Shown piece after piece: positions 1-64,000 of a stretch of DNA of 64,000 nucleotides. The position numbers were made by a program, and so were the translations under genes. The stretch comes from Stigmatella aurantiaca (GTDB taxonomy: Bacteria > Myxococcota > Myxococcia > Myxococcales > Myxococcaceae), in contig NZ_FOAP01000008.1 of the NCBI RefSeq assembly GCF_900109545.1, positions 62,001 to 126,000 on the forward strand, in the 5' to 3' direction. Below the pieces are notes generated by a model. The model worked only from the letters and a program-made list of their open reading frames with translations. It was not told the DNA's origin and did no database searches. The first letter of the stretch is position 1. Each line of letters begins with the position of its first letter.

Positions 1-849
1 AGCGGCGGGGTGGCCGCCTACCACCGCGATTACCGCGCCCCCGAGGAGGCGCCGCTGGATGAGGGGCAGCGCGCCTGGCTCCGGGACACCCTGCTGCCGC
101 GCAGCGAGGACGCCGCCTATGCCCTGCTGAGCCTGTCCGCCTTCCAGGCGCGCTACCAGGTGATGCGGGATGTGGACTCGTACGCGCTCTCGGAGGACTA
201 CCAGCTGGGGCACTCGGTCTTCGCCAGCGTCCGGTACGCGCCCCCGGTCTTTTCCTCCGCGGCGCACTACGCGGAGCTGGGCGTGGCGGCGCGCTACCGG
301 TGGCTGTGGGGGGATGCGCTCACCACGGTGGCGGCGGCCGCGGCCATCCGCCGCGCGCTCGGGGACGGAGGCGGGTGGACCAACCGGCGCTGGGCCACCG
401 AGGTGCAGCAGGTCTCCCCGCGCGTGCTGGGGGGCCGCTTCGTGGCGCGCGGCGTGCTGGACGTGAACATCGATGATCTGTTCGACCGGGTCACCCTGCT
501 GGGAGGAGGCAATGGGCTGCGCGGGGCGAGCCCGGATGCCTACTCCGGCAAGCGGATGCTCCTGGTGAACCTGGAGTACCGCACGGTGCCCGTCGTCTTC
601 CAGACGCTGCACCTGGGCGGGGTGCTCTTCTACGACGCGGGCTCCGCCTTCGACCGGCGGCCAAAGGTGGTGCACTCGGTGGGTCTGGGGGTCCGCTTCC
701 TGTTCCCGCAGTTCAACCTGTACCCGTTCCGGTTGGACTTCGGCTACGTGCTCAACGACACGATGCCCTCGGTGGGGCAGCGCTTCACGTTCAGCGGCGG
801 GCAGATCACCGACTACCGGCCCGGCTTCCTGGACTCGCCCCTGCGGTGA
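1..849 (+). CDS. Omp85/BamA-type surface antigen, C-terminal part (5' end outside window)
   Basis: The reading frame is already open at the first base, so the start lies upstream and only about 282 C-terminal residues are present. The glycine-rich segment GGGNGLRGASPDAYSGKRM, coded around 505-560, resembles the (V/L)RG(Y/F) loop of Omp85-superfamily barrels. It is followed by NLEYRTVP and FYDAGSAF, which are typical of the last strands of a D15/bacterial surface antigen barrel. The role would be an outer-membrane assembly or translocation pore, or a phospholipase-linked barrel. The POTRA or enzymatic N-terminus that would tell these apart is not in the window. The protein ends in Leu-Arg rather than a terminal aromatic residue. 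Confidence 0.7.
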   Translation, partial: SGGVAAYHRDYRAPEEAPLDEGQRAWLRDTLLPRSEDAAYALLSLSAFQARYQVMRDVDSYALSEDYQLGHSVFASVRYAPPVFSSAAHYAELGVAARYRWLWGDALTTVAAAAAIRRALGDGGGWTNRRWATEVQQVSPRVLGGRFVARGVLDVNIDDLFDRVTLLGGGNGLRGASPDAYSGKRMLLVNLEYRTVPVVFQTLHLGGVLFYDAGSAFDRRPKVVHSVGLGVRFLFPQFNLYPFRLDFGYVLNDTMPSVGQRFTFSGGQITDYRPGFLDSPLR

Positions 850-858
850 GCTCCGGCT

Positions 859-1968
859 TCAAGCGTCCGGCCGCCACAGCTCCCAGCTCGTCTCCGGAGG
901 CGCCTCGGGAGAAGGCGCGTGATTTCCCACGACGAGGAACGTGCCTGCGCCCACGGCCGCCAGCCGGTGGCCTGCCCGGGGCACCGCCAGCGGCTTTCCG
1001 AGAGACCAAGTGCGAGTCTCCGGATTCCAGATCTCCGCCACCGCCGTGGGCTCGGAGGTGCCCGTCACGAGCCCCCCGGACACCACCGCCCGTCCGTCCG
1101 GGAGCGCCGTCAGGGCGAAGGAGGACCGCGCCGAGGCCAGCGTCCCCGCGGCACTCCAGGTCCCGGTGCCGGGCTCCCACACTTCCGCGGTGGCAAGGAG
1201 CTGGCCCTGGTCCCAGCCGCCCACCACGAGGATGCGCTCCTCCGAGAGGGTGACCCCCTGGGCCTCATCGCGGGACTCCATCAAAGGGCCACTCGTCCGC
1301 CACAGCCGGCGCTCGGACTCCCACAGCTCGGTGGTCCGCGAGAGGGGCGGCGCGTAATGAGTGCCGTCGATGATGGCGAAGCCGAAGCCATTGTCCCGGC
1401 CGCCCGCGATGACCACCTGGCTGCCGCTCACACAGACCGGGCCGGTGTGGAAGATGCGAGCCGTCTGTCCGGCGGCCTCCCAGGCGCGGGCGCCCGGACG
1501 CAGCAGCTCGGCCCGCGTGCCGCGCTCCAGGTCATCGTCGTACTCGGAGCCCAGGACGAGCACCGCGCCATCCGGCAGCGTCACCGCGACGGGGCGGGCC
1601 CGGGCCTCGCGCAGCGGAGGGCCCTCCTGGAAGGCCTGGGTTCTGGGGTCCCAGAGCAGGGTGCTGTGCATCTCCATGATCTGGTCGGCCCGCCCGCCGA
1701 TGAGGAGCGCGCGCCCGTCCGGCAGCGTCACCGCCGCATGGTCATGCCTCGGGGAGGGCAAGGGGGCCAGGGGATGCCACGCCTCGGCCGAGGCGTCCCA
1801 GAACGCCGCGCCTCCCGTCGTCTGGCTCCTGGAGCCGATGCCGTCGGGGTGCCACTCGATGCCACCGGCCAGCAGGGCGCCCCCGGGGACGGCCGTCAGG
1901 CTGTAATTGTCGATCCAGATGCCAGCGTAGGGGATGCGTCGCGGGAGAGAGGAACGGCCAGCGCTCAT
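859..1968 (-). CDS. Kelch-repeat beta-propeller protein
   Basis: A 369-residue protein made almost entirely of kelch-type blades. Strand pairs ending in Gly-Gly recur roughly every 50 residues (LPDGRALLIGG, LSEERILVVGG, LPDGRAVVSGG), each followed by the W-x-P pattern of kelch repeats (for example ETRTWSLGKPL). About six blades can be counted, enough for a closed propeller. No convincing signal peptide or lipobox is seen at the chosen ATG, although kelch proteins of myxobacteria are often exported. Function is likely binding rather than catalysis, since no galactose-oxidase copper ligands were recognised. The gene is convergent with the Omp85 gene (9-base gap) and divergent from the HAD lipoprotein. 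Confidence 0.75.
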   Translation of the reverse strand: MSAGRSSLPRRIPYAGIWIDNYSLTAVPGGALLAGGIEWHPDGIGSRSQTTGGAAFWDASAEAWHPLAPLPSPRHDHAAVTLPDGRALLIGGRADQIMEMHSTLLWDPRTQAFQEGPPLREARARPVAVTLPDGAVLVLGSEYDDDLERGTRAELLRPGARAWEAAGQTARIFHTGPVCVSGSQVVIAGGRDNGFGFAIIDGTHYAPPLSRTTELWESERRLWRTSGPLMESRDEAQGVTLSEERILVVGGWDQGQLLATAEVWEPGTGTWSAAGTLASARSSFALTALPDGRAVVSGGLVTGTSEPTAVAEIWNPETRTWSLGKPLAVPRAGHRLAAVGAGTFLVVGNHAPSPEAPPETSWELWRPDA

Positions 1969-2085
1969 GCCTCATCGTATCCGATGTGGCGGGCCACACG
2001 GCGCCTGACACCCCGTCCTGGGGCCGGCTGGACCGCCTTCCGGGGACCTGGAACGATGACTCCAAACGCGGGGTTCCGGGAGCGG

Positions 2086-3387
2086 ATGATGGCTGCGAAG
2101 CAAGCGTGGGTGCGGATGGCGGTGGGCCCCCTGGCACTGGCCTGGGGCCTTGCCGGGTGTGGGGGAAACAAGACGGCGGTCTCCTGCCAGGTGTTGGATC
2201 CGGCGCTGCCCTGGTACGGCACCAACCGGACCCAGCTCGACGGGCTGATGAAGACCTACGGCCACTGCGCGGGAGCCTACGATGAGGCGAAGAAGCCCAT
2301 CGCCGCCTTCGATTGGGACAACACGGTCATCAAGAACGATGTCGGGGACGCCACCTTCTTCTACATGCTGGCGCACGATGAGGTGTTTCAGCCCCCGGGC
2401 AAGAACTGGCGCCTGACGAGCCACCTGCTGACGGGAGAGGCCGTCGCGGCGCTCGATGCCGCCTGCGGCGCCCTGGCCGAGGCGGGCACGCGCCTGCCGA
2501 CCTCCTCGAATCCGGCCTGTGCCCAGGAGCTGCTGTCCATCTACTCCGAGGCGAAGACCACCACGGGCCAGGCCGCGTGGGCGGGCTGGAACTACCGCCG
2601 CATGGAGCCCTCCTATGCCTGGTTCGCCCAATTGCTCGCGGGCCATACCCGGGCCGAGGTGAAGGCCCTGGCCGAGGCCGCGATGGCCGAGAACCTGCGC
2701 AATCCCATCGACGCGAAGCAGACGGTGGGCACCGCCTCGGTGACGCACTGGGTCCGGGTGCCGGATCAGATGAAGGACCTGCTGGCGAGCCTGCAGGCCA
2801 ACGGCTTCGACGTCTGGGTCGTGTCGGCCTCTCCCCAGGCGGTCGTCGAGCCCTGGGCCCAGTCGGTGGGCATCGATGCCAGCCACGTGATTGGCATCCG
2901 CACGCTCGAGGCCGGGGGCAGGCTCACCTCCAACCTGGAGGGCTGCGGCGACGTGCCGGATGGCACCAACGACGGCCAGGGCCAGGTCACGGGCAACAGC
3001 CTCATCACCTACATCGATGGCAAGCGGTGCTGGATCAACAAGGTGCTCTTCGGCGTCACGGGCGCCGAGGCGCTCCAGCCCAACCCCGACCTGAGCAAGC
3101 GCCCTCTGTTCGCCGCGGGGGACTCCGACACGGATCTGACCTTCATGCGGGATGCCACCGCGCTTCGCCTGGCCATCAACCGGAACAAGAAGGAGCTGAT
3201 GTGCAACGCCTACCGCAACGATGATGGGCGGTGGCTCATCAACCCCATGTTCCTCCAGCCGAGGCCGCAGCAGGCCGCGCCCTACGCGTGTGCGACGGCG
3301 GCGTGCAAGTCCGCGGACGGAGCGTCCATCCCGTGCACGGATGGGATGGGCGCCCTCATTCCCGACCAGACAGATACCGTCTTCTGA
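2086..3387 (+). CDS. Exported HAD-superfamily phosphatase-like lipoprotein
   Basis: A 433-residue protein with a hydrophobic leader ending in LAGC, a lipobox, so it should be a lipoprotein acting outside the cytoplasm. DWDNTVIKND at about residues 76-85 is HAD motif I (nucleophile and acid Asp). FAAGDSDTDLTFM at about residue 346 is the Asp-rich motif IV that binds Mg2+. WVVSASPQAVVEPWA is the motif II region and resembles phosphoserine-phosphatase-like HADs. The expected activity is phosphomonoester hydrolysis in the periplasm, with unknown substrate. ATG 2086 and 2089 follow CGGGAGCGG. ATG 2056 is in frame and would only lengthen the leader. The frame stays open far upstream over the kelch gene, but that part is antisense noise. 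Confidence 0.8.
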   Translation: MMAAKQAWVRMAVGPLALAWGLAGCGGNKTAVSCQVLDPALPWYGTNRTQLDGLMKTYGHCAGAYDEAKKPIAAFDWDNTVIKNDVGDATFFYMLAHDEVFQPPGKNWRLTSHLLTGEAVAALDAACGALAEAGTRLPTSSNPACAQELLSIYSEAKTTTGQAAWAGWNYRRMEPSYAWFAQLLAGHTRAEVKALAEAAMAENLRNPIDAKQTVGTASVTHWVRVPDQMKDLLASLQANGFDVWVVSASPQAVVEPWAQSVGIDASHVIGIRTLEAGGRLTSNLEGCGDVPDGTNDGQGQVTGNSLITYIDGKRCWINKVLFGVTGAEALQPNPDLSKRPLFAAGDSDTDLTFMRDATALRLAINRNKKELMCNAYRNDDGRWLINPMFLQPRPQQAAPYACATAACKSADGASIPCTDGMGALIPDQTDTVF

Positions 3388-3408
3388 GCGGCGCGAAGGG
3401 CCAGGAGC

Positions 3409-5010
3409 TCACCACGAGGTGTGGCGGTAGTCCTTGAAGAAGTTGCCCCAGGCGCCGTGGCCCGAGTTGACGGCCATGAAGACGGGGTCCACCACGCGGG
3501 CGGCCCCGTCCACGATGTCCAGCGGCGGGTGGAAGTCGAACTCCTCCTGCTTGCGCTGGGCGTGGAGGATGGGGTCCTCGTCCGTCACCCAGCCCGTGTC
3601 CACGGCGTTCATGAAGATGCCGTCCCGCGCGTAGTCGCCCGCGGAGGTGAGCGTCATCATGTTCAGCGCGGCCTTGGCCATGTTGGTGTGGGGGTGCTTG
3701 TCCGTCTTCTTTCCCCGCGAGAAGCTGCCCTCCATCGCCGACACGTTCACGATGTGGCCCATGCGCGAGCGGTTGCGCAGCATCAGCGGCTTGAGCTTGC
3801 CGCAGAGGATGAAGGGGGCCACCGCGTTCACCAGGTGCACCTCCAGCATCTCGGCGGTCGCCACCTCCGCCAGCCGCAGCCGCCACGAGTTCACCTCGCG
3901 CAGATCGACCTGTTGCAGGTCCGCGTCCAGCCGCCCCTCGGGGAAGAGCCGCCGCGTGTCCCCCTCCTGTTCGAGGGCATAGGGCACCAGCGACAGGGCC
4001 GCCGAGGAGTGCAGGCCGAGGGCCGGGTCCGCGCTGCTCCAGGTGATGGCGGTGCCCGGGGCTCCCGCCTCCAGGGCGGGCTGAACCCTCGCCAGGCATT
4101 GCAGGTGCTCCGCGAGCAGCGGGGCGCACGCCTGGGGCAGGGCGCTCACGGGCAGCAGCTCCTTGGCGAGCAGGTGGGCATAGAAGCCCGGCGGCCGGCG
4201 GACGGTCTGGGCCGCGTTGTTGATCAAGATGTCCAGGCGGTCATACGTCTGGTCCATGTAGCGCGCGAAGAGCTCCACGCTGGGCGCGTGCCGCAGATCC
4301 AACCCGTGGACGTGCAGGCGGTGGCCCCAATCGGAGAAGTCCGGCTCCCGGGCATAGCGCTCGGCGGCGTCGTTCGGGAAGCGCGTGGTGGCGATCACCC
4401 GGGCCCCGGCGCGCAGCAGCATCAGTGAGGCCTGAAAGCCAATCTTCACCCGTGCCCCGGTGATGAGCGCCACCTGGCCGTCCAGCGGGGCCGTCTGGAA
4501 GCGCTTGGCGTAGTTGAAGTCGGCACACGGCGGGCACATGGAGTCGTAGAAGAAGTGAATGCGCCGGAACTCCTCCTTGCACACGTAGCAATGGCGGGGG
4601 TTCTCCAGCAGTTGCTCTGGTCCCTGGGTCTCGCTGGGAAGCTGCGGTGGGGGGGCCTGGAAGACCGGTGCCTGGCGCAGGGTGCGGATCTTGGTCGAGG
4701 CGCGGACGAGCTGGTCCTTCTTGCGCTTGACCTGCTTCTCCTCCTTGCGCAGCGACTTGACGAGGCGTGCCCGGACGTCGCGCTCGGGAAGGACGACCTT
4801 GCCCGCGGCGCTGAGCAGGGCAATCCGGTCCGGTTCGGGAAGCCGGAGCAGGAGCCGGCGGTCCGCCACGATGGCCTCCAGGAGCTGTGCGCAGCGGCGC
4901 ACCTCTTCCAGGTCGAGGGCCGGGGGCGGCGGAGAATCCGGGACAGGGGCCGGGGGCAGAGGGGAATCCGAGACAGGGGCCGGGACAGGAAGAGAATCGA
5001 AGGTGCTCAT
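3409..5010 (-). CDS. SDR-family protein with N-terminal coiled-coil and zinc ribbon
   Basis: A 533-residue protein. Residues about 30-115 are charged and helical (KSLRKEEKQVKRKKDQL). They are followed by a four-cysteine element, CYVC then CPPC 19 residues later, probably a zinc ribbon. From about residue 175 there is a short-chain dehydrogenase/reductase fold with the cofactor motif LITGARVKIG, an ILINNAAQT strand and NVSAMEG carrying the active-site Ser. The usual YxxxK is replaced: the lysine is in TNMAKAALNMM, where Thr occupies the Tyr position. The chemistry may therefore be altered or lost. The family is recognisable as an SDR, but its substrate is not. It is divergent from mrdA across a 110-base gap that must hold both promoters. 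Confidence 0.75.
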   Translation of the reverse strand: MSTFDSLPVPAPVSDSPLPPAPVPDSPPPPALDLEEVRRCAQLLEAIVADRRLLLRLPEPDRIALLSAAGKVVLPERDVRARLVKSLRKEEKQVKRKKDQLVRASTKIRTLRQAPVFQAPPPQLPSETQGPEQLLENPRHCYVCKEEFRRIHFFYDSMCPPCADFNYAKRFQTAPLDGQVALITGARVKIGFQASLMLLRAGARVIATTRFPNDAAERYAREPDFSDWGHRLHVHGLDLRHAPSVELFARYMDQTYDRLDILINNAAQTVRRPPGFYAHLLAKELLPVSALPQACAPLLAEHLQCLARVQPALEAGAPGTAITWSSADPALGLHSSAALSLVPYALEQEGDTRRLFPEGRLDADLQQVDLREVNSWRLRLAEVATAEMLEVHLVNAVAPFILCGKLKPLMLRNRSRMGHIVNVSAMEGSFSRGKKTDKHPHTNMAKAALNMMTLTSAGDYARDGIFMNAVDTGWVTDEDPILHAQRKQEEFDFHPPLDIVDGAARVVDPVFMAVNSGHGAWGNFFKDYRHTSW

Positions 5011-5120
5011 CGCGGTTCAGTGCATAGCCCGAGGCTGGCTCATCTGGAAAGCCGGCTCGGCCGCACGGTGGGGGGGCTGGCCTTGCCTCCTCACGGTGGT
5101 AGGCTGGTGGGGGACTGACG

Positions 5121-7121
5121 ATGGCACCCCCGACGCTGGGAAACACGCCCCCGGGCAGAGAACTCAAACGGCGCTTCCTGTTCCTGGGACTGGCGATGGT
5201 GGGCGGTATGGTGCTGCTGGCCATGCAGCTCTACCGGCTCCAGCTCATCCGCGGCGAGGAGTATGCCGCCAAGAGCGTGGCCAACTTCGTCAAGGAGGTC
5301 CGCCTCCGGGCCGATCGCGGCGTCATCAAGGACGTGCGCGGCACCATCCTGGTGGACAGCCGCCCCTCCTTCGATGTGTTCCTCACCCCGGCCTTCTGCA
5401 CGAACTGCTTCGAGCAGGTCATCCCGAAGTTGGCCGAGCTGCTCGCGCTGGAGGCCGACCAGCGCCAGAAGGTGGAGGACCAGGTCCGCGCCGCCCGCCG
5501 CAGCGCGCCATTCCAGCCGCTCTCCATCCGGGTGGACCTGTCGCGCGACGAGCTGGACCGGCTCAACGCCCGGCTCGATGTCCTGGACGGTGTGGAAGTG
5601 GTGCCGGTGCCGCACCGCAACTACCGCGCCGGCACGGTGCTCTCGCACGTGCTCGGCTACATGAACGAGATCAACCAGGACGAGCTGGCACGGCTCAACG
5701 CCGATGGCGCCCGGTACGCCCTGGGCGACTACATCGGCCGCCGGGGCCTGGAGCGCTACTTCGAGTCCCGGCTTCGCGGGGTGGATGGGGTGCGCAAGCA
5801 GGTGGTGAACGCGCGCGGCCAGACCATCGAGGAGCTGAACGACATGCTCGGTGAGAACTCGGTGGTGCCCCCGCAGGCCGGTGGCAACGTCGTGCTCTCG
5901 CTCGACATGCGGTTGCAGGAAGCCGCCGAGCAGGCTTTCCCAGGCGTGGCGGGCGCGGTGGTGGCCATCGACGTGAACACCGGCTTCATCCGCGCGCTGG
6001 TGTCCCGGCCGGGCTTTGACCCGAACCTGCTCACCGGCCGCATCACCCCGGCGCAGATGGCGGCACTGGCGAAGGATCCGCTCCAGCCGATGATCAACCG
6101 CGTGGCCGCCAACCACTACAGCCCGGGCTCCACCTTCAAGGTCGTCACCGCGCTGGCCGCCTACAAGTCGGGCCTCTTCCGGCCGGAGACGGTGGTGCAC
6201 TGCCCCGGCGGCTACACCCTCGGAGGCCATACCTGGCGCTGCCACAAGGACAGCGGTCACGGTCCGGTGAATGGCTTACTGGCGATGCAGTACTCGTGCA
6301 ACACCTGGTTCTACAAGGTCGCCGACACCCTGGGGCTGGACCCTATCGCCGACATGGGCAAGGCCCTGGGCCTGGGCAGCCCCACCGGGATTGCGGTCCT
6401 GGCCGAGGTGCCGGGCATCATGCCCAGCACCGCCTACCATGACCGGCTTTCGCCGGGCGGCTACTCCAAGGGCATGGCGCTCAACAGCTCGGTCGGCCAG
6501 GGCGATGACAACGTGACGCCGCTGCAGCTGGCGCTCGTGTACGCCTCCCTGGCCAATGGCGGCACGCTGTACAAGCCGCAGCTCGTGCAGCGCATCGAGG
6601 ATCTGGACGGCAACGTCATCGAGGCGTTCCAGCCGCAGGTGGTGCGCAAGGTGAACATCAACGCGGCGCACCTCAAGGCGGTCATCGAATCGCTGATGGC
6701 GGTGGTGAACGAGCCCGGCGGCACCGCCTACCGCCAGCGCCTGCCGGACATCAAGGTCGCGGGCAAGACGGGCACCGCGCAGGTCGTCACGCTGGGCGCG
6801 GTGCGGCTCAAGACGCACCAGATGGAGTTCTTCTCGCGGCACCACGCCTGGCTGGCGTCCTTCGCGCCCGCGGAGGCCCCGGAGCTCGCCGTGGTGGTGC
6901 TCAACGAGCACGGCGGGCTCGGCGGCCTGGACGCGGCGCCCACGGGCATGGCCGTCATCCAGAAGTACTTCGACCTGAAGGCGCAGGATGAAGTCTCACC
7001 GCCGCCGCGGGCCAACCAGCCCTACACGCCCGGGCAGGCTCCCGCGCGGGTCCAGGGGTGGGCCCCCGTCTCCCAGACGCCGGTGGCCCCGGACCTGCGC
7101 GAGGCGTCCGCGATTCACTGA
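5121..7121 (+). CDS. mrdA: Penicillin-binding protein 2, transpeptidase
   Basis: A 666-residue class B PBP that cross-links peptidoglycan during cell elongation. One membrane anchor lies at about residues 15-35 (FLFLGLAMVGGMVLLAMQL), with the rest periplasmic. The PBP dimerisation domain with GVIKDVRGTIL follows, then the transpeptidase triad: S337-TFK340 (YSPGSTFK), S392-C-N394 and K549-TG. All three catalytic boxes are intact and the length is normal for PBP2. The ATG at 5121 follows GGTGGGGGA. The usual partners rodA and mreBCD are not next to it, so it is a stand-alone copy here. Its stop overlaps the 3' end of the convergent barrel gene by 7 bases. Confidence 0.93.
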   Translation: MAPPTLGNTPPGRELKRRFLFLGLAMVGGMVLLAMQLYRLQLIRGEEYAAKSVANFVKEVRLRADRGVIKDVRGTILVDSRPSFDVFLTPAFCTNCFEQVIPKLAELLALEADQRQKVEDQVRAARRSAPFQPLSIRVDLSRDELDRLNARLDVLDGVEVVPVPHRNYRAGTVLSHVLGYMNEINQDELARLNADGARYALGDYIGRRGLERYFESRLRGVDGVRKQVVNARGQTIEELNDMLGENSVVPPQAGGNVVLSLDMRLQEAAEQAFPGVAGAVVAIDVNTGFIRALVSRPGFDPNLLTGRITPAQMAALAKDPLQPMINRVAANHYSPGSTFKVVTALAAYKSGLFRPETVVHCPGGYTLGGHTWRCHKDSGHGPVNGLLAMQYSCNTWFYKVADTLGLDPIADMGKALGLGSPTGIAVLAEVPGIMPSTAYHDRLSPGGYSKGMALNSSVGQGDDNVTPLQLALVYASLANGGTLYKPQLVQRIEDLDGNVIEAFQPQVVRKVNINAAHLKAVIESLMAVVNEPGGTAYRQRLPDIKVAGKTGTAQVVTLGAVRLKTHQMEFFSRHHAWLASFAPAEAPELAVVVLNEHGGLGGLDAAPTGMAVIQKYFDLKAQDEVSPPPRANQPYTPGQAPARVQGWAPVSQTPVAPDLREASAIH

Positions 7122-8146
7122 GGGGAGTTCATGTTGTTCGGGGACAGCTCGGGCTGGACCCGGGGGCCGGGGCCCAGCTCGAAGACGAGGCCCACCTGGA
7201 CGAGGTTGACCCGCTGGAGAAAGAGGATGTTGTAGTAGTCCTGGCCCCGGACGTAGCGGACGAATCCTCCGAAGCCCGCCCCCCAGCGCGGGAGCGCGGC
7301 GGCCTCCAGGCTCATCGTCCACGGCTGGTGGGGGCTCTCCCCGTAGGGGGTGCTGAAGTTGCCCTCCAGGCGGAAGCGATGGCCGAACCAGATCCGCCCC
7401 AGCAGGAACCCCAGGCCCGCGTGCCCGTCCCCATAAACCTCGCGCATCTCGGGGGTGATGCCGCCGATGGCCACCGAGGAGTTGTGCTCGATGAAGGCAT
7501 TGGCCCCGAAGCTCCACATGGAGTTGCGCCGCAGGTCGACATGGGTGAGCAGCCGCCCGTAGGCCTCCAGGCGCACGAAGTTCGTGGAGAAGTCGCCGGA
7601 GAGTTCGTTGAGGGGCAGGTGGCCCTCGGTGGAGGCGCAGCCCTCCTCGGGGGACTGGTTGGCGTAGAAACACCCGGCCTGGCCATTGGAGTAGTGGCCC
7701 ACCACGAGGTTGAGCAGGCCAATGCGCACCCAGGAGGGAAGCTCCTGGCCTTCCGAAGGGGGCCGCCACAGGTGGGCCACCTGCAGGGTCAGCTTGGGCA
7801 TGAACGAGGGCGGGATGACGGGGCTCGACTCCTGCGCCAGCATGCGCAGGCGGATGTTCGGGGTGATGATCGCGCTGATGATGTACTCCCCGAGCCCTGG
7901 GAGGACCTGGCCGATGTGCACCTGGGGCAGGAAGAGGTTGGGCGCGACCTGGCCCTCGAAGACGAGCCGCGAGGGCTCCGGCTCTCCCTCCCGCCGGATG
8001 CGGTTGGGCGAGACGAAGACGTACGAGCGGTCCAGGCCGGCGTTGAAGGGCGTGTCCAGCTCGAACCGGGCGCTGGCGTGCGCCTCGGGGACCAGGCCAA
8101 GTAGGACGAGGAGGAAAAGGAAGGGGGTATGGGCAACGCGGGACAT
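7115..8146 (-). CDS. Outer-membrane beta-barrel protein with HxSNG motif
   Basis: A 343-residue protein with a clear signal peptide (FLFLLVLLGLVPEAHA, cleavage near residue 25). The body alternates polar and hydrophobic residues as in a beta-barrel, and strands end in aromatics. VVGHYSNGQAG near residue 190 fits the H-x-S-N-G active-site element of outer-membrane phospholipase A, and STNFVRLEAYGR follows some 35 residues later. The third catalytic position of OMPLA is not placed with confidence, so phospholipase activity is only a suggestion. A generic outer-membrane barrel is the safe call. It starts 11 bases after the exported oxidoreductase-fold gene and probably shares its transcript. Confidence 0.6.
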   Translation of the reverse strand: MSRVAHTPFLFLLVLLGLVPEAHASARFELDTPFNAGLDRSYVFVSPNRIRREGEPEPSRLVFEGQVAPNLFLPQVHIGQVLPGLGEYIISAIITPNIRLRMLAQESSPVIPPSFMPKLTLQVAHLWRPPSEGQELPSWVRIGLLNLVVGHYSNGQAGCFYANQSPEEGCASTEGHLPLNELSGDFSTNFVRLEAYGRLLTHVDLRRNSMWSFGANAFIEHNSSVAIGGITPEMREVYGDGHAGLGFLLGRIWFGHRFRLEGNFSTPYGESPHQPWTMSLEAAALPRWGAGFGGFVRYVRGQDYYNILFLQRVNLVQVGLVFELGPGPRVQPELSPNNMNSPQ

Positions 8147-8157
8147 GGGTTTTCCTT

Positions 8158-8925
8158 TTAATCCGGAATGCCCAATTGTTTGCGGAGTTCCTCGGCCGTC
8201 AGCACCCGCGTGTAGACCGAGGTCCCCACGTCGAAGTCCTTGGCCCGCTCCAGGCCGCCCACGATGACCGGCTCGAAGCCGGCCGCCTTGACCAGCTCGG
8301 CCGCGGCCTTCAGGGCGTGCGTGTCATCGCTGGCCAGGGGCACGGCGGCCAGGGGGCCCTCCCGGCCCGCCTGGCTGTTGAGGTCCACGGCGCTGATGGC
8401 GTTGAAGGCGCGCACGAGCTTCACCCCGGGCAGCAGGGCCTTCGAGGTTTCGCCCGTTCCCTTGCGGCGCGCCTCCTCGGCCATCGGCCCGTCCCGTTGG
8501 GGATAGGGATTGCCGGTCTCCAGGACGATCTTCCCCGCGAGCTCCTTGGCGTAGTCGCGGCCGATCTGCGGCAGGGCCCCATAGGGCACCGCGATGAGCA
8601 CGGCGTCGCCGTACGCCGCGGCCTCCCGCGGGGTGCCGGTGCGGGCCTTGCGGCCGAGCTGCTGCGCCAGGGGCTTGAGCTGCTCCGGGTGGCGCGAGGA
8701 GAGCATCACCTCGTAGCCCGCCTTGACCCAGAGCCGGGCCAGGCTGCCGCCGACCTTCCCGGAGCCGATGATGCCGATCTTCCGGAGCTTGACGGTCTCG
8801 GCGGGGGCTTTCGCGGGGGCGGTCTTGCCCGTGGCGTGCGCGGAGGGCACGGGCAGGAAAATCAAGGCCAGGGCGGAGGCGAGGCCGAGGAGCCCCGCGG
8901 TCCGGGGTCGCGCTGCGCTGTTCAT
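8158..8925 (-). CDS. NADP/F420-dependent oxidoreductase-fold protein with signal peptide
   Basis: A 255-residue protein. Residues 1-31 form a Sec-type leader (LLGLASALALIFLPVPSAHA). Residues about 48-250 are a Rossmann domain of the F420-dependent NADP reductase family (F420_oxidored): KIGIIGSGKVGGSLARLW is the GxGxxG dinucleotide site, SSRHPE is the phosphate-recognition turn, and LIAVPYGALPQI and VRAFNAISA are family-typical. These proteins are normally cytoplasmic, so an exported copy is odd; it would need cofactor in the periplasm or be used for binding. It is the first gene of a two-gene unit with the barrel protein downstream. Confidence 0.75.
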   Translation of the reverse strand: MNSAARPRTAGLLGLASALALIFLPVPSAHATGKTAPAKAPAETVKLRKIGIIGSGKVGGSLARLWVKAGYEVMLSSRHPEQLKPLAQQLGRKARTGTPREAAAYGDAVLIAVPYGALPQIGRDYAKELAGKIVLETGNPYPQRDGPMAEEARRKGTGETSKALLPGVKLVRAFNAISAVDLNSQAGREGPLAAVPLASDDTHALKAAAELVKAAGFEPVIVGGLERAKDFDVGTSVYTRVLTAEELRKQLGIPD

Positions 8926-9038
8926 GAAAACCTCATTCCCGCATCACGGGCGGCGGTCAAGAACTTGAGAGGGCCTTCGTACCGAAGGCCTTCCGTTCGC
9001 CGTGTGCGCCCGTGCGCGGGTGAGGTGGGTGCCGCGAG

Positions 9039-9055
9039 CCCCGGCGAAGCCGGGG
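9039..9055 (-). terminator. Short GC stem-loop after the LysM-GH19 gene
   Basis: A 7-base-pair stem (CCCCGGC / GCCGGGG) with a GAA loop lies 8 bases past the stop of the GH19 gene on the minus strand. No T-run follows, so intrinsic termination is uncertain. Confidence 0.35.
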
Positions 9056-9062
9056 GCGGACT

Positions 9063-10187
9063 TCACAGCACGTTGAGGGCGCGCTGGTAGTAGGCCTCGC
9101 GGCTGGCGAGCCCGTTGTAGCCGCCGTTGACGCGGCGGGTGACTTCGCGGAAGTTGCCCGCGTCCGCGTAGCTGTTGAGGTTGCGGCTGTTCCAGAACCA
9201 GGCGGCGGTGCGGAAGCCCACGTCCGGGTCCGCGGCGCGCTTCGGGTTGTTCTCCAGGTCGATGCCCAGCGCCTGGCCCGCGGCGCGGTAGTTGGAGCGG
9301 CCGGTGAGCTGGATGGGGCCGCGGCCCTTGAAGCGCACGCCGTCGCCCGGCTGCGTGTTGCCCAGGTCCCTGCGGCCCTCGTAGGCGGCGCCGGAGGCGA
9401 TCTCCTCCATGTAGCGGAACTCGCCGCTCTCGTGGGCGAGCTGCGCGAGGAAGGCGGCCTGGCGCTTGGGGGTGTTGATGTTCGCCTCGGCCATGGCGCG
9501 GTTGAGGTGCGGCAGGTACTGCTCCGCCTTGGCCTGCGACAGGTTGGGCATGATCTTGCGCAGCTGCGCGAGCGACACGCCGCCCTTGACGTCCCCGCCG
9601 TTGCTGGGGCCGGTGACGGGCCCCGTGGGGGGCTTGCCGCCGGTGGCCGGCGGATCAAAGCCGTCCTGGGGGCCGGGCCGGGCGCCGCCCGGGATGGTGA
9701 GCTTCTGCCCGACCTGGATGAGGTTGGGGTTGCTGATGTTGTTGGCCTTGGCCAGCGCGCCCGTGGTGGTGCCGTAGCGCTGGGCAATGCCGCTCAGGGT
9801 GTCGCCCGAGCGCACCGTGTACTGCTGGGAGGAGGGCGCCGGGGCCGGGGCGGGCTGGGCCGCGCCCGCGCCTGGAATGGAGAGCTTCTGCCCGGCATAG
9901 ATGCGGTTGGGGTTGCTGATGTTGTTGGCCTTGGCCAACGCGCCCGTGGTGGTGCCGAACCGCTGGGCAATGCCGCTCAGGGTGTCGCCCGAGCGCACCG
10001 TGTACTGGGAGGACGCCGCGGCGGGACGGCCCGCGCTGGCGCTGCCGGACACGTTCAGCTTCTGCCCAGCGTAGATGCGGTTGGGGTTGCTGATGCCGTT
10101 GTCCTGGGCGAGCTTGCTGACCGTGGTGTTGTATCTCTGGGCGATGGCCGACAGCGTGTCGCCGTTGCGAACGGAGTAGGTGCTCAC
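9063..10187 (-). CDS. Triple-LysM glycoside hydrolase family 19 (chitinase/endolysin-type)
   Basis: A 374-residue protein. Three LysM domains (about residues 1-45, 62-106 and 123-167) begin with the YSVRNGDTLSAIAQRY or YTVRSGDTLSGIAQR motif and end in GQKL. They are joined by Ala/Pro/Ser linkers. A GH19 domain follows (about 195-374) with HESGEFRYMEE carrying catalytic Glu and the GRGPIQLTGRSNY signature. It should cleave chitin or peptidoglycan glycan bonds while LysM anchors it to the wall. The start is GTG at 10187 (VSTYSVRNG), directly before LysM 1, because nothing plausible is coded upstream. No signal peptide is visible, so export must use lysis or a non-Sec route. Confidence 0.85.
   Translation of the reverse strand: MSTYSVRNGDTLSAIAQRYNTTVSKLAQDNGISNPNRIYAGQKLNVSGSASAGRPAAASSQYTVRSGDTLSGIAQRFGTTTGALAKANNISNPNRIYAGQKLSIPGAGAAQPAPAPAPSSQQYTVRSGDTLSGIAQRYGTTTGALAKANNISNPNLIQVGQKLTIPGGARPGPQDGFDPPATGGKPPTGPVTGPSNGGDVKGGVSLAQLRKIMPNLSQAKAEQYLPHLNRAMAEANINTPKRQAAFLAQLAHESGEFRYMEEIASGAAYEGRRDLGNTQPGDGVRFKGRGPIQLTGRSNYRAAGQALGIDLENNPKRAADPDVGFRTAAWFWNSRNLNSYADAGNFREVTRRVNGGYNGLASREAYYQRALNVL
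9722..9824 (-). repeat. LysM-coding direct repeat, copy A
   Basis: A 103-base stretch nearly identical to 9905-10007 (three differences seen, offset 183 bases). It codes most of LysM 3. The near identity at DNA level suggests recent duplication or gene conversion. Confidence 0.85.
9905..10007 (-). repeat. LysM-coding direct repeat, copy B
   Basis: Partner of the 9722-9824 repeat, coding most of LysM 2. The first LysM (about 10050-10187) is more diverged. Confidence 0.85.
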
Positions 10188-10285
10188 GGGAGGAAGCTCC
10201 GGAGAAGATGCTGCGAGAGGAGAGGCACCTTGTTTCTCGCAAGCGCCGAGAAAAAGTTGCTCGGCCCCCGAACTTTTCCAGGGAG

Positions 10286-10309
10286 AGGCGGGTCGGTATT
10301 CACCCGCCT
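10286..10309 (-). terminator. Stem-loop downstream of aldo/keto reductase gene
   Basis: A perfect 8-base inverted repeat (AGGCGGGT / ACCCGCCT) with an 8-base loop lies 37 bases beyond the stop of the aldo/keto reductase gene and before the GH19 gene, both on the minus strand. The tail is not T-rich, so this is a candidate only. Confidence 0.4.
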
Positions 10310-10345
10310 TGGGCCTTCCGGGCGGGAGGGCTGGACGTGGCGGGC

Positions 10346-11296
10346 TCAGCCGGGGATGAGGGCCTGCAGGCGCTCGGGCTCCTCGCCGAGCCACTTGGGG
10401 TTGAGGGCCGTGCCGTCGTGGATGGAGGAGGTCTTGAAGGGCTCGAACTCGCCCCGGGCCGCGGCTTTGGCGGTCTTGGCCAGCAGTGCCTGGAGCTGCT
10501 CGCCGGTGAAGGGCTTGAAGGTGCGGGCCGCCTCGAAGGCCTGGTCGAGGATCTCCATCTTGTCCACGCCGGTGATGACGACCGAGGTGGGCAGGTGGAG
10601 GGCGTAGTGGAGACACTCGATGGGGGTCACCGTCTTGGATCGGAGCAGGGAGCCGTTGGCGAGGGTCTTCATGGCGAGGATGCCGATGCCCTCCTGGACG
10701 AGCTCGGGCACCACGAGCTTCGAGAAGCTGCGGAAGTGCGCGTCCATGAGGTTCAGGGGCATCTGCACCGCATCGAATTTGACGCCGTTCTGCCGGGCCA
10801 CCTCCAGCATGTGGAGGTGGATGCGGGGATCCTTGTGGCCGGTGAAGCCGATGTAGCGCAGCTTGCCGGCCTTCTGGGCTTCGAGCAGCGCGGCGTGCGC
10901 GCCGTCTTCGTCGAAGACGCGATCGGGGTCCTCGTAGCGGATGATTTCATGGTGCTGCACGAGATCGATGCAGTCGGTCTGGAGCCGCTCCAGGGACTGC
11001 TCCAACTGGCGCAGGGCCTCCTTCTTGGAGCGGCCGTCGATCTTGGTCATCAGGAAGACCTTTTTCCGGTAGCCGTCCTGGAGCGCCTTGCCCATGCGCA
11101 GCTCGCTCATGCCGTCGTTGTAGTCCCACGAGTTGTCCATGAAGTTGATGCCGCCATCGATGGCGCCGCGGACGATGCGGTGGGCGAGCTTCTCGTCCAC
11201 GCCGGGAATCGACAGGTGCCAGCCACCGAGGCCAATGGCCGAGACCTTCTCGCCGGTGCTGCCGAGGACCCGGTACGGCATGTCTGAGGTGGCCAT
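10346..11296 (-). CDS. Aldo/keto reductase
   Basis: A 316-residue (alpha/beta)8-barrel NADPH-dependent carbonyl reductase. Catalytic residues are visible: Asp and Tyr in FMDNSWDYNDG, Lys in LMTKIDGR and His in DLVQHHEI. YRVLGSTGEKVSAIGLGGW is the standard N-terminal strand of the family. The second ATG (11296) is chosen because AGGAG lies 10 bases upstream. The ATG at 11320 has no such site. The physiological substrate cannot be told from sequence. It is downstream of the UPF0489 gene on the same strand, but a 160-base gap with a large inverted repeat suggests separate transcription. Confidence 0.88.
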   Translation of the reverse strand: MATSDMPYRVLGSTGEKVSAIGLGGWHLSIPGVDEKLAHRIVRGAIDGGINFMDNSWDYNDGMSELRMGKALQDGYRKKVFLMTKIDGRSKKEALRQLEQSLERLQTDCIDLVQHHEIIRYEDPDRVFDEDGAHAALLEAQKAGKLRYIGFTGHKDPRIHLHMLEVARQNGVKFDAVQMPLNLMDAHFRSFSKLVVPELVQEGIGILAMKTLANGSLLRSKTVTPIECLHYALHLPTSVVITGVDKMEILDQAFEAARTFKPFTGEQLQALLAKTAKAAARGEFEPFKTSSIHDGTALNPKWLGEEPERLQALIPG

Positions 11297-11371
11297 GTGC
11301 GCTCGCTCCTGGTTCATCACAGAGGGACTGCTTCGGAGATGAGGACGCAGGGCAGCGGATGCAATCCAAGC

Positions 11372-11425
11372 GCGGTAGCACCTGAGGCAGCGGAGGGCAG
11401 AGGGCTTGCTCCCTCGTGCTACCGC
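11372..11425. repeat. Nested inverted repeat between UPF0489 and aldo/keto reductase genes
   Basis: The outer arms 11372-11381 (GCGGTAGCAC) and 11416-11425 (GTGCTACCGC) are perfectly complementary. An inner stem, GAGGG 11393-11397 with CCCTC 11411-11415, stacks inside. It could be a terminator for the upstream minus-strand gene or a 5' leader structure for the reductase. No T-run is present. Confidence 0.5.
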
Positions 11426-11455
11426 CGGGCAGGTTGGGGCCGGTGGATGGCGAAA

Positions 11456-12235
11456 TCAGGGAGGCGTGGCGTGGAGCAGCTCTCGGAACAGCACCTCGGC
11501 GACATCCCGGAACAGCTCCCCTGAGGCCAGCAGCCCCCCGCAGTGATGGGGCTCCCGGGCCAGCGTGAGCGCCACGGTCTTCTCCAGCACCGCGTCCCAG
11601 AAGGGACCGGACCCGTCGGGCAGCAGGAACTCCCGGATGATGTCACGGGGCCAGGGCAGCACCGTCGTCGGGTCCGCGTCGCTGGGTGAGGTGAAGCAAT
11701 CCAGGTCCACGTCCAGCAGCACCCGCTCCGTCCGCTCCAGCACGTCCCGGACCGCGTCGCCCGGCGCGGGCGACAGGAAGGCCGCCGCCGCCCGGTCCAC
11801 CGTGGGCACCGCCACCAGCCGGTGCTCCCTGCCGCGCGTATCCTTATAGAGGCTCTCCGCGAAGGCCCCCCGGGGGCGGGCCCGGGCAATCAGGAGCGCA
11901 TCTCCCACCAGCCCTGCCTCCATGGCCGCGAGGATGTGGTCGTAGTTGCGCACGTCCAGGGACCAGCGCGCATGTTCATCCAGCGCGCGGAGGCCCGCCG
12001 TCCGATCGGGCACGGCTTCCGGGTGCTGGGGAGGCACCAGATCGAGATGCCGGTCCAGGGTTACCAAGAGCGCTGGGGGAACCGTGGTCCCCAACGTGTA
12101 TGCCCAGCAGGGCAGGGCGAGCCGGTGGGGATCGAATACCCACGCGTCCCTGGGGCCCCGGCCACCGGCCAGGGCCAGGCGGATGACGCCCGCGAGTCTC
12201 ATGTGCACCAACTTTTCAGGATCCACGCCGGACAT
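11456..12235 (-). CDS. UPF0489 (arginase-like) family protein
   Basis: A 259-residue protein. VTLDRHLDL and VLLDVDLDCF are the Asp-rich signatures of the UPF0489 family, which is distantly related to arginase/deacetylase folds that bind metal with such DxD pairs. WSLDVRNYDHILAAMEAGL lies between them, as expected for the family. REPHHCGGLLASGELF near the C-terminus may complete the metal site. No substrate is established. The ATG at 12235 is chosen over 12304 because GAGAGG sits just upstream and the extra N-terminus would run into the promoter area of the divergent lipoprotein gene. Confidence 0.7.
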   Translation of the reverse strand: MSGVDPEKLVHMRLAGVIRLALAGGRGPRDAWVFDPHRLALPCWAYTLGTTVPPALLVTLDRHLDLVPPQHPEAVPDRTAGLRALDEHARWSLDVRNYDHILAAMEAGLVGDALLIARARPRGAFAESLYKDTRGREHRLVAVPTVDRAAAAFLSPAPGDAVRDVLERTERVLLDVDLDCFTSPSDADPTTVLPWPRDIIREFLLPDGSGPFWDAVLEKTVALTLAREPHHCGGLLASGELFRDVAEVLFRELLHATPP

Positions 12236-12306
12236 CCTCTCTGCCCGGCGGTCTCTCGACGGCCGTTTCCAGTTCGGAAAAGATGCGTCCTTTGGGAGGA
12301 ACAAAC

Positions 12307-13635
12307 ATGGGGTTTGGCCGTGGTTTCAAGAAGTCCTGGGTGAGTCTGTCGCTGGGCTTGAGTCTCCTCGGGTGTGGGGACGAGGACCCCAAGCCGCCTG
12401 AGGACTATCAGCACCCGCTGGCCGAAGGGGAGGCCATCTGTGGGCGCTCTGATTTCAATCAGATGTTCCCCTTCTCCCTTCGCTCCTCGTCGCTGCCGGT
12501 GCTCGTCCACTACTACAAGGAATCCGAGCGGGAGACGGCCGAGCAGGTGCTCCAGTTCGTCGAGAAGGGCTGGGACTACCACGTCAACCAGCTCGGCATG
12601 CGCCAACCGCTCACGGACGCCGGCGAGTGCGGCCCCGACGAGGCCTTCGACGTCTTCGTGTGGAAGGGGCACCGCAGCTGCCTCGTCAACGTCCTGTCGG
12701 GCGATGACACCACCGCGTGGGATGACCGCCGCGGCTTCATGGTGGTGGACCCCTGGGGGCCGTATGGCGGGGCCGAGCTGGAGGAGACCGTCGTCCATGA
12801 GATGGCCCACGCCTCTCAGGCCGCGGACGACTGGTACGAGTCCCCCATCACCTTCGAGATGTCCGCCGTCTTCACGGATCAGGTGTACGCCAACCGCTAC
12901 ATCAAGATCTACTTCGATGACTTCCAGGCGCACCCGGACTGGGCGCTCGACTACTACGACGACTACGAGACCTGGTACATGTACGGCTCGTCCATGTACC
13001 TGCTCTACCTGAAGGACCGTTTCTTCGGGGGAGATGCCCGGTTCCTGTCGCGCATCTGGCTGGCGTCCCGGAACCCTCCCGGGGCGGGCGAGGACCCAAC
13101 GCTCAACGAGCCCGACTTCACCGATGCGCTCGATGGGATGCTGGCCGAGTTCAAGTCGAGCTACGTGGCGACGGTTCCCGAGTTCTCACGCTGGCGCTGG
13201 TACACCGGTGACCACGTGGATGACCGCCACTTCCGGCACTTCAAGGACGGGCTCGACAACCTCAAGCAGGCCAAGCTCGCCATCGCGGCCCGGCAGGAGG
13301 CAAAGCCCGGGACGACGGTCTCCATCCAGGAGAACGCGCCGATGATGCTCGGCACGAGCTACATCGAGCTGACGGGGGGGACATCTGGGCTGTACGTCTC
13401 CTTGAAGGCCCCCACTGATGCGCGGCGGCACTTCGTCGTCCAGGCGGTGCCCGGACTGACCCCTGATTCCGATGGAGAGGTCCTGAACCTGTCGGCCGGT
13501 GCGAAGCCCCTGCAGTTTCCGGCGGATCAGCGCCGGACGCTCATCGTGACCGTCCTGCCCACGGGCCCCTATGATCCGGACCTGAGAGATTCCGAGCGGT
13601 ACCCGTTCTCCCTGGTGTTCTCGGACACGCCGTAG
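12307..13635 (+). CDS. Lipoprotein with HExxH metalloprotease-like motif
   Basis: A 442-residue protein. The leader SLSLGLSLLGCGDED has a lipobox Cys, so it is membrane anchored outside the cytoplasm. TVVHEMAHASQAADDWYES at about residues 161-179 is an HExxH zinc motif (H164, E165, H168), and several acidic residues downstream (FEMSAVFTDQ) could supply the third ligand. This resembles gluzincin-like lipoproteins common in myxobacteria, but the family was not identified. The C-terminal 120 residues look like a beta-rich accessory domain. The ATG follows GGGAGGA by 6 bases. It is divergent from the UPF0489 gene, with only 71 bases between the two starts. Confidence 0.7.
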   Translation: MGFGRGFKKSWVSLSLGLSLLGCGDEDPKPPEDYQHPLAEGEAICGRSDFNQMFPFSLRSSSLPVLVHYYKESERETAEQVLQFVEKGWDYHVNQLGMRQPLTDAGECGPDEAFDVFVWKGHRSCLVNVLSGDDTTAWDDRRGFMVVDPWGPYGGAELEETVVHEMAHASQAADDWYESPITFEMSAVFTDQVYANRYIKIYFDDFQAHPDWALDYYDDYETWYMYGSSMYLLYLKDRFFGGDARFLSRIWLASRNPPGAGEDPTLNEPDFTDALDGMLAEFKSSYVATVPEFSRWRWYTGDHVDDRHFRHFKDGLDNLKQAKLAIAARQEAKPGTTVSIQENAPMMLGTSYIELTGGTSGLYVSLKAPTDARRHFVVQAVPGLTPDSDGEVLNLSAGAKPLQFPADQRRTLIVTVLPTGPYDPDLRDSERYPFSLVFSDTP

Positions 13636-13714
13636 CGGCGGAATGTTGGGCACTGGCCTCCCGGGCCCGCGCTTTCCCTCGGGATGCGCGGCGCCGGGAG
13701 GTAGGCTCCGGCGC

Positions 13715-15925
13715 ATGCGCCCACTCGCCGCCGCGCTCTTGCTCGTGAGCCTCTCCGTTTCCGCCCAGACCCCTTCAAAGCCCATGTCCGACCGGAAGAT
13801 CGATCCCTTCCTGCAGCAGTACTCCGAGACGCGCCGCTTCATGAGCGGCCGTCCCGTCAAACCGCGCATCACGCCCGACGAGAAGACGGTGCTGTTCCTG
13901 CGCGCCCAGCCGAAGTCCTCCACGCAGACGCTGTTCGCCTTCGACGTGGCGACAGGCACGACGAAGGAGCTGCTCACCCCCGAGGTGCTCCTCCAGGGCG
14001 TCGAGGAGACGCTCTCCGTGGAGGAGGCCGCCCGGCGCGAGCGCATGCGGGTGAGTGCCCGGGGCTTCACCAGCTACGAGCTGTCCCAGGACGGCGAGCG
14101 CATCCTGGTGGGGCTCTCCGGCAAGCTCTACGTGTTCGAGCGCACCACCGGGAAGGTGGTGGAGCTGAAGACGGGCGTCGGCATCATCGACCCGCACTTC
14201 TCCCCGGACGGCAAGCAGGTGGCCTACGTGCGGAACAACGACGTGTTCCGCGTCGTGCTCGCCACCAACAAGGAGCAGCGCGTCACGCAAGGTGGTTCGC
14301 CCGAGAAGACGCACGGGCTGGCGGAGTTCGTCGCCCAGGAGGAGATGCACCGCTTCTCCGGCTACTGGTGGAGCCCGGACGCGAAGTTCATCGCCTATGC
14401 CGAGGCCGACACCTCGTCCGTGGAGAAGCTCACCATCGTGGACGTGATGCACCCCGAGCGCGGGGGGAACATCTTCGCCTACCCCCGGCCCGGCAAGAAC
14501 AACGCCGTGGTGCGGCTGGGCGTTGCCCCCGCCGCGGGGGGCAAGCCGGTGTGGGTGGCCTGGGACGCGAAGGCGTACCCGTACCTGGCCACCGTGGCGT
14601 GGCAGAAGGGCGGGCCGCTGACGGTGCTGGTGCAGAACCGGACGCAGACCGAGCAGCAGCTGCTCGCCGTGGACCCGGCCACCGGGAAGACGCGCTTGCT
14701 GCTCACGGAGAAGGACTCCGCCTGGCTCAACCTGGACCAGGACTTCCCCCGGTGGCTCGAGGATGGCAGTGGCTTCCTCTGGTACACCGAGCGCAATGGC
14801 GGGCCGGAGGTGGAACTGCGCAACGCGGACGGCAGCCTCGCGCGCTCCTGGGTGAAGCCCGAGGCGGGCCTCCGCGCCCTGGTTCGCGTCGTGGATGAGG
14901 ACCGCACGCTCTTCTTCAACGGAGAGGCCAACCCCACCGAGTCCTATGTCTGGCGGGTGAAGGACGGCGGCGCGCCCGAGAAGCTCGCCACGGGTGTGGC
15001 GGCGGGCCCGGCCAACGAGATGGCGGTGACCGTCTCCAAGCAGGGTGGGCTGCTGGTGACGCAGTCCCAGTCGGACACCTCCATGCCGCGCTTCTACGTG
15101 CTGCGCGCGGACGGCACCCGCGTGGGCGAGCTGCCCTCGGTGGCGGTGGAGCCTCCCTTCACCCCGAAGGCCCAGTTCTTCCAGGTGGGCCCGGAGGGCT
15201 TCCACGCCTCCGTCATCCGCCCCAAGGAGATGAAGGCCGGGGTGAAGCTGCCCATCGTCCTCAAGGTGTACGCGGGCCCCACCACCACCGTGGTGCGCCA
15301 CAGCATGGCGGAGAACCTGCTCAACCAGTGGCTGGCGGACAAGGGCTTCCTCGTCGTGAAGATCGATGGGCGCGGCACCCCCCTGCGCACCGCCGCATGG
15401 GAGCGCCAGGTGAAGTACGACTTCGCCACCGTGACGCTCGATGATCAGGTGACGGCCCTGCGCGCCCTGGCGGAGAAGGTGCCCGAGTTGGATCTCAACC
15501 GCGTGGGCATCGAAGGCTGGAGCTTCGGGGGCTACATGGCCGCGCTCGCCGTGCTCAAGCGGCCGGACGTCTTCAAGGCCGCCGTGTCCGGCGCGCCCGT
15601 GGTGGACTGGCTGGACTACGACACCCACTACACCGAGCGCTACCTGGGGCTGCCCCAGGAGCACCCCGAGGCCTACGAGAAGAGCTCCCTGCTCACCTAC
15701 GCGCGGGACATGAGCAAGCCCATGCGGCCGCTGCTGCTCGTGCACGGCACCGCGGACGACAACGTGTACTTCTTCCACACGCTCAAGCTCTCGGATGCGC
15801 TGTTCCGGGCGGGCAAGCCGCATGACTTGCTGCCGCTCAGCGGGCTGACGCACATGGTGCCGGATCCGCTCGTCACCCAGCGCCAGAACGAGTGGGTGCT
15901 GGGCTACTTCCAGAAGCACCTGTAG
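13715..15925 (+). CDS. S9 family peptidase (dipeptidyl peptidase IV type)
   Basis: A 736-residue secreted serine exopeptidase with a signal peptide (LAAALLLVSLSVSAQ). The N-terminal beta-propeller (DPPIV_N, about residues 80-460) includes the double-Glu element AQEEMHRFSGYWWSPD that binds the substrate amino terminus. The catalytic alpha/beta-hydrolase domain has S603 in GWSFGGYMAAL, D681 in HGTADDNVYF and H713 in GLTHMVPD. All triad residues are present and the length is normal. It releases X-Pro or X-Ala dipeptides. ATG 13715 follows GGGAGGT. The longer in-frame start at 13643 would hide the leader. It is convergent with the cold-shock gene across a terminator. Confidence 0.92.
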   Translation: MRPLAAALLLVSLSVSAQTPSKPMSDRKIDPFLQQYSETRRFMSGRPVKPRITPDEKTVLFLRAQPKSSTQTLFAFDVATGTTKELLTPEVLLQGVEETLSVEEAARRERMRVSARGFTSYELSQDGERILVGLSGKLYVFERTTGKVVELKTGVGIIDPHFSPDGKQVAYVRNNDVFRVVLATNKEQRVTQGGSPEKTHGLAEFVAQEEMHRFSGYWWSPDAKFIAYAEADTSSVEKLTIVDVMHPERGGNIFAYPRPGKNNAVVRLGVAPAAGGKPVWVAWDAKAYPYLATVAWQKGGPLTVLVQNRTQTEQQLLAVDPATGKTRLLLTEKDSAWLNLDQDFPRWLEDGSGFLWYTERNGGPEVELRNADGSLARSWVKPEAGLRALVRVVDEDRTLFFNGEANPTESYVWRVKDGGAPEKLATGVAAGPANEMAVTVSKQGGLLVTQSQSDTSMPRFYVLRADGTRVGELPSVAVEPPFTPKAQFFQVGPEGFHASVIRPKEMKAGVKLPIVLKVYAGPTTTVVRHSMAENLLNQWLADKGFLVVKIDGRGTPLRTAAWERQVKYDFATVTLDDQVTALRALAEKVPELDLNRVGIEGWSFGGYMAALAVLKRPDVFKAAVSGAPVVDWLDYDTHYTERYLGLPQEHPEAYEKSSLLTYARDMSKPMRPLLLVHGTADDNVYFFHTLKLSDALFRAGKPHDLLPLSGLTHMVPDPLVTQRQNEWVLGYFQKHL

Positions 15926-15939
15926 CCTTGGAAAAGAGA

Positions 15940-15972
15940 GAGGCCCGGCTCCCGCGAAGGGCACCGGGCCTC
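15940..15972 (-). terminator. Intrinsic terminator for the cold-shock gene (shared with S9 peptidase)
   Basis: A 9-base-pair stem, GAGGCCCGG (15940-15948) with CCGGGCCTC (15964-15972), sits between two convergent genes. Read on the minus strand it is followed by TCTCTTTTC, a T-rich tail. It ends the cold-shock transcript and may work for the peptidase too. Confidence 0.75.
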
Positions 15973-16012
15973 GGCTCATGCGCCAGTCCGTGAGGAGTGG
16001 CTCAGAGGGCGC

Positions 16013-16216
16013 TCAGGCAGCGCGCACGTTCTGGGCCTGGAGGCCCTTGGGGCCGCGGGCCACCTCGAACTGGACCTTCTGCCCCTCCTGGAGGGTGCGG
16101 AAGCCGTCCATGTTGATGGCGGTGTGGTGGCAGAACACGTCCTCGCCACCGCCGTCCTGCGTGATGAAACCGAAGCCCTTCGCGTCGTTGAACCACTTCA
16201 CGGTACCGGTTGCCAT
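16013..16216 (-). CDS. Cold-shock domain protein (CspA family)
   Basis: A 67-residue single OB-fold nucleic-acid chaperone. KGFGFIT is RNP1 and [10 protein letters not shown] is RNP2; the usual V-H-F is here [17 protein letters not shown] is the canonical CspA start. It should bind single-stranded RNA/DNA and relieve structure in the cytoplasm. GAGGACG lies 5-11 bases before the ATG. A hairpin in its leader (16234-16253) may matter for expression. Confidence 0.95.
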
Positions 16217-16233
16217 GTTGCGTCCTCTTGAAC

Positions 16234-16253
16234 GGGTGGCCCTGGGGCCACCC
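16234..16253 (-). promoter_or_regulatory. Hairpin between sucB and cold-shock gene (5' leader or terminator)
   Basis: The inverted repeat GGGTGGCC / GGCCACCC with a 4-base loop lies 18 bases upstream of the cold-shock ATG and 73 bases downstream of the sucB stop. It could end the suc transcript or fold in the csp 5' UTR. Confidence 0.4.
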
Positions 16254-16325
16254 GGGTTCTTCTACCCCCCCGACTACCGGGAGACCCCCGGTTTTAGTGG
16301 GGGAGCGGACCGCAAGTCCAGACCA

Positions 16326-17508
<1,183 letters not shown>

Positions 17509-17519
<11 letters not shown>

Positions 17520-20400
17520 TCTTGGTTCCTCGGAGGATGGCTTCCTCGACGATGAGGTTCTGCTCGTAGTCGTGCGTCTTCGTGAAGCCGGTGGCGGGGC
17601 TGGCGGCTTCCGCCCGCCCGATGTAGCCCACCTTCACGGGACCGGTGGCATGGGAAGATGCCACGTCGTGGAGGCGGGGGAACATGAAATACCAGCCGCC
17701 CGCGTTGCGCGGCTCTTCCTGCACCCAGTACAGCTCGGAGAGCTTCGGGAAGCTGGCCACGAGGCGGGACACCGCCTCGAACGGGAACGGGTAGAGCTGC
17801 TCCAGGCGGACGATGGCCACGTTGCGGACCTGCTGCTCGTCCCGGGCCTTGACCAAATCGTAGTAGACCTTGCCGGAGCACAGCAGCAGCCGCGTCACGC
17901 CCTCGGGGGCGAGCTCCGCGCGGTCGGGGATGACTTCCTGGAACTGGCCGGTGGCCAGCTCGTCCAGCTTGCTCACCGCCTCGGGGCGGCGCAGCAGGCT
18001 CTTGGGCGACATGACGACGAGCGGCTTGCGGTAGGGGCGCACCACCTGGCGGCGCAGCAGGTGGAAGATCTGCGCGGGGGTGGTGGGGTAGCAGACCTGG
18101 AGGTTGTCCTCGGCGCACAGGCTCAGGAAGCGCTCCAGGCGGGCGCTGGAGTGCTCCGGGCCCTGGCCCTCGTAGCCGTGGGGCAGGAGCAGCGTGAGCC
18201 CGGAGAGCCGGCGCCACTTGCTCTCACCGGCGGCGATGAACTGGTCGATGATGATCTGCGCGCCGTTGGCGAAGTCACCGAACTGGCCCTCCCACAGGGT
18301 GAGGCCGTCCGGCACGTCCAGGCTGTAGCCGTACTCGAAGCCCATCACGCCCATCTCGGACAGGGGGCTGTTGAAGACCTGGAAGGAGGCGCGGCCGGTG
18401 GGGAACTGGGACAGCGGCACGAAGCGCCCGCCCGTCTTCACGTCGTGCAGCACCGCGTGGCGGTGGCTGAAGGTGCCGCGCTCGCTGTCCTGGCCGGACA
18501 GGCGCACCGTGTGGCCCGCGCTCAGGAGCGTCGCATAGGCGAGCGCCTCGCCCTCGCTCCAGAGCAACTCCTCGCTCTCCAGCATGGCCTGGCGCTTCTT
18601 GAGCACCGTGCGCTCGACGACCGGGTGCACGTTGAAGCCCTCGGGCGCCACGGACAGCTTGCGCAGGGCCTCGCGCAGCTGGGCCTTGTCCACCGCGGTG
18701 GCCACCTGCGGCGCCTGGGTGTAGGAGCCGCCCTTGTAGGGCTGCCACAGGCCCTCCAGGGCGCTGGGCTCCTTGAACTGGCGGGCCTGCTTGATGCGGG
18801 TGAGCGCCTCGTCGAAGTCCTTGAGGCAGCGCTGCTTGATGTCCTCGGACTCCGCGGCGGGGATGCGGCCGGTCTCGGCGAGCGACTGGGCGTAGACCGT
18901 GCGCACCGTGGACTGCTTGCGGATGAGCTCGTACATGCCCGGCTGGGTGAAGGAGGGGTCGTCTCCCTCGTTGTGGCCGTAGCGGCGGTAGCAGATGAGA
19001 TCGATGACGACGTCGCTCTTGAACACCTGGCGGTACTCGGCCACCAGCCGCGCCACGTGCACGCACGCCTCCGGGTCATCCCCGTTCACGTGGAACACGG
19101 GAATGTCCAGCATCTGCGCGATGGCGGTGGCGTAGATGGAGGAGCGCGAGTCGTGCGGATCGGTGGTGAAGCCCACCTGGTTGTTGATGACGATGTGCAG
19201 CGTGCCGCCCGTCTCGTAGCCCTTGAGGCGCGAGAGGTTGAGCGTCTCGGAGATGACGCCCTGGCCCATGAAGGCCGCATCTCCGTGGATGAGCAGCGGC
19301 ATGACCCGCGTGCGCTCGGTGTCCCCGCCGCGGTCCTGCTTGGCGCGCACGCGCCCCTCCACCACCGGGTCCACCGCCTCCAGGTGGCTGGGGTTGAAGG
19401 CCAGTGACAGGTGGATCTTGGTGCCCGCGCGGGTGGTGTGGTCCGAGGAGAAGCCCATGTGGTACTTCACGTCGCCGCGCCCCATGTAGGCCTTGGGGTC
19501 GGCCGGGCCCTCGAACTCGCTGAAAATCTGATCCGGGCTCTTGTGCAGGATGTTCGTCAGCACGTTGAGGCGGCCGCGGTGGGCCATGCCGATGACGACT
19601 TCCCGCAGCCCCATGCCGCCGCCCACCTCGAGGATGGCGTCCATCATGGGGATGAGGCTCTCGCCGCCATCCAGGCTGAAGCGCTTCACGCCCACGTACT
19701 TGGTGTGCAGGAAGTGCTCGAAGCCCTCGGCGTAGGAGAGCTTGGTGAGGATGTGGCGCTGGTCCTCCTGCGAGAACGGGGTGCGGTTCTCGCTGTGCTC
19801 CATGCGCTTGAGCAGCCAGCGGCGCCGCTCGCTGTCGAGCATGTGCATGAATTCCACGCCGATGGAGCCGGCATAGGTGCTGCGCAGCCGGCTGAGCAGC
19901 TGCGACACCTTCACGCGCCCTTCGGGGAAGACGTTGCTCGTCTCGACGCTCTGCTCCAGCTCCTGGGTGGAGAAGTGGTTCTCGTCCACCATGGGCATGT
20001 CCGCCACGTGCTCCAGGGGCGGGCGGGGGCGGCCCAGCGGGTCCAGCTTGGCGCGCAGGTGGCCCCGGAGCCGGAAGGCGGTGATGGTGTGGTCCACGCG
20101 CGACTGCAGGCGCATGTCCTGCGCGAGCGTGGCCACGGCGGCGTTGGCCGCGGGGGCAGCGGGCGTCACGGCCGCGGCGGGGGCGGCCTGTTTGCCGTTC
20201 TTGCCGGGGGGCGCGGCCGCGGGGGCGGGCGCCTCCAGCAGCGTCTTGCTGAAGATGGGGCGGCCCCCACCATTGCTCTTCTCGAAGATGTCGCGCCAGC
20301 TGGGATCCACGCTGGAGGGATCCTGCAGGTAGCGCGCGTAGAGACCTTCGATGAAGTCGATGTTGGCGCCGGAGAGGTACGTGTCCTGGAAATTCGCCAT
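17509..20400 (-). CDS. sucA: 2-oxoglutarate dehydrogenase E1 component
   Basis: A 963-residue thiamine-diphosphate-dependent decarboxylase. It starts with the helix typical of SucA that recruits E2 ([25 protein letters not shown]). An Ala/Gly/Pro-rich insert covers about residues 60-90. The ThDP/Mg motif region includes the [10 protein letters not shown] segment. [13 protein letters not shown] and [13 protein letters not shown] are SucA signatures, and [12 protein letters not shown] is in the C-terminal domain. The length is normal. It is first gene of a sucA-sucB unit. It is divergent from the enoyl reductase gene across 274 bases in which no clear promoter was recognised. Confidence 0.95.
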
Positions 20401-20674
20401 GGCAGAGGGTCTTTTACTGGTGATGGGCCCCGGGTGGGGGGTTTTTGAAGCGATTTGTCACCCGTTTCGGGAAACAACGGAAAGGGCCGTGGGTAAAGCA
20501 ACAGGAAGAGTCATGCGCCACGTGAGCCCAACTTCATGCCGGGGCTCCCGGAGAAAACCCTTGGGGTCTCACATTTCGGGAGGCATTCAGGGCCCTTGGG
20601 GGTTTCCCTGCCCCCCGGCCAGCAGGAGTGGTAGATCGCCCGCCCTCTTCATCTGTCCTTGTGAAAGGCCCCCC

Positions 20675-21502
20675 ATGCTGCTGCAGGGTAAGAAGATCCT
20701 CATCACCGGTGTCTTGACCCCCCAGTCGATTGCCTACGGCATCGCCGAGCATGCCCTGGCCCAGGGCGCGGAAATCGTTCTGACCGGCTTTGGCCGGGCC
20801 CGCTCGCTCACGGAGCGCAGCGCCAAGCGCCTCAAGCCCGGCACCGAAGTGCTCGAGCTGGACGTGAACAAGCCCGAGGATTTCAAGGCGCTGACGGCCT
20901 CGCTGAAGGAGAAGTGGGGCCGGGTGGATGGCGCCGTGCATTCGATTGCCTTCGCTCCCGAGGATGCCCTGGGAGGCAACTTCCTCAACACGCCCTGGGA
21001 GAGCGTTCAGACCGCGTTTCGCGTCTCCACCTTCTCCCTGAAGGAGCTGGCGGTGGCGGTCGCCCCGCTCATGCCCTCGGGTGGGTCTATCATCACACTG
21101 GATTTTGACAACAACGTTGCATGGCCCATCTACGACTGGATGGGGGTGTGCAAAGCGGCGCTCGCGGCCACCGTTCGCTACCTGGCGCGGGACCTGGGGC
21201 CCAAGGGCATCCGGGTCAACGCCCTGGCCGCGGGGCCCCTGAATACGATAGCCGCCAAGGGAATTCCGGGGTTCAAGTCCCTGGAGCAGGCCTGGGGCCG
21301 GCAGGCGCCGCTGGGCTGGGACTCGCGCAACAGCCACGAGACGGTGGGCCGGACCGCGTGTGCCCTGCTGTCGGATTGGATGCCGTCCACCACCGGAGAG
21401 CAGGTGCACGTGGATGGCGGCTACCACTCCATCGGGGCCCCGCCGGTGGACCCGTCGCTGGATGACCCGCCCGAGGCGAAGCCCGCCCCGGCGGACGAGT
21501 AG
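20675..21502 (+). CDS. fabI: Enoyl-[acyl-carrier-protein] reductase, InhA-like subtype
   Basis: A 275-residue NADH-dependent enoyl-ACP reductase, the last step of each fatty-acid elongation cycle. KKILITGVLTPQSIAYGIA is the FabI/InhA dinucleotide loop. The active site reads DFDNNVAWPIYDWMGVCK, with Phe nine residues before Tyr and Lys seven after it. This is the spacing and Phe of mycobacterial InhA (F149-Y158-K165) rather than Tyr-Tyr of E. coli FabI. WDSRNSHETVGRTACALLSDW and TTGEQVHVDGG also track InhA. The last 25 residues are an acidic/Pro tail. ATG 20675 follows GTGAAAGG. A strong terminator follows, so it is monocistronic. Confidence 0.9.
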   Translation: MLLQGKKILITGVLTPQSIAYGIAEHALAQGAEIVLTGFGRARSLTERSAKRLKPGTEVLELDVNKPEDFKALTASLKEKWGRVDGAVHSIAFAPEDALGGNFLNTPWESVQTAFRVSTFSLKELAVAVAPLMPSGGSIITLDFDNNVAWPIYDWMGVCKAALAATVRYLARDLGPKGIRVNALAAGPLNTIAAKGIPGFKSLEQAWGRQAPLGWDSRNSHETVGRTACALLSDWMPSTTGEQVHVDGGYHSIGAPPVDPSLDDPPEAKPAPADE

Positions 21503-21546
21503 GCCGGGCACGGAAGCACGGGGGGAATGCCGGGCGTTCTGTCCCT

Positions 21547-21571
21547 CGCCCGGTCTCTTGAAGACCGGGCG
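21547..21571 (+). terminator. Intrinsic terminator of the enoyl reductase gene
   Basis: A perfect 10-base-pair stem (CGCCCGGTCT / AGACCGGGCG) with the 5-base loop CTTGA, followed by TGCTTTCTC, 45 bases after the stop codon. Confidence 0.8.
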
Positions 21572-21656
21572 TGCTTTCTCCCCCGGAAGCGGACACGCTA
21601 GAGTCTCATCTGTTTGCAGCGGGGCCGTAGGCGGCCATCGCGTGAGGAGCCGTGGG

Positions 21657-22040
21657 GTGAGTGCCAACATCCTGGTGGTGGATGACAGCCCAACCGTCCG
21701 CAACATCATCAAGATCTACTTGATGAACCTCCGGCTCAGCATCATCGAGGCGGAGGATGCGACGCGGGCGTTGCAGCTGTTACGGCTCGTGCCGGTGAGT
21801 GTCGTGATCGCGGATATCAACATGCCGGGCATGGATGGCATCACCTTCGTGAAGGAGCTGCGCGCCAATCCCATGCCCCAGGTGCGCGGCATCCCCGTGA
21901 TTCTCCTGACCGCGGAGAAGGGCGGAGACCTGCGGCAGCGGGGCGCCGATGCCGGGGCCAATGCGTTCATCCAGAAGCCGGTGTCCCACCACGATTTGAC
22001 CGAGACGGTCCGTCAGTACCTGCCCCAAGCCGCCCCGTGA
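21657..22040 (+). CDS. Single-domain response regulator (CheY-like)
   Basis: A 127-residue receiver domain. It has NILVVDDSPTVRN with the acidic pair, phospho-acceptor D53 in VIADINMPGMDG, Thr in ILLTAEKG and Lys in AFIQKPV. No output domain is present, so it acts like CheY by docking to a target. It opens the chemosensory operon. GTG at 21657 is selected because AGGAG lies 7 bases upstream; GTG 21642 is a weaker alternative. Its TGA overlaps the next GTG (GTGA). It is the best candidate for the diffusible output of the pathway. Confidence 0.9.
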   Translation: MSANILVVDDSPTVRNIIKIYLMNLRLSIIEAEDATRALQLLRLVPVSVVIADINMPGMDGITFVKELRANPMPQVRGIPVILLTAEKGGDLRQRGADAGANAFIQKPVSHHDLTETVRQYLPQAAP

Positions 22041-22900
22041 GCCTCCCGTCCCTCCTTCTCGTCGATGACAGCGACGCCATTCTCGCGCTCGAGCGGGCCA
22101 TCCTGTCAGGCCACTACTCGCTGAACACCGCGAGCAACGGCCGCGAGGCGCTCGAGAAGGTGGGACGGCTCCAGCCGGAGGCCGTGCTGCTGGACCTGTC
22201 GATGCCGGAGATGGACGGGGACGAGGTGCTCCAGCGGATGAAGGCCACCGCGGCCACCGCCAGCATCCCCGTCATCATCATTTCCTCGGAGAAGTCGCGC
22301 GCGGAGGCGTGCCTGGGGCTGGGGGCGGAGGCGTTCCTGGCCAAGCCCTTCCGCGCCGAGGATCTGCTGTCCGCGGTGGCCAAGGCGCTGGAGAACGCCC
22401 GCAAGCGCACGCGCGCCGGGGCGATGCTGGTGCTGCGGATGACGACGGGGGACCAGGAGTTCGCCGTGCCCCTGGACGCGGTGCGCGAGGTGCTGCTGCA
22501 GCCAGCCCTGCGGCCCCTGCCCACCGGGCCCGACTACCTGCGCGAGTACGTGGAGCTGCGCGGCTCGGCGGTGTGCGTGCTGGACGTGGCGCGCCGGCTG
22601 GAGATGGAGCACCGCGTGCCGGTGCGCGAGCGGATGCTCGTCATCATCCACGTGGACGGTGTGCCGCTGGCCCTGTGCGTGGACCGGGTGCAGGACCCGG
22701 AGGAGTTCCCCGCGGGGGACATCGACCGGCGCCTGGGCGGCGTGGAGCATGGGCTCCTCAAGGAGGGGCTCATCGGCATGCTTCGGGTGGGGGGAGGCCG
22801 GACGCTTCCCCTGTTGGATCCGCGCGTCTTCGTCGCGCGGGAGCTATTGAAAGACTTGTCCACGCTGTTGAAGCCCGGTGGTGTGGGACAGGGCGCATGA
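22037..22900 (+). CDS. Receiver-CheW fusion protein
   Basis: A 287-residue protein. Residues 3-122 are a receiver domain (LLLVDDSDA, phospho-site D53 in LLDLSMPEMDG, Lys in FLAKPFR). Residues about 130-270 are a CheW-like domain (FAVPLDAVREVLL, VELRGSAVCVLDVARRL, LALCVDRVQDPEEF). CheW links receptors to CheA, so the fused receiver could tune array coupling by phosphorylation, as CheV does. The order is REC-CheW, the reverse of CheV (CheW-REC). It starts with GTG inside the stop of the preceding gene, and its own stop overlaps the cheR start by 4 bases. Confidence 0.88.
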   Translation: MSLPSLLLVDDSDAILALERAILSGHYSLNTASNGREALEKVGRLQPEAVLLDLSMPEMDGDEVLQRMKATAATASIPVIIISSEKSRAEACLGLGAEAFLAKPFRAEDLLSAVAKALENARKRTRAGAMLVLRMTTGDQEFAVPLDAVREVLLQPALRPLPTGPDYLREYVELRGSAVCVLDVARRLEMEHRVPVRERMLVIIHVDGVPLALCVDRVQDPEEFPAGDIDRRLGGVEHGLLKEGLIGMLRVGGGRTLPLLDPRVFVARELLKDLSTLLKPGGVGQGA

Positions 22901-24111
22901 CGGGGCCGGGGGGAATGGATCCACTGCTGTTTGCCCGGGCCCGGCAGCTGGTCTCCGAGCGGACAGGTTTCCGGGACGACGCCATTGCCCCGGAGTCCCT
23001 GGAGCGCGTCGTGCGAGCGGAGCTGGCGCGCGGGCGCTCCTTGGGGGAGCTGCTCACCGAGCTGCAGAACCCGGAGTCGCCCTTCGCCCAGGTCGTCGTG
23101 CGCTCCTCGCTGGTGGGGGAGACGTACTTCTACCGGCACCCGGAGCACTTCCGCTTCGTGGCCCGGGACGGGGTTCCCGGCGTGCTGCGCCGCAACCCGA
23201 TGCGCCTGCGGGGCTGGAGCGCGGGGTGTGCCACCGGGGAGGAGGCCTACTCGCTGGCGTCCTGCCTGCTGGCGTCCGCGCCGCCGGGCATGCCCGTGGA
23301 GGTGCTGGGCACGGACATCAACGAGACGAGCCTGGCCCACGCCCGGCGCGCCACCTATGGCGCCTGGTCCCGGCGGGACTCCGGCCCCCACCTGTTTCCG
23401 CTGTACCGCGCCATCGGGGAGCGGGAGGTGGTCATCCTGGAGGGGGTGCGGAGCGTCACCACCTTCGCGGTCACCAACCTGATGGGGCCGCTGCCGGATC
23501 TGTTCGGGTTCTTCGAGTTCATCCTCTGCCGCAACGTGCTCACCTACTTCACGCCCGCGGCGCGCGAGGTGGCCATCGGCCACATCGTCCGGGCGCTGGC
23601 CCCGGGGGGCTACCTCTTCCTGGGCACCGTGGAGGTGGACCGCGTTCCGGACGGGCTGGTGCGCGTGGGGCCCCCCGAGCTGCAGGCCTTCCACCGCCCC
23701 GAGACGCCCCTGGCCCCTCCCAAGGCGCTCGTGCCCAGGCCCGCTCGCACCGGGCACCCGCGGATGACGCCGCCCCCGGTGGCCTTGCCCCCACCCGAGC
23801 CGCCCCGCTCGCCCTCGCAGTTCCACCTGGAGGCGCTCGAGCGCATCGAGCAGGGCGACGTTCCCCGGGCCACGCTCATGCTGGAGGCCCTGGTGCGGCA
23901 GTTCCCGGACTACCTGCCCGGCTTGCTGGAGCTGGCCCTGCTGCGCGAGCGCAATGGGGCCCGCGCGGCCGCCTACCCGCTCATGCGCGCCGTGCACGCC
24001 CGCGCGGCGAAGCTGCCCCCGGATCAGCTCGTCGAGGGGCCCGAGTGTCTTCCCGCCCGCTTCTACAAGGCGTCGGCGGACGCCTATCTGAACCAGGGAG
24101 CCGCTGAATGA
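22897..24111 (+). CDS. cheR: CheR-type methyltransferase with C-terminal extension
   Basis: A 404-residue protein. CheR catalytic domain (about 5-270): SLVGETYFYRHPEHF, SAM site WSAGCATGEEAYSLA, GTDINETSLAHARRATYG and FILCRNVLTYF. It methylates receptor glutamates for adaptation. After a Pro-rich linker (about 270-310), residues about 315-404 are Ala/Leu-rich helices of TPR type (ERIEQGDVPRATLMLEAL), comparable in layout to the TPR-bearing FrzF of the Frz pathway. It overlaps the genes on both sides by 4 bases. ATG 22897 is fixed by the overlap; ATG 22915 is an internal alternative. Confidence 0.9.
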   Translation: MTGPGGMDPLLFARARQLVSERTGFRDDAIAPESLERVVRAELARGRSLGELLTELQNPESPFAQVVVRSSLVGETYFYRHPEHFRFVARDGVPGVLRRNPMRLRGWSAGCATGEEAYSLASCLLASAPPGMPVEVLGTDINETSLAHARRATYGAWSRRDSGPHLFPLYRAIGEREVVILEGVRSVTTFAVTNLMGPLPDLFGFFEFILCRNVLTYFTPAAREVAIGHIVRALAPGGYLFLGTVEVDRVPDGLVRVGPPELQAFHRPETPLAPPKALVPRPARTGHPRMTPPPVALPPPEPPRSPSQFHLEALERIEQGDVPRATLMLEALVRQFPDYLPGLLELALLRERNGARAAAYPLMRAVHARAAKLPPDQLVEGPECLPARFYKASADAYLNQGAAE

Positions 24112-24656
24112 AGGTGATTCCAAGGACCCTGGATGAAGCCCAGGAGGAGGAGCTCCGCCGGCTCCTGGAGCGGCGCGCGGAGCGCCTCCGGGAACAGGAG
24201 CAGGGCGACAGCACCCAGGACGAGGCCGTCTACATGGTGGCCGAGTTCCCCCTGGGCGAGGAGCGCTACGCGCTGCCGCTCGAGGCGCTGCGCGCGGCGC
24301 TCCCGCTGCGGATGGTGACCCCCGTGCCGCTCTCGACGCCCCACATCATCGGCGTGCTGCGCTTCCAGGGGCAGGTGCTCGCGGCCCTCAGCCTCGCGTC
24401 CCTGCTGGGAGGCCACGGCTGGCGGGAGGATCCCGCGGTCCTGCTGGTGGTGGACCGGGGCGATGGGGAGCTGTGCGCGCTGGACTGCGAGGCCATTCCG
24501 CGCCCCACGAGCCTGCCCGTGGCGGCGGTGGAGGCGGCGCGCTCCCGGGCGGAGGGCGCCATCCTGGAGGTCTACACCGACCAGCAGCTCGTTCACCTCA
24601 TCGATCCGCCCCGCCTCTTCGTGAAGGCCGGAACGGGAGTGCGTCATGGCCGTTGA
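24108..24656 (+). CDS. cheW: CheW-like coupling protein
   Basis: A 182-residue protein. Residues 1-42 are charged helix (EEELRRLLERRAERLREQ). Residues about 43-175 form a CheW domain with YMVAEFPLGEERYALPLEAL, PHIIGVLRFQGQVLAALSL and VHLIDPPRLF. It should bridge the chemoreceptor and the P5 domain of CheA in the inner-face array. The N-terminal helix is longer than in ordinary CheW. It starts in the cheR stop (ATGA), and its last 11 bases overlap cheA, so the three are translated together. A second CheW domain is present in the receiver fusion, so the array has two coupling proteins. Confidence 0.88.
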   Translation: MKVIPRTLDEAQEEELRRLLERRAERLREQEQGDSTQDEAVYMVAEFPLGEERYALPLEALRAALPLRMVTPVPLSTPHIIGVLRFQGQVLAALSLASLLGGHGWREDPAVLLVVDRGDGELCALDCEAIPRPTSLPVAAVEAARSRAEGAILEVYTDQQLVHLIDPPRLFVKAGTGVRHGR

Positions 24657-26895
24657 TCCTCTCCTGCAAAGTCTCGTCTCGGGCTTTGCCGCCGAGGCCC
24701 AGGAAGTCTGCCAGAAGGTGACGATCGACCTGCTCGAGCTGGAGCGGGACGGGCTGGATGCCGATGCGCTGAACAAGGCCTACGTGCGGCTGGGGCGCCA
24801 CCTGCACACGCTCAAGGGCAGCGCCGCGAGCCTGGGCCTGCAGGACCTGAGCGAGATCGCCCACAAGCTGGAGGACGCGCTGGCGCCGCTGCGCGAGCAT
24901 CCGCAGAAGATGCCGCGGGCGGTGGTGGACCTGCTGCTGCACGGCCTGGACATCTTCATGCTGCGCGTCCAGGCCCACGCGGATGGGCGCGGGGACGCGC
25001 TGCCGGACTACACCATCGCCCTGGCCCAGCTCGTCGCCGTGGCCCCTCCGCCGGAGCTGGCCACCGCGGTGCCCAGCCCCGCCGCGCCTCCGGTGGCGGG
25101 GGTGGCCGCCGCGCCGGCCCCTGTCGCGGCCGCCGTGCCCGCCGCCGCCTTGCCCCCGGCCCCCAAGCCGCCGGCCTCCACGCCCGCGCCGCTGCCCACG
25201 GGCGGAGGCGGAGGCACGGGGCCGGCCGAGCTGCCCCGGGACGAGTTCCACTCGGGAGACTCCGAGGGCGCGGGCTGGCGGGTGGGCACGCGCCAGGTGA
25301 CGGCGCTGATGCGCGAGGTGGAGCGCCTGCGCGAGGTGCGTCTGCGCACCGAGGAGCGCTCGCGCGAGTTGGACCGGGCGGTGGCGCTGCTGGCCCGGCA
25401 GGGGCTGCTGGCGGAGACGGCCGAGGCCCGGACGCTGCTCGCGGGCGTGGGACGGGCGCTGCGCTCCGATGGGGAGGAGACGGCCGACGTCGTCGACGCG
25501 CTGGAGGAGGGGCTCAAGGCCATCACCACCCGGCCGGTGCGCACCATCCTCGAGCCGCTGCAGCGCATGGTGCGGGACCTGTCCCGCCAGCTGCGCAAGG
25601 AGGCGCGGCTGTCCGTGGTGGGGGCCGAGGTGTCGCTGGACCGGCGGCTCCTGGAGAAGCTCAACGGGGCGCTGGTGCACCTGCTGCGCAACGCGGTGGA
25701 CCACGGCCTGGAGTCTCCCGCCGAGCGCGAGCGCACCGGCAAGCACCACGAGGGGGCGCTCACCCTGCGCATCGAGCAGCAGGGCAACCTGCTCTTCCTG
25801 GAGTCCAGCGACGACGGCCGCGGCATCGACGTGGCGCGCGTGCGCCAGGTGGCCGAGAGCCGGGGGCTGGCCACCGCCGAGGAGCTGTTGCGGATGAACG
25901 ACAACCAGGTGAGGGACCTCATCTTCCGCCCGGGCTTCAGCACCCGCGCGGACGTGACGGACACCTCCGGGCGCGGCGTGGGGCTCGACGCGGTGCGCGC
26001 CGCGGTGGAGTCACTCCAGGGCCGCATCGAGGTGGCCAGCACCCTGGGCCAGGGCACGCGCTTCATGCTCACCCTGCCGGTGGAGCTGGGCAGCTCGCCG
26101 GTGCTGGTGGTGCGCGTGTTCGACCAGATGATGGGCCTGCCCATGCTGGCGGTGGAGGCCACGCAGCTCACGCGCATGAGCACCCTGCGCCTGAGCAAGC
26201 GGCGCGCCCAGCTCGAATACCAGGGACAGCTCATCCCCGTGGTGGACCTGGGCGCCCGGCTGGGCCTGCGCGCCGCCTCCCCGCCGTCCGAGGGGCAGCC
26301 GCTCATGGTCATCCAGAACGGCGGCAAGCGCGTGGCGCTCGCGGTGGACTCGGTGGTGGGTGACAGAGACCTGGTCATCCGGCCGCTGCCCGCGGAGGTG
26401 CGGGATGTGCCCGCCTACCAGGGCGCGGCCACGCTGAGCCGCGGCGAGCTGATGCTCATCCTGCGCCCCAACTGGCTGGTGCTGGAGCCCGCCACCCTGT
26501 CCGCCGTGGCCCCGCAGAGCCGCCGGGCCCTGGTGGTGGACGACTCGCTCACCGCGCGCGCCCTGCACCGGGCCATGCTGGAGGCCGGTGGGTTCACCGT
26601 GCACCTGGCCTCCAGTGGCGCCCGGGCCCTGGAGCGGGTGCTGACGGATGCCTACGATGTCATCATCTGCGACCTGGAGATGGAAGAGATGGATGGCGAG
26701 GAGTTCATCCGCCGCATGCGGCAGCGCCCCGAGACGCGCAACCTGCCCATCATCCTCGTCTCCACCCACGAGGCGGCCCGGGACCGGGGCCGCCTGGCGG
26801 GAGCGGATGGATTTCTGAGCAAGCGCGACTGTGCCTCGGGCCGGTTGCTGGCCGAGGTTCTCGACGTGATGAGCCGCCGCGGAGGACGCCCATGA
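24646..26895 (+). CDS. cheA: Hybrid chemotaxis histidine kinase CheA-REC
   Basis: A 749-residue protein. Hpt (P1) domain with H54 in RHLHTLKGSAASLGL. An Ala/Pro linker (about 135-190) takes the place of a clear P2 domain. A dimerisation segment, an HATPase domain (HLLRNAVDHGLESPAER N-box, DDGRGIDVARV, GRGVGLDAVRAAV) and a CheW-like P5 follow. The C-terminal receiver starts at about residue 625 (ALVVDDSLTARALH, ICDLEMEEMDGEEF, FLSKRDC). The fused receiver is as in FrzE and could be a phosphate sink or competing output. ATG 24646 overlaps cheW by 11 bases, and its stop overlaps the cheB start. Confidence 0.92.
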   Translation: MAVDPLLQSLVSGFAAEAQEVCQKVTIDLLELERDGLDADALNKAYVRLGRHLHTLKGSAASLGLQDLSEIAHKLEDALAPLREHPQKMPRAVVDLLLHGLDIFMLRVQAHADGRGDALPDYTIALAQLVAVAPPPELATAVPSPAAPPVAGVAAAPAPVAAAVPAAALPPAPKPPASTPAPLPTGGGGGTGPAELPRDEFHSGDSEGAGWRVGTRQVTALMREVERLREVRLRTEERSRELDRAVALLARQGLLAETAEARTLLAGVGRALRSDGEETADVVDALEEGLKAITTRPVRTILEPLQRMVRDLSRQLRKEARLSVVGAEVSLDRRLLEKLNGALVHLLRNAVDHGLESPAERERTGKHHEGALTLRIEQQGNLLFLESSDDGRGIDVARVRQVAESRGLATAEELLRMNDNQVRDLIFRPGFSTRADVTDTSGRGVGLDAVRAAVESLQGRIEVASTLGQGTRFMLTLPVELGSSPVLVVRVFDQMMGLPMLAVEATQLTRMSTLRLSKRRAQLEYQGQLIPVVDLGARLGLRAASPPSEGQPLMVIQNGGKRVALAVDSVVGDRDLVIRPLPAEVRDVPAYQGAATLSRGELMLILRPNWLVLEPATLSAVAPQSRRALVVDDSLTARALHRAMLEAGGFTVHLASSGARALERVLTDAYDVIICDLEMEEMDGEEFIRRMRQRPETRNLPIILVSTHEAARDRGRLAGADGFLSKRDCASGRLLAEVLDVMSRRGGRP

Positions 26896-27947
26896 AGCGC
26901 CCCATTCGAGTGCTGGTGGTGGATGACTCGCCCACCATGGTCAATACGATGGCCACGCTGCTGACCATGGACTCGCGCATCGAAGTGATTGGGCGCGCGG
27001 GCGATGGCAACCGGGCCGTGTCGCTGGCCCGGCTGTTGCGGCCGGATGTCATCACCATGGACCTGCTGCTGCCGGGGCTGGATGGGCCCGGGGCCATCGC
27101 CGCCATCATGACGGACGCGCCGGCGCGCATCCTGGTGGTGAGCGCCGTGGCGGACCGCGGGGCGGACCTGGCCTTCCAGGCCATCCGGGCCGGGGCGCTG
27201 GAGCTCATCGCCAAGCCCAACGTGACGTCGGGCGAGGAGCTGCGGAGATGGGGCCGGGAGCTCGTCAACTCCGTGTGCCTCATGGCGGAGGTGCCCGTGG
27301 TGTCCCGCCGCGCGCGCAAGGATGTGCCGCTGCCGCCGCCCTCCACGGGGGCGCGGGTGGACATCTTCGGGCTGGCGGCCTCCACCGGGGGACCGCCGGC
27401 GCTGGCCGAAATTCTTTCGCGCCTGCCCAAGGAGCTGCCCGTGCCGGTGGTGGTGGCCCAGCACATCACCGAGGGCTTCACCCCGGGCATGGTGCGCTGG
27501 CTCAGCCAGGTCACCACCCTGGGGGTGGCCATCGCCCACGAGGGCGAGCGGCTGGAGCCGGGCAAGGTCTACTTCGCGCTCGACGGGCATGACCTCACCC
27601 TGGAGGGCGGCGTGGCCCGGCTCAGCCGGACGCGCGGGGGGCCGTGCCCCTCGGGGGACCTGCTGCTCTCGTCGCTGGCCCGCGTGTACGGCAGCCGGGC
27701 AGGCGGCATGGTGCTCACGGGCATGGGAGAGGATGGCGCGCGTGGGCTGTTGGACATCTACCAGGTGGGTGGGGTGACCTGCGCCCAGGACGAGGCCACC
27801 TCCGTGGTCTTCGGCATGCCCAAGGCGGCGTTGGATCTCGGGGCCACCACCCAGGCGCTCGCGCTCTCCGCCATGCCGGACTTCATCCGGCAGTGCTGTA
27901 CGCGTCCATTCGACCGGCCGCGGGGGGGATTTGGAGAGGCGGTATGA
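26892..27947 (+). CDS. cheB: Chemotaxis methylesterase CheB
   Basis: A 351-residue protein. Receiver (1-125) with LVVDDSPTM and D57 in ITMDLLLPGLDG. Methylesterase domain (about 155-345) with the triad S164 (LAASTGGPPAL), H191 (VVAQHITEGF) and D281 (TGMGEDGARGL). It removes receptor methyl groups, opposing CheR. The ATG lies in the stop of cheA (ATGA). Forty bases separate it from the receptor gene. Confidence 0.93.
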   Translation: MKRPIRVLVVDDSPTMVNTMATLLTMDSRIEVIGRAGDGNRAVSLARLLRPDVITMDLLLPGLDGPGAIAAIMTDAPARILVVSAVADRGADLAFQAIRAGALELIAKPNVTSGEELRRWGRELVNSVCLMAEVPVVSRRARKDVPLPPPSTGARVDIFGLAASTGGPPALAEILSRLPKELPVPVVVAQHITEGFTPGMVRWLSQVTTLGVAIAHEGERLEPGKVYFALDGHDLTLEGGVARLSRTRGGPCPSGDLLLSSLARVYGSRAGGMVLTGMGEDGARGLLDIYQVGGVTCAQDEATSVVFGMPKAALDLGATTQALALSAMPDFIRQCCTRPFDRPRGGFGEAV

Positions 27948-27987
27948 GCCGGTTGCTGCTTAACGTGAACGTGCCCGCGGTGTTTCC

Positions 27988-29589
27988 GTGAAATTGCCCA
28001 ATCGGTTCCGTCTCTCGCTTGGCCTGTCCGTCAAGTTCATCCTGGTCACCGGGGCGATCAGCGCCATCGTGGCGGTCATTCTCACCACGGTGGCCACGCG
28101 CAGGCTGCACCAGAGCCTCGTGGTGGCGCACGCGAGCGAGGGGGCCGCGCTCGCCCTGGGGCTCACCCGGGCCGCCGAGCAGGAGGCCCGGAGCGCCGGG
28201 GAGAGCGTCTCCCTGCAGAACCTGATCGAGTCGTTCCAGGTGCAGCAGGGGGTGAGCTACATCTACGTGTCGGACTCCACGGGCCGCGTCCTCGCGCACA
28301 CCTTCCGGGGCATGCCCCCCGCGGAGCTGATCGCCAGCACGCGCGTGGAGCCCATCGTGCTGGAGCAGGAGCCCGAGCAGCGGCGCATCCAGGAGGTGGA
28401 GCTCGGCACGGGCAAGGCGCGGCTGCACGCGCTCGACATCGCCGTGCCCCTGGTGGACAACCGGGGCGTGGTGCACGTGGGCGTGCAGCGCGATTCCCTG
28501 GGGAAGAAGGCCGCGCAGCTGTCCCAGGAGATGCTCCTCCTGGCGCTGGTGCTCGTGGCGGGCAGCGTGGTGGTGGCCGCGGTGTTCGTGCGCACCATCG
28601 TGCGGCCCCTGAGGAACCTGACCGATGTGGCCGCCCACATCGTCGAGTCCGGAGACCTGACGCGCTCCATCCAGGTGACGAGCGGGGATGAGGTGGGCCG
28701 GCTCGCCAAGAGCTTCTCCCAGGTGGTGGAGAAGCTGCGCGAGGTGACCATCAACCTCCAGCAGGCCGCCGAGGCGCTCAAGCAGTCCACCGACCACCTC
28801 AACGCCTCGTCCAACGAGCAGGCGCAGACCGTCTCGCGCCAGGCCGCCGCGCTCCAGGAGACGCAGGTGACGGCGCACGAAATCCGCCAGACGAGCCTCC
28901 TGGCCTCGCAGAAGGCCGCCTCGGTGCTGGCGGTGGCCGAGCGCGCCGACGAGCTGGCCCGCTCGGGCGAGGCCGCCATCGAGATGACGATGGCGGGCCT
29001 GAACGACATCCGCAACCAGGTGGGCAAGATTGCCCAGAAGATCATCGAGCTGGGCGAGCGCACGCAGCAGATCGGCGGCATTACCCAGACGGTGAAGGAC
29101 CTGGCGGACCAGTCGAACATGCTGGCGCTGAATGCCGCCATCGAGGCGGTGCGCAGCGGCGAGCACGGCAAGGGCTTCGGCGTGGTGGCCCGCGAGATCC
29201 GGGCCCTGGCGGACCAGTCCATCCAGGCCACCAGCCGGGTGCGCGAGCTGCTCGATGACATCAGCACCTCGGTGAGCGACGCGGTGCGCATCACCGAGAG
29301 CGGCGCGGAGCGCATGGAGTCAGGGCTGACGCAGGTGCGCACCTCGGGCCAGAACCTGCGCGAGCTGTCCGGCATCGTCCAGGACAACGCCGCGGCCGTG
29401 CGGCAGATCGCCGCCGCGGTGAATCAGCAGAACGTGGGCATCAACCAGATTCACCAGGCCGTGAACGAGCTGTCGAAGATGATGGACGACACGGTGGCGC
29501 GCATCGGCTCCACGGGCGAGGCGGCCACCACGCTGCAAATCATTTCCGAGCAGCTCAGCAGCGCCGTGAAGAGTTACCGGGTAGAGTAG
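27988..29589 (+). CDS. Methyl-accepting chemotaxis protein
   Basis: A 533-residue inner-membrane receptor. TM1 is at about residues 13-37 and TM2 at about 178-201. They flank a periplasmic sensor of roughly 140 residues with no recognised Cache or PAS signature (FQVQQGVSYIYVSDSTGRVL suggests a small single-Cache-like fold). HAMP (about 202-255, RPLRNLTDVAAHI) and the signalling hairpin follow, with tip sequence HGKGFGVVAREIRALADQS. The C-terminus lacks a NWETF-type tether, so CheR must bind another way. The start is GTG 27988. It closes the chemosensory operon and is the only receptor in it. Confidence 0.9.
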   Translation: MKLPNRFRLSLGLSVKFILVTGAISAIVAVILTTVATRRLHQSLVVAHASEGAALALGLTRAAEQEARSAGESVSLQNLIESFQVQQGVSYIYVSDSTGRVLAHTFRGMPPAELIASTRVEPIVLEQEPEQRRIQEVELGTGKARLHALDIAVPLVDNRGVVHVGVQRDSLGKKAAQLSQEMLLLALVLVAGSVVVAAVFVRTIVRPLRNLTDVAAHIVESGDLTRSIQVTSGDEVGRLAKSFSQVVEKLREVTINLQQAAEALKQSTDHLNASSNEQAQTVSRQAAALQETQVTAHEIRQTSLLASQKAASVLAVAERADELARSGEAAIEMTMAGLNDIRNQVGKIAQKIIELGERTQQIGGITQTVKDLADQSNMLALNAAIEAVRSGEHGKGFGVVAREIRALADQSIQATSRVRELLDDISTSVSDAVRITESGAERMESGLTQVRTSGQNLRELSGIVQDNAAAVRQIAAAVNQQNVGINQIHQAVNELSKMMDDTVARIGSTGEAATTLQIISEQLSSAVKSYRVE

Positions 29590-29805
29590 GCGTGGCTGTC
29601 CGGTCCCGTGGGTGTGTCCAGAGAGTGAGTGGAGGAAATCATGATGCCGCCCCTTGTCCTTGCCACGATGGAACGCCTGTCCGCCCAGAGGATGCAGGCC
29701 GCGTAGGGGGCCCCGGAAGGCCCGCCGCAGCGCGTGACTGCTCCCCGCTGGGTGCCCTGATTGCTCAGGTGCGCCTCTGGCACCGCTCTGCCCGGAATCC
29801 TTCCC

Positions 29806-30885
29806 ATGCTTCTTGAGTCTCTCGGCTGGGGCCCCGAACTCGGCCTCGCACTGTCGCAGCTCACCTCCGCTTCTCCGCTGTCCCTCGTCCCTGGCCGCGT
29901 GGTGCGGCAAGCCCGGGGGCTCCTCTCCGTTCAAACCGCCGAGCGGCTCTACCTCGCGCGCACCGCGGGCCGGCTCCTGCACCAGGCCTCGGGCATCGAG
30001 GCGCTGCCCACCGTGGGGGACTGGGTCGCGTTGACCTTGCCCGCGGGGCAAGGGGAGGCGCTGCTCCAGGCGGTGCTCCCGCGCCGCAGCGTCCTCGTCC
30101 GGCGCGAGGCGGGCAGCGAGCACGAGGGGCAGCTCATCGCCGCCAACTTCGATGTGGTGTTCCTGGTGGCGGGGCTGGATGGGGACTTCAACCCGCGCCG
30201 CATCGAGCGGGCGCTCGCCGTGGCCTGGAAGAGCGGGGCCACGCCCGTGGTGCTGCTCAGCAAGGCGGATCTCCACGAGGACGCCGGCGCCCGTGTCGAG
30301 GAAGTCCGTGCCCTGGCGCCCGGCGTCTCCGTGCTCCCCCTGAGCGCGCAAACCGGCGCCGGGTTGGAGGAGGTGCGTGCGAGGCTTCCGCCTGGGAAGA
30401 CGGGCGTCCTGCTCGGCTCCTCGGGCGTGGGCAAGTCCACCCTCGTCAACCGGCTCCTGGAAGAGGAGCGGCTGGCCACCCAGTCCGTCCGGGTGGAGGA
30501 CAACAAGGGGCGGCACACCACCACCCACCGGGAGCTCTTCCTGCTGCCCCACGGGGGTCTGCTCATCGATGGGCCCGGTGTCCGCGAGCTCGGGCTGTGG
30601 GGCGAAGAGGAGGGCGTGCAGCAGGCCTTCGATGATGTCCTGGCGCTGGCGGCGGGGTGCCGCTTCTCGGACTGCCGTCACCAGCGGGAGCCCGGCTGCG
30701 CGGTGCGCGCCGAGGTGGAGGCGGGCCGGCTCTCCCAGGAACGGCTCGATAACTTCGAGAAGCTCCAGCGGGAGCAGGCCCACCGGGAGCGCCAGGTGAG
30801 CGGCCCCGCGCAGCGCGAGCACAAGCGCGCCCAGCGGAACCTCACCCAGGAAGCGTACCAACGCTCGCGGACCAAGAAGCGGTAG
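29806..30885 (+). CDS. rsgA: Small ribosomal subunit biogenesis GTPase RsgA
   Basis: A 359-residue circularly permuted GTPase that helps mature the 30S subunit. N-terminal OB domain (about 30-90). The G motifs run in permuted order: LLSKADL (G4), then GSSGVGKSTLVNRL (G1), then LIDGPGVRELG (G3). The C-terminal zinc element is CRFSDCRHQREPGC. The tail is basic, as usual. All key residues are present. The 216 bases upstream (29590-29805), after the receptor gene, hold no supported gene. Confidence 0.93.
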   Translation: MLLESLGWGPELGLALSQLTSASPLSLVPGRVVRQARGLLSVQTAERLYLARTAGRLLHQASGIEALPTVGDWVALTLPAGQGEALLQAVLPRRSVLVRREAGSEHEGQLIAANFDVVFLVAGLDGDFNPRRIERALAVAWKSGATPVVLLSKADLHEDAGARVEEVRALAPGVSVLPLSAQTGAGLEEVRARLPPGKTGVLLGSSGVGKSTLVNRLLEEERLATQSVRVEDNKGRHTTTHRELFLLPHGGLLIDGPGVRELGLWGEEEGVQQAFDDVLALAAGCRFSDCRHQREPGCAVRAEVEAGRLSQERLDNFEKLQREQAHRERQVSGPAQREHKRAQRNLTQEAYQRSRTKKR

Positions 30886-30900
30886 CCGCCTCCGGCAGGC

Positions 30901-31428
30901 TCACCCGCCGGTGCCAGGCTCCGGCTCGCCCGTGTTCTCGCCGTCCCAGTAGTCCACCTCGGCGGCCAGGGGGAGGTAGGCGTGCAGGAAGCGCGCGGCC
31001 TTGTCTCCCCCTGGCGCCGCGCCGCCGAACACGCCCACCTTCTTCGAGTCCGGGTACATGACGATGTCCGGGGCCTGCATGGTGGAGAAGGCCAGGTAGC
31101 GCAGGGGCTCGGGCCCCTCATTGAAGAGCTGGTGCGCGGTGCCGGGGCCCGCCGGGAGCGCGACGTAGTCCCCGGCCTTCAGCGGCAGCGTTTCCTCCCC
31201 CAGGCGCAGGGAGCCCTGGCCGGCGAGCACGTAGATCGCCTCCTCGTTGGCGAGGTGGTAGTGGCGCGGCCAGGACTGCTTGCCCGGGAGCAGCTCGATG
31301 AGGCTGCACCCGAGCTGCTGGCCCTTCGCGGCGGCGCCGAGCTGCTTGCGGCGAAGCGCGACGCGGCGGCCGTGGGTGATGTCCGTCCAGGGAAGCTCCG
31401 CTTCGTGGATGAGGTGAGGGGAGGGCAT
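30901..31428 (-). CDS. Cupin-domain protein
   Basis: A 175-residue single-cupin protein. The metal-binding motif 1 is seen as PRHYHLANEEAIYVLAGQGSL (His, His, Glu) and motif 2 as PAGPGTAHQLFNEG. The barrel spans about residues 45-125, with a C-terminal segment (MYPDSKKVGVFGG) shared by a proteobacterial cupin group. The likely role is metal-dependent binding or isomerisation of a small molecule; the substrate is unknown. ATG 31428 follows GGAG. It is convergent with rsgA (15-base gap) and divergent from the citrate-synthase fusion (80 bases). Confidence 0.8.
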   Translation of the reverse strand: MPSPHLIHEAELPWTDITHGRRVALRRKQLGAAAKGQQLGCSLIELLPGKQSWPRHYHLANEEAIYVLAGQGSLRLGEETLPLKAGDYVALPAGPGTAHQLFNEGPEPLRYLAFSTMQAPDIVMYPDSKKVGVFGGAAPGGDKAARFLHAYLPLAAEVDYWDGENTGEPEPGTGG

Positions 31429-31508
31429 GAGGGCTCCAGGGGGCTCGCCCCGTCTCGACACCCCGGCGGATCGCGCCGACACTTCCTGTCGAGGAGGCTT
31501 CGTTCATC

Positions 31509-32795
31509 ATGGTGAAGCGCAGAGGGGGGCGTTCTCAATCTCGATTCGACCATCGACATGAGGAGCTGGTGTCCGCAACGGAGGCGGCGGCGTTGCTGGG
31601 CATCAAGCGGACGACGCTCTACACGTACGTGAGCCGGGGGCTCGTGCGGTGCGTTCCGGAGAAGGGGACGAAGCAGAACCGCTATGTGCGCATGGACTTG
31701 GAGCGGCTGAAGGTCCGGCACGACGCGCGGGCGGGGCATGCGGCGGTGGCCTCGGGCGCGCTGCGCTGGGGCGAGCCCGTGATTGACTCCTCCGTGACGC
31801 GCATCGATGCGCGGGGCGTGGCCTACCGGGGCCACCCGGTGGTGGAGCTGGTGGCGCGCGGCGCCTCCTTCGAGGCGGTGGCGGAGCTGCTGTGGACAGG
31901 GCAACTGCCAGCGGCTCCCGTGCGGTGGCCCGCGCCGCCGTTGCCCTTTCCCGCCTCGGCGCTGAAGGGCCTGCTCCCCGCCGAGGCGCCTCCCGTGGTG
32001 GTGCTCTCCGCGGTGGTGCCCCTGTGGGGGGCCGCGGACCCCGTGCGTTTCGCCGCACCGTCCGAGCAGGAACGGCTTCGGGCCCGGAGGCTGCTCCGGC
32101 TGCTGGGCGCATGGGTGGGCGCGGTCCAGGGACCCCGCCGTGTGGCCGAGGCGCTGGCGCAGGACTCCCTGGCTGCGGGGCTGGTGCAGGCCTGGGGGGT
32201 GAAGGCCCGGGGCGCGGCCGGGCTGCTCGACCGGGCCCTGGTGCTCTGCGCGGACCACGAGCTGAACGTCTCGACCTTCGCCGCGCGGGTGGCGGCCTCC
32301 TCCGGGGCGGACCTGTACGCGTGTGTGAGCGCGGCGCTCGCGGCGTTGTCCGGGCCCCGGCACGGGGGCGCGTGCGATCGCATCGAGGCGCTGATGCAGG
32401 AGGTGGGGCGTCCCGGGCGCGCGGCCACGGTTGTCCACGAGCGGCTGCGGCGGGGCGAGTCCATCCCCGGCTTCGGGCACCGGCTCTATCCCGAGGGGGA
32501 CCCGCGCACGCCGCCCCTGCTGGAGGCGGCCTGGGCGGTGCGCCCGGAGCGGGCAGCGGTCCGGGTGGCGCGCGCGGTGGCGGACGCCATGCGGGAAGAA
32601 GGGCACCCGCCGCCCACCGTGGACTTCGGACTGGTGGCGCTGGCGGCGGCCCTGGGCTTGCCCCGGGGGGCGGCCACGGCGCTGTTCGCGGTGGGGCGCG
32701 CCGCGGGCTGGATGGCCCACGTGCTGGAGCAGCGCGAGCAGGGTCACGTGCTGCGGCCCCGGGCCCGCTACGTGGAGGCCAAAAAAGAGGGGTGA
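31509..32795 (+). CDS. Citrate synthase-family protein with N-terminal helix-turn-helix
   Basis: A 428-residue protein. Residues about 18-70 form a MerR/excisionase-type winged helix (LVSATEAAALLGIKRTTLYTYVSRGLV). The remainder is a citrate synthase fold. All three catalytic positions are kept: His in GPRHGGACDRIEAL, His in PGFGHRLYPEGDPRT and Asp in PTVDFGLVAL. The RPRARYV arginines lie near the end. The protein could be a metabolite-sensing regulator or an active synthase that is DNA-bound. Such HTH-citrate-synthase proteins are known as a family, but I know of no settled function. Its stop codon lies inside the terminator stem at 32789-32818. Confidence 0.82.
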   Translation: MVKRRGGRSQSRFDHRHEELVSATEAAALLGIKRTTLYTYVSRGLVRCVPEKGTKQNRYVRMDLERLKVRHDARAGHAAVASGALRWGEPVIDSSVTRIDARGVAYRGHPVVELVARGASFEAVAELLWTGQLPAAPVRWPAPPLPFPASALKGLLPAEAPPVVVLSAVVPLWGAADPVRFAAPSEQERLRARRLLRLLGAWVGAVQGPRRVAEALAQDSLAAGLVQAWGVKARGAAGLLDRALVLCADHELNVSTFAARVAASSGADLYACVSAALAALSGPRHGGACDRIEALMQEVGRPGRAATVVHERLRRGESIPGFGHRLYPEGDPRTPPLLEAAWAVRPERAAVRVARAVADAMREEGHPPPTVDFGLVALAAALGLPRGAATALFAVGRAAGWMAHVLEQREQGHVLRPRARYVEAKKEG

Positions 32796-32818
32796 AGGGG
32801 CATGAACCCCTTCACCCC
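32781..32818 (-). terminator. Intrinsic terminator of clpA, overlapping the citrate-synthase gene end
   Basis: A perfect 12-base-pair stem, GGGGTGAAGGGG (32789-32800) with CCCCTTCACCCC (32807-32818) and a 6-base loop. On the minus strand it is followed by TCTTTTTT (complement of 32781-32788). The T-run side serves clpA. The left arm includes the TGA stop of the convergent citrate-synthase gene. Confidence 0.85.
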
Positions 32819-32840
32819 GAATGACAACTCCCGGAGGCGG

Positions 32841-35129
<2,289 letters not shown>

Positions 35130-35132
35130 GGT

Positions 35133-35456
35133 TCAACCTTCCTCTGGTTCCATCGAGAGTCGCAGCGGGTACCCATTGTCCCGGGCTGCATCCTCTACGG
35201 TCTTTACCTTCGTCTCGGCGACCTCATAGGTATAAACGCCCGCCACGCCGATGCCGTTGTAATGAACATGCAGCATGATCTGCACGGCATCGCCCTCGGA
35301 CTTGTGGAAGATTTCCTTGAGGACCGCGACCACGAACTCCCGCGTCGTGTAGTTGTCGTTGTGCAGAAGCACCTTGTAGAGGGTGGGCTTCTTGAGCTTC
35401 TTCTCGGGGCGGGTCTCGGTGACGACGTTCTCGTCGTTTTCGAACTTCTGGGCCAT
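35133..35456 (-). CDS. clpS: ClpS adaptor protein
   Basis: A 107-residue adaptor that delivers N-end-rule substrates to Clp[21 protein letters not shown] is the conserved core including the Asn-Asp that recognises the alpha-amino group. [21 protein letters not shown] carries the second conserved strand. The acidic N-terminal tail (about 1-25) is of normal length. It lies directly upstream of clpA. Confidence 0.95.
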
Positions 35457-35485
35457 GGCTCTTCCTTAGGACGTGAGGGGGGACC

Positions 35486-36649
35486 TCACACCCCTTCCTT
35501 CTTGAAACCAGTCGCCGCGTGCCACCGGGACAGTCCCGTCCGCACGGCTGCCTGCTCCTGGGACAGGAAGGCACGTACGGCCCGGTCCAGTCTAGGGTGA
35601 AGGAGCAGGTGCGCGCTGTAGGTGAGATGGGGCTCGAATCCGCGCGTCAACTTGTGCTCCCCCCCGGCGCCTGGCTCGAAGCGCCGCAGTCCCTGGGCGA
35701 TGGCCTCCTGGATGGGGTGGTACAGGCAGACATTGAAGTGCAGAAACGGATGCTCCTCGATGCACCCCCAGTACCGTCCATACAGGACGCCCGGGCCGAC
35801 GAGGTTGAACGCGCCGGCGATGCGCTGGCCTTCCCGCCGGGCCTCCACGAACTCGCAGCGGTGGCGGAAGGTAGCAAGCAGGCGAGCGAAGAACTCCGGG
35901 GTGAGGAGGCGGCGGCCCCACGGGTACTTGTCCACCGTGGAGCGGTAGAAGCGGAAGATCTCCTCGCTGCCCAGCGCCGAGAGCTCCTCGCCGCGCAGCG
36001 TGCGCAGGGTGATGCCCTGCTCGGCGGGCGCGCGCAGCTCGCGCCGCAACTGGTGGCGCCGCTTGGCGTGGAAGCGGCCGAGGAAGTCCTCCAGCGAGCG
36101 GTAGCCGGGGTTGTGCCACTGGTACTGCACCCCCAGGCGCACCGCGAAGCTGGAATCCTCCAGCACACCCAGCTCCTCCTGGGAGGGGAAGAGGACGTGG
36201 ATGCCGGAGATGCCCTCGGAGCGCGAGTAGGCCAGGGCCCCCGCGTACAGCTCCGCCTCGCGCAGGGCCCGGTCCTCGCCGGGGGCCACGAGGATGCGCC
36301 GCCCGGTGACGGGGGTGAAGGGCACGGTGAGCACGAGCTTCGGGTAGTAGCGCAGGCCCACCCGGCCGGCCGCGTCGGCCCAGGTGCCGTCGAAGACGAA
36401 CTCACCCTCGCTGTCGTCGCGCAGGTACGCGGGCGCGGCGGCCACCAGGCGAGAGCCCTGCCACAGCGTCAGGTGGCGCGGGTGCCAGCCCCGCTCGGGC
36501 GCCACGCTGCCGCTCTCCTCCAGCGCCACCAGGAAGGCCCACTCCATGAAGGGCACGGCCGCGTCATCCAGCAGCGCGTCCCAGTCTTGCTGGGCAACCT
36601 CGGTGAGGGCGCGGTGGACGCGCAGGGTGGCGGGCGTCGGACGGGACAT
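35486..36649 (-). CDS. FemAB-like/GNAT-fold N-acyltransferase family protein
   Basis: A 387-residue protein of the COG3146 (PF04339-like) family. It has VPFMEWAFLVALEESGSV at the N-terminus, GWHPRHLTLW, and the C-terminal half with FHAKRRHQLRRELR, GAFNLVGPGVLYGRYWG and HFNVCLYHPIQEAIAQGL. These elements mark the family, which folds like peptidoglycan amino-acyl (Fem) or GNAT transferases; the acceptor is not known. It is followed by clpS after 29 bases, suggesting a shared transcript of acyltransferase, adaptor and unfoldase. Whether it makes N-terminal modifications relevant to ClpS is only speculation. Confidence 0.75.
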   Translation of the reverse strand: MSRPTPATLRVHRALTEVAQQDWDALLDDAAVPFMEWAFLVALEESGSVAPERGWHPRHLTLWQGSRLVAAAPAYLRDDSEGEFVFDGTWADAAGRVGLRYYPKLVLTVPFTPVTGRRILVAPGEDRALREAELYAGALAYSRSEGISGIHVLFPSQEELGVLEDSSFAVRLGVQYQWHNPGYRSLEDFLGRFHAKRRHQLRRELRAPAEQGITLRTLRGEELSALGSEEIFRFYRSTVDKYPWGRRLLTPEFFARLLATFRHRCEFVEARREGQRIAGAFNLVGPGVLYGRYWGCIEEHPFLHFNVCLYHPIQEAIAQGLRRFEPGAGGEHKLTRGFEPHLTYSAHLLLHPRLDRAVRAFLSQEQAAVRTGLSRWHAATGFKKEGV

Positions 36650-36716
36650 CGGGGCGGCCAGGGCCGGGCGAGCGTATAACGTCCGGGACCAGGGCTTTCC
36701 AGAGGCTCGCGCGGGG

Positions 36717-37286
36717 CTACCAGCGCAAGAAGAGCCGGTAGCCCTCCGGGGTGCGCTCTTCCACGGTGACGGTGGGCCGCACGTGGGTGCGCTCCATGCC
36801 CGCCTCGATGGCGCCGGCCAGGAACTCGGGCCGGTTGTAGATGTCCTTGAAGGCGATGCGCCGGGCCTTCTCGCCCGCGGAGGTAATCTGGGGCGCCATG
36901 TCCGCGCGGCCCATCATCGCGCAGTAGCGCGGAATGCGGTCCACTACGTGCGCCGGGCCAATCATGGGCATGGCCACGCCCACCACCTTGCCCAGCAGGG
37001 TCTCCAGGAAGCCCTCCATCATCTTCCGGCCGAGCAGCCGGTGGGCCTCCTCGTCGCTCAGGTGGCTGAACAGCTCCTGCCGGGCCGCGTTCACGCAGCG
37101 CTGGTAGGTGAGCACCGAGTAGTGCACCTCGGGCTTCTTGAGGTCATACCCCAGGGAGAGCAGCCGCTCGGCCAGGCGCCCCTCGGCCTTGAGCCCCCTG
37201 ACGAAGAGCCCCTCCATGACGCTCACCGGCACCCGCGGCGGCGAGGCGGGCTCGGACAGCGGGCGGATGGGTGGCTTCGGCTCCAT
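36717..37286 (-). CDS. DUF2378 (TIGR02265-like) myxobacterial protein
   Basis: A 189-residue protein. FVRGLKAEGRLAERLLSLGYDL, QELFSHLSDEEAHRLLGRKMMEGF and AFKDIYNRPEFLAGAIEAGM match the pattern of a paralogous family that is expanded almost only in Myxococcales. No enzymatic motif is visible and the function is unknown. ATG 37286 gives the usual family start; an in-frame ATG at 37331 would add 15 residues. It is upstream of the acyltransferase gene by 67 bases and divergent from the Nfu gene by 152 bases. Confidence 0.78.
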   Translation of the reverse strand: MEPKPPIRPLSEPASPPRVPVSVMEGLFVRGLKAEGRLAERLLSLGYDLKKPEVHYSVLTYQRCVNAARQELFSHLSDEEAHRLLGRKMMEGFLETLLGKVVGVAMPMIGPAHVVDRIPRYCAMMGRADMAPQITSAGEKARRIAFKDIYNRPEFLAGAIEAGMERTHVRPTVTVEERTPEGYRLFLRW

Positions 37287-37438
37287 TGGTGGGGGTCCCC
37301 AGAGGTACCCTCTTACACCGTCCCGGGCCACCTCTCTACATCTTGGCCCTTGGGAAGGCGTGGGGGCAGATTGCCTCCAAGCCCGCCGGGTTGCTATGGG
37401 GCGAGGGCCGTCTTAGAGAAGAGGCATAGGAGATTTGA

Positions 37439-38002
37439 ATGTCAGTCAACATCCAGTTGGAGTGGACCCCGAACCCCAGCACCCTGAAGTACGTGGTGGA
37501 TCGGCGCCTGCTGACCAGCGGGGCGGTGAACTTCACCCGCCGCGAAGACGCTGTGCAGAAGTCCCCCCTGGCCCTCAAGCTGATGGACATCCAGGGCGTC
37601 ACCGCGGTGATGCTGGGCCTCAACTTCGTCACGGTGACCAAGGGCGCGGAGGGCGAGTGGGACGAGCTGAATGACGCGGTGATGTCCACGCTGGATGCGC
37701 ACCTGGGCAGCGATGAGCCCGTGGTGGACGAGGCGGCCGTGGCGGCCGCGCGCGCCAACCCCGCGGATTCTGGCTCCTCGGTGGAGCAGCGCATCCGGGA
37801 CATCCTCGATGCGGAGATCCGCCCCGCGGTGGCGCAGGACGGCGGCGACATCACCCTGGACCGCTTCGAGGGCGGCATCGTCTACCTGCACATGCAGGGC
37901 TCGTGCAGCGGCTGCCCCTCGTCCACGGCGACCCTGAAGATGGGCATCGAGGGGCGCCTGCGCGAGGCGATTCCCGAGGTGACCGAGGTGGTGTCCGTCT
38001 GA
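37439..38002 (+). CDS. Nfu-type iron-sulfur cluster scaffold protein
   Basis: A 187-residue protein. Residues 3-87 are an Nfu N-terminal domain (EWTPNPSTLKYVVDRRLL). Residues about 115-187 are a NifU C-terminal domain with the cluster-binding CSGCPSS (CxxC). It holds and passes Fe-S clusters to target enzymes in the cytoplasm. TAGGAGA lies 5-11 bases before the ATG. The gene ends in a CTGA overlap with the methyltransferase gene, indicating coupled translation. Confidence 0.92.
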   Translation: MSVNIQLEWTPNPSTLKYVVDRRLLTSGAVNFTRREDAVQKSPLALKLMDIQGVTAVMLGLNFVTVTKGAEGEWDELNDAVMSTLDAHLGSDEPVVDEAAVAAARANPADSGSSVEQRIRDILDAEIRPAVAQDGGDITLDRFEGGIVYLHMQGSCSGCPSSTATLKMGIEGRLREAIPEVTEVVSV

Positions 38003-38856
38003 GGCGCAACGTCAAGGCCGCCCAGGTGCGGCGCGAGCTGCTGCCGGCCCAGTCCCCGGCGCTCCTGCGGGAGCTGCACCTGCTCACGCGCGAGGGCAAC
38101 CTCAATGCGGACTCGCTGCGCAAGCTCAAGCAGGTCAACCATCTGGTGGGCCTGCTGCGGCCCGCCGTGGAGGACGTGCTCGCGCGCCACCCGTCCACCG
38201 TCATCGTGGACGCGGGCAGCGGCAACGCCTACCTGGGCTTCATCCTCTACGAGCTGTTCCTCAAGGACGCCGCCGAGGGCCGCCTGCTCTCCATCGAGGG
38301 CCGGGCGGAGCTGACGGCGCGCGCGCAGGAGCGCGCCCAGCGCCTGGGCTTCACGCGCATGGAGTTCCAGACGGCGCACCTGGAGGGGGCCACCTGGCCC
38401 GAGCGCATTCACCTGCTCACCGCGTTGCACGCCTGTGACACGGCGACGGATGACGCGCTGCTGGCCGCCATCCAGCACAACGCGGACCACGTGGCGGTGG
38501 TGCCGTGCTGCCAGGCGGAGGTGGCCGCGCAGCTCAAGGGGCAGCGGCAGGAGGTGGACGCCTCCCTGGGGATGCTCTTCCAGCACCCCTGGCACCGGCG
38601 CGAGTTCGGCTCGCACCTCACCAACGTCATCCGCGCGCTGACGCTGGAGGCGTTCGGCTACCAGGTGACGGTGACGGAGCTGACGGGCTGGGAGCACTCG
38701 CTGAAGAACGAGCTCATCCTGGGCCGCCGCGTGCACCGGGAGAACCGCCCGGCGCGGGCGAAGCTGGAGGCGCTCCTGGGCTCCTTCGGGGTGCAGCCCA
38801 AGCTGACCCAGGCCCTGGGCGTGGGCCCAGCGGCTACCCGTACGCCTCCCGCTTGA
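37999..38856 (+). CDS. SAM-dependent methyltransferase (Methyltransf_32-like), probable CTG start
   Basis: A 285-residue class I methyltransferase. VDAGSGNAYLGFIL is the SAM-binding motif I, and LHACDTATDDALLA and VAVVPCCQAE are signatures of the family related to TRM13-type methyltransferases. The substrate is unknown. The conserved part begins at RRNVKAAQVRREL. The only upstream ATG/GTG-type start in frame is GTG 37903, which would overlap Nfu by 100 bases. CTG at 37999, fused to the Nfu stop as CTGA, gives the exact family start, so a CTG start with reinitiation is proposed. Its last 23 bases overlap the convergent reductase gene. Confidence 0.78.
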   Translation: MRRNVKAAQVRRELLPAQSPALLRELHLLTREGNLNADSLRKLKQVNHLVGLLRPAVEDVLARHPSTVIVDAGSGNAYLGFILYELFLKDAAEGRLLSIEGRAELTARAQERAQRLGFTRMEFQTAHLEGATWPERIHLLTALHACDTATDDALLAAIQHNADHVAVVPCCQAEVAAQLKGQRQEVDASLGMLFQHPWHRREFGSHLTNVIRALTLEAFGYQVTVTELTGWEHSLKNELILGRRVHRENRPARAKLEALLGSFGVQPKLTQALGVGPAATRTPPA

Positions 38857-39718
38857 TGCGCTTGTCGTGAATGCCCAGCGTGTGGAGGTGGCCCACCACC
38901 GTCTCCAGGAAGCGGGGCGTGGCGGGGGTGCGCGTCTCCAGCGCCTTGCGCCGGTCCCACGGGGTGATGGCGGGCCCGCAGAGGTAGACCAGGCACGTCT
39001 CCCGGTCCGGGATGAGCTCCTCCAGCAGGGCCTGGTCCACCCGGCCCTTGCGCACGCGGGGGCCCAGGTGGGCGGTGTCCGTCTCCCGGGTGAGGGTGTG
39101 CACCACGCGCAGCCGGTCCGGGTGCGCGGCCTCCAGCGCCTCCAGGGCCTCGCGGTAGAGCATGTCCGCGGCCGTCTTGTTGGAGAGCACGAAGGTGTGG
39201 CGCAGCTTCAGGCCCCGGTGCAGCGCGTCCTTGATGATGGAGAAGTTGGGCACCGCGCCGGAGCCGGCCACCACGTGGACGATGTGGTCCGTGCGTGACT
39301 CCACGTCGTCGGGCAGGACGTAGGGGCCCATGAAGCCGGAGACCTTGATGCGGGCGCCGGTGAGCCGGCCGTGGATGAGCAGCGGCGCGAGCAGCGCCGG
39401 GTAGCGGGTGAGCCCGGGCAGGTAGGGCTCGTCCTTCACGGTGATGGCCACGAGCGGCTCGTGGGGCGCGGAGCTGAGCGAGTAGGAGCGGAAGATTTCC
39501 CGGCGGCCCTTCTGCTCCTGGAGGAAGGCGGCCAGTGGGGCCAGCTCCCGGAACTGGTGCGGGTCGATGTTGAGAAACTGGCCGGCCTTGTAGTCCAGCG
39601 GAGCCCCGCCAAAGTCCAGGTAGAGCGTGGCGGTGTCCGGCGTCTCCATCTGCACGCGGGTCACGGTGGGCTCGTACTCCAGGGGCTTCTTCCGGACGGG
39701 GGCTTCGGGGGTGCTCAT
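38834..39718 (-). CDS. Ferredoxin/flavodoxin-NADP reductase-family flavoprotein
   Basis: A 294-residue two-domain reductase. The FAD domain (about 10-125) has FRSYSLSSAP, the RxYS flavin motif, and the K-A-G-Q-F barrel strand. The NAD(P) domain has VVAGSGAVPNFSIIKDAL, TFVLSNKTAADMLYREAL and LVYLCGPAITPWDRRKAL. It lacks the [2Fe-2S] domain of phenol-hydroxylase-type reductases. It could donate electrons to a ferredoxin or P450; the P450 in this window is 20 kb away, so no link is implied. GGGAGAGG precedes ATG 39718. Confidence 0.82.
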   Translation of the reverse strand: MSTPEAPVRKKPLEYEPTVTRVQMETPDTATLYLDFGGAPLDYKAGQFLNIDPHQFRELAPLAAFLQEQKGRREIFRSYSLSSAPHEPLVAITVKDEPYLPGLTRYPALLAPLLIHGRLTGARIKVSGFMGPYVLPDDVESRTDHIVHVVAGSGAVPNFSIIKDALHRGLKLRHTFVLSNKTAADMLYREALEALEAAHPDRLRVVHTLTRETDTAHLGPRVRKGRVDQALLEELIPDRETCLVYLCGPAITPWDRRKALETRTPATPRFLETVVGHLHTLGIHDKRIKREAYG

Positions 39719-39803
39719 GCGCCTCTCCCTTAACGCAACCGGGGGGCGGGTGCCGATAAGGATTGCAGTGGGGCCCCCGGCGCGGACAATGGGCCTCCGC
39801 CGC

Positions 39804-40925
39804 ATGCCCCCTCCACCGACCGAACAGCTCTTCGCCGTGGCCGCCCCCGGGCTGGAGCCCGCCCTGGAGGCGGAGGCGGAGGCGTGGGGGATGAGGCCCC
39901 GCCGGGAGGAGGGCGGGGTGGTGCTGGAGGGCCCCGCCGGGCTGCACCAGGAGGCCAATGTGCGCCTTCGCACCGCCAGCCGGGTGCTGCTGCGCCTGGG
40001 CGGCTTCCGGGCGCCGGACGTGGGCGCCCTCACCCGGGGATTGGCGGCACTGGACCTGGGCCGCGTGTGGAATGGCACGGGCACGCCGCGGCTGCTCGTG
40101 GCCGCGCACCGCTCCCGGGTGCCCGCCGGGGCGGTGCTGGGCGCGGCGGCCCGGGCCTGGGGCGTGCCGGGCCTGGCTCGCGCGGGGGACCTGGAGGAGG
40201 ACGACGCCGAGGGGCTCACCCTGCTGGCGAGGCTGGAGGGCGACACCTGCACGGTGAGCGTGGACACCAGCGGAGGGCTCCTGTACCGCCGGGGCTACCG
40301 CCAGGAGGTGGGGCGGGCCCCGCTGCGGGAGACGCTCGCGGCGGGGCTGCTGGTGCTCGCGGGCTATGACGGCGGGGAGCCCCTGGTGGACCCCATGTGC
40401 GGCTCGGGCACCTTCCTCATCGAGGGGGCGTGGATGTCCATGCGCCGGGCCCCGGGCCTGGAGCGGCGCTTCGCCTTCGAGCGCTTCCCGGGCTTCGCGC
40501 CGGCGGCCTGGGAGGCCCTCCGGGCCCGGGTGCAGGCCGAGGCGCTGTCCACGCCCCGCGCGGCCCTGGCCGGGTTCGACCTCAACGCCGGGGCGCTGGG
40601 AACGGCCCGGCGCAACGCGCGGCGGGCGGGGGTGACGCTCGCCCTGGAGCGCCGGGACGTGAAGACGCTCGAGGCGCCGGGAAAGACCCCAGGCCTGGTG
40701 GTGGCCAACCCGCCGTATGGCAAGCGCGTGGGGGAGGGCGGAGAGCTGCCGGACCTCTACCGGGCGCTGGGCGCCACGCTGAAGCGGGCCTTCGGAGGCT
40801 GGCGGGTGGCGCTGCTCGTCCCGGACGAGGCGGTGTTGATCCGCGCGCTGGGGCTCACCGGGGCCCGGAGCCTTCCGGTCCGCAATGGCGGGCTGCCCTG
40901 CCGCTGCCTGCTGAGCCCGCTCTGA
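39804..40925 (+). CDS. THUMP-containing RNA guanine-N2 methyltransferase (RlmL/TrmN-like)
   Basis: A 373-residue protein. The N-terminal ferredoxin-like/THUMP region (about 1-165) includes EQLFAVAAPGLEPALEAE and VSVDTSGGLLYRRGYRQEVG. The Rossmann methyltransferase has VDPMCGSGTFLIEGAWM (motif I) and LVVANPPYGKRVG (NPPY, amino-methylation motif). This matches the N-terminal half of RlmL, which methylates 23S rRNA G2445, without the RlmK half. The start could also be ATG 39789, five codons earlier; neither has a clear ribosome site. It is divergent from the reductase gene. Confidence 0.85.
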   Translation: MPPPPTEQLFAVAAPGLEPALEAEAEAWGMRPRREEGGVVLEGPAGLHQEANVRLRTASRVLLRLGGFRAPDVGALTRGLAALDLGRVWNGTGTPRLLVAAHRSRVPAGAVLGAAARAWGVPGLARAGDLEEDDAEGLTLLARLEGDTCTVSVDTSGGLLYRRGYRQEVGRAPLRETLAAGLLVLAGYDGGEPLVDPMCGSGTFLIEGAWMSMRRAPGLERRFAFERFPGFAPAAWEALRARVQAEALSTPRAALAGFDLNAGALGTARRNARRAGVTLALERRDVKTLEAPGKTPGLVVANPPYGKRVGEGGELPDLYRALGATLKRAFGGWRVALLVPDEAVLIRALGLTGARSLPVRNGGLPCRCLLSPL

Positions 40926-40944
40926 GCGGACCACCGGCCCCGGC

Positions 40945-42579
40945 TCAGCCGCGCCCGATGTCCTGGAGGAGCAGCTCGAAGCGCGCCCCGCCGCCGGACC
41001 GCTCGGAGGCCTGGATGTCCCCCCCGTGGGCGAGCACCACCCGGCGCACCACGGCGAGCCCCAGGCCCGCGCCATTGTTGCGGCTGGTGAAGAAGGGCTC
41101 GAAGAAGCGCTGGGTGTCCGTGTGGCTGAGGCTCGCGCCCTGGTCCTCGACGGAGATGGAGAGGCCCTTGGCGGCCCGGGCCAGCACCATGCGCACCGTG
41201 CCCCCCTCGGGCGAGGAGCGCAGCGCGTAGCGGACGAGGTTGGAGAGCGCCAGCTGCATCAGCGTCTCATCGGCCTGGAGCGGGGGCAGGTCCGGCTCCT
41301 CGTCGATGACGACCCGGGCCTGAGAGGCCTCCGCCACGGGCTGCAGGAGCGTCACCGTGTGCCGCGCCAGGTCTCCGAGGTGCACCATTCGGGGCCGCAG
41401 CTCGAAGGGGCGCACCACGTCCAGCAGGTCCCGGACGATGTCCTCCAGCCGGATGGCCTCCTCCTCCAGCATGGACACCGCGCTGTGGCCGACGGCGCTC
41501 AGCTGCTCCTCGCGCTTGAGCAGGGCCGTGGCGTTGAGGATGGCGCCCAGGGGATTGCGGACCTCGTGGGCCACCACGCCGGCGGCCTCGCCCAGCACGG
41601 TGATGCGCTCGTGCGCCACCAGCTCGTTCTGGAGCCGGGTCAGCTCCGCCAGCCGCTCCTGGGCCCGCTGGTGGTGGCGTACGTTCTCCAGCGCCCCGCC
41701 CATCATCTGCGCGAACAGCTCCAGCGTCGCGGTGCTCATGATGGTGAGCGAGCGGCCCTTCACCGACAGCACGCCGTAGGGTTGGCCCTCGACGAAGATG
41801 GGCACATCCAGCGACTTGAGCCCCGGGTGCTTGTGCTCGTGAAACTCCGCCAGCTCCGAGGGGAAGAGCCGGCGGAGGACCGCATTCCATTCCGGATGGA
41901 AGGTGGCCTTGCGCTGCTGGAACAGGGCGTCCAGGTGCGGCATCCGGGCCCGCGGATAGCTGTAGTCCGCGAGCGGCTGTCCCACCAGGCGCTCCAGCAG
42001 CGCGATGGCCTCGGGATCATGCCGCACGGGGCCATAGACGAACAGGTCTTGCCGGGCATGCAGGATGGAGGCGAAGAAGCCCTGGGCGGAGATGGCATCC
42101 AGGGCCCGCTCCAGCACCCCTGTCTCGTCCTGGCAGACCATCATCTCGCTGGCGGCGATGACCAGCGCGCCGATGAGCTGCTGGGCGGTGTCCTCACCCT
42201 GCGCGTCGACCAGCACCACGGTCTGCTCGCCGGGGCCGGGACCACTGTGGACCCGCAGGTGGAACGTCCGCTCCTTGCCGCCCACGCCCCGTACGTGCAG
42301 CCACAGGTCCGTGGGGGCCGATTGCAGGTGCCGCGCCTGGGCCTGGGCCTGATACCGCGGTTCGATCCAGGGCTGATCCTTGGGAACGAAGCGCGAGAGC
42401 AGCTCCGACATGGACAGCTGGGACAGGGCCTCCTGGGAGATGCCGAGCAGGGCCGTCAGCGCGGCGTTGGCATAGGCCACCCGGTCCGCCCTCAGAATGG
42501 CCACGGGGATGGGCAAGCCCTCGAGCGGCAGGTACTCGGAGGCGGCGCGAATCCCGGTGGAGGGCGGCGGAGCGGTCAA
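40945..42579 (-). CDS. PAS-GAF sensor histidine kinase with altered ATP-binding boxes
   Basis: A 544-residue cytoplasmic kinase without membrane segments. PAS (about 15-125, VAILRADRVAYANAALTALLG), GAF (about 150-300), HisKA with the H-box VVAHEVRNPLGAILNA, then HATPase. The N-box reads ALSNLVRYALRSS: the second Asn, a Mg2+ ligand, is Tyr (about residue 451). The G1 box reads VEDQGAS, with Ser for the second Gly. F-box FFEPFFTSR and G2 GAGLGLAVV are intact. Kinase activity may be weak or lost. It is last in an operon with a response regulator and a GYF/PilZ protein (8-base gap). Confidence 0.85.
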   Translation of the reverse strand: MTAPPPSTGIRAASEYLPLEGLPIPVAILRADRVAYANAALTALLGISQEALSQLSMSELLSRFVPKDQPWIEPRYQAQAQARHLQSAPTDLWLHVRGVGGKERTFHLRVHSGPGPGEQTVVLVDAQGEDTAQQLIGALVIAASEMMVCQDETGVLERALDAISAQGFFASILHARQDLFVYGPVRHDPEAIALLERLVGQPLADYSYPRARMPHLDALFQQRKATFHPEWNAVLRRLFPSELAEFHEHKHPGLKSLDVPIFVEGQPYGVLSVKGRSLTIMSTATLELFAQMMGGALENVRHHQRAQERLAELTRLQNELVAHERITVLGEAAGVVAHEVRNPLGAILNATALLKREEQLSAVGHSAVSMLEEEAIRLEDIVRDLLDVVRPFELRPRMVHLGDLARHTVTLLQPVAEASQARVVIDEEPDLPPLQADETLMQLALSNLVRYALRSSPEGGTVRMVLARAAKGLSISVEDQGASLSHTDTQRFFEPFFTSRNNGAGLGLAVVRRVVLAHGGDIQASERSGGGARFELLLQDIGRG

Positions 42580-42586
42580 AATGGTC

Positions 42587-43546
42587 TCAGTCCTTGGGGT
42601 GATTGCGGACGAACTCTTGAAGGAAGCTCTTCTCCTCGGCCCTTAATCCCGCCAAGCCCAACCCATAGCCCGCGGGCTGCCGCCCATCGTTCAGGGCGTT
42701 CTCCCAGATGACGGTGGTGCGCAGCTCGATGGTGCGGGCCGGTTGCTCGAAGCGAAGCGTCAGGTCTACCTGCGTCCCCAGCCGCAGGGGCCTCGGGGTG
42801 GGCACGAAGAGCCCGCCCGTGGCCAGGTTGATCATCCGGTGCTCGGTGAAGAGCCCCACGCTGCGCGCGTTGACGTGGATCTCCGCCTGGAGCCGCTCGC
42901 CATCCCGCGGCTTGAGGCCGACGAACTCCGAGGTGGAATAGATGGGCGAAGTCATCTGCTGCCGCACCTGCGTGGCCAGCAGGGCGCCCGGAGCCATGGG
43001 GCCCGTGGAGCCCAGCGGGGGCCTGCCCGCCACGGGCACAGGGGTGAGCCGCGGGCCCGCCACGGGGGCGGGGGTGGGCGGCCGGCCGGGGGTGCCCCGC
43101 GGGGCCATGGCCTCCACTTCGCGCATCTTCTGCGACAGGAAGTCGAACGTCTCCTGGGACACCTGGCGCAGCGTCTCGGGAGTGTCCGGGGGCAGGTGCT
43201 CCGGGGCGTAGCGCTTGGCCATCCGGAAGAAGGCCAGCCGCACCTCGTCCAGCGACGCGGTGGGCCTCATGCCGAACACCTCGTGCGGCGTCTTCAGGTT
43301 CTGCATGCCCCGGAGCTGGGTGCGCAGGGTCTCGGCCCGCTGCTGCTCGGCGGCGAGCGTGGGCAGGGCGGAGGCGACCAGGTCCTTCACCTCGGTGAAG
43401 TCCTGGAGGGGAATCCAGGTGGTGCCATCGCGCGAGGCCCGGTTGACGGCCCGCAGGCGTCCAGAGCCGATCAAATCCCTCAGGGCCTGAAGCGTCAGGG
43501 GGCCGAGCACCCGGCCCGTTGCATCTCCAATCCAGTAGTTCGCCAT
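42587..43546 (-). CDS. GYF_2 / J-like / PilZ domain regulator
   Basis: A 319-residue protein. Residues 1-55 are a GYF_2 (DUF4339-like) domain: YWIGDATGRVLGPLTLQALRDLI and DGTTWIPLQDF. Residues about 85-145 resemble a J-domain (HEVFGMRPTASLDEVRLAF), but HPD is replaced by APE, so Hsp70 stimulation is unlikely. After a Pro-rich linker, residues about 210-315 form a PilZ domain of the myxobacterial type (INLATGGLFVPTPRPLRLG). It lacks the clear RxxxR of c-di-GMP binders. It lies between the response regulator and the kinase. Confidence 0.78.
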   Translation of the reverse strand: MANYWIGDATGRVLGPLTLQALRDLIGSGRLRAVNRASRDGTTWIPLQDFTEVKDLVASALPTLAAEQQRAETLRTQLRGMQNLKTPHEVFGMRPTASLDEVRLAFFRMAKRYAPEHLPPDTPETLRQVSQETFDFLSQKMREVEAMAPRGTPGRPPTPAPVAGPRLTPVPVAGRPPLGSTGPMAPGALLATQVRQQMTSPIYSTSEFVGLKPRDGERLQAEIHVNARSVGLFTEHRMINLATGGLFVPTPRPLRLGTQVDLTLRFEQPARTIELRTTVIWENALNDGRQPAGYGLGLAGLRAEEKSFLQEFVRNHPKD

Positions 43547-43559
43547 GCGCGCGCCCCGT

Positions 43560-43934
43560 CTATTGCGCGAGGGCTTGCCGGACGGCGGACGCGATCTCCA
43601 GCGGGTGGAAGGGCTTGCCCACGAAGCCCACCGCACCGGCCGCCAGGGCCTGCTCCACCACAGGCTCCGCGTCCATGCTGCTGATCACCAGCACGCGCGT
43701 GCCCGGCGACGTCTGCTTCATCGCGGCGAGGACCTCCAGCCCGCTGCGGCGGGGCATGAACAGGTCGAGGAACATCAACGCGGGCTTCTCTCGCGCGGCG
43801 ATGGCCAGCCCCTCCTCGCCGTCCGAAGCCTCGAGCAGCCTCAGCTCGATCCCCGTTTCGGCCAGGGTGTCTTTGAGGATGCGCCGGACGAAGTTGTCAT
43901 CATCTACCAGGAGAAGAGTCGGAGCGTCGGACAT
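43560..43934 (-). CDS. Single-domain response regulator
   Basis: A 124-residue receiver: LLLVDDDNFVRRIL, D57 in LMFLDLFMPRRSG, Ser-Ser in VLVISSMDAE and Lys in GFVGKPF. There is no output domain. It is first gene of a three-gene minus-strand unit (13 bases to the GYF/PilZ gene), so it is the likely partner of the downstream kinase or part of a phosphorelay. The ATG at 43934 gives the standard receiver start. It is divergent from the M20 dipeptidase with 82 bases between starts. Confidence 0.9.
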   Translation of the reverse strand: MSDAPTLLLVDDDNFVRRILKDTLAETGIELRLLEASDGEEGLAIAAREKPALMFLDLFMPRRSGLEVLAAMKQTSPGTRVLVISSMDAEPVVEQALAAGAVGFVGKPFHPLEIASAVRQALAQ

Positions 43935-44016
43935 GTGCCCATGATATCGGGTGGCCTCGCTCCGTGCCCATGGACAGCGAGCGGAAGCGGCGGCTTTTGC
44001 GATATGGGACGTTTCC

Positions 44017-45411
44017 ATGCCGATCGACAAAGCGCTCGCATGTTTTGAGTCTCAGAAGAATTCGTACTTGGAGGATCTGAAGGCTCTGGTGCGCATCCCC
44101 AGCGTCTCGTTCCCGGGCTTCGACCCAAAGCAGGTCCGGCGCAGCGCCGAGGCCACCGCGGCGCTCCTGCGAGACCGTGGCTTTGAAAATGTGCAGCTGC
44201 TCGAAATCGAGGGAGCGCACCCCTACGTCTACGGGGAGGTGCTCCGGGCACCAGGCAAGCCCACGCTGCTCTTGTATGCCCATCACGACGTCCAGCCTGC
44301 GGGGGATGAGGGGCTGTGGAAGAGCCCTCCCTTCGAGCCCGAGGTGCGGGACGGGCGGCTCTATGGCCGAGGGTCCGCCGACGACAAGGCGGGCATCGTG
44401 GTGCACACCTCGGCGGTGGAGGCGTGGCTGAAGGGCGCGGGCACGCTGCCCCTCAACGTGAAGGTGATCATCGAGGGCGAGGAGGAGGCGGGCAGCGAGC
44501 ACCTCGCCCCGTTCCTGCGCCAGCACGCGGCGTTGCTGAAGGCCGATGCCATCGTCCTGACGGACACGTCCAACTTCGATGTGGGGCTGCCGTCCGTCAC
44601 CACGGCCCTGCGGGGGCTGGTGATGGTGGACGTGGAGGTGCGCGCCCTGCGGCAGGCCGTGCACTCGGGCATGTGGGGAGGCCCCGTGCCGGATCCGGTC
44701 ATGGGGCTGTGCCGGATGCTGGCGACGCTGACCCATCCGGATGGCACCCTCGCCATTCCGGGCATCCTGGACGCGGTCAAGCCGCTGACGGAGGCCGAGC
44801 GGCGGAGCATCCAGGCCCTGCCGGGGGACGAGGCGCGCTTCCGGGAGCAGGCGGGCCTGCTGCCCGGGGTGCAGTTGCTGGGCAATGGGCGGCACCCCTG
44901 GGAGACGAACTGGCGGCAGCCCTCGCTGGCCATCAACGCCATTCAGGCCAGCAGCCGGAAGGACGCGCGCAACATCATCTGTGACTCGGCATGGGCCCGG
45001 GTGGGCATCCGCATCGTGCCGGACATGGACGCGGAGGACGTGCACCGCCGGTTGGTGGAGCACCTGCGGAAGGTAACGCCGTGGGGGCTGGAGCTGCACC
45101 TGCGCGAGGAGCAGCCCTCGGGGTGGTGGTACACGGACTCCAGCCACCCGGCCTTCCAGGCGGCGCTCCGGGCGATGAAGCAGGGCTTCGGCCGGGAGCC
45201 GGTGACCATCGGGTGCGGCGCCTCCATTCCCTTCGTGGAGCCCTTCGCCAAGGAGCTGGGCGGGGTGCCCGCGCTGCTCATCGGCGTGGAGGACCCCTAC
45301 ACCCAGGCGCACTCGGAGAACGAGAGCCTGCACCTGGGGGACTGGGAGAAGTCCATCCGCACCGCCATCCACATGTACGACGAGCTGGCCCGCGAGCTGG
45401 CGGCGCGCTGA
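44017..45411 (+). CDS. M20 family dipeptidase
   Basis: A 464-residue di-zinc metallopeptidase. [13 protein letters not shown] supplies the first His and Asp ligands, [16 protein letters not shown] the bridging Asp, and [11 protein letters not shown] the catalytic and ligand Glu. The lid/dimerisation domain (about 190-330) includes [26 protein letters not shown] and [16 protein letters not shown] give the final ligand region. The family cleaves dipeptides in the cytoplasm, completing protein breakdown. It is convergent with the prolyl aminopeptidase (7-base gap). Confidence 0.92.
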
Positions 45412-45418
45412 GCCCGGG

Positions 45419-46378
45419 CTACGGCCGGAAGCGGTCCGTGGCCTCCACCAGCGCGGAGGCGATGCCGGGCTCGTTGGCGGAGTGTCCCCCGTCATCGATG
45501 ATGCGCAGCTGGGCCTCGGGCCAGGCCTTGTGCAGGGCCCAGGCGCTCTGCATGGGGCAGGGGATGTCGTAGCGCCCCTGGACGATGACGCCCGGGATGT
45601 GGCGGATGCGCGGCACATCGTCCAGGAGCTGGGTGTCGCTCCGGAAGAAGCCCCGGTGGACGAAGTAGTGGCTCTCGATGCGCGCGAAGGCCAGCGAGAA
45701 GAGGTCCTCGCCATACCGGTCGACCAGGGCCGCGTTGGGCAACAGGTGGCTCGTGCGCGCCTCCCAGATGCTCCAGGCCCGCGCGGCCTGCTGGCGCACG
45801 TGCGCATCGTCGCTCATCAGCCGCCGGTGGTAGGCCTGGAGCAGATCCCCCCGCTCCTCGGGAGGAATGGGGGCGAGGTAGTCCTCCCACGCATCCGGGA
45901 AGAGGATGTTGGCGCCCTGCTGGTAGAACCAGTCGATCTCCAGCTTGCGCAGCAGGAAGATGCCGCGCAGCACCAGCTCGGTGACGGCCTCGGGGTGCTT
46001 CTGCGCGTAGGCGAGCGAGAGCGTGCTGCCCCAGGAGCCGCCAAACACCATCCACCGCTCGATGTTCAGGTGGCGGCGCAGCCGCTCCATGTCCTCCACG
46101 AGGTGCCAGGTGGTGTTGTCCTCCAGGTTCGCGTGGGGCGTGCTCTTGCCGCAGCCGCGCTGGTCGAACAGCACGATGCGGTAGGCCTTCGGATCGAAGA
46201 AGCGCCGCTGCCGGCCATCCGTGCCGCTTCCAGGGCCGCCGTGGACGAAGACGGCGGGCTTGCCGTGAGGGTTGCCGCTCTCCTCGTAATAGAGTTCATG
46301 GACGGGGGAGACGCGCAGCCGCCCGGTGGCGTAGGGCTCGAGGGGCGGGTAGAGGGCCGCGGGTGTGGTGCTGGACAT
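45419..46378 (-). CDS. pip: Prolyl aminopeptidase (S33)
   Basis: A 319-residue alpha/beta-hydrolase that removes N-terminal proline. FVHGGPGSGTDGRQRRFFDP forms the oxyanion loop, LFDQRGCGKSTPHA is the family signature, the nucleophile Ser is in VFGGSWGSTLSLAYA, Asp is in VQGRYDIPCPM and His is in DDGGHSANEPG. The cap domain (about 140-235) is intact. ATG 46378 fits the family; the in-frame ATG 46459 would add an unrelated 27 residues. Together with the neighbouring dipeptidase it suggests peptide use as nutrient. Confidence 0.93.
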   Translation of the reverse strand: MSSTTPAALYPPLEPYATGRLRVSPVHELYYEESGNPHGKPAVFVHGGPGSGTDGRQRRFFDPKAYRIVLFDQRGCGKSTPHANLEDNTTWHLVEDMERLRRHLNIERWMVFGGSWGSTLSLAYAQKHPEAVTELVLRGIFLLRKLEIDWFYQQGANILFPDAWEDYLAPIPPEERGDLLQAYHRRLMSDDAHVRQQAARAWSIWEARTSHLLPNAALVDRYGEDLFSLAFARIESHYFVHRGFFRSDTQLLDDVPRIRHIPGVIVQGRYDIPCPMQSAWALHKAWPEAQLRIIDDGGHSANEPGIASALVEATDRFRP

Positions 46379-46468
46379 GGGCCCTTCTTTTAATTCGGTC
46401 TTGCCCTGAATTTGCCCGGGCCGGCGTATGGTCCCGTCCGCTGCGCCCTTCACCGGCAAGACCGTTCA

Positions 46469-46990
46469 ATGAAAAACACTCCTTGGAACCCTCCCCTCGT
46501 GCTCGTGGCGTGCCTGACCGCGGGATTCTTCGTTCAAGCCTCCGCCCAGGAGCCCAGCGGCGCGAAGCCCGCGGCCCCGGCCAAGAAGGCCAAGCCCAGC
46601 GAGCCCAAGGCGGCCATGCCCTCCCTCCCCAAGCCGGATTACCTCCCGGAGCAGGCGCGGGGCCTGCTGCGCCAGAAGATGGAGCGGCACGGGCAGGACG
46701 CGAGGGATCTCATGTTCGGGGTGACCCTGCTCCAGTATGACGTCGCGCGGGCCGCGGCCCAGCGCATCTCCTCCGAGCCCCGGCTGGTCCGGCCCCTGCC
46801 CGGCGGGGAGGGCGAGCTCAACTCCCTGCTGCCCGAGCGCTTCTTCGTGCTTCAGGACGAGGCCCGTCTGCGGGCCCGCGCCGTCAGCGAGGCCGCGGAG
46901 AAGCGTGACGACAAGGCCCTCGCTGAAGGGTACGGCCGTCTCGTGGAGACGTGCGTGGCCTGTCACTCGGCGTACCTGAACCACCGGTAG
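46469..46990 (+). CDS. Exported monohaem c-type cytochrome (cytochrome c'/c556-like)
   Basis: A 173-residue protein with a signal peptide (LVLVACLTAGFFVQASAQ) and a Lys/Pro/Ala-rich spacer. The C-terminal domain is helical and ends in CVACHSAYLNHR, a CxxCH haem site close to the terminus as in four-helix cytochromes c' and c556. It should be periplasmic and carry one haem. The electron partner is unknown. The following helicase gene starts only 10 bases later, which may be chance packing. It is divergent from pip. Confidence 0.8.
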   Translation: MKNTPWNPPLVLVACLTAGFFVQASAQEPSGAKPAAPAKKAKPSEPKAAMPSLPKPDYLPEQARGLLRQKMERHGQDARDLMFGVTLLQYDVARAAAQRISSEPRLVRPLPGGEGELNSLLPERFFVLQDEARLRARAVSEAAEKRDDKALAEGYGRLVETCVACHSAYLNHR

Positions 46991-47000
46991 GCAGACTTCC

Positions 47001-49691
47001 GTGCGCACCCCGTCCGACCGCTACCTTCCGCCTTCCCAAGCCGCCTTCGCCGCCTCCGCGCCGCCAGGAGGGCGCGTCATCGTCATCGCCCCCACGCGCG
47101 CCGCGTGCGAGACCATCGAGCTGGCCATGGGGCTGCGGCTCGCCACCTACCTCGAAAAGCACCATGGGCCGCAGGTCCGCGAGCTGGCGCGGGCCCGGAA
47201 GGGCTTTGGCATCGTGGCCGGCACGGGGACGGGCAAGACGCTCGCCATCCGCCTCATCGCCGAGGAGGCCGTGGGCGCCGGGGGCGAGGTGCCGCTCCGG
47301 GTGGGGGTCATCAACCGCGAGCGCGAGGCGACGGCCGACACCCCCTCCTGGAACGTCATCATCGTGACGACCGGCATCGCCCGGCGCTGGTTCCAGAATG
47401 GCGACATCCTGCCCCGGGACACGCTCATCATCGATGAGATCCACCAGACCTCGGCGGAGCTCGAGCTCTGCCTGGCGCTTGGCAAGCGGGTGGGTTGCCG
47501 CTTCATCTGGCTGTCGGCCACGGTCGATCCGGCGCTCTACGCGCGCTACCTGAACAGCGCCAACGTGCTCCAGGTGCAAGCGTTCGACGCGGAGAAGGTG
47601 GCCACGGTGCGGGTCGAGCGCAAAGAGCCCCTGGCGTTCCTCGACGAGACCTTTCTTCAGACGGTGACGCGGGAGCGGCGCGGCGTTGGTATCTTCCTGC
47701 CCACGCGGGCGTCCGTGGAGCAGGCGGCCGCGCACGTGCGCGCGCTCGCTCCCCGCATCAACGCGGCGTACTACCACGGCGGGGAGCCCATCCGCGCCAT
47801 CCGGCCATTCCTCGAAGGGACGGAGTCCCGGCCGTTCCTCCTGGCGATGACCGCCGCGGGCCAGAGCGCGCTCAACGTCCCGGGGCTCGACACGGTCATC
47901 ATCGATGACACGCGCTTCGCCAACCTCGTCGAGCGGGGACGCAACGTGCTCACGCGGGTCCACCTGGGAAACAACGAGATCCTCCAGATGGCGGGGCGTG
48001 TGCATGGCCGCGTGGAGGGGGGGCGCGTCTTCATCCTGAGCGATCGGGACATCGACTTCTTCTCCCTGAAGCCCACGGAGCCGGACTTCCAGCTCGCGGG
48101 GGACTCGGAGCGGGTGGCCCTCACGGCCGCCGCCCTGGGCGTGAGGGCCGATGAGCTGGACCTGCCCGTGCCCCTGGACCGCATCGCCTACCGGCGGGCG
48201 TTCCAGCACCTGCAAGCGCGCTACATCATCGACGCGGAGGGGAAGCTCTCCCCGTACGGCCGCGCGGTCGAGGCGCTGCCCGTGGAGCGCGCGTGGGCGG
48301 AGCTCATCGTCAACGCGGAGGATGCGCTGCTGCCCTTCCTCTCGGTGTGCAGCGCCATCGAGTCGCTCCACCGCATGCTGCGGGAGGAGCACTCCCTGGA
48401 AGGACTGCGCGTTCCCGGGAGCGACCACCTCACGGCCTACAACCTCTACGCGGAGGCGTACCGCGAGGCGGGCGCCATCGGCGAGGTGCACGGCCTGGCG
48501 CGCCACGTGTTCCAGACAGAGAAGATGGAGGCGTGGGCGGAGCGGCGTGGGGTGCTGATCAAGGCGGTGGAGGACGCGGCCCTGGCCATGGCCAGCATCT
48601 ACCGGAGCGTGGGGGTGGACCTGCCGGGCCGGATGCCCTTCGCCGGGGACCGGGTCCTCCGCCGCTTCGCCGAGCTGCTCGCGCGCTACATGCCGTTTGC
48701 TCTCGTCATCGACGAGCAGACGTCCTGGGGCGACGAGGCACGGGTCTCGAAGACCAGCATGTGCGGAAGCCTGGGGGCGGTCGCCGGGACGCTCCGGTAC
48801 TTCGCGGACCGGCAGGGCACCACCCGGGCGGCCATCGAAGGCACCCAGGTGCCCATGGGGCTGCTGCGAAAGTTCGCGCGCCGCACGAATCCGGAGCTGG
48901 TCTACGGGCCGGAGTACCGGGCGCTCATCCGGGAGTGGACCCTGGAGCACTCCGGCTTCAAGTTGGAGCACGAAGTCGAAGTGCTCCGCGCCTGGGGGCC
49001 CGAGCAGATGGACAGCGCGCGGCGGGCGCTGGCGGATGCGCTGGCCCGGGGAGAGACCCGCCACCCAGCGGTGCGCCGCAACCAGGCGGCCATCATGCAG
49101 GTGCGCGAGCTCTGGCGCCGCTCCGGGGGACGCACGGCGAAGCTCGGGGTGCCGGAGCTGACGGCCCTCTACGAGGCCCGTCTCCAGGGCATCTCCACGA
49201 TGGACGAGTTCCTGTCGCGTCCGCTGGAGCTCGGCCTGGGCACCTGGGTGCCTCGCGAGGAACGTGAGGCGCTGCTGGCCCTGCCGGACGCGGTGTACTT
49301 GCGCGAGCGCGAGGTGCCGCTGAGCTACGAGGTGGAAGCCGAGGACTCGGGCTCGCCACAGGGCGTGGTGCGGCTCCACCTTCCGGAGAAGCTGGCGCGC
49401 ACGCTCGTGGAGGAGGAACTTCCGGCGCTCGACCGGCCCCTGCGCTTCATGGTGAGCCGCGGCCAGCGCGGCACCTTGCGCGCCGAGACGCTGCTCGAGC
49501 TGCAAGAGCTGCTCGACATGCCGTGGATGCCCGAGGAGCTCGAGGCCCGGCACAGCCCCCGCCCCCGGCCCGGAGGAGGGGGGCCCCGGAAGCAGGGCGG
49601 TGGCGGCCGGGGCCCTGCCCGGGGTGGCAAGCCGAGCCAGGGCGGGCGGCCGGGAAAGCGGGAGCGGGGAGCCCGACGCCCCCGGCGGTGA
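47001..49691 (+). CDS. DEAH-box helicase with Arg/Gly-rich C-terminal tail
   Basis: An 896-residue SF2 helicase. Walker A is GIVAGTGTGKT (about residue 75), the DEAH motif is seen as LIIDEIHQTSAE, and motif III is WLSATVD. VFLP-type helicase C region: GIFLPTRASVEQ, with QMAGRVHGRVEGG as motif VI. The middle is a long HrpA/HrpB-like region (PYGRAVEALPVERAWAELI). The last 50 residues are Gly/Arg/Lys/Pro-rich (GGGGRGPARGGKPSQGG), an RNA-binding RGG-type tail. It probably remodels RNA or ribonucleoprotein. The start is GTG 47001. A stem-loop follows the stop. Confidence 0.78.
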   Translation: MRTPSDRYLPPSQAAFAASAPPGGRVIVIAPTRAACETIELAMGLRLATYLEKHHGPQVRELARARKGFGIVAGTGTGKTLAIRLIAEEAVGAGGEVPLRVGVINREREATADTPSWNVIIVTTGIARRWFQNGDILPRDTLIIDEIHQTSAELELCLALGKRVGCRFIWLSATVDPALYARYLNSANVLQVQAFDAEKVATVRVERKEPLAFLDETFLQTVTRERRGVGIFLPTRASVEQAAAHVRALAPRINAAYYHGGEPIRAIRPFLEGTESRPFLLAMTAAGQSALNVPGLDTVIIDDTRFANLVERGRNVLTRVHLGNNEILQMAGRVHGRVEGGRVFILSDRDIDFFSLKPTEPDFQLAGDSERVALTAAALGVRADELDLPVPLDRIAYRRAFQHLQARYIIDAEGKLSPYGRAVEALPVERAWAELIVNAEDALLPFLSVCSAIESLHRMLREEHSLEGLRVPGSDHLTAYNLYAEAYREAGAIGEVHGLARHVFQTEKMEAWAERRGVLIKAVEDAALAMASIYRSVGVDLPGRMPFAGDRVLRRFAELLARYMPFALVIDEQTSWGDEARVSKTSMCGSLGAVAGTLRYFADRQGTTRAAIEGTQVPMGLLRKFARRTNPELVYGPEYRALIREWTLEHSGFKLEHEVEVLRAWGPEQMDSARRALADALARGETRHPAVRRNQAAIMQVRELWRRSGGRTAKLGVPELTALYEARLQGISTMDEFLSRPLELGLGTWVPREEREALLALPDAVYLREREVPLSYEVEAEDSGSPQGVVRLHLPEKLARTLVEEELPALDRPLRFMVSRGQRGTLRAETLLELQELLDMPWMPEELEARHSPRPRPGGGGPRKQGGGGRGPARGGKPSQGGRPGKRERGARRPRR

Positions 49692-49707
49692 GCCTCACCT
49701 GGCGGGG

Positions 49708-49734
49708 CAAGCCCTCCGGAGCGGGGGGGGCTTG
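49708..49734 (+). terminator. Stem-loop after DEAH helicase gene
   Basis: A 7-base-pair stem (CAAGCCC / GGGCTTG) with a 13-base loop lies 17 bases after the stop and is followed by ATTGTCC. This is a weak intrinsic terminator candidate. Confidence 0.4.
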
Positions 49735-49739
49735 ATTGT

Positions 49740-49752
49740 CCAGAAATTCTGG
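49740..49752. promoter_or_regulatory. 13-base palindrome upstream of the secreted trio
   Basis: CCAGAA-A-TTCTGG is a perfect dyad with one central base, in an unusually AT-rich patch 72 bases before the SH3b lipoprotein start. It could be an operator. No matching second site was seen. Confidence 0.35.
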
Positions 49753-49824
49753 AATTGACTGGTAGGCAGGAACAGGAACGGGTTTGCGCCATGGCGCCAG
49801 GCCCCTTGCCCCAGGAGTTCCCGC

Positions 49825-50781
49825 GTGAGCGTCCGAGACACAGGTGGGTGGCTGCCGTGGCTGGTGGCTGCCGTGATGACCGGGTGTGGCCCGGAGATGG
49901 CGGCGGAGGAATGGGAGCAGAACACCCAGGCCATCATCAGTGGCGCCACCCGCGGTGCCACGGTGCGGGCCCTGGAGGGGGTGAACCTCCGCTCCGGTGC
50001 TGGCACCTCGTACAGCGTTCTGCTGACGGTGCCCGCAGGACAGACCGCCACCGTGATGGACCCCGTGGCGAGCGGCGGATTCTACAAGGTGAACTACCAA
50101 GGCACCGTGGGCTGGACGCACGGGGACTACTGGACCGGGCTGCAGGGCCTGTGGGTGAACGGCTACGCGCTCACCAGCACGCAGGAGCAGTGGGTGAAGT
50201 GGATCGCCACCTACTCGGTCCCCAAGCTGCTGGGAGACCGGGAGACGCGCCTCACCGTGGCCTCGCGCGTGGCGTGGTGGTCCCTCAAGGAGGGGGTGCT
50301 GGGCTTGTCCAACCCGTTCGTCTACTCCAACTGCAACACCGCGTCGGGGGACACGCGCATCGAGCCCCTGGCCACCTGCGCGCCGGGCTGGGCGTGGCAG
50401 GTGGGGCTCTCGGGAGTCCAGGTGCCGAACATCCGCACCCTGGCGCAAGCGCAGAGCACCTCGGCGTCCATTCACAAGTCCCTGACCGAGGCCCAGGTGC
50501 TGGGGGCCACGGCGAACCAGGCGGGGTTCGCCACGGGAACGGCGACGTACAACGGCATCGTCAACTCCACGGGAGACCTGCGGAAGTCCTGGCTGCTGCG
50601 CAACCACGCCGTGGGCATCACCCTGCAGGAGCCCTTCGTCACCGGTGACTGCATCAACGGCAGCATTTACTGGTGCTACGGCACGGGCTGGACGGAGACG
50701 GCCCGCTATGCGCCCAACCGCGCCGAGGCCCTGGAGTCCATCCGCGAGCTGAAGGCCATTCTGGACGGCTTCGCCCCATAG
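49825..50781 (+). CDS. SH3b-domain lipoprotein
   Basis: A 318-residue protein. The leader LPWLVAAVMTGCGPEM has a lipobox Cys. Residues about 45-110 are a bacterial SH3 domain (GVNLRSGAGTSYSVLLTVPAGQTATVMD, split here by position only), which often binds cell-wall peptides. The C-terminal 200 residues have three or four Cys and many Trp/Tyr (WATYSVPKLL-like, SIYWCYGTGWTETARYAPN) but match no family I can name; they may be a wall-active or binding domain. The start is GTG 49825. It is first of three consecutive genes for exported proteins on this strand. Confidence 0.7.
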   Translation: MSVRDTGGWLPWLVAAVMTGCGPEMAAEEWEQNTQAIISGATRGATVRALEGVNLRSGAGTSYSVLLTVPAGQTATVMDPVASGGFYKVNYQGTVGWTHGDYWTGLQGLWVNGYALTSTQEQWVKWIATYSVPKLLGDRETRLTVASRVAWWSLKEGVLGLSNPFVYSNCNTASGDTRIEPLATCAPGWAWQVGLSGVQVPNIRTLAQAQSTSASIHKSLTEAQVLGATANQAGFATGTATYNGIVNSTGDLRKSWLLRNHAVGITLQEPFVTGDCINGSIYWCYGTGWTETARYAPNRAEALESIRELKAILDGFAP

Positions 50782-50802
50782 CGTTTTGCCCGGAGAAACC
50801 CC

Positions 50803-51552
50803 ATGAACTCCCCTTCACACGCAGAGAGCTTGTCTCGCCGCCGCCTGCCCCGCTGGATTGCCCTGGGCTGGGTGTCGGTGCTGTCCTTCGTGGCCTGGCG
50901 GCACGTGCCCCTGGCCCAGGCCTCGCACTCACACAACGGCTCGTATCAGGTCCACATCTCCACGATTCACGGCAACGACGGGACCAGCACCACGCCGGGC
51001 CCTCAGGACGAGCAGTACTGCATCCTGCCGCTCACGGCGGCCGTCAATGCCACCCAGATCGCGAATCTCATCGAGGAGACGCTCGCGAAGATGGGCGCGG
51101 GCCAGATGTGGGATGGGACGGGCGCGTGGCGCGTCGACCTGTGGCGTGCCGCCAAGTTCTGCAATCAGTATGACTCGGCCACCCGCGCCACCATCGGGAT
51201 CGAATACCAGATCGCCGATTCCTGGGCCTCGGTCTGCGGCGGGGACCTGTACAGCTGCGTCGTTCAGTCCAACCCGGTGGTGGATCCCGTGAATGGGCAT
51301 ACCCACTTCAAGTGGATGTATTCCCATCTCAAGGCGCAGCACCTCAGCACGGACGTGACCCGCGCGCGCAAGTTCATCAACCACGAGACCGGCCACGTCC
51401 TCGGGCTGAAGGATCCCAGTGGCCCGAATGACTGCTCACACAGCGTCATGCACAACGACCTGTACTCCAACTACGGGTGCTTGGACAAAGTCTGGTACCC
51501 CACCCCCAATGACGTCGCGTCCGTGACGAAGATCCAGGATCGCCGCAACTGA
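50803..51552 (+). CDS. Secreted snapalysin-like (metzincin) metalloprotease
   Basis: A 249-residue protein with a signal peptide (WIALGWVSVLSFVAW, cleavage near HVPLAQA-S). NHETGHVLGLKDP at about residues 193-205 is HExxHxxGxxD with H194, E195, H198 and D204. The use of Asp as third zinc ligand is the mark of snapalysin (M7). SHSVMHNDLY downstream supplies the Met-turn. Six or more Cys suggest disulfides. Size and motif fit a small extracellular neutral protease. It is 21 bases after the SH3b lipoprotein gene and 22 before the next lipoprotein gene, so it is probably co-transcribed. Confidence 0.8.
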   Translation: MNSPSHAESLSRRRLPRWIALGWVSVLSFVAWRHVPLAQASHSHNGSYQVHISTIHGNDGTSTTPGPQDEQYCILPLTAAVNATQIANLIEETLAKMGAGQMWDGTGAWRVDLWRAAKFCNQYDSATRATIGIEYQIADSWASVCGGDLYSCVVQSNPVVDPVNGHTHFKWMYSHLKAQHLSTDVTRARKFINHETGHVLGLKDPSGPNDCSHSVMHNDLYSNYGCLDKVWYPTPNDVASVTKIQDRRN

Positions 51553-51574
51553 GCCCGCGGAAAGGAATCGAGCC

Positions 51575-52246
51575 ATGAAGAAAGTGTCGATGCGGGAGTG
51601 GTTTCACGTGGCGGCGATGCTGGGCGTTCTCGGCCTGGGCGTCCGGTGCGCGGGGGAGGAGGCCCCGGAGGAGGCCGGGCACTCCCACGTGGTGTTCGAG
51701 GGCGGGCTGCTGGTGTCCGAGCGACAGGCGCTCCAGCTCTGTGTGGAGCTGGCTCCCGGATTGGAAGACCGGGGCGAGGAGGTGCTGCGCCGGCTCCAGG
51801 CGGATGTGGCGGCCCTGGAGGGCGGTCATCCCGACTGGGACGTGGCGCGCTACCGCCGGGCCCCGGTGCGGATGCAGCTCGGGTGTCCCGGAGCGGGGCT
51901 GCCCAAGCGCCGGCTGGAGGGCAAGGGCGAGTCGCTGAACCCAAGCCCCACCCTGGCCCCCAGCCCCTTCCGCACCTTCGTCTATGTGCTGGACGACGCG
52001 AGCGCGGAGGTGGTGCTGGGCGGGCAGGAGGCGGTCCGGGCCAGCGCGGAGACGATGTGGGTGGATGACCATGTGATGGTGGAGGTGTCCACCGCCCTGG
52101 CCGTCCGGGCCTCCTCGCTCGGAACGGCGTCCTTCCGGGAGACCTGGCTGCCCACGGGCGTGGGGCTGCGGCCGTTGACCGCTCCCGCCGGGCCGGCCGT
52201 GGACGTCATGCCCAAGGTCTCCGGCTCGGGGGAGCTGAACAAGTAG
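51575..52246 (+). CDS. Lipoprotein of unknown function
   Basis: A 223-residue protein. A hydrophobic leader ends in GVRCAGEEAPEE, a plausible though non-ideal lipobox. No family is recognised. SHVVFEGGLLVSERQALQLC suggests a small alpha/beta start. Near the middle RTFVYVLDDASAEVVLGGQEAVRASAE looks like a strand-helix unit. A Pro-rich linker separates the two. It follows the snapalysin-like gene by 22 bases with GGAAAGG before the ATG. Being in the same unit, it could be a protease inhibitor, chaperone or accessory factor, but nothing in its sequence proves that. Confidence 0.65.
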   Translation: MKKVSMREWFHVAAMLGVLGLGVRCAGEEAPEEAGHSHVVFEGGLLVSERQALQLCVELAPGLEDRGEEVLRRLQADVAALEGGHPDWDVARYRRAPVRMQLGCPGAGLPKRRLEGKGESLNPSPTLAPSPFRTFVYVLDDASAEVVLGGQEAVRASAETMWVDDHVMVEVSTALAVRASSLGTASFRETWLPTGVGLRPLTAPAGPAVDVMPKVSGSGELNK

Positions 52247-52263
52247 GCCTCTGCCCCCAGGCG

Positions 52264-53457
52264 TCAGGGGGCCCGGCACGCTGAGGCAAGCTCGGCGGCC
52301 GCTGACGCCAGCGGGATGTTCCGTTGGGCCCCGCTCCGCTCCCTCAGTTGGAGGGAGCGGCTGGCCCTTTCCCGGCCACCCACCAGGGCGACGTAGGGCA
52401 CGCCGTCATGGTGGGCCTCGAGGATGCGCCGGGACAGCGTCTCGCTCCGGACGTCCGCCTGGACGCGGAGGCCCGCGGCCGAGAGCTGCGCCTGCACCTC
52501 GGCGGCGTAGGCCTGCGAGTCCCCGCTCACCGGAAGCACGCGGACCTGCTCGGGCGCGAGCCACGCGGGCAGCGCGCCCTGGTGGTGTTCCAGCAGGATG
52601 CCCAGGAACCGCTCCACGCTGCCGAAGATGGCCCGGTGCAGCATGGCGGGGCGCCGCTTCTCACCTCCCGAGTCCACGTAGTGCAGGTCAAAGCGCTCGG
52701 GCAGGACGAAGTCGAGCTGGATCGTCCCGCATTGCCAGTCGCGGCCGGACCGGTCCTTCAGGATGAACTCCAGCTTGGGGCCGTAGAACGCGCCCTCGCC
52801 GGGTTGCATCCGGCAGTCGAGCCCCACGCGCCCCGCGGCTTCGAGCAGCGCGGCCTCGGCCCGGTCCCAGAGCAGGTCATCCCCGGCGCGCTGGGCGGGC
52901 CGGCTGCTGAAGGCCACCTGGACCTCCTCGAAGCCGAACTCCCGGTAGAACGCGCGCAACGACTGGCAGAAGGCGGCCACCTCGTCGGCCACCTGCTCCT
53001 CCTGGCAGAAGATGTGGCCATCGTCCTGCGTGAACTGCCGCAGGCGGAACAGGCCGTGCAGCGCGCCCGAGGACTCGTTGCGGTGAACGAGCCCGAACTC
53101 CGCCAGCCGCAAGGGCAGGGCGCGGAAGGAGGGGGCCTGCCGCTGGAAGAGCTGGATGTGCCCTGGGCAGCTCACGGGCTTCATCGCGAAGGGGCGCTCG
53201 CCGTCATCCAGCACGAACATGCCGCTTCGGAAGTTCTGCCAATGGCCACTGCTCTCCCAGATGCGCTGGCCGAGCACCTGCGGCGTTCTCACCTCGCGGT
53301 AACCGCCCGAGGCCAGCTCGCGGCGGACCCGCTCCTCTAGGAGCTGGTACAGGATGAAGCCGCGGGGGTGCCAGAACACCATGCCAGGGGCCTCCTCCTG
53401 CAGGTGGAAGAGGTCCAAGCGGTCGCCCAGGGCGCGATGATCGTGTTCGCTCAACAT
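52264..53457 (-). CDS. Threonyl-tRNA synthetase-like protein lacking TGS and editing domains
   Basis: A 397-residue protein that aligns from the start of the ThrRS catalytic core (DHRALGDRLDLFHLQEEAPG) through the anticodon-binding domain. Zinc ligands are all kept: Cys in KPVSCPGHIQLF, His in FTQDDGHIFC and His in MLHRAIFGSVERFLGI. The motif 2 Arg is in VHRNESSGALHG. The usual ThrRS (about 640 residues) has N1 (TGS) and N2 (Ser-tRNA editing) domains, which are absent. It should still activate Thr. It could be a resistance paralogue, a specialised enzyme or an editing-free spare. The ATG follows GGAGACGG. Confidence 0.85.
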   Translation of the reverse strand: MLSEHDHRALGDRLDLFHLQEEAPGMVFWHPRGFILYQLLEERVRRELASGGYREVRTPQVLGQRIWESSGHWQNFRSGMFVLDDGERPFAMKPVSCPGHIQLFQRQAPSFRALPLRLAEFGLVHRNESSGALHGLFRLRQFTQDDGHIFCQEEQVADEVAAFCQSLRAFYREFGFEEVQVAFSSRPAQRAGDDLLWDRAEAALLEAAGRVGLDCRMQPGEGAFYGPKLEFILKDRSGRDWQCGTIQLDFVLPERFDLHYVDSGGEKRRPAMLHRAIFGSVERFLGILLEHHQGALPAWLAPEQVRVLPVSGDSQAYAAEVQAQLSAAGLRVQADVRSETLSRRILEAHHDGVPYVALVGGRERASRSLQLRERSGAQRNIPLASAAAELASACRAP

Positions 53458-53728
53458 GTCCGTCTCCGTGTGTCGGGGAAAGCCGGTCCGGAGCGGGGTT
53501 GAAGCGATTCGCGCGGTGCGCCCCAGTCCGGATGACCCGGCGGGGCTGCGGTGTCCGCGCGCTCAGCTCACGTGCGCACGGCCGCTCGCCCGCCGGTGCG
53601 GGGAGTGGTGGTGCGCGTCGTGTGCTGGCTGAACTTCATGAAGGACAAGATGCACGCAGAGATTGTCTTCGTCAAGATGCCCTGGCCGCAATGACTCCAC
53701 TCGATGTGGGCGGAAGGAGAGGGCAGAG

Positions 53729-54184
53729 ATGAGCAATTGGAAGCTTCCATGGGAAGGTGGATGCCGCTGTGGGCAGGTCCGGATCCGCGTCAATGCCATG
53801 CCGTTGCTGACCATGGCGTGCCATTGCACGGGCTGCCAGCGGATGTCCTCCAGCGCGTATTCCCTGAGCGCGGCGATCCCAAGCTCGGGGTTCGAGATCC
53901 TCCAGGGCGAGCCCGTCATCGGTGGGCTCCACGGGGAGCACCGGCACTTCTTCTGTGGGTACTGCATGACGTGGATGTTCACGCGGCCCAACGGGATGGA
54001 CTGGTTCGTCAACCTGCGCCCGACGATGCTCGATGACCCCCGCTGGTTCACGCCCTTCATCGAGACCTGGACCCGCGAGAAGCTGCCGTGGGCGTCGACC
54101 CCCGCGGTGCACAGCTTCGAGTCGTTGCCCACGATGGAGGAACTCGAGGGGCTGTCAAAGGCCTATCTGGCGAGCCTGACGTGA
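53729..54184 (+). CDS. GFA (glutathione-dependent formaldehyde-activating/CENP-V) domain protein
   Basis: A 151-residue zinc protein. GGCRCGQVRIRV, CHCTGCQRMS and FFCGYCMTW supply the Cys pairs of the GFA/CENP-V beta-tent fold. Members bind glutathione adducts or act as carbon-sulfur lyases; the substrate here is unknown. AAGGAGAGG precedes the ATG. Its TGA overlaps the GTG start of the broken alpha/beta hydrolase by 4 bases, so the two were once a coupled pair. Confidence 0.85.
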   Translation: MSNWKLPWEGGCRCGQVRIRVNAMPLLTMACHCTGCQRMSSSAYSLSAAIPSSGFEILQGEPVIGGLHGEHRHFFCGYCMTWMFTRPNGMDWFVNLRPTMLDDPRWFTPFIETWTREKLPWASTPAVHSFESLPTMEELEGLSKAYLASLT

Positions 54185-55345
54185 GGCGGCTCCGGTCCCC
54201 ATGGGTTCTCGCGCTGGTGCTTGGCGCCCAGCAGGCCCTCGCGGCGGGCGTGACCGGCTCCCGCCGGGCCGGGGAGACCGTGATGGAGACCGGCGCGTCG
54301 GAGACTCACGAGGGCGTCCCGGTTCCCTATGAGCTCGGCACCCTGTTCGTTCCGGAGAACCGGGCTGCGCCTGACAGCCGGCTCATCGGTGTCGGGTTCG
54401 GCCGGATCCGGGCCGCGCAGCCCCCGGGAGGCCCACCGGTATTCATTCTGGCTGGGGGCCCGGGGTCGAGCCTGCTCGACACCTTTACCAGCCAAGACGG
54501 ACATCGTGGCGCGGGCGCTGCTGACGGACGTGGAGCCCCTGGACTTCGGCTACGACATGCCGTCGCACGTCATCGCGGCGCTCCAGCGGATTGCCTGGGA
54601 CGCGGACCGGGATCCGGGACTGGCGCCCTACCTGCCTCCGGGAGGGGTAATGGGGGCGTTGCGCGAAGTCCGGGAGCGCCTCGCGAAGAAGCCCCTCCGG
54701 ATCCAGGTCAAGGACGAGGCGACGGGGAAGACCCAGACCGTGGTGCTCGGCCTGGAGGACTTTCAGAGCGCGTTGCTCCGGCCCGCGGAGGCATGGCCTG
54801 CCTTCGTGCTCTCGCTCTACCACCGCCACTATGACGGTTGGGCGCGGGAGATGATCGCCCGGCGCCAGAGTGATGCGCCCGCTCCGCTCATTGGCCCGCT
54901 GTTCGATACGAGCCTGGGCGTGTCCGCGGAGCGGGAGCACCTGCTGCGGACGGATTCAGGCACCGAGTTCATGGGCTTTGGGGCCTTCCATTCCTACATC
55001 GCGTCCGCGCCCGCCTGGCCCAGCCCGGATGTGGGCGATGCCTTGCGGCTCACGGTGCCCACCCTGGTTCCCGTGCTCTTTCTGCATGGAGACTGGGACA
55101 CCTCCACGCCCATCGAGAACCTGCTGCACCTGCTGCCGTACTTTCCCAACAGCCGGTCCATCCTGGTTCACCGGGGGACTCACGGGGACCGCAGACCCCT
55201 GCGTGAGCAGCATCCCGTGCTCTGGGGGCAGCTCGTCGAGTTCCTCAAGACAGGCGATACACGGAACATCCCCGTCCAGGTGACGCTCCGCGTGCCCGTG
55301 TTCCAGCGGCCGCCGTTCCCGGCGCCCGCCGGGCACGCCTTGTGA
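54181..55345 (+). pseudogene. Alpha/beta hydrolase (TAP-like) with internal deletion and frameshift
   Basis: The first frame starts at GTG 54181 with a signal peptide (WVLALVLGAQQALAAG) and runs through PVFILAGGPGSSLLDTF, the oxyanion-loop region of secreted alpha/beta hydrolases. Near 54480-54505 sense moves to another frame. That frame resumes at TDIVARALLTDVEPLDFGYDMPSH, which in relatives lies after the nucleophile elbow, and continues to DWDTSTPIENLL (Asp) and RGTHGD (His). The missing middle, probably around 100 codons, would hold the DQRGxG strand and the GxSxG serine. No active enzyme can be made, so this is a decayed gene. Confidence 0.8.
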
Positions 55346-55352
55346 GAGGCGT

Positions 55353-55604
55353 CTACTGGGCTTCGCCCGGAGCGGGCGCGGCCGAGGTGCACCAGGTCGC
55401 TTCGCAGTCCATGCGGCCGTATTCACAGTTCTGCTTGGCCTCGGGGGTCTGCGCGCGCGACATGCACCGCACGTAGAGCCAGCTACAATCCGAACACAGC
55501 GCCATCGCCTCGACTTCGGCCTCTTCGCCGCCCGTGCCCCCTTCGGCTCCGCCACATCCCACGAGCAACCCCAAGGCCAGTACCGCTCCGACAAGTCCGC
55601 GCAT
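55353..55604 (-). CDS. Small Cys-rich lipoprotein
   Basis: An 83-residue protein. LALGLLVGCGG is a clear lipobox leader. The mature part has six more Cys (CSDCSWLYVRC, NCEYGRMDCEATWC), probably three disulfides, after a short acidic Gly/Glu spacer. No family is recognised. It is convergent with the hydrolase pseudogene (7-base gap). Confidence 0.7.
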   Translation of the reverse strand: MRGLVGAVLALGLLVGCGGAEGGTGGEEAEVEAMALCSDCSWLYVRCMSRAQTPEAKQNCEYGRMDCEATWCTSAAPAPGEAQ

Positions 55605-55802
55605 GCATCCTCCCGGTTGTGAGTCCTTCAGAGGCTAGCGGGTCTTTCGCGGATGCCCAGGACCTTGGGCGTCCTGGTCAGAAGTGAACGTCTGGGCGCG
55701 GACCTGTCCTGGATCAACAGGGGCCGCCCGTGGCTGCGGGCCACCTCCAACCCTTCTGAGGGTGGACAGTGCCATAATGGCCGGAGCCCGAGGCTCACCA
55801 CC

Positions 55803-56351
55803 ATGTCCAACGTCCCGCTCCTCGAAGCCGACCGCGCCATCCCTGAAGTTGTCTCCATCTACCAAGCCTTCCAGACGGGAATGGGTTTCCCGGCCCCCCC
55901 TGATTTCATCAAGGTCTTGGGTCACTCGTACGCCGCCGCCGCCGGGACGCTGGAGATCGTGAAGCACGTCCTCCTGCAAGGCGTTCTTCCCCGGACGGTG
56001 AAGGAGATGCTCTTCGTCGCCATCTCCCATGCGCGGGGGTGCAAGTACTGCGAGGCCGCGCACCTCGCGTGCTGCCGTTCCCTGGGCATCGACGAGTCGA
56101 CGCTCGACCTGTTGGTATCGAATGTCTCGGACATCATGCCGGTGAAGACACGGCGCCTGCTGGAGTTCGGTGTGCGCTGTGCCGTGAATCCGCAGGCGCT
56201 CACCGCGGCGGACTACGAGACCTTGCGCGGGCAGGGGTTCTCCCAGGCCGAGCTGGTCGAGACCGTGTCGATGGCCGGGCTCGCGGTCTACCTCAACACG
56301 ATGGCCGAGGCGCTCAAGGTTCCCCCGGACAAGATGTTCGAAAAGGCGTAA
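55803..56351 (+). CDS. Carboxymuconolactone decarboxylase-family (AhpD-like) protein
   Basis: A 182-residue all-helical protein. ISHARGCKYCEAAHLACC carries the CxxC-x3-H active site of the AhpD/CMD peroxidase-related group. KEMLFVAISHARG is the family helix. It likely acts as a thiol-dependent antioxidant enzyme in the cytoplasm, with an unknown reductant. The histidine-kinase gene begins 10 bases after its stop, so the two may form a unit sensing or answering oxidative stress. ATG 55803 matches the family start; the upstream extension of the frame has no motif. Confidence 0.82.
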   Translation: MSNVPLLEADRAIPEVVSIYQAFQTGMGFPAPPDFIKVLGHSYAAAAGTLEIVKHVLLQGVLPRTVKEMLFVAISHARGCKYCEAAHLACCRSLGIDESTLDLLVSNVSDIMPVKTRRLLEFGVRCAVNPQALTAADYETLRGQGFSQAELVETVSMAGLAVYLNTMAEALKVPPDKMFEKA

Positions 56352-56361
56352 GCGCTAGACG

Positions 56362-57588
56362 ATGGCGAGCATGGACATTCTCCAGCGTCAGGACCTGCTG
56401 CTCGAGGTGCTGACGGATTGCGCGGGCGTGACGGCGCTCGAGGCACTCCCACGCATCGTCTTCAGCCGTCTGTCCTGGGTCCTCGATTTCCGCCGCTGTG
56501 CGCTGGTCCTGAAAGAGGATTCGGAGGGGGGCGCGGTCGCGCTCCTCGGAGGTGCGGAGGGCACGGTGCGCTCGCGGGTCGGCGAGCTGCCTGGGCCGGA
56601 GCGCGCCCGCGTGCAGGATGCGCTCGATGCGGCCAGCTTTCGCGTGCAGCCGCACGGGCAAGGCACGGAGCTGTTCGTCCCCCTGGTGGCGAACGGCTCG
56701 AACCTCGGCGTGCTCTGGTTTTCCGGCGTGGCCGGCGCGGTCTTCAGCGATGCGGACGTGCGCCTGGCCCGGATTGCCTCTGGCGTGCTCGCGGGAGCCG
56801 TGCAACGGCTCCGGCAGGAGGACACCATCCTCCGTCAGCAGCGCGTGGAGGCCGAGCTCCGGAAGACACAGGCCCTGCTGCATGAGGCGGTCCGCGCCCG
56901 GGAGGAGTTTCTCTCCATCGCCTCGCATGAGCTGCGCACGCCGCTGACGTCTCTGAAGCTGATGAATCAGGCCCGGCAGCGTGCCTTGGCGAATGGAAAG
57001 ACGCTGTCGCCCGACTCCATTCAGCGCCTGCTGGCGGACAGCGACAAGCACATCGACCGGCTGATCCGCCTGGTGGAGCAGATGCTGGACCTGTCCCGGA
57101 TCCAGGCCCAGCAGCTCGAGCTGGCCCCCCGTCCGTTGAACCTGGGCGCCCTGGTGCGCGAGGTGCTCCTGCCCTTCGAGAGCGCCACGGCGAATGCGCC
57201 GCCGCTCCAGGTGGAGGTGGCGGAGGACGTCGTCGGGACGTGGGATCCGCAGCGCATCGAGCAGGTCGTGCTGAATCTCGTGGAGAATGCCCGGAAGTAC
57301 GGCGCCGGGAAGCCGATCGACGTCCGGGTGGTCCAGGAGGAAGGCTGGGCGCTGCTCCACGTGCGAGACCGAGGCATTGGAATCCGGCGCGAAGAGCTTC
57401 CGCGCGTCTTCAAGGCATTCGAGCGGGCCTCGAACGCGCGTCACCTGCAAGGGCTTGGCATCGGCCTCTTCGTCTGCTCGCGCATCGTCGCGGCGCACCA
57501 CGGGACGCTCTCGGTCGAGAGCGTCGAAGGCGAGGGCTCCACCTTCACGGTCCGGCTTCCGCAGGCTCCTGTTCCACCGGCTTCCTGA
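56362..57588 (+). CDS. GAF-domain sensor histidine kinase
   Basis: A 408-residue soluble kinase. GAF domain (about 10-150: VFSRLSWVLDFRRCALVL, LFVPLVANGSNLGVLWF). HisKA has H in FLSIASHELRTPLTSLKL. HATPase has N-box VLNLVENARKYG, DRGIGIRREELPRVFKAFER and GLGIGLFVCSRIV, all intact, unlike the kinase at 40945. No response regulator is adjacent. It follows the CMD gene by 10 bases. Its last 44 bases overlap the convergent esterase gene. Confidence 0.9.
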   Translation: MASMDILQRQDLLLEVLTDCAGVTALEALPRIVFSRLSWVLDFRRCALVLKEDSEGGAVALLGGAEGTVRSRVGELPGPERARVQDALDAASFRVQPHGQGTELFVPLVANGSNLGVLWFSGVAGAVFSDADVRLARIASGVLAGAVQRLRQEDTILRQQRVEAELRKTQALLHEAVRAREEFLSIASHELRTPLTSLKLMNQARQRALANGKTLSPDSIQRLLADSDKHIDRLIRLVEQMLDLSRIQAQQLELAPRPLNLGALVREVLLPFESATANAPPLQVEVAEDVVGTWDPQRIEQVVLNLVENARKYGAGKPIDVRVVQEEGWALLHVRDRGIGIRREELPRVFKAFERASNARHLQGLGIGLFVCSRIVAAHHGTLSVESVEGEGSTFTVRLPQAPVPPAS

Positions 57589-58561
57589 GCTCCCGGGACA
57601 GCAGCCGTTCGAGCCATGCCTCGCGCGCCGCGTTCGCTGCCCGGGAGATGGCGGCATCCGGCGCCATCTGGCTGAAGCCATGGAACGCGCCGCCCCAGAC
57701 ATGGAGTTCCGCGTCGCCGCCTGCCGCCCAGATCGCGCTTGCGTAGGCGACGGCCTCGTCGCGGAAGACTTCCGCCGCCCCCACGTCGATGAAGGTAGGC
57801 GGCAGGCCGCTCAAGTCCAGCGCGCGCGCGGGGGCCGCGTAGATCGACACGTTGTCCGTTCCGCGCCGGTCCCCCAGCAGGGCCGTCCAACCGGTCAGGT
57901 TGCTGAGCCGGTCCCAGATACCGGTCCCCTGGAACTGGTACGACGAGACGGTCTGGTTCCGGTCGTCGAGCATCGGGCACTGGAGGAGCTGGCCGAAAAG
58001 CTTCGGCCCCTTTCGGTCTCGCGCCAGCAGGGTGGTCCCCGCGGACAGGCCGCCCCCCGCGCTTCCTCCGAAGATGACGATCCGCTCCGGGTTGATCCGC
58101 AGCTCTCCAGCGTGGGCGGCCATCCACTGAAGTCCCGCGTAGCAGTCCTCGACCGGGATCGGATCGGGGTTCTCGGGGGCCCGCCGGTACTCGACCGTGA
58201 CGCACACCGCGTCGAACTTCATCGCCCACGTGACCAGGTCATGGGCCCCTGCGAAGCGGTCGGCCATGACCATGCCGCCGCCGTGGATGTGGTAGATGCC
58301 AGGACCCGGCTTGACGTGGTCTTTCCGTGAGATGACCGAGATGATCAGGTCCGCCCCCTGGTATCCGGGGATGGTGAAGTCGACGCACTGGACGGGCCGC
58401 CCGCCGATCTGCCCGGCCATCGAAGGCGAGGGCATGGCCCGGTACTTTTCGATCTGATCGGCCGTCATGTTGACGGGGGCGAAGGGGGTGAACCTGGGAA
58501 GAATGGCGGCGAGCTCGGGCTCGAATGGAGGGGGCTTGGGCCCCGTCTTCGGATGGCTCAT
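57545..58561 (-). CDS. Alpha/beta hydrolase of the hormone-sensitive-lipase (steryl acetyl hydrolase) type
   Basis: A 338-residue esterase. YHIHGGGMVMADRF is the HGGG oxyanion motif, the nucleophile Ser is in VIFGGSAGGGLSAGT, Asp is in TFIDVGAAEVFRDEA and His is in VWGGAFHGFSQ. The triad is complete. YRRAPENPDPIPVEDCYAGL is typical of the family. It hydrolyses short-chain esters, with unknown substrate. Two in-frame ATGs exist: 58561 is preferred because GAGGT sits 8 bases before it; 58567 would add two residues. It is downstream of the barrel gene by 16 bases and probably co-transcribed. No signal peptide is seen. Confidence 0.88.
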   Translation of the reverse strand: MSHPKTGPKPPPFEPELAAILPRFTPFAPVNMTADQIEKYRAMPSPSMAGQIGGRPVQCVDFTIPGYQGADLIISVISRKDHVKPGPGIYHIHGGGMVMADRFAGAHDLVTWAMKFDAVCVTVEYRRAPENPDPIPVEDCYAGLQWMAAHAGELRINPERIVIFGGSAGGGLSAGTTLLARDRKGPKLFGQLLQCPMLDDRNQTVSSYQFQGTGIWDRLSNLTGWTALLGDRRGTDNVSIYAAPARALDLSGLPPTFIDVGAAEVFRDEAVAYASAIWAAGGDAELHVWGGAFHGFSQMAPDAAISRAANAAREAWLERLLSRELRKPVEQEPAEAGP

Positions 58562-58577
58562 GGGCATGGACCTCGGA

Positions 58578-59573
58578 CTACAGGAAGAAGCGGGTGCCAA
58601 AGCCCAGGGTGAGCTGCCTTCCGTCCTTCCAGGGCAGGTTGAACTGATGCCACCGCAGCTCGAGCGCGAACGTTGCCCCGTCGGCGGGCCTCCAGTCCAG
58701 CCCGGCCCCCACGGAGTAGGTCACGGGCTGCCCCTGCGTATGCGCGGAGAAGCCCACCAGGAGTGACGGCGTGAGGGCGGAGGGGCGAGGGGTGGCGCGC
58801 ATCAGCACGCCAAAGGAGAACAGGGCGGCGTTCAGCGGCTGCCCATCCAGGCTCTCGAACAGATGATGATAGGCCACCTCGGGCCCCAGGGCGACGTAGC
58901 GGCCGAGCTGCACGAGTCCCTCGACGCGGGCGCCCAGTCCGAGGGCATCCGAGGGCTCGGCGATGGTGAGGACATTGGAGACGAACAGGCCGAGCTGCCC
59001 GGTGATGGGCCACGCTTGCCCCTCGGCGGTTTCCACCCAGTCCTTCTCCGGCGCTCGCAGCGGGGGAAGGAGGAGCGGCCCATCCAGCACGCGCTCGTAC
59101 ACCTTGTCCCAACTGGGGATGAGGCTTCCGATGAGCGCGCCCAATCCCGCCGCCACGAGCCCCCCTCCGACGCCGCCCAGGCCACTCACCGGAAGGCATT
59201 TAGCCGCCGTGGAGTCATCCGCGATGCGGCACACGTACATGCCCAGAATGACGCCTGTCAGAAAGCCGGGCACGGCACCGATGGCCGCGCCTGTTCCCGC
59301 ATGGCGCCCCCGGACGTAAAGCTCCCGGACGCTGGACAGCGGAAACAGCTCCCGCTGGGACTCAGATACCCCCAGGTCGAGCGTGAGGAACTGGGCGCTC
59401 GTCTCCAGCAGCCGCCCCTCCACGAAGCCCTCCTCGCCAGCCACCCGCAGAGGCTTGCCCAGCGACTTCTCCAGGGCGCGGGACACTTTGGACGGAGCCT
59501 CCGCCGCCACGGGCGCCTCGGCGCGCGCCGCGGTGCCGAGGAGAATGCAGGCCAGAAAAGAAACCATGCGCAT
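58578..59573 (-). CDS. Outer-membrane beta-barrel protein of unknown function
   Basis: A 331-residue protein with a signal peptide (MVSFLACILLGTAARA). Residues about 40-90 form a small beta-rich domain (GEEGFVEGRLLETSAQFLTL, SSVRELYVRGRHAGTG). A Gly-rich hydrophobic hairpin (about 92-150) follows, which may sit in a membrane. From about 190 the sequence alternates as in a beta-barrel and ends in Phe-Phe-Leu (QLTLGFGTRFFL), close to an outer-membrane C-terminal signal. No family is recognised. It is followed by the esterase gene in the same direction. Confidence 0.6.
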   Translation of the reverse strand: MRMVSFLACILLGTAARAEAPVAAEAPSKVSRALEKSLGKPLRVAGEEGFVEGRLLETSAQFLTLDLGVSESQRELFPLSSVRELYVRGRHAGTGAAIGAVPGFLTGVILGMYVCRIADDSTAAKCLPVSGLGGVGGGLVAAGLGALIGSLIPSWDKVYERVLDGPLLLPPLRAPEKDWVETAEGQAWPITGQLGLFVSNVLTIAEPSDALGLGARVEGLVQLGRYVALGPEVAYHHLFESLDGQPLNAALFSFGVLMRATPRPSALTPSLLVGFSAHTQGQPVTYSVGAGLDWRPADGATFALELRWHQFNLPWKDGRQLTLGFGTRFFL

Positions 59574-59728
59574 GGGGCGAATCTAGCAAGGGGCCGCGAG
59601 GGGCCGGAGCCTCTTTGGCCCGGTCCATAGGGAGGCGCGCTTCGCGGGGCCTGGGGGCGCGTGGGTGGCGGCCACACAGTCAGAGGCCTCAATACACTTG
59701 CGAGGGTCTTCTTCAGCGGAGAGCCCCC

Positions 59729-60292
59729 ATGTCCATCGTCTCGGTTGTCGCCGCCTCGCTGTATCTTGGTCTCTTGCCTCTCTCCCATGCCGCGCCCATC
59801 GAGGCGTTCGCCACGGCGAACAGTTGCACCGCGCCGAGGGGGACGCTGTTTCTCAACGGAGATGTCGGCATCCCTGGGACCTTCAACACCCGCGATTACA
59901 TCCACCCTGGCGCAGACGTCATTATCAACGGCACGTGGAGCACCCATGTGTATTCCAGCACGAGCCGCGACTACGTGAGGATCCACGTCACCCCGGCCCT
60001 GTCTGCCCAGGGGCTCTGGTGGGACATCGCGTTCTCGACCCAGCAACTCGGAACACCGCTGGCGGTGGGGCTCTACACCAACGCTCAGCGGGCTCCGTTC
60101 GCTGACCCCGGTCACCCGGGCCTGAGCGTCAGCGGGGACGGCCGGGGCTGCAATACCCTCGCGGGCGAGTTCCAGATTCACGACATCGTCTGGGATTCGG
60201 TGGGCCTGCTCAAGCTGTCCGCGTCGTTCCTCCAGCGTTGCGAGGCGGGCACCCCGGTGCTGCGCGGCATGGTGGCGTACGAGCGGCAGTGA
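59729..60292 (+). CDS. Secreted protein of unknown function
   Basis: A 187-residue protein. The leader VVAASLYLGLLPLSHAA has a normal cleavage site. The mature part is strand-rich with three Cys and many Thr/Ser/Gly (TFNTRDYIHPGADVIINGTW, VRIHVTPALSAQGLWWDIAF). It may be a beta-sandwich of the type found in carbohydrate- or lipid-binding secreted proteins, but no family is recognised. It is convergent with the P450 gene, with one base between stops. Confidence 0.65.
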   Translation: MSIVSVVAASLYLGLLPLSHAAPIEAFATANSCTAPRGTLFLNGDVGIPGTFNTRDYIHPGADVIINGTWSTHVYSSTSRDYVRIHVTPALSAQGLWWDIAFSTQQLGTPLAVGLYTNAQRAPFADPGHPGLSVSGDGRGCNTLAGEFQIHDIVWDSVGLLKLSASFLQRCEAGTPVLRGMVAYERQ

Positions 60293-60293
60293 C

Positions 60294-61514
60294 TCAGGCG
60301 CTCGGGAATCGCACGTGCAGCGAGCTGGGCCCACGATCCTGGAAGTTGGATCCCCTATAGTCGTAGGGCCTGCCAGCGAGTTCCCAGCGCGGAAGCGTGA
60401 GCAGGGCGCGCAGGGCCTCCTCGACCTCGAGACGCACGAGAGAGGCGCCGGGGCAGTAGTGGGCGCCGACCCCAAAGGTCATATGCCGGTTGGCCGTCCG
60501 GGTGAGGTCGAAGCGATCCGGGTCGGGGAACACGGCGGGATCGCGGTTGGCCGCGGCGGCCATCGCGTAGACGAACCGCCCCTTGGGGATCTTCGTGCCG
60601 TTCAGCGCCGTGTCCTCCACGCACAGCCGGTTGATGGACAGGATGGCCGGCTCATGGCGCAAGCTCTCCTCGATGGCACCCCGGGTGAGGCCCGGGTCCT
60701 GCCTCAACGCGCGCAGTTGCTCGGGGTGCTTGAGGAGCGCGAGGACCGTGTTGGTGATCTGGTTCGTCGACGTGACGAAACCCGCGCCGATCATCTGGAA
60801 GGACTGGATGACGGCCTCCCCCGCGAGCTGGGGATTGCCGTCCTCCCCCGCGATGAGCTGGCTGACGAGATCCTCGCCGGGTGCCGCACGGCGCTTCTCG
60901 ACGAGGTCCGTCAGGTAAGCCACCATGTCGTTGGAGGTCCGCCGCACGGAGTTCCTCGCCTCGTCCGTGCCGACCCCCACGCCTGCGGGCTTGAGCAGGT
61001 CTTTCGACCAGTGCATGAACTGCGGCCGATCCGCCTCGGGAAGCGCGAACAGCTCGGCGATGGCATTGATGGCGATGGGCTCCGCGAAGTCCGCGACGAC
61101 GTCCATCTCCCCCTGGCGCCGTCCCTTCTCCAGGGCCCGCTCCACCAGTGACGCGAGCTGGGGGCGGAAGCGCTCGAGCACCGCCGGCGTGAAGCCCTTC
61201 ATGACGAGCTGGCGCAGCAGCGCGTGGCGGGGCGGATCCTGGAAGAAGACGAGCCGTGACCAGGTGGCGAGCATCTTCTTCGACGTCTCGTCCTCTCCCA
61301 GCAGCCCGAGCCCCCCGAGCATCTCGTTCGCGCGCCGCGAGGAGAAACACGGGCTCTTGGTGACCGCCTCGATGTCGGCCCCCCGCGTGAGGATGAAGGA
61401 CTGGTAGGGCTCGAAGAAGTAGACGGGTTGCTGGGCGCGCAACCGTTCGAACGTGGGGAATGGATTGGCGAAGAAGCTCTCACTCGTCAGATCGATACTG
61501 TCGCTTGCGCTCAT
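60294..61514 (-). CDS. Cytochrome P450
   Basis: A 406-residue soluble bacterial P450. The haem loop FGVGAHYCPGASLVR has the thiolate at about C354. ExxR is in IEESLRHEP. The I-helix reads MIGAGFVTSTNQI, with Thr in the oxygen-activation position. RFDLTRTANRHM is the meander before the haem loop. It would oxidise a small hydrophobic molecule using a ferredoxin pair. No ferredoxin is encoded nearby, and no polyketide or peptide synthase is in the window, so the substrate is open. The gene is isolated, divergent from the M43-like protease across 188 bases. Confidence 0.92.
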   Translation of the reverse strand: MSASDSIDLTSESFFANPFPTFERLRAQQPVYFFEPYQSFILTRGADIEAVTKSPCFSSRRANEMLGGLGLLGEDETSKKMLATWSRLVFFQDPPRHALLRQLVMKGFTPAVLERFRPQLASLVERALEKGRRQGEMDVVADFAEPIAINAIAELFALPEADRPQFMHWSKDLLKPAGVGVGTDEARNSVRRTSNDMVAYLTDLVEKRRAAPGEDLVSQLIAGEDGNPQLAGEAVIQSFQMIGAGFVTSTNQITNTVLALLKHPEQLRALRQDPGLTRGAIEESLRHEPAILSINRLCVEDTALNGTKIPKGRFVYAMAAAANRDPAVFPDPDRFDLTRTANRHMTFGVGAHYCPGASLVRLEVEEALRALLTLPRWELAGRPYDYRGSNFQDRGPSSLHVRFPSA

Positions 61515-61632
61515 CGCTTCTCCTGTGCCGCGTGGTGAGACCGGCTGGGAAATTAGCAGACGTCTCGGGAGGATGGGGCCGGGACTGCACGCGCAGCCAG
61601 ATTTGTTCTCTCCACGGCGGTACCTACTGCAT

Positions 61633-61663
61633 CGCTAACACCGCAGGCACGGCGGTGTTAGCG
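61633..61663. repeat. Perfect 12-base inverted repeat upstream of the repeat protease
   Basis: CGCTAACACCGC (61633-61644) and GCGGTGTTAGCG (61652-61663) are exact complements around a 7-base loop. They lie 40 bases before the protease ATG, inside the divergent intergenic region. The structure could be an operator dyad or an RNA hairpin in the leader; no T-run follows. Confidence 0.6.
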
Positions 61664-61702
61664 CCATCCCGGCGTGTCGGCGCAGGAACGAGGAGCAGGA
61701 CC

Positions 61703-63274
61703 ATGGCCGTCACCTACACCATCCGCATCCATGCGATTCCCTTGTCCGACGACGACGGCGCTCGTTCCTGCAGTGTCACACCGCAGGTTTTCGCGAGCGC
61801 GCTCGAAACCGTTAACGATATTTTCGAGCAGGCAAACCTGCGTTTCACCTTCGATCCGGTGAAGGACTGGCATCCACGCAAGAGCACTTCGCTGAACCGG
61901 CTCAGCAACGGCGACAAATCGGAGTGGTGGAAGGAGGCGAACGAGGTCGCGGCCGGTATCCGTGGCCAGCTCACGGTGTTCCTGCGTTGGGGCGCAGATC
62001 CGGACAAGTCCGATAACAACTGGTTCGCGTACCCTCCCGACACCGGCCAGAAGCAGCCGCCCCTGGCGAAGCTGCTGCACGAGAACATCGACTTCGTGGT
62101 GATCACCAACCAGTCCTCGAAGTTTCCGGGTACCGCTGTGACCGGCGCTGTCCTTGCACATGAGTTCGGTCATTACTTCGGCCTGTTCCATACGCATCCG
62201 GGCTGGGGGACGACCAGAGTCGAGAAGGTGATCGAATTGGTGAAGGAGCAGGGGGCGGCCGGACTCGACGGCGACCTGCTGTCCGATACCGCACCCGACT
62301 GCTGCGTCGCTTATTACACGGCCAACGTCAGCAGCGACCTCTGCGGCGGCCCGGCGAGCTTCAAGATCGAAGGCATCACGTTCAAGCCGGACCGCCTGAA
62401 CCTGATGAGCTACTACAGCAGGTGCCATCCGCCGGTGACCTTGTCGCCGCAGCAGGTGCAGGTGATTCGCACCACCGTCCAGCACAAGACGCGCAAGCAC
62501 CTGATCGAGACCAGTGCCGGAGTCCGGTATGCCGGCGTGTTTTCCGACAGCAGTGAAGAGCAGGCGCTGTGGGTGGGCGACGACTGGGACGGCTTCGAAG
62601 CAAAGCGGAAGGAGCTGGATAAGAAGAACCTGCGCTTGGCCGATTTCGAGACTTATGTCGTCGACTCGAAGCAACGCTACACCGGCGTCTTTGAAGCCGG
62701 CACCGACGAGCAGGCGCTGTGGGTGGGCGACGACTGGGACGGCTTCGAAGCAAAGTGGAAGGAACTGGATAAGAAGAACCTGCGGCTGATTGACCTGGAG
62801 ACGTGGCTCGATGGGAAGACGCGCCGCTACGCCGGCGTCTTCCGCTCCGGCACCGACAAGCAGGCGCTGTGGGTGGGCGATGACTGGGACGGCTTCGAAG
62901 CGAAGTGGAAGGAACTGGATAAGAAGGACCTGCGGCTGATCAACCTGGAAACGTGGCTTGACGGGAAGACGCGCCGCTACGCCGGCGTCTTCCGCACCGG
63001 CACCGACGAGCAGGCGCTGTGGGTGGGCGACGACTGGGACGGCTTCGAAGCGAAGTGGAAGGAGCTGGCGAAGAAGAACCTGCGGCTGATTGACCTGGAG
63101 ACGTGGCTCGACGGGAAGACGCGCCGCTACGCCGGCGTCTTCCGCACCGGCACCTACTCTCAGGCCTTGTGGGTGGGCGATGACTGGTTCGGCTTCGAGA
63201 AGCAATGGCAGGCTCAGGCAAAGAAGGGCCGGCGCCTCGTCGATATCGAAGTGTACGGCTCGAAGGTCACGTGA
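61703..63274 (+). CDS. M43 (pappalysin)-like metalloprotease with five C-terminal tandem repeats
   Basis: A 523-residue protein. The protease domain (about 1-265) has AHEFGHYFGLFHTHPGW at about residue 152. This is HExxHxxGxxH with H153, E154, H157 and H163. GDLLSDTAPDCC resembles the M43 calcium/substrate loop and LNLMSYYSRCHPPVTLSPQQ gives the Met-turn with its Cys. Residues 275-523 are five near-identical 50-residue repeats (core EQALWVGDDWDGFEAKWKEL) like bacterial tandem repeat domain 1, possibly a binding propeller or array. No signal peptide is visible. AGGAGCAGG precedes ATG 61703. Confidence 0.82.
   Translation: MAVTYTIRIHAIPLSDDDGARSCSVTPQVFASALETVNDIFEQANLRFTFDPVKDWHPRKSTSLNRLSNGDKSEWWKEANEVAAGIRGQLTVFLRWGADPDKSDNNWFAYPPDTGQKQPPLAKLLHENIDFVVITNQSSKFPGTAVTGAVLAHEFGHYFGLFHTHPGWGTTRVEKVIELVKEQGAAGLDGDLLSDTAPDCCVAYYTANVSSDLCGGPASFKIEGITFKPDRLNLMSYYSRCHPPVTLSPQQVQVIRTTVQHKTRKHLIETSAGVRYAGVFSDSSEEQALWVGDDWDGFEAKRKELDKKNLRLADFETYVVDSKQRYTGVFEAGTDEQALWVGDDWDGFEAKWKELDKKNLRLIDLETWLDGKTRRYAGVFRSGTDKQALWVGDDWDGFEAKWKELDKKDLRLINLETWLDGKTRRYAGVFRTGTDEQALWVGDDWDGFEAKWKELAKKNLRLIDLETWLDGKTRRYAGVFRTGTYSQALWVGDDWFGFEKQWQAQAKKGRRLVDIEVYGSKVT
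62525..63274 (+). repeat. Five in-frame 150-base tandem repeats
   Basis: Units start at 62525, 62675, 62825, 62975 and 63125. Units 2-4 are almost identical at DNA level, including the codons for WVGDDWDGFEAKWKEL. Units 1 and 5 are more diverged, as expected for an array growing from the middle. Confidence 0.93.
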
Positions 63275-63393
63275 CCGGCCGTGTTGCACGGATGTCGCAC
63301 GTGGACGCAAACGGCTGGCCGTGCTGCAGCGGTCCCTTCGGCGTAAGCAAGCAACCGGGCATACCTCCTGACTGAAGGCGTCGTTGGAATGAT

Positions 63394-63419
63394 GGCCCTG
63401 GGGCACTCAACCCAGGGCC
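63394..63419 (+). terminator. Stem-loop between protease and next gene
   Basis: A 9-base-pair inverted repeat (GGCCCTGGG / CCCAGGGCC) with an 8-base loop, 120 bases past the protease stop. The tail TGTTCATC is only weakly T-rich, so this is a candidate. Confidence 0.45.
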
Positions 63420-63491
63420 TGTTCATCCGTGCCCTGCCTGTCACATCCGCACCGAGCTCTCCCCTTCCTTCTGAATATCAGGGAGCTCACC

Positions 63492-64000
63492 ATGAGAACG
63501 AGGCTGGCCACATTCCTCACGCTCGCGATCCTCGCCGTCGCGCCCGCGGACGCGAACGACGACAGCGAGCAGGTACGCCGGGAGGCCACCGAGAAGCTCA
63601 ACCAGCTTCTGGACCAGACAGGTTCTGCGCTTTCGGGGGCTGGCGCGAGCACCGGCACCTCGGAGCTCGATTCCGCGCTCGGCCACACCACCGAGATCGC
63701 GTCGCAGCTGGAGCTGCTCCGGAACGCGCGCGGCGAGGACGACGCCGCGAAGCGGATGACCGAGGTCTGGCCAGGCAAAAACCAGGAGCTCCGCCGCTCG
63801 CTTGAACTCCTGAAGCAGGTAAAACAGCAGCAGTTCTCGTTCGAGCCACTCCTCGCGACGTGCAAGACGTCCGAAGACCAGCTCATGGGCACGGTGCGGG
63901 CGTACCTCAGCGCCCCCGATGACGCCGACGAGGGCATCAAGACCGTCACCGAGCGGGCCGAGAAGTTCGCCACCGAGACGCGCCAGCAGCTCGAGGCCGC
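63492..64000 (+). CDS. Exported helical protein, 3' end outside window
   Basis: At least 169 residues with no stop before the window edge. The leader LATFLTLAILAVAPADA should be cleaved. The mature part is almost all charged helix with heptad-like Leu spacing (EATEKLNQLLDQTGSAL, ELRRSLELLKQVKQQQ), likely coiled coil. One Cys lies near residue 124. No family is recognised. GGGAGCTC lies before the ATG. It may share a transcript with the repeat protease if the stem-loop between them is not a terminator. Confidence 0.65.
   Translation, partial: MRTRLATFLTLAILAVAPADANDDSEQVRREATEKLNQLLDQTGSALSGAGASTGTSELDSALGHTTEIASQLELLRNARGEDDAAKRMTEVWPGKNQELRRSLELLKQVKQQQFSFEPLLATCKTSEDQLMGTVRAYLSAPDDADEGIKTVTERAEKFATETRQQLEA

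Follow-up and report, generated by a model that had tools for sequence, protein, structure and literature searches.

A Che5-type chemosensory gene cluster with a receiver-CheW adaptor in Stigmatella aurantiaca

The seven-gene cluster and its surroundings

The window, the whole stretch of 64,000 nucleotides of Stigmatella aurantiaca DNA that was analysed, contains seven che genes at 21657-29589, all on the same (+) strand and with their domains assigned through Pfam. The first of these, cheY (CheY5, 21657..22040, +), has a GTG start and encodes a protein of 127 residues that is a single receiver (Response_reg). It is followed by the gene for a receiver-CheW fusion, REC-cheW (CheW5b, 22037..22900, +), the 287-residue product of which has its receiver at 7-114 (Response_reg) and its CheW domain at 133-264, and by cheR (CheR5, 22897..24111, +), which encodes a methyltransferase of 404 residues (Pfam CheR 6.7e-31 at 75-246) with no Pfam match to a TPR in its C-terminal extension. 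Then come cheW (CheW5a, 24108..24656, +; 182 residues, Pfam CheW) and cheA-REC (CheA5, 24646..26895, +), whose product of 749 residues contains Hpt, HATPase_c, CheW and Response_reg domains and has no Pfam match to a P2 domain. The set is completed by cheB (CheB5, 26892..27947, +), encoding 351 residues with a receiver and a methylesterase (Response_reg, CheB_methylest), and mcp (Mcp5, 27988..29589, +), for a receptor of 533 residues with sCache_3_2, HAMP and MCP signalling domains. From cheY to cheB the consecutive genes overlap by 4, 4, 4, 11 and 4 bases, respectively, and a gap of 40 bases separates cheB from mcp. An open reading frame at 22878-24107 was rejected as cheR, being in a different frame from the true gene and having no Pfam match.

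These domains and coordinates bear out the seven genes named in an earlier note on this DNA, along with its 4- or 11-base overlaps as far as cheB, its domain order in the fusion as the reverse of that in CheV and, from Pfam of the cluster genes, its statement that the cluster itself has no CheC, CheX or CheZ. Its count of four receivers besides that of CheB was one too many: there are three, in CheY, REC-CheW and the CheA tail, and that of CheB is the fourth. Across the whole source genome (9.37 Mb in 61 contigs, with 28 CheW-domain matches) CheX and CheZ have no match, and the only match to CheC, G000:C5:87351-87464, is inside another che cluster beside another CheA. That cluster is, on the strength of the known DifG, probably the Dif counterpart. 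With NCBIfam the proteins of the present cluster match nothing more specific than the general models for CheA and CheB, and these at scores under their cut-offs.

Upstream of cheY there is a short conserved stretch at 21594..21606 (+), its core CACG[CG]TA being shared by all 10 of the upstream regions that were aligned; judged by its sequence it is possibly a -10 region. A pattern scan gave a terminator-like hairpin at 21547..21571 (+), between the upstream enoyl-reductase gene and cheY, which is weak given that one hairpin was seen against 1.3 expected by chance. The sole candidate of a promoter scan, 21682-21709, lies inside cheY and was set aside. The window has no exact match to the MrpC consensus 5' of cheY, unlike M. 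xanthus, where a putative MrpC site is described 5' of MXAN_6033 in the accessible text of PMC4320627; the consensus has four matches in the window, fewer than the chance mean of 14.4, and the nearest of these, 22951-22965, falls within cheR.

Counterparts of the gene at 17155-19407 and of the enoyl-reductase-like gene also stand ahead of the cluster in M. xanthus and at those loci of Myxococcus, Corallococcus, Pyxidicoccus, Hyalangium and Archangium that were examined, but not at more distant ones. On the other side, a counterpart of 32802-35600 lies directly 3' of the receptor gene at loci of Myxococcus, Pyxidicoccus, Corallococcus and Archangium. Both 17155-19407 (750 residues) and 32802-35600 (932 residues) are large open reading frames with no Pfam match whose counterparts flank Che5. 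In the window a protein that resembles citrate synthase and has a helix-turn-helix match at its N terminus is encoded at 31509-32795, between the Che5 cluster and the gene that directly follows Che5 in Myxococcus.

Correspondence with Che5 of Myxococcus xanthus

The Che5 system of M. xanthus, as tabulated in the accessible part of PMC3945109, consists of CheY5 (MXAN_6033, 128 aa), CheW5b (MXAN_6032, 288 aa; receiver 6-115, CheW 131-270), CheR5 (MXAN_6031, 413 aa), CheW5a (MXAN_6030, 182 aa), CheA5 (MXAN_6029, 714 aa; receiver 591-704), CheB5 (MXAN_6028, 355 aa) and Mcp5 (MXAN_6027, 531 aa). The corresponding contig of M. xanthus AM003, to which both L057 and L140 belong, has start codons that allow proteins of 128, 288, 413, 182, 714 and 355 residues, which equal the published lengths for the first six Che5 proteins. 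This contig ends inside the receptor gene, so that the best-match comparison with M. xanthus covers the six proteins from CheY to CheB, and it supplies the best M. xanthus match for all six (6/6) of them. The identities are 78% for CheY, 73% for REC-CheW, 62% for CheR, 73% for CheA, 72% for CheB and, over 151 residues, 78% for CheW against CheW5a, whereas the next-best matches reach 32-40% within the comparison set, which comprised nine regions of that genome, each taken around CheW-domain matches. For the receptor, the mcp counterpart in the same position in Myxococcus eversor (L060) is 69% identical.

The relationship can also be followed in a tree of 36 CheA cores, of which 10 belong to this genome, 8 to M. 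xanthus and 18 to relatives, and for which the tool warned that long branches could meet falsely. The CheA of the window and CheA5 of M. xanthus fall within one clade of 20 rows (support 100/100), and seven of the eight M. xanthus CheAs each pair with one CheA of this genome (100/100 or 100/99). The clade of the window lies near the pairs L129/L141 and L125/L138, with a support of 90/96 that is under the strict mark; from their gene content these pairs are probably Che4 and Che6. The placement agrees with the group formed by Che4, Che5 and Che6 in the accessible text of PMC3945109. In the fetched regions this genome has 10 CheA cores and M. xanthus 8, and the tree pairs two CheAs of this genome, G000, at L124:9548-11227 and L130:10987-13251, with no CheA of M. 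xanthus.

The cluster thus resembles M. xanthus Che5 in its seven genes, their order, the REC-CheW fusion, the CheA-REC hybrid and its CheA clade, and differs from it in the length of CheA, 749 against 714 residues. The Frz system of M. xanthus is similar in having a CheA-REC hybrid with no P2 match and in its context of surface motility and development, but it belongs to another CheA clade if its member is L139/L128, an assignment made from gene content. In PMC3945109, as far as its accessible text goes, Frz is further set apart by a FrzZ with two receivers, by having no REC-CheW and by a FrzCD with no transmembrane segment.

On the grounds of sequence, the cluster is the local Che5 chemosensory system, orthologous to MXAN_6033-6027. 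Comparison with the M. xanthus Che systems, which the earlier note had proposed, thereby settles the relationship and at the same time takes away, as the note had said such orthology would, the novelty that the note implied, since identity, lengths and tree make the cluster a one-to-one orthologue of a characterised system with equal gene order and the same fusion. The system, the gene order and the fusion are already in print, and apart from its adaptor the cluster is ordinary.

Conservation of the cluster among relatives

The spread of the adaptor was followed in 58 evenly drawn genomes of the family, with REC-CheW counted at E 1e-25 or better and plain CheW at E 1e-15 or better. Each is found in 29 of the 58 genomes, the two lists of genomes are identical and the two matches lie near each other on one contig, so the fusion is no occasional extra. 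From 80 named loci 43 were kept because their match spans the fusion, and the other 37, matching mainly the receiver, were left out; as the 42 rows other than the window were all recruited with the REC-CheW query, clusters with no fusion could not appear among them. All seven genes are present in order at 21 of the 43 loci, in two of which, L043 and L057, a contig end truncates the receptor gene. Among the 21 are loci of Myxococcus, Corallococcus, Pyxidicoccus, Archangium and Anaeromyxobacter as well as some from metagenome assemblies.

Most of the remaining loci are broken off by contig ends. L046, L049-L053, L058, L069, L070, L074, L076 and L078 break off at such an end or close to it, L059 and L063 run out at mcp or within it, and in L056 mcp is cut and was scored on the wrong strand. 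At L077 there is no mcp match in the next 1338 bases, L080 has neither cheR nor mcp, L082 has mcp upstream and L079 has it on the opposite strand, while L073 and L075, not scored complete, look disturbed. L084 was scored incomplete, yet its seven genes are visible.

Two same-genus genomes contain a second, diverged Che5-like cluster, with a REC-CheW of about 48% identity. In G006 (Hyalangium versicolor; L146:9899-15285, L080) it has cheY, REC-cheW, cheW, cheA and cheB, with cheR and mcp unmatched. In G004 (L144:7902-11034, minus strand) the matches are confined to cheY, REC-cheW, cheB and the end of cheA, and by its sequence this copy looks decayed.

Residues were counted over those rows whose match covers at least half of the window protein. 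In CheY, D9, D10, D53 and K107 are invariant in 43 of 43 aligned proteins and T85 is threonine in 41 and serine in two. In REC-CheW, D10, D11, D53 and K103 are invariant in 44 of 44, with S83 as serine in 43 and threonine in one. The phosphoacceptor H54 of CheA and three checked ATP-site positions are the same in 32/32, as are four checked positions of its tail receiver, including D676, and, in CheB, the catalytic triad of S164, H191 and D281 together with two receiver aspartates. Judged by these residues, the active sites of the checked Che5 proteins are intact.

Proposed signalling and possible role of the REC-CheW adaptor

A scheme of signalling can be proposed from the protein families. 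In this scheme Mcp5, a Cache receptor, and partner receptors would control the autophosphorylation of CheA5 at H54 through both CheW5a and REC-CheW. From CheA5 phosphate would pass to CheY5 as the likely diffusible output, to CheB5, which would bring about adaptation jointly with CheR5, and to the receivers of its own tail and of REC-CheW. By analogy with CheA-REC hybrids such as FrzE, the receiver on the CheA5 tail is probably a brake, or a sink for phosphate, that replaces a phosphatase.

The output, carried over to S. aurantiaca from the genetics of M. xanthus, would most likely be the timing of development together with S motility, in a module shared with Che4 and Che6. In M. xanthus mutation of cheA5 leads to premature development (PMC4320627, in its accessible text), and among mutants of cheA4, cheA5 and cheA6 the double mutants are more affected than the single ones while the triple mutant looks wild type (PMC3945109, likewise), so that Che5 has no simple role. 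The remark in the earlier note that the output need not be motility was sound, and these published data link Che5 to development. The best explanation as a whole, namely a Che5 orthologue with a signalling scheme drawn from its families and an output drawn from M. xanthus, is held with considerable confidence, and points that speak against it include the order of domains in REC-CheW, opposite to that of CheV, the missing MrpC match 5' of cheY and the wild-type look of the triple mutant.

What, then, might the receiver of the adaptor do? In CheV the CheW domain comes first and is followed by the receiver. REC-CheW is like CheV in having the two fused in one adaptor and unlike it in their order, and this reversal rules it out as a member of CheV. 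Modelled by AlphaFold2 with 25 sequences (mean pLDDT 87.2, pTM 0.59), REC-CheW has two well-folded domains joined by a helix at 107-126, their mutual placement being uncertain. The receiver is 38% identical to the tail receiver of CheA5, which is no better than the values of up to 41% against unrelated receivers of the genome, so that it says nothing about an origin from the CheA5 tail.

In M. xanthus CheW5b is the only CheW that binds McpM and it also binds Mcp4, Mcp5 and Mcp6, according to the accessible text of PMC3945109; for Pseudomonas aeruginosa that of PMC12691637 describes a phospho-mimetic CheV with a high affinity for some receptors and no binding at all to others. By analogy with this phospho-CheV, the receiver of REC-CheW probably alters the affinity of the CheW domain for particular receptors. 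It is a tentative and rather speculative proposal that REC-CheW is a separately arisen, reversed-order counterpart of CheV, in which phosphorylation of the receiver would select the receptors, within a pooled Che4/Che5/Che6 array, that couple to CheA5. A search mostly outside subscription journals, in which absence proves little, turned up no published test of the CheW5b receiver.

It is possible, though short of probable, that the receiver instead serves mainly as a phosphate sink, draining CheA5 for a faster decay of the signal with no effect on the choice of receptor. The cluster has no phosphatase gene, the sole CheC of the genome lying elsewhere, and the active site of the receiver is complete; but CheA5 already bears a receiver able to serve in this way, and the fusion retains a receptor-binding CheW domain with, in CheW5b, a receptor specificity of its own. 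A passive or structural receiver that takes no phosphate in the cell is improbable: some receivers are generally known to function without phosphorylation, but here the receiver retains all five active-site positions, with four invariant in 44 of 44 proteins down to 42% identity. Practically no credence is left for the idea of a new chemosensory system, apart from the M. xanthus Che systems, whose adaptor architecture would be new as well, for although the domain order is opposite to CheV and the accessible text of PMC3945109 (2014) does not discuss the fusion as such, the fusion is tabulated there as CheW5b, and orthology, order, lengths and tree, all pointing to Che5, refute the idea.

The cluster is now tied to a published pathway with mutant phenotypes, at the cost of its candidate novelty. 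For the receiver of CheW5b, the recent work on CheV supplies a ready hypothesis and an assay, and if gating of receptors by this receiver were true, the activity of one kinase would re-wire a multi-pathway array.
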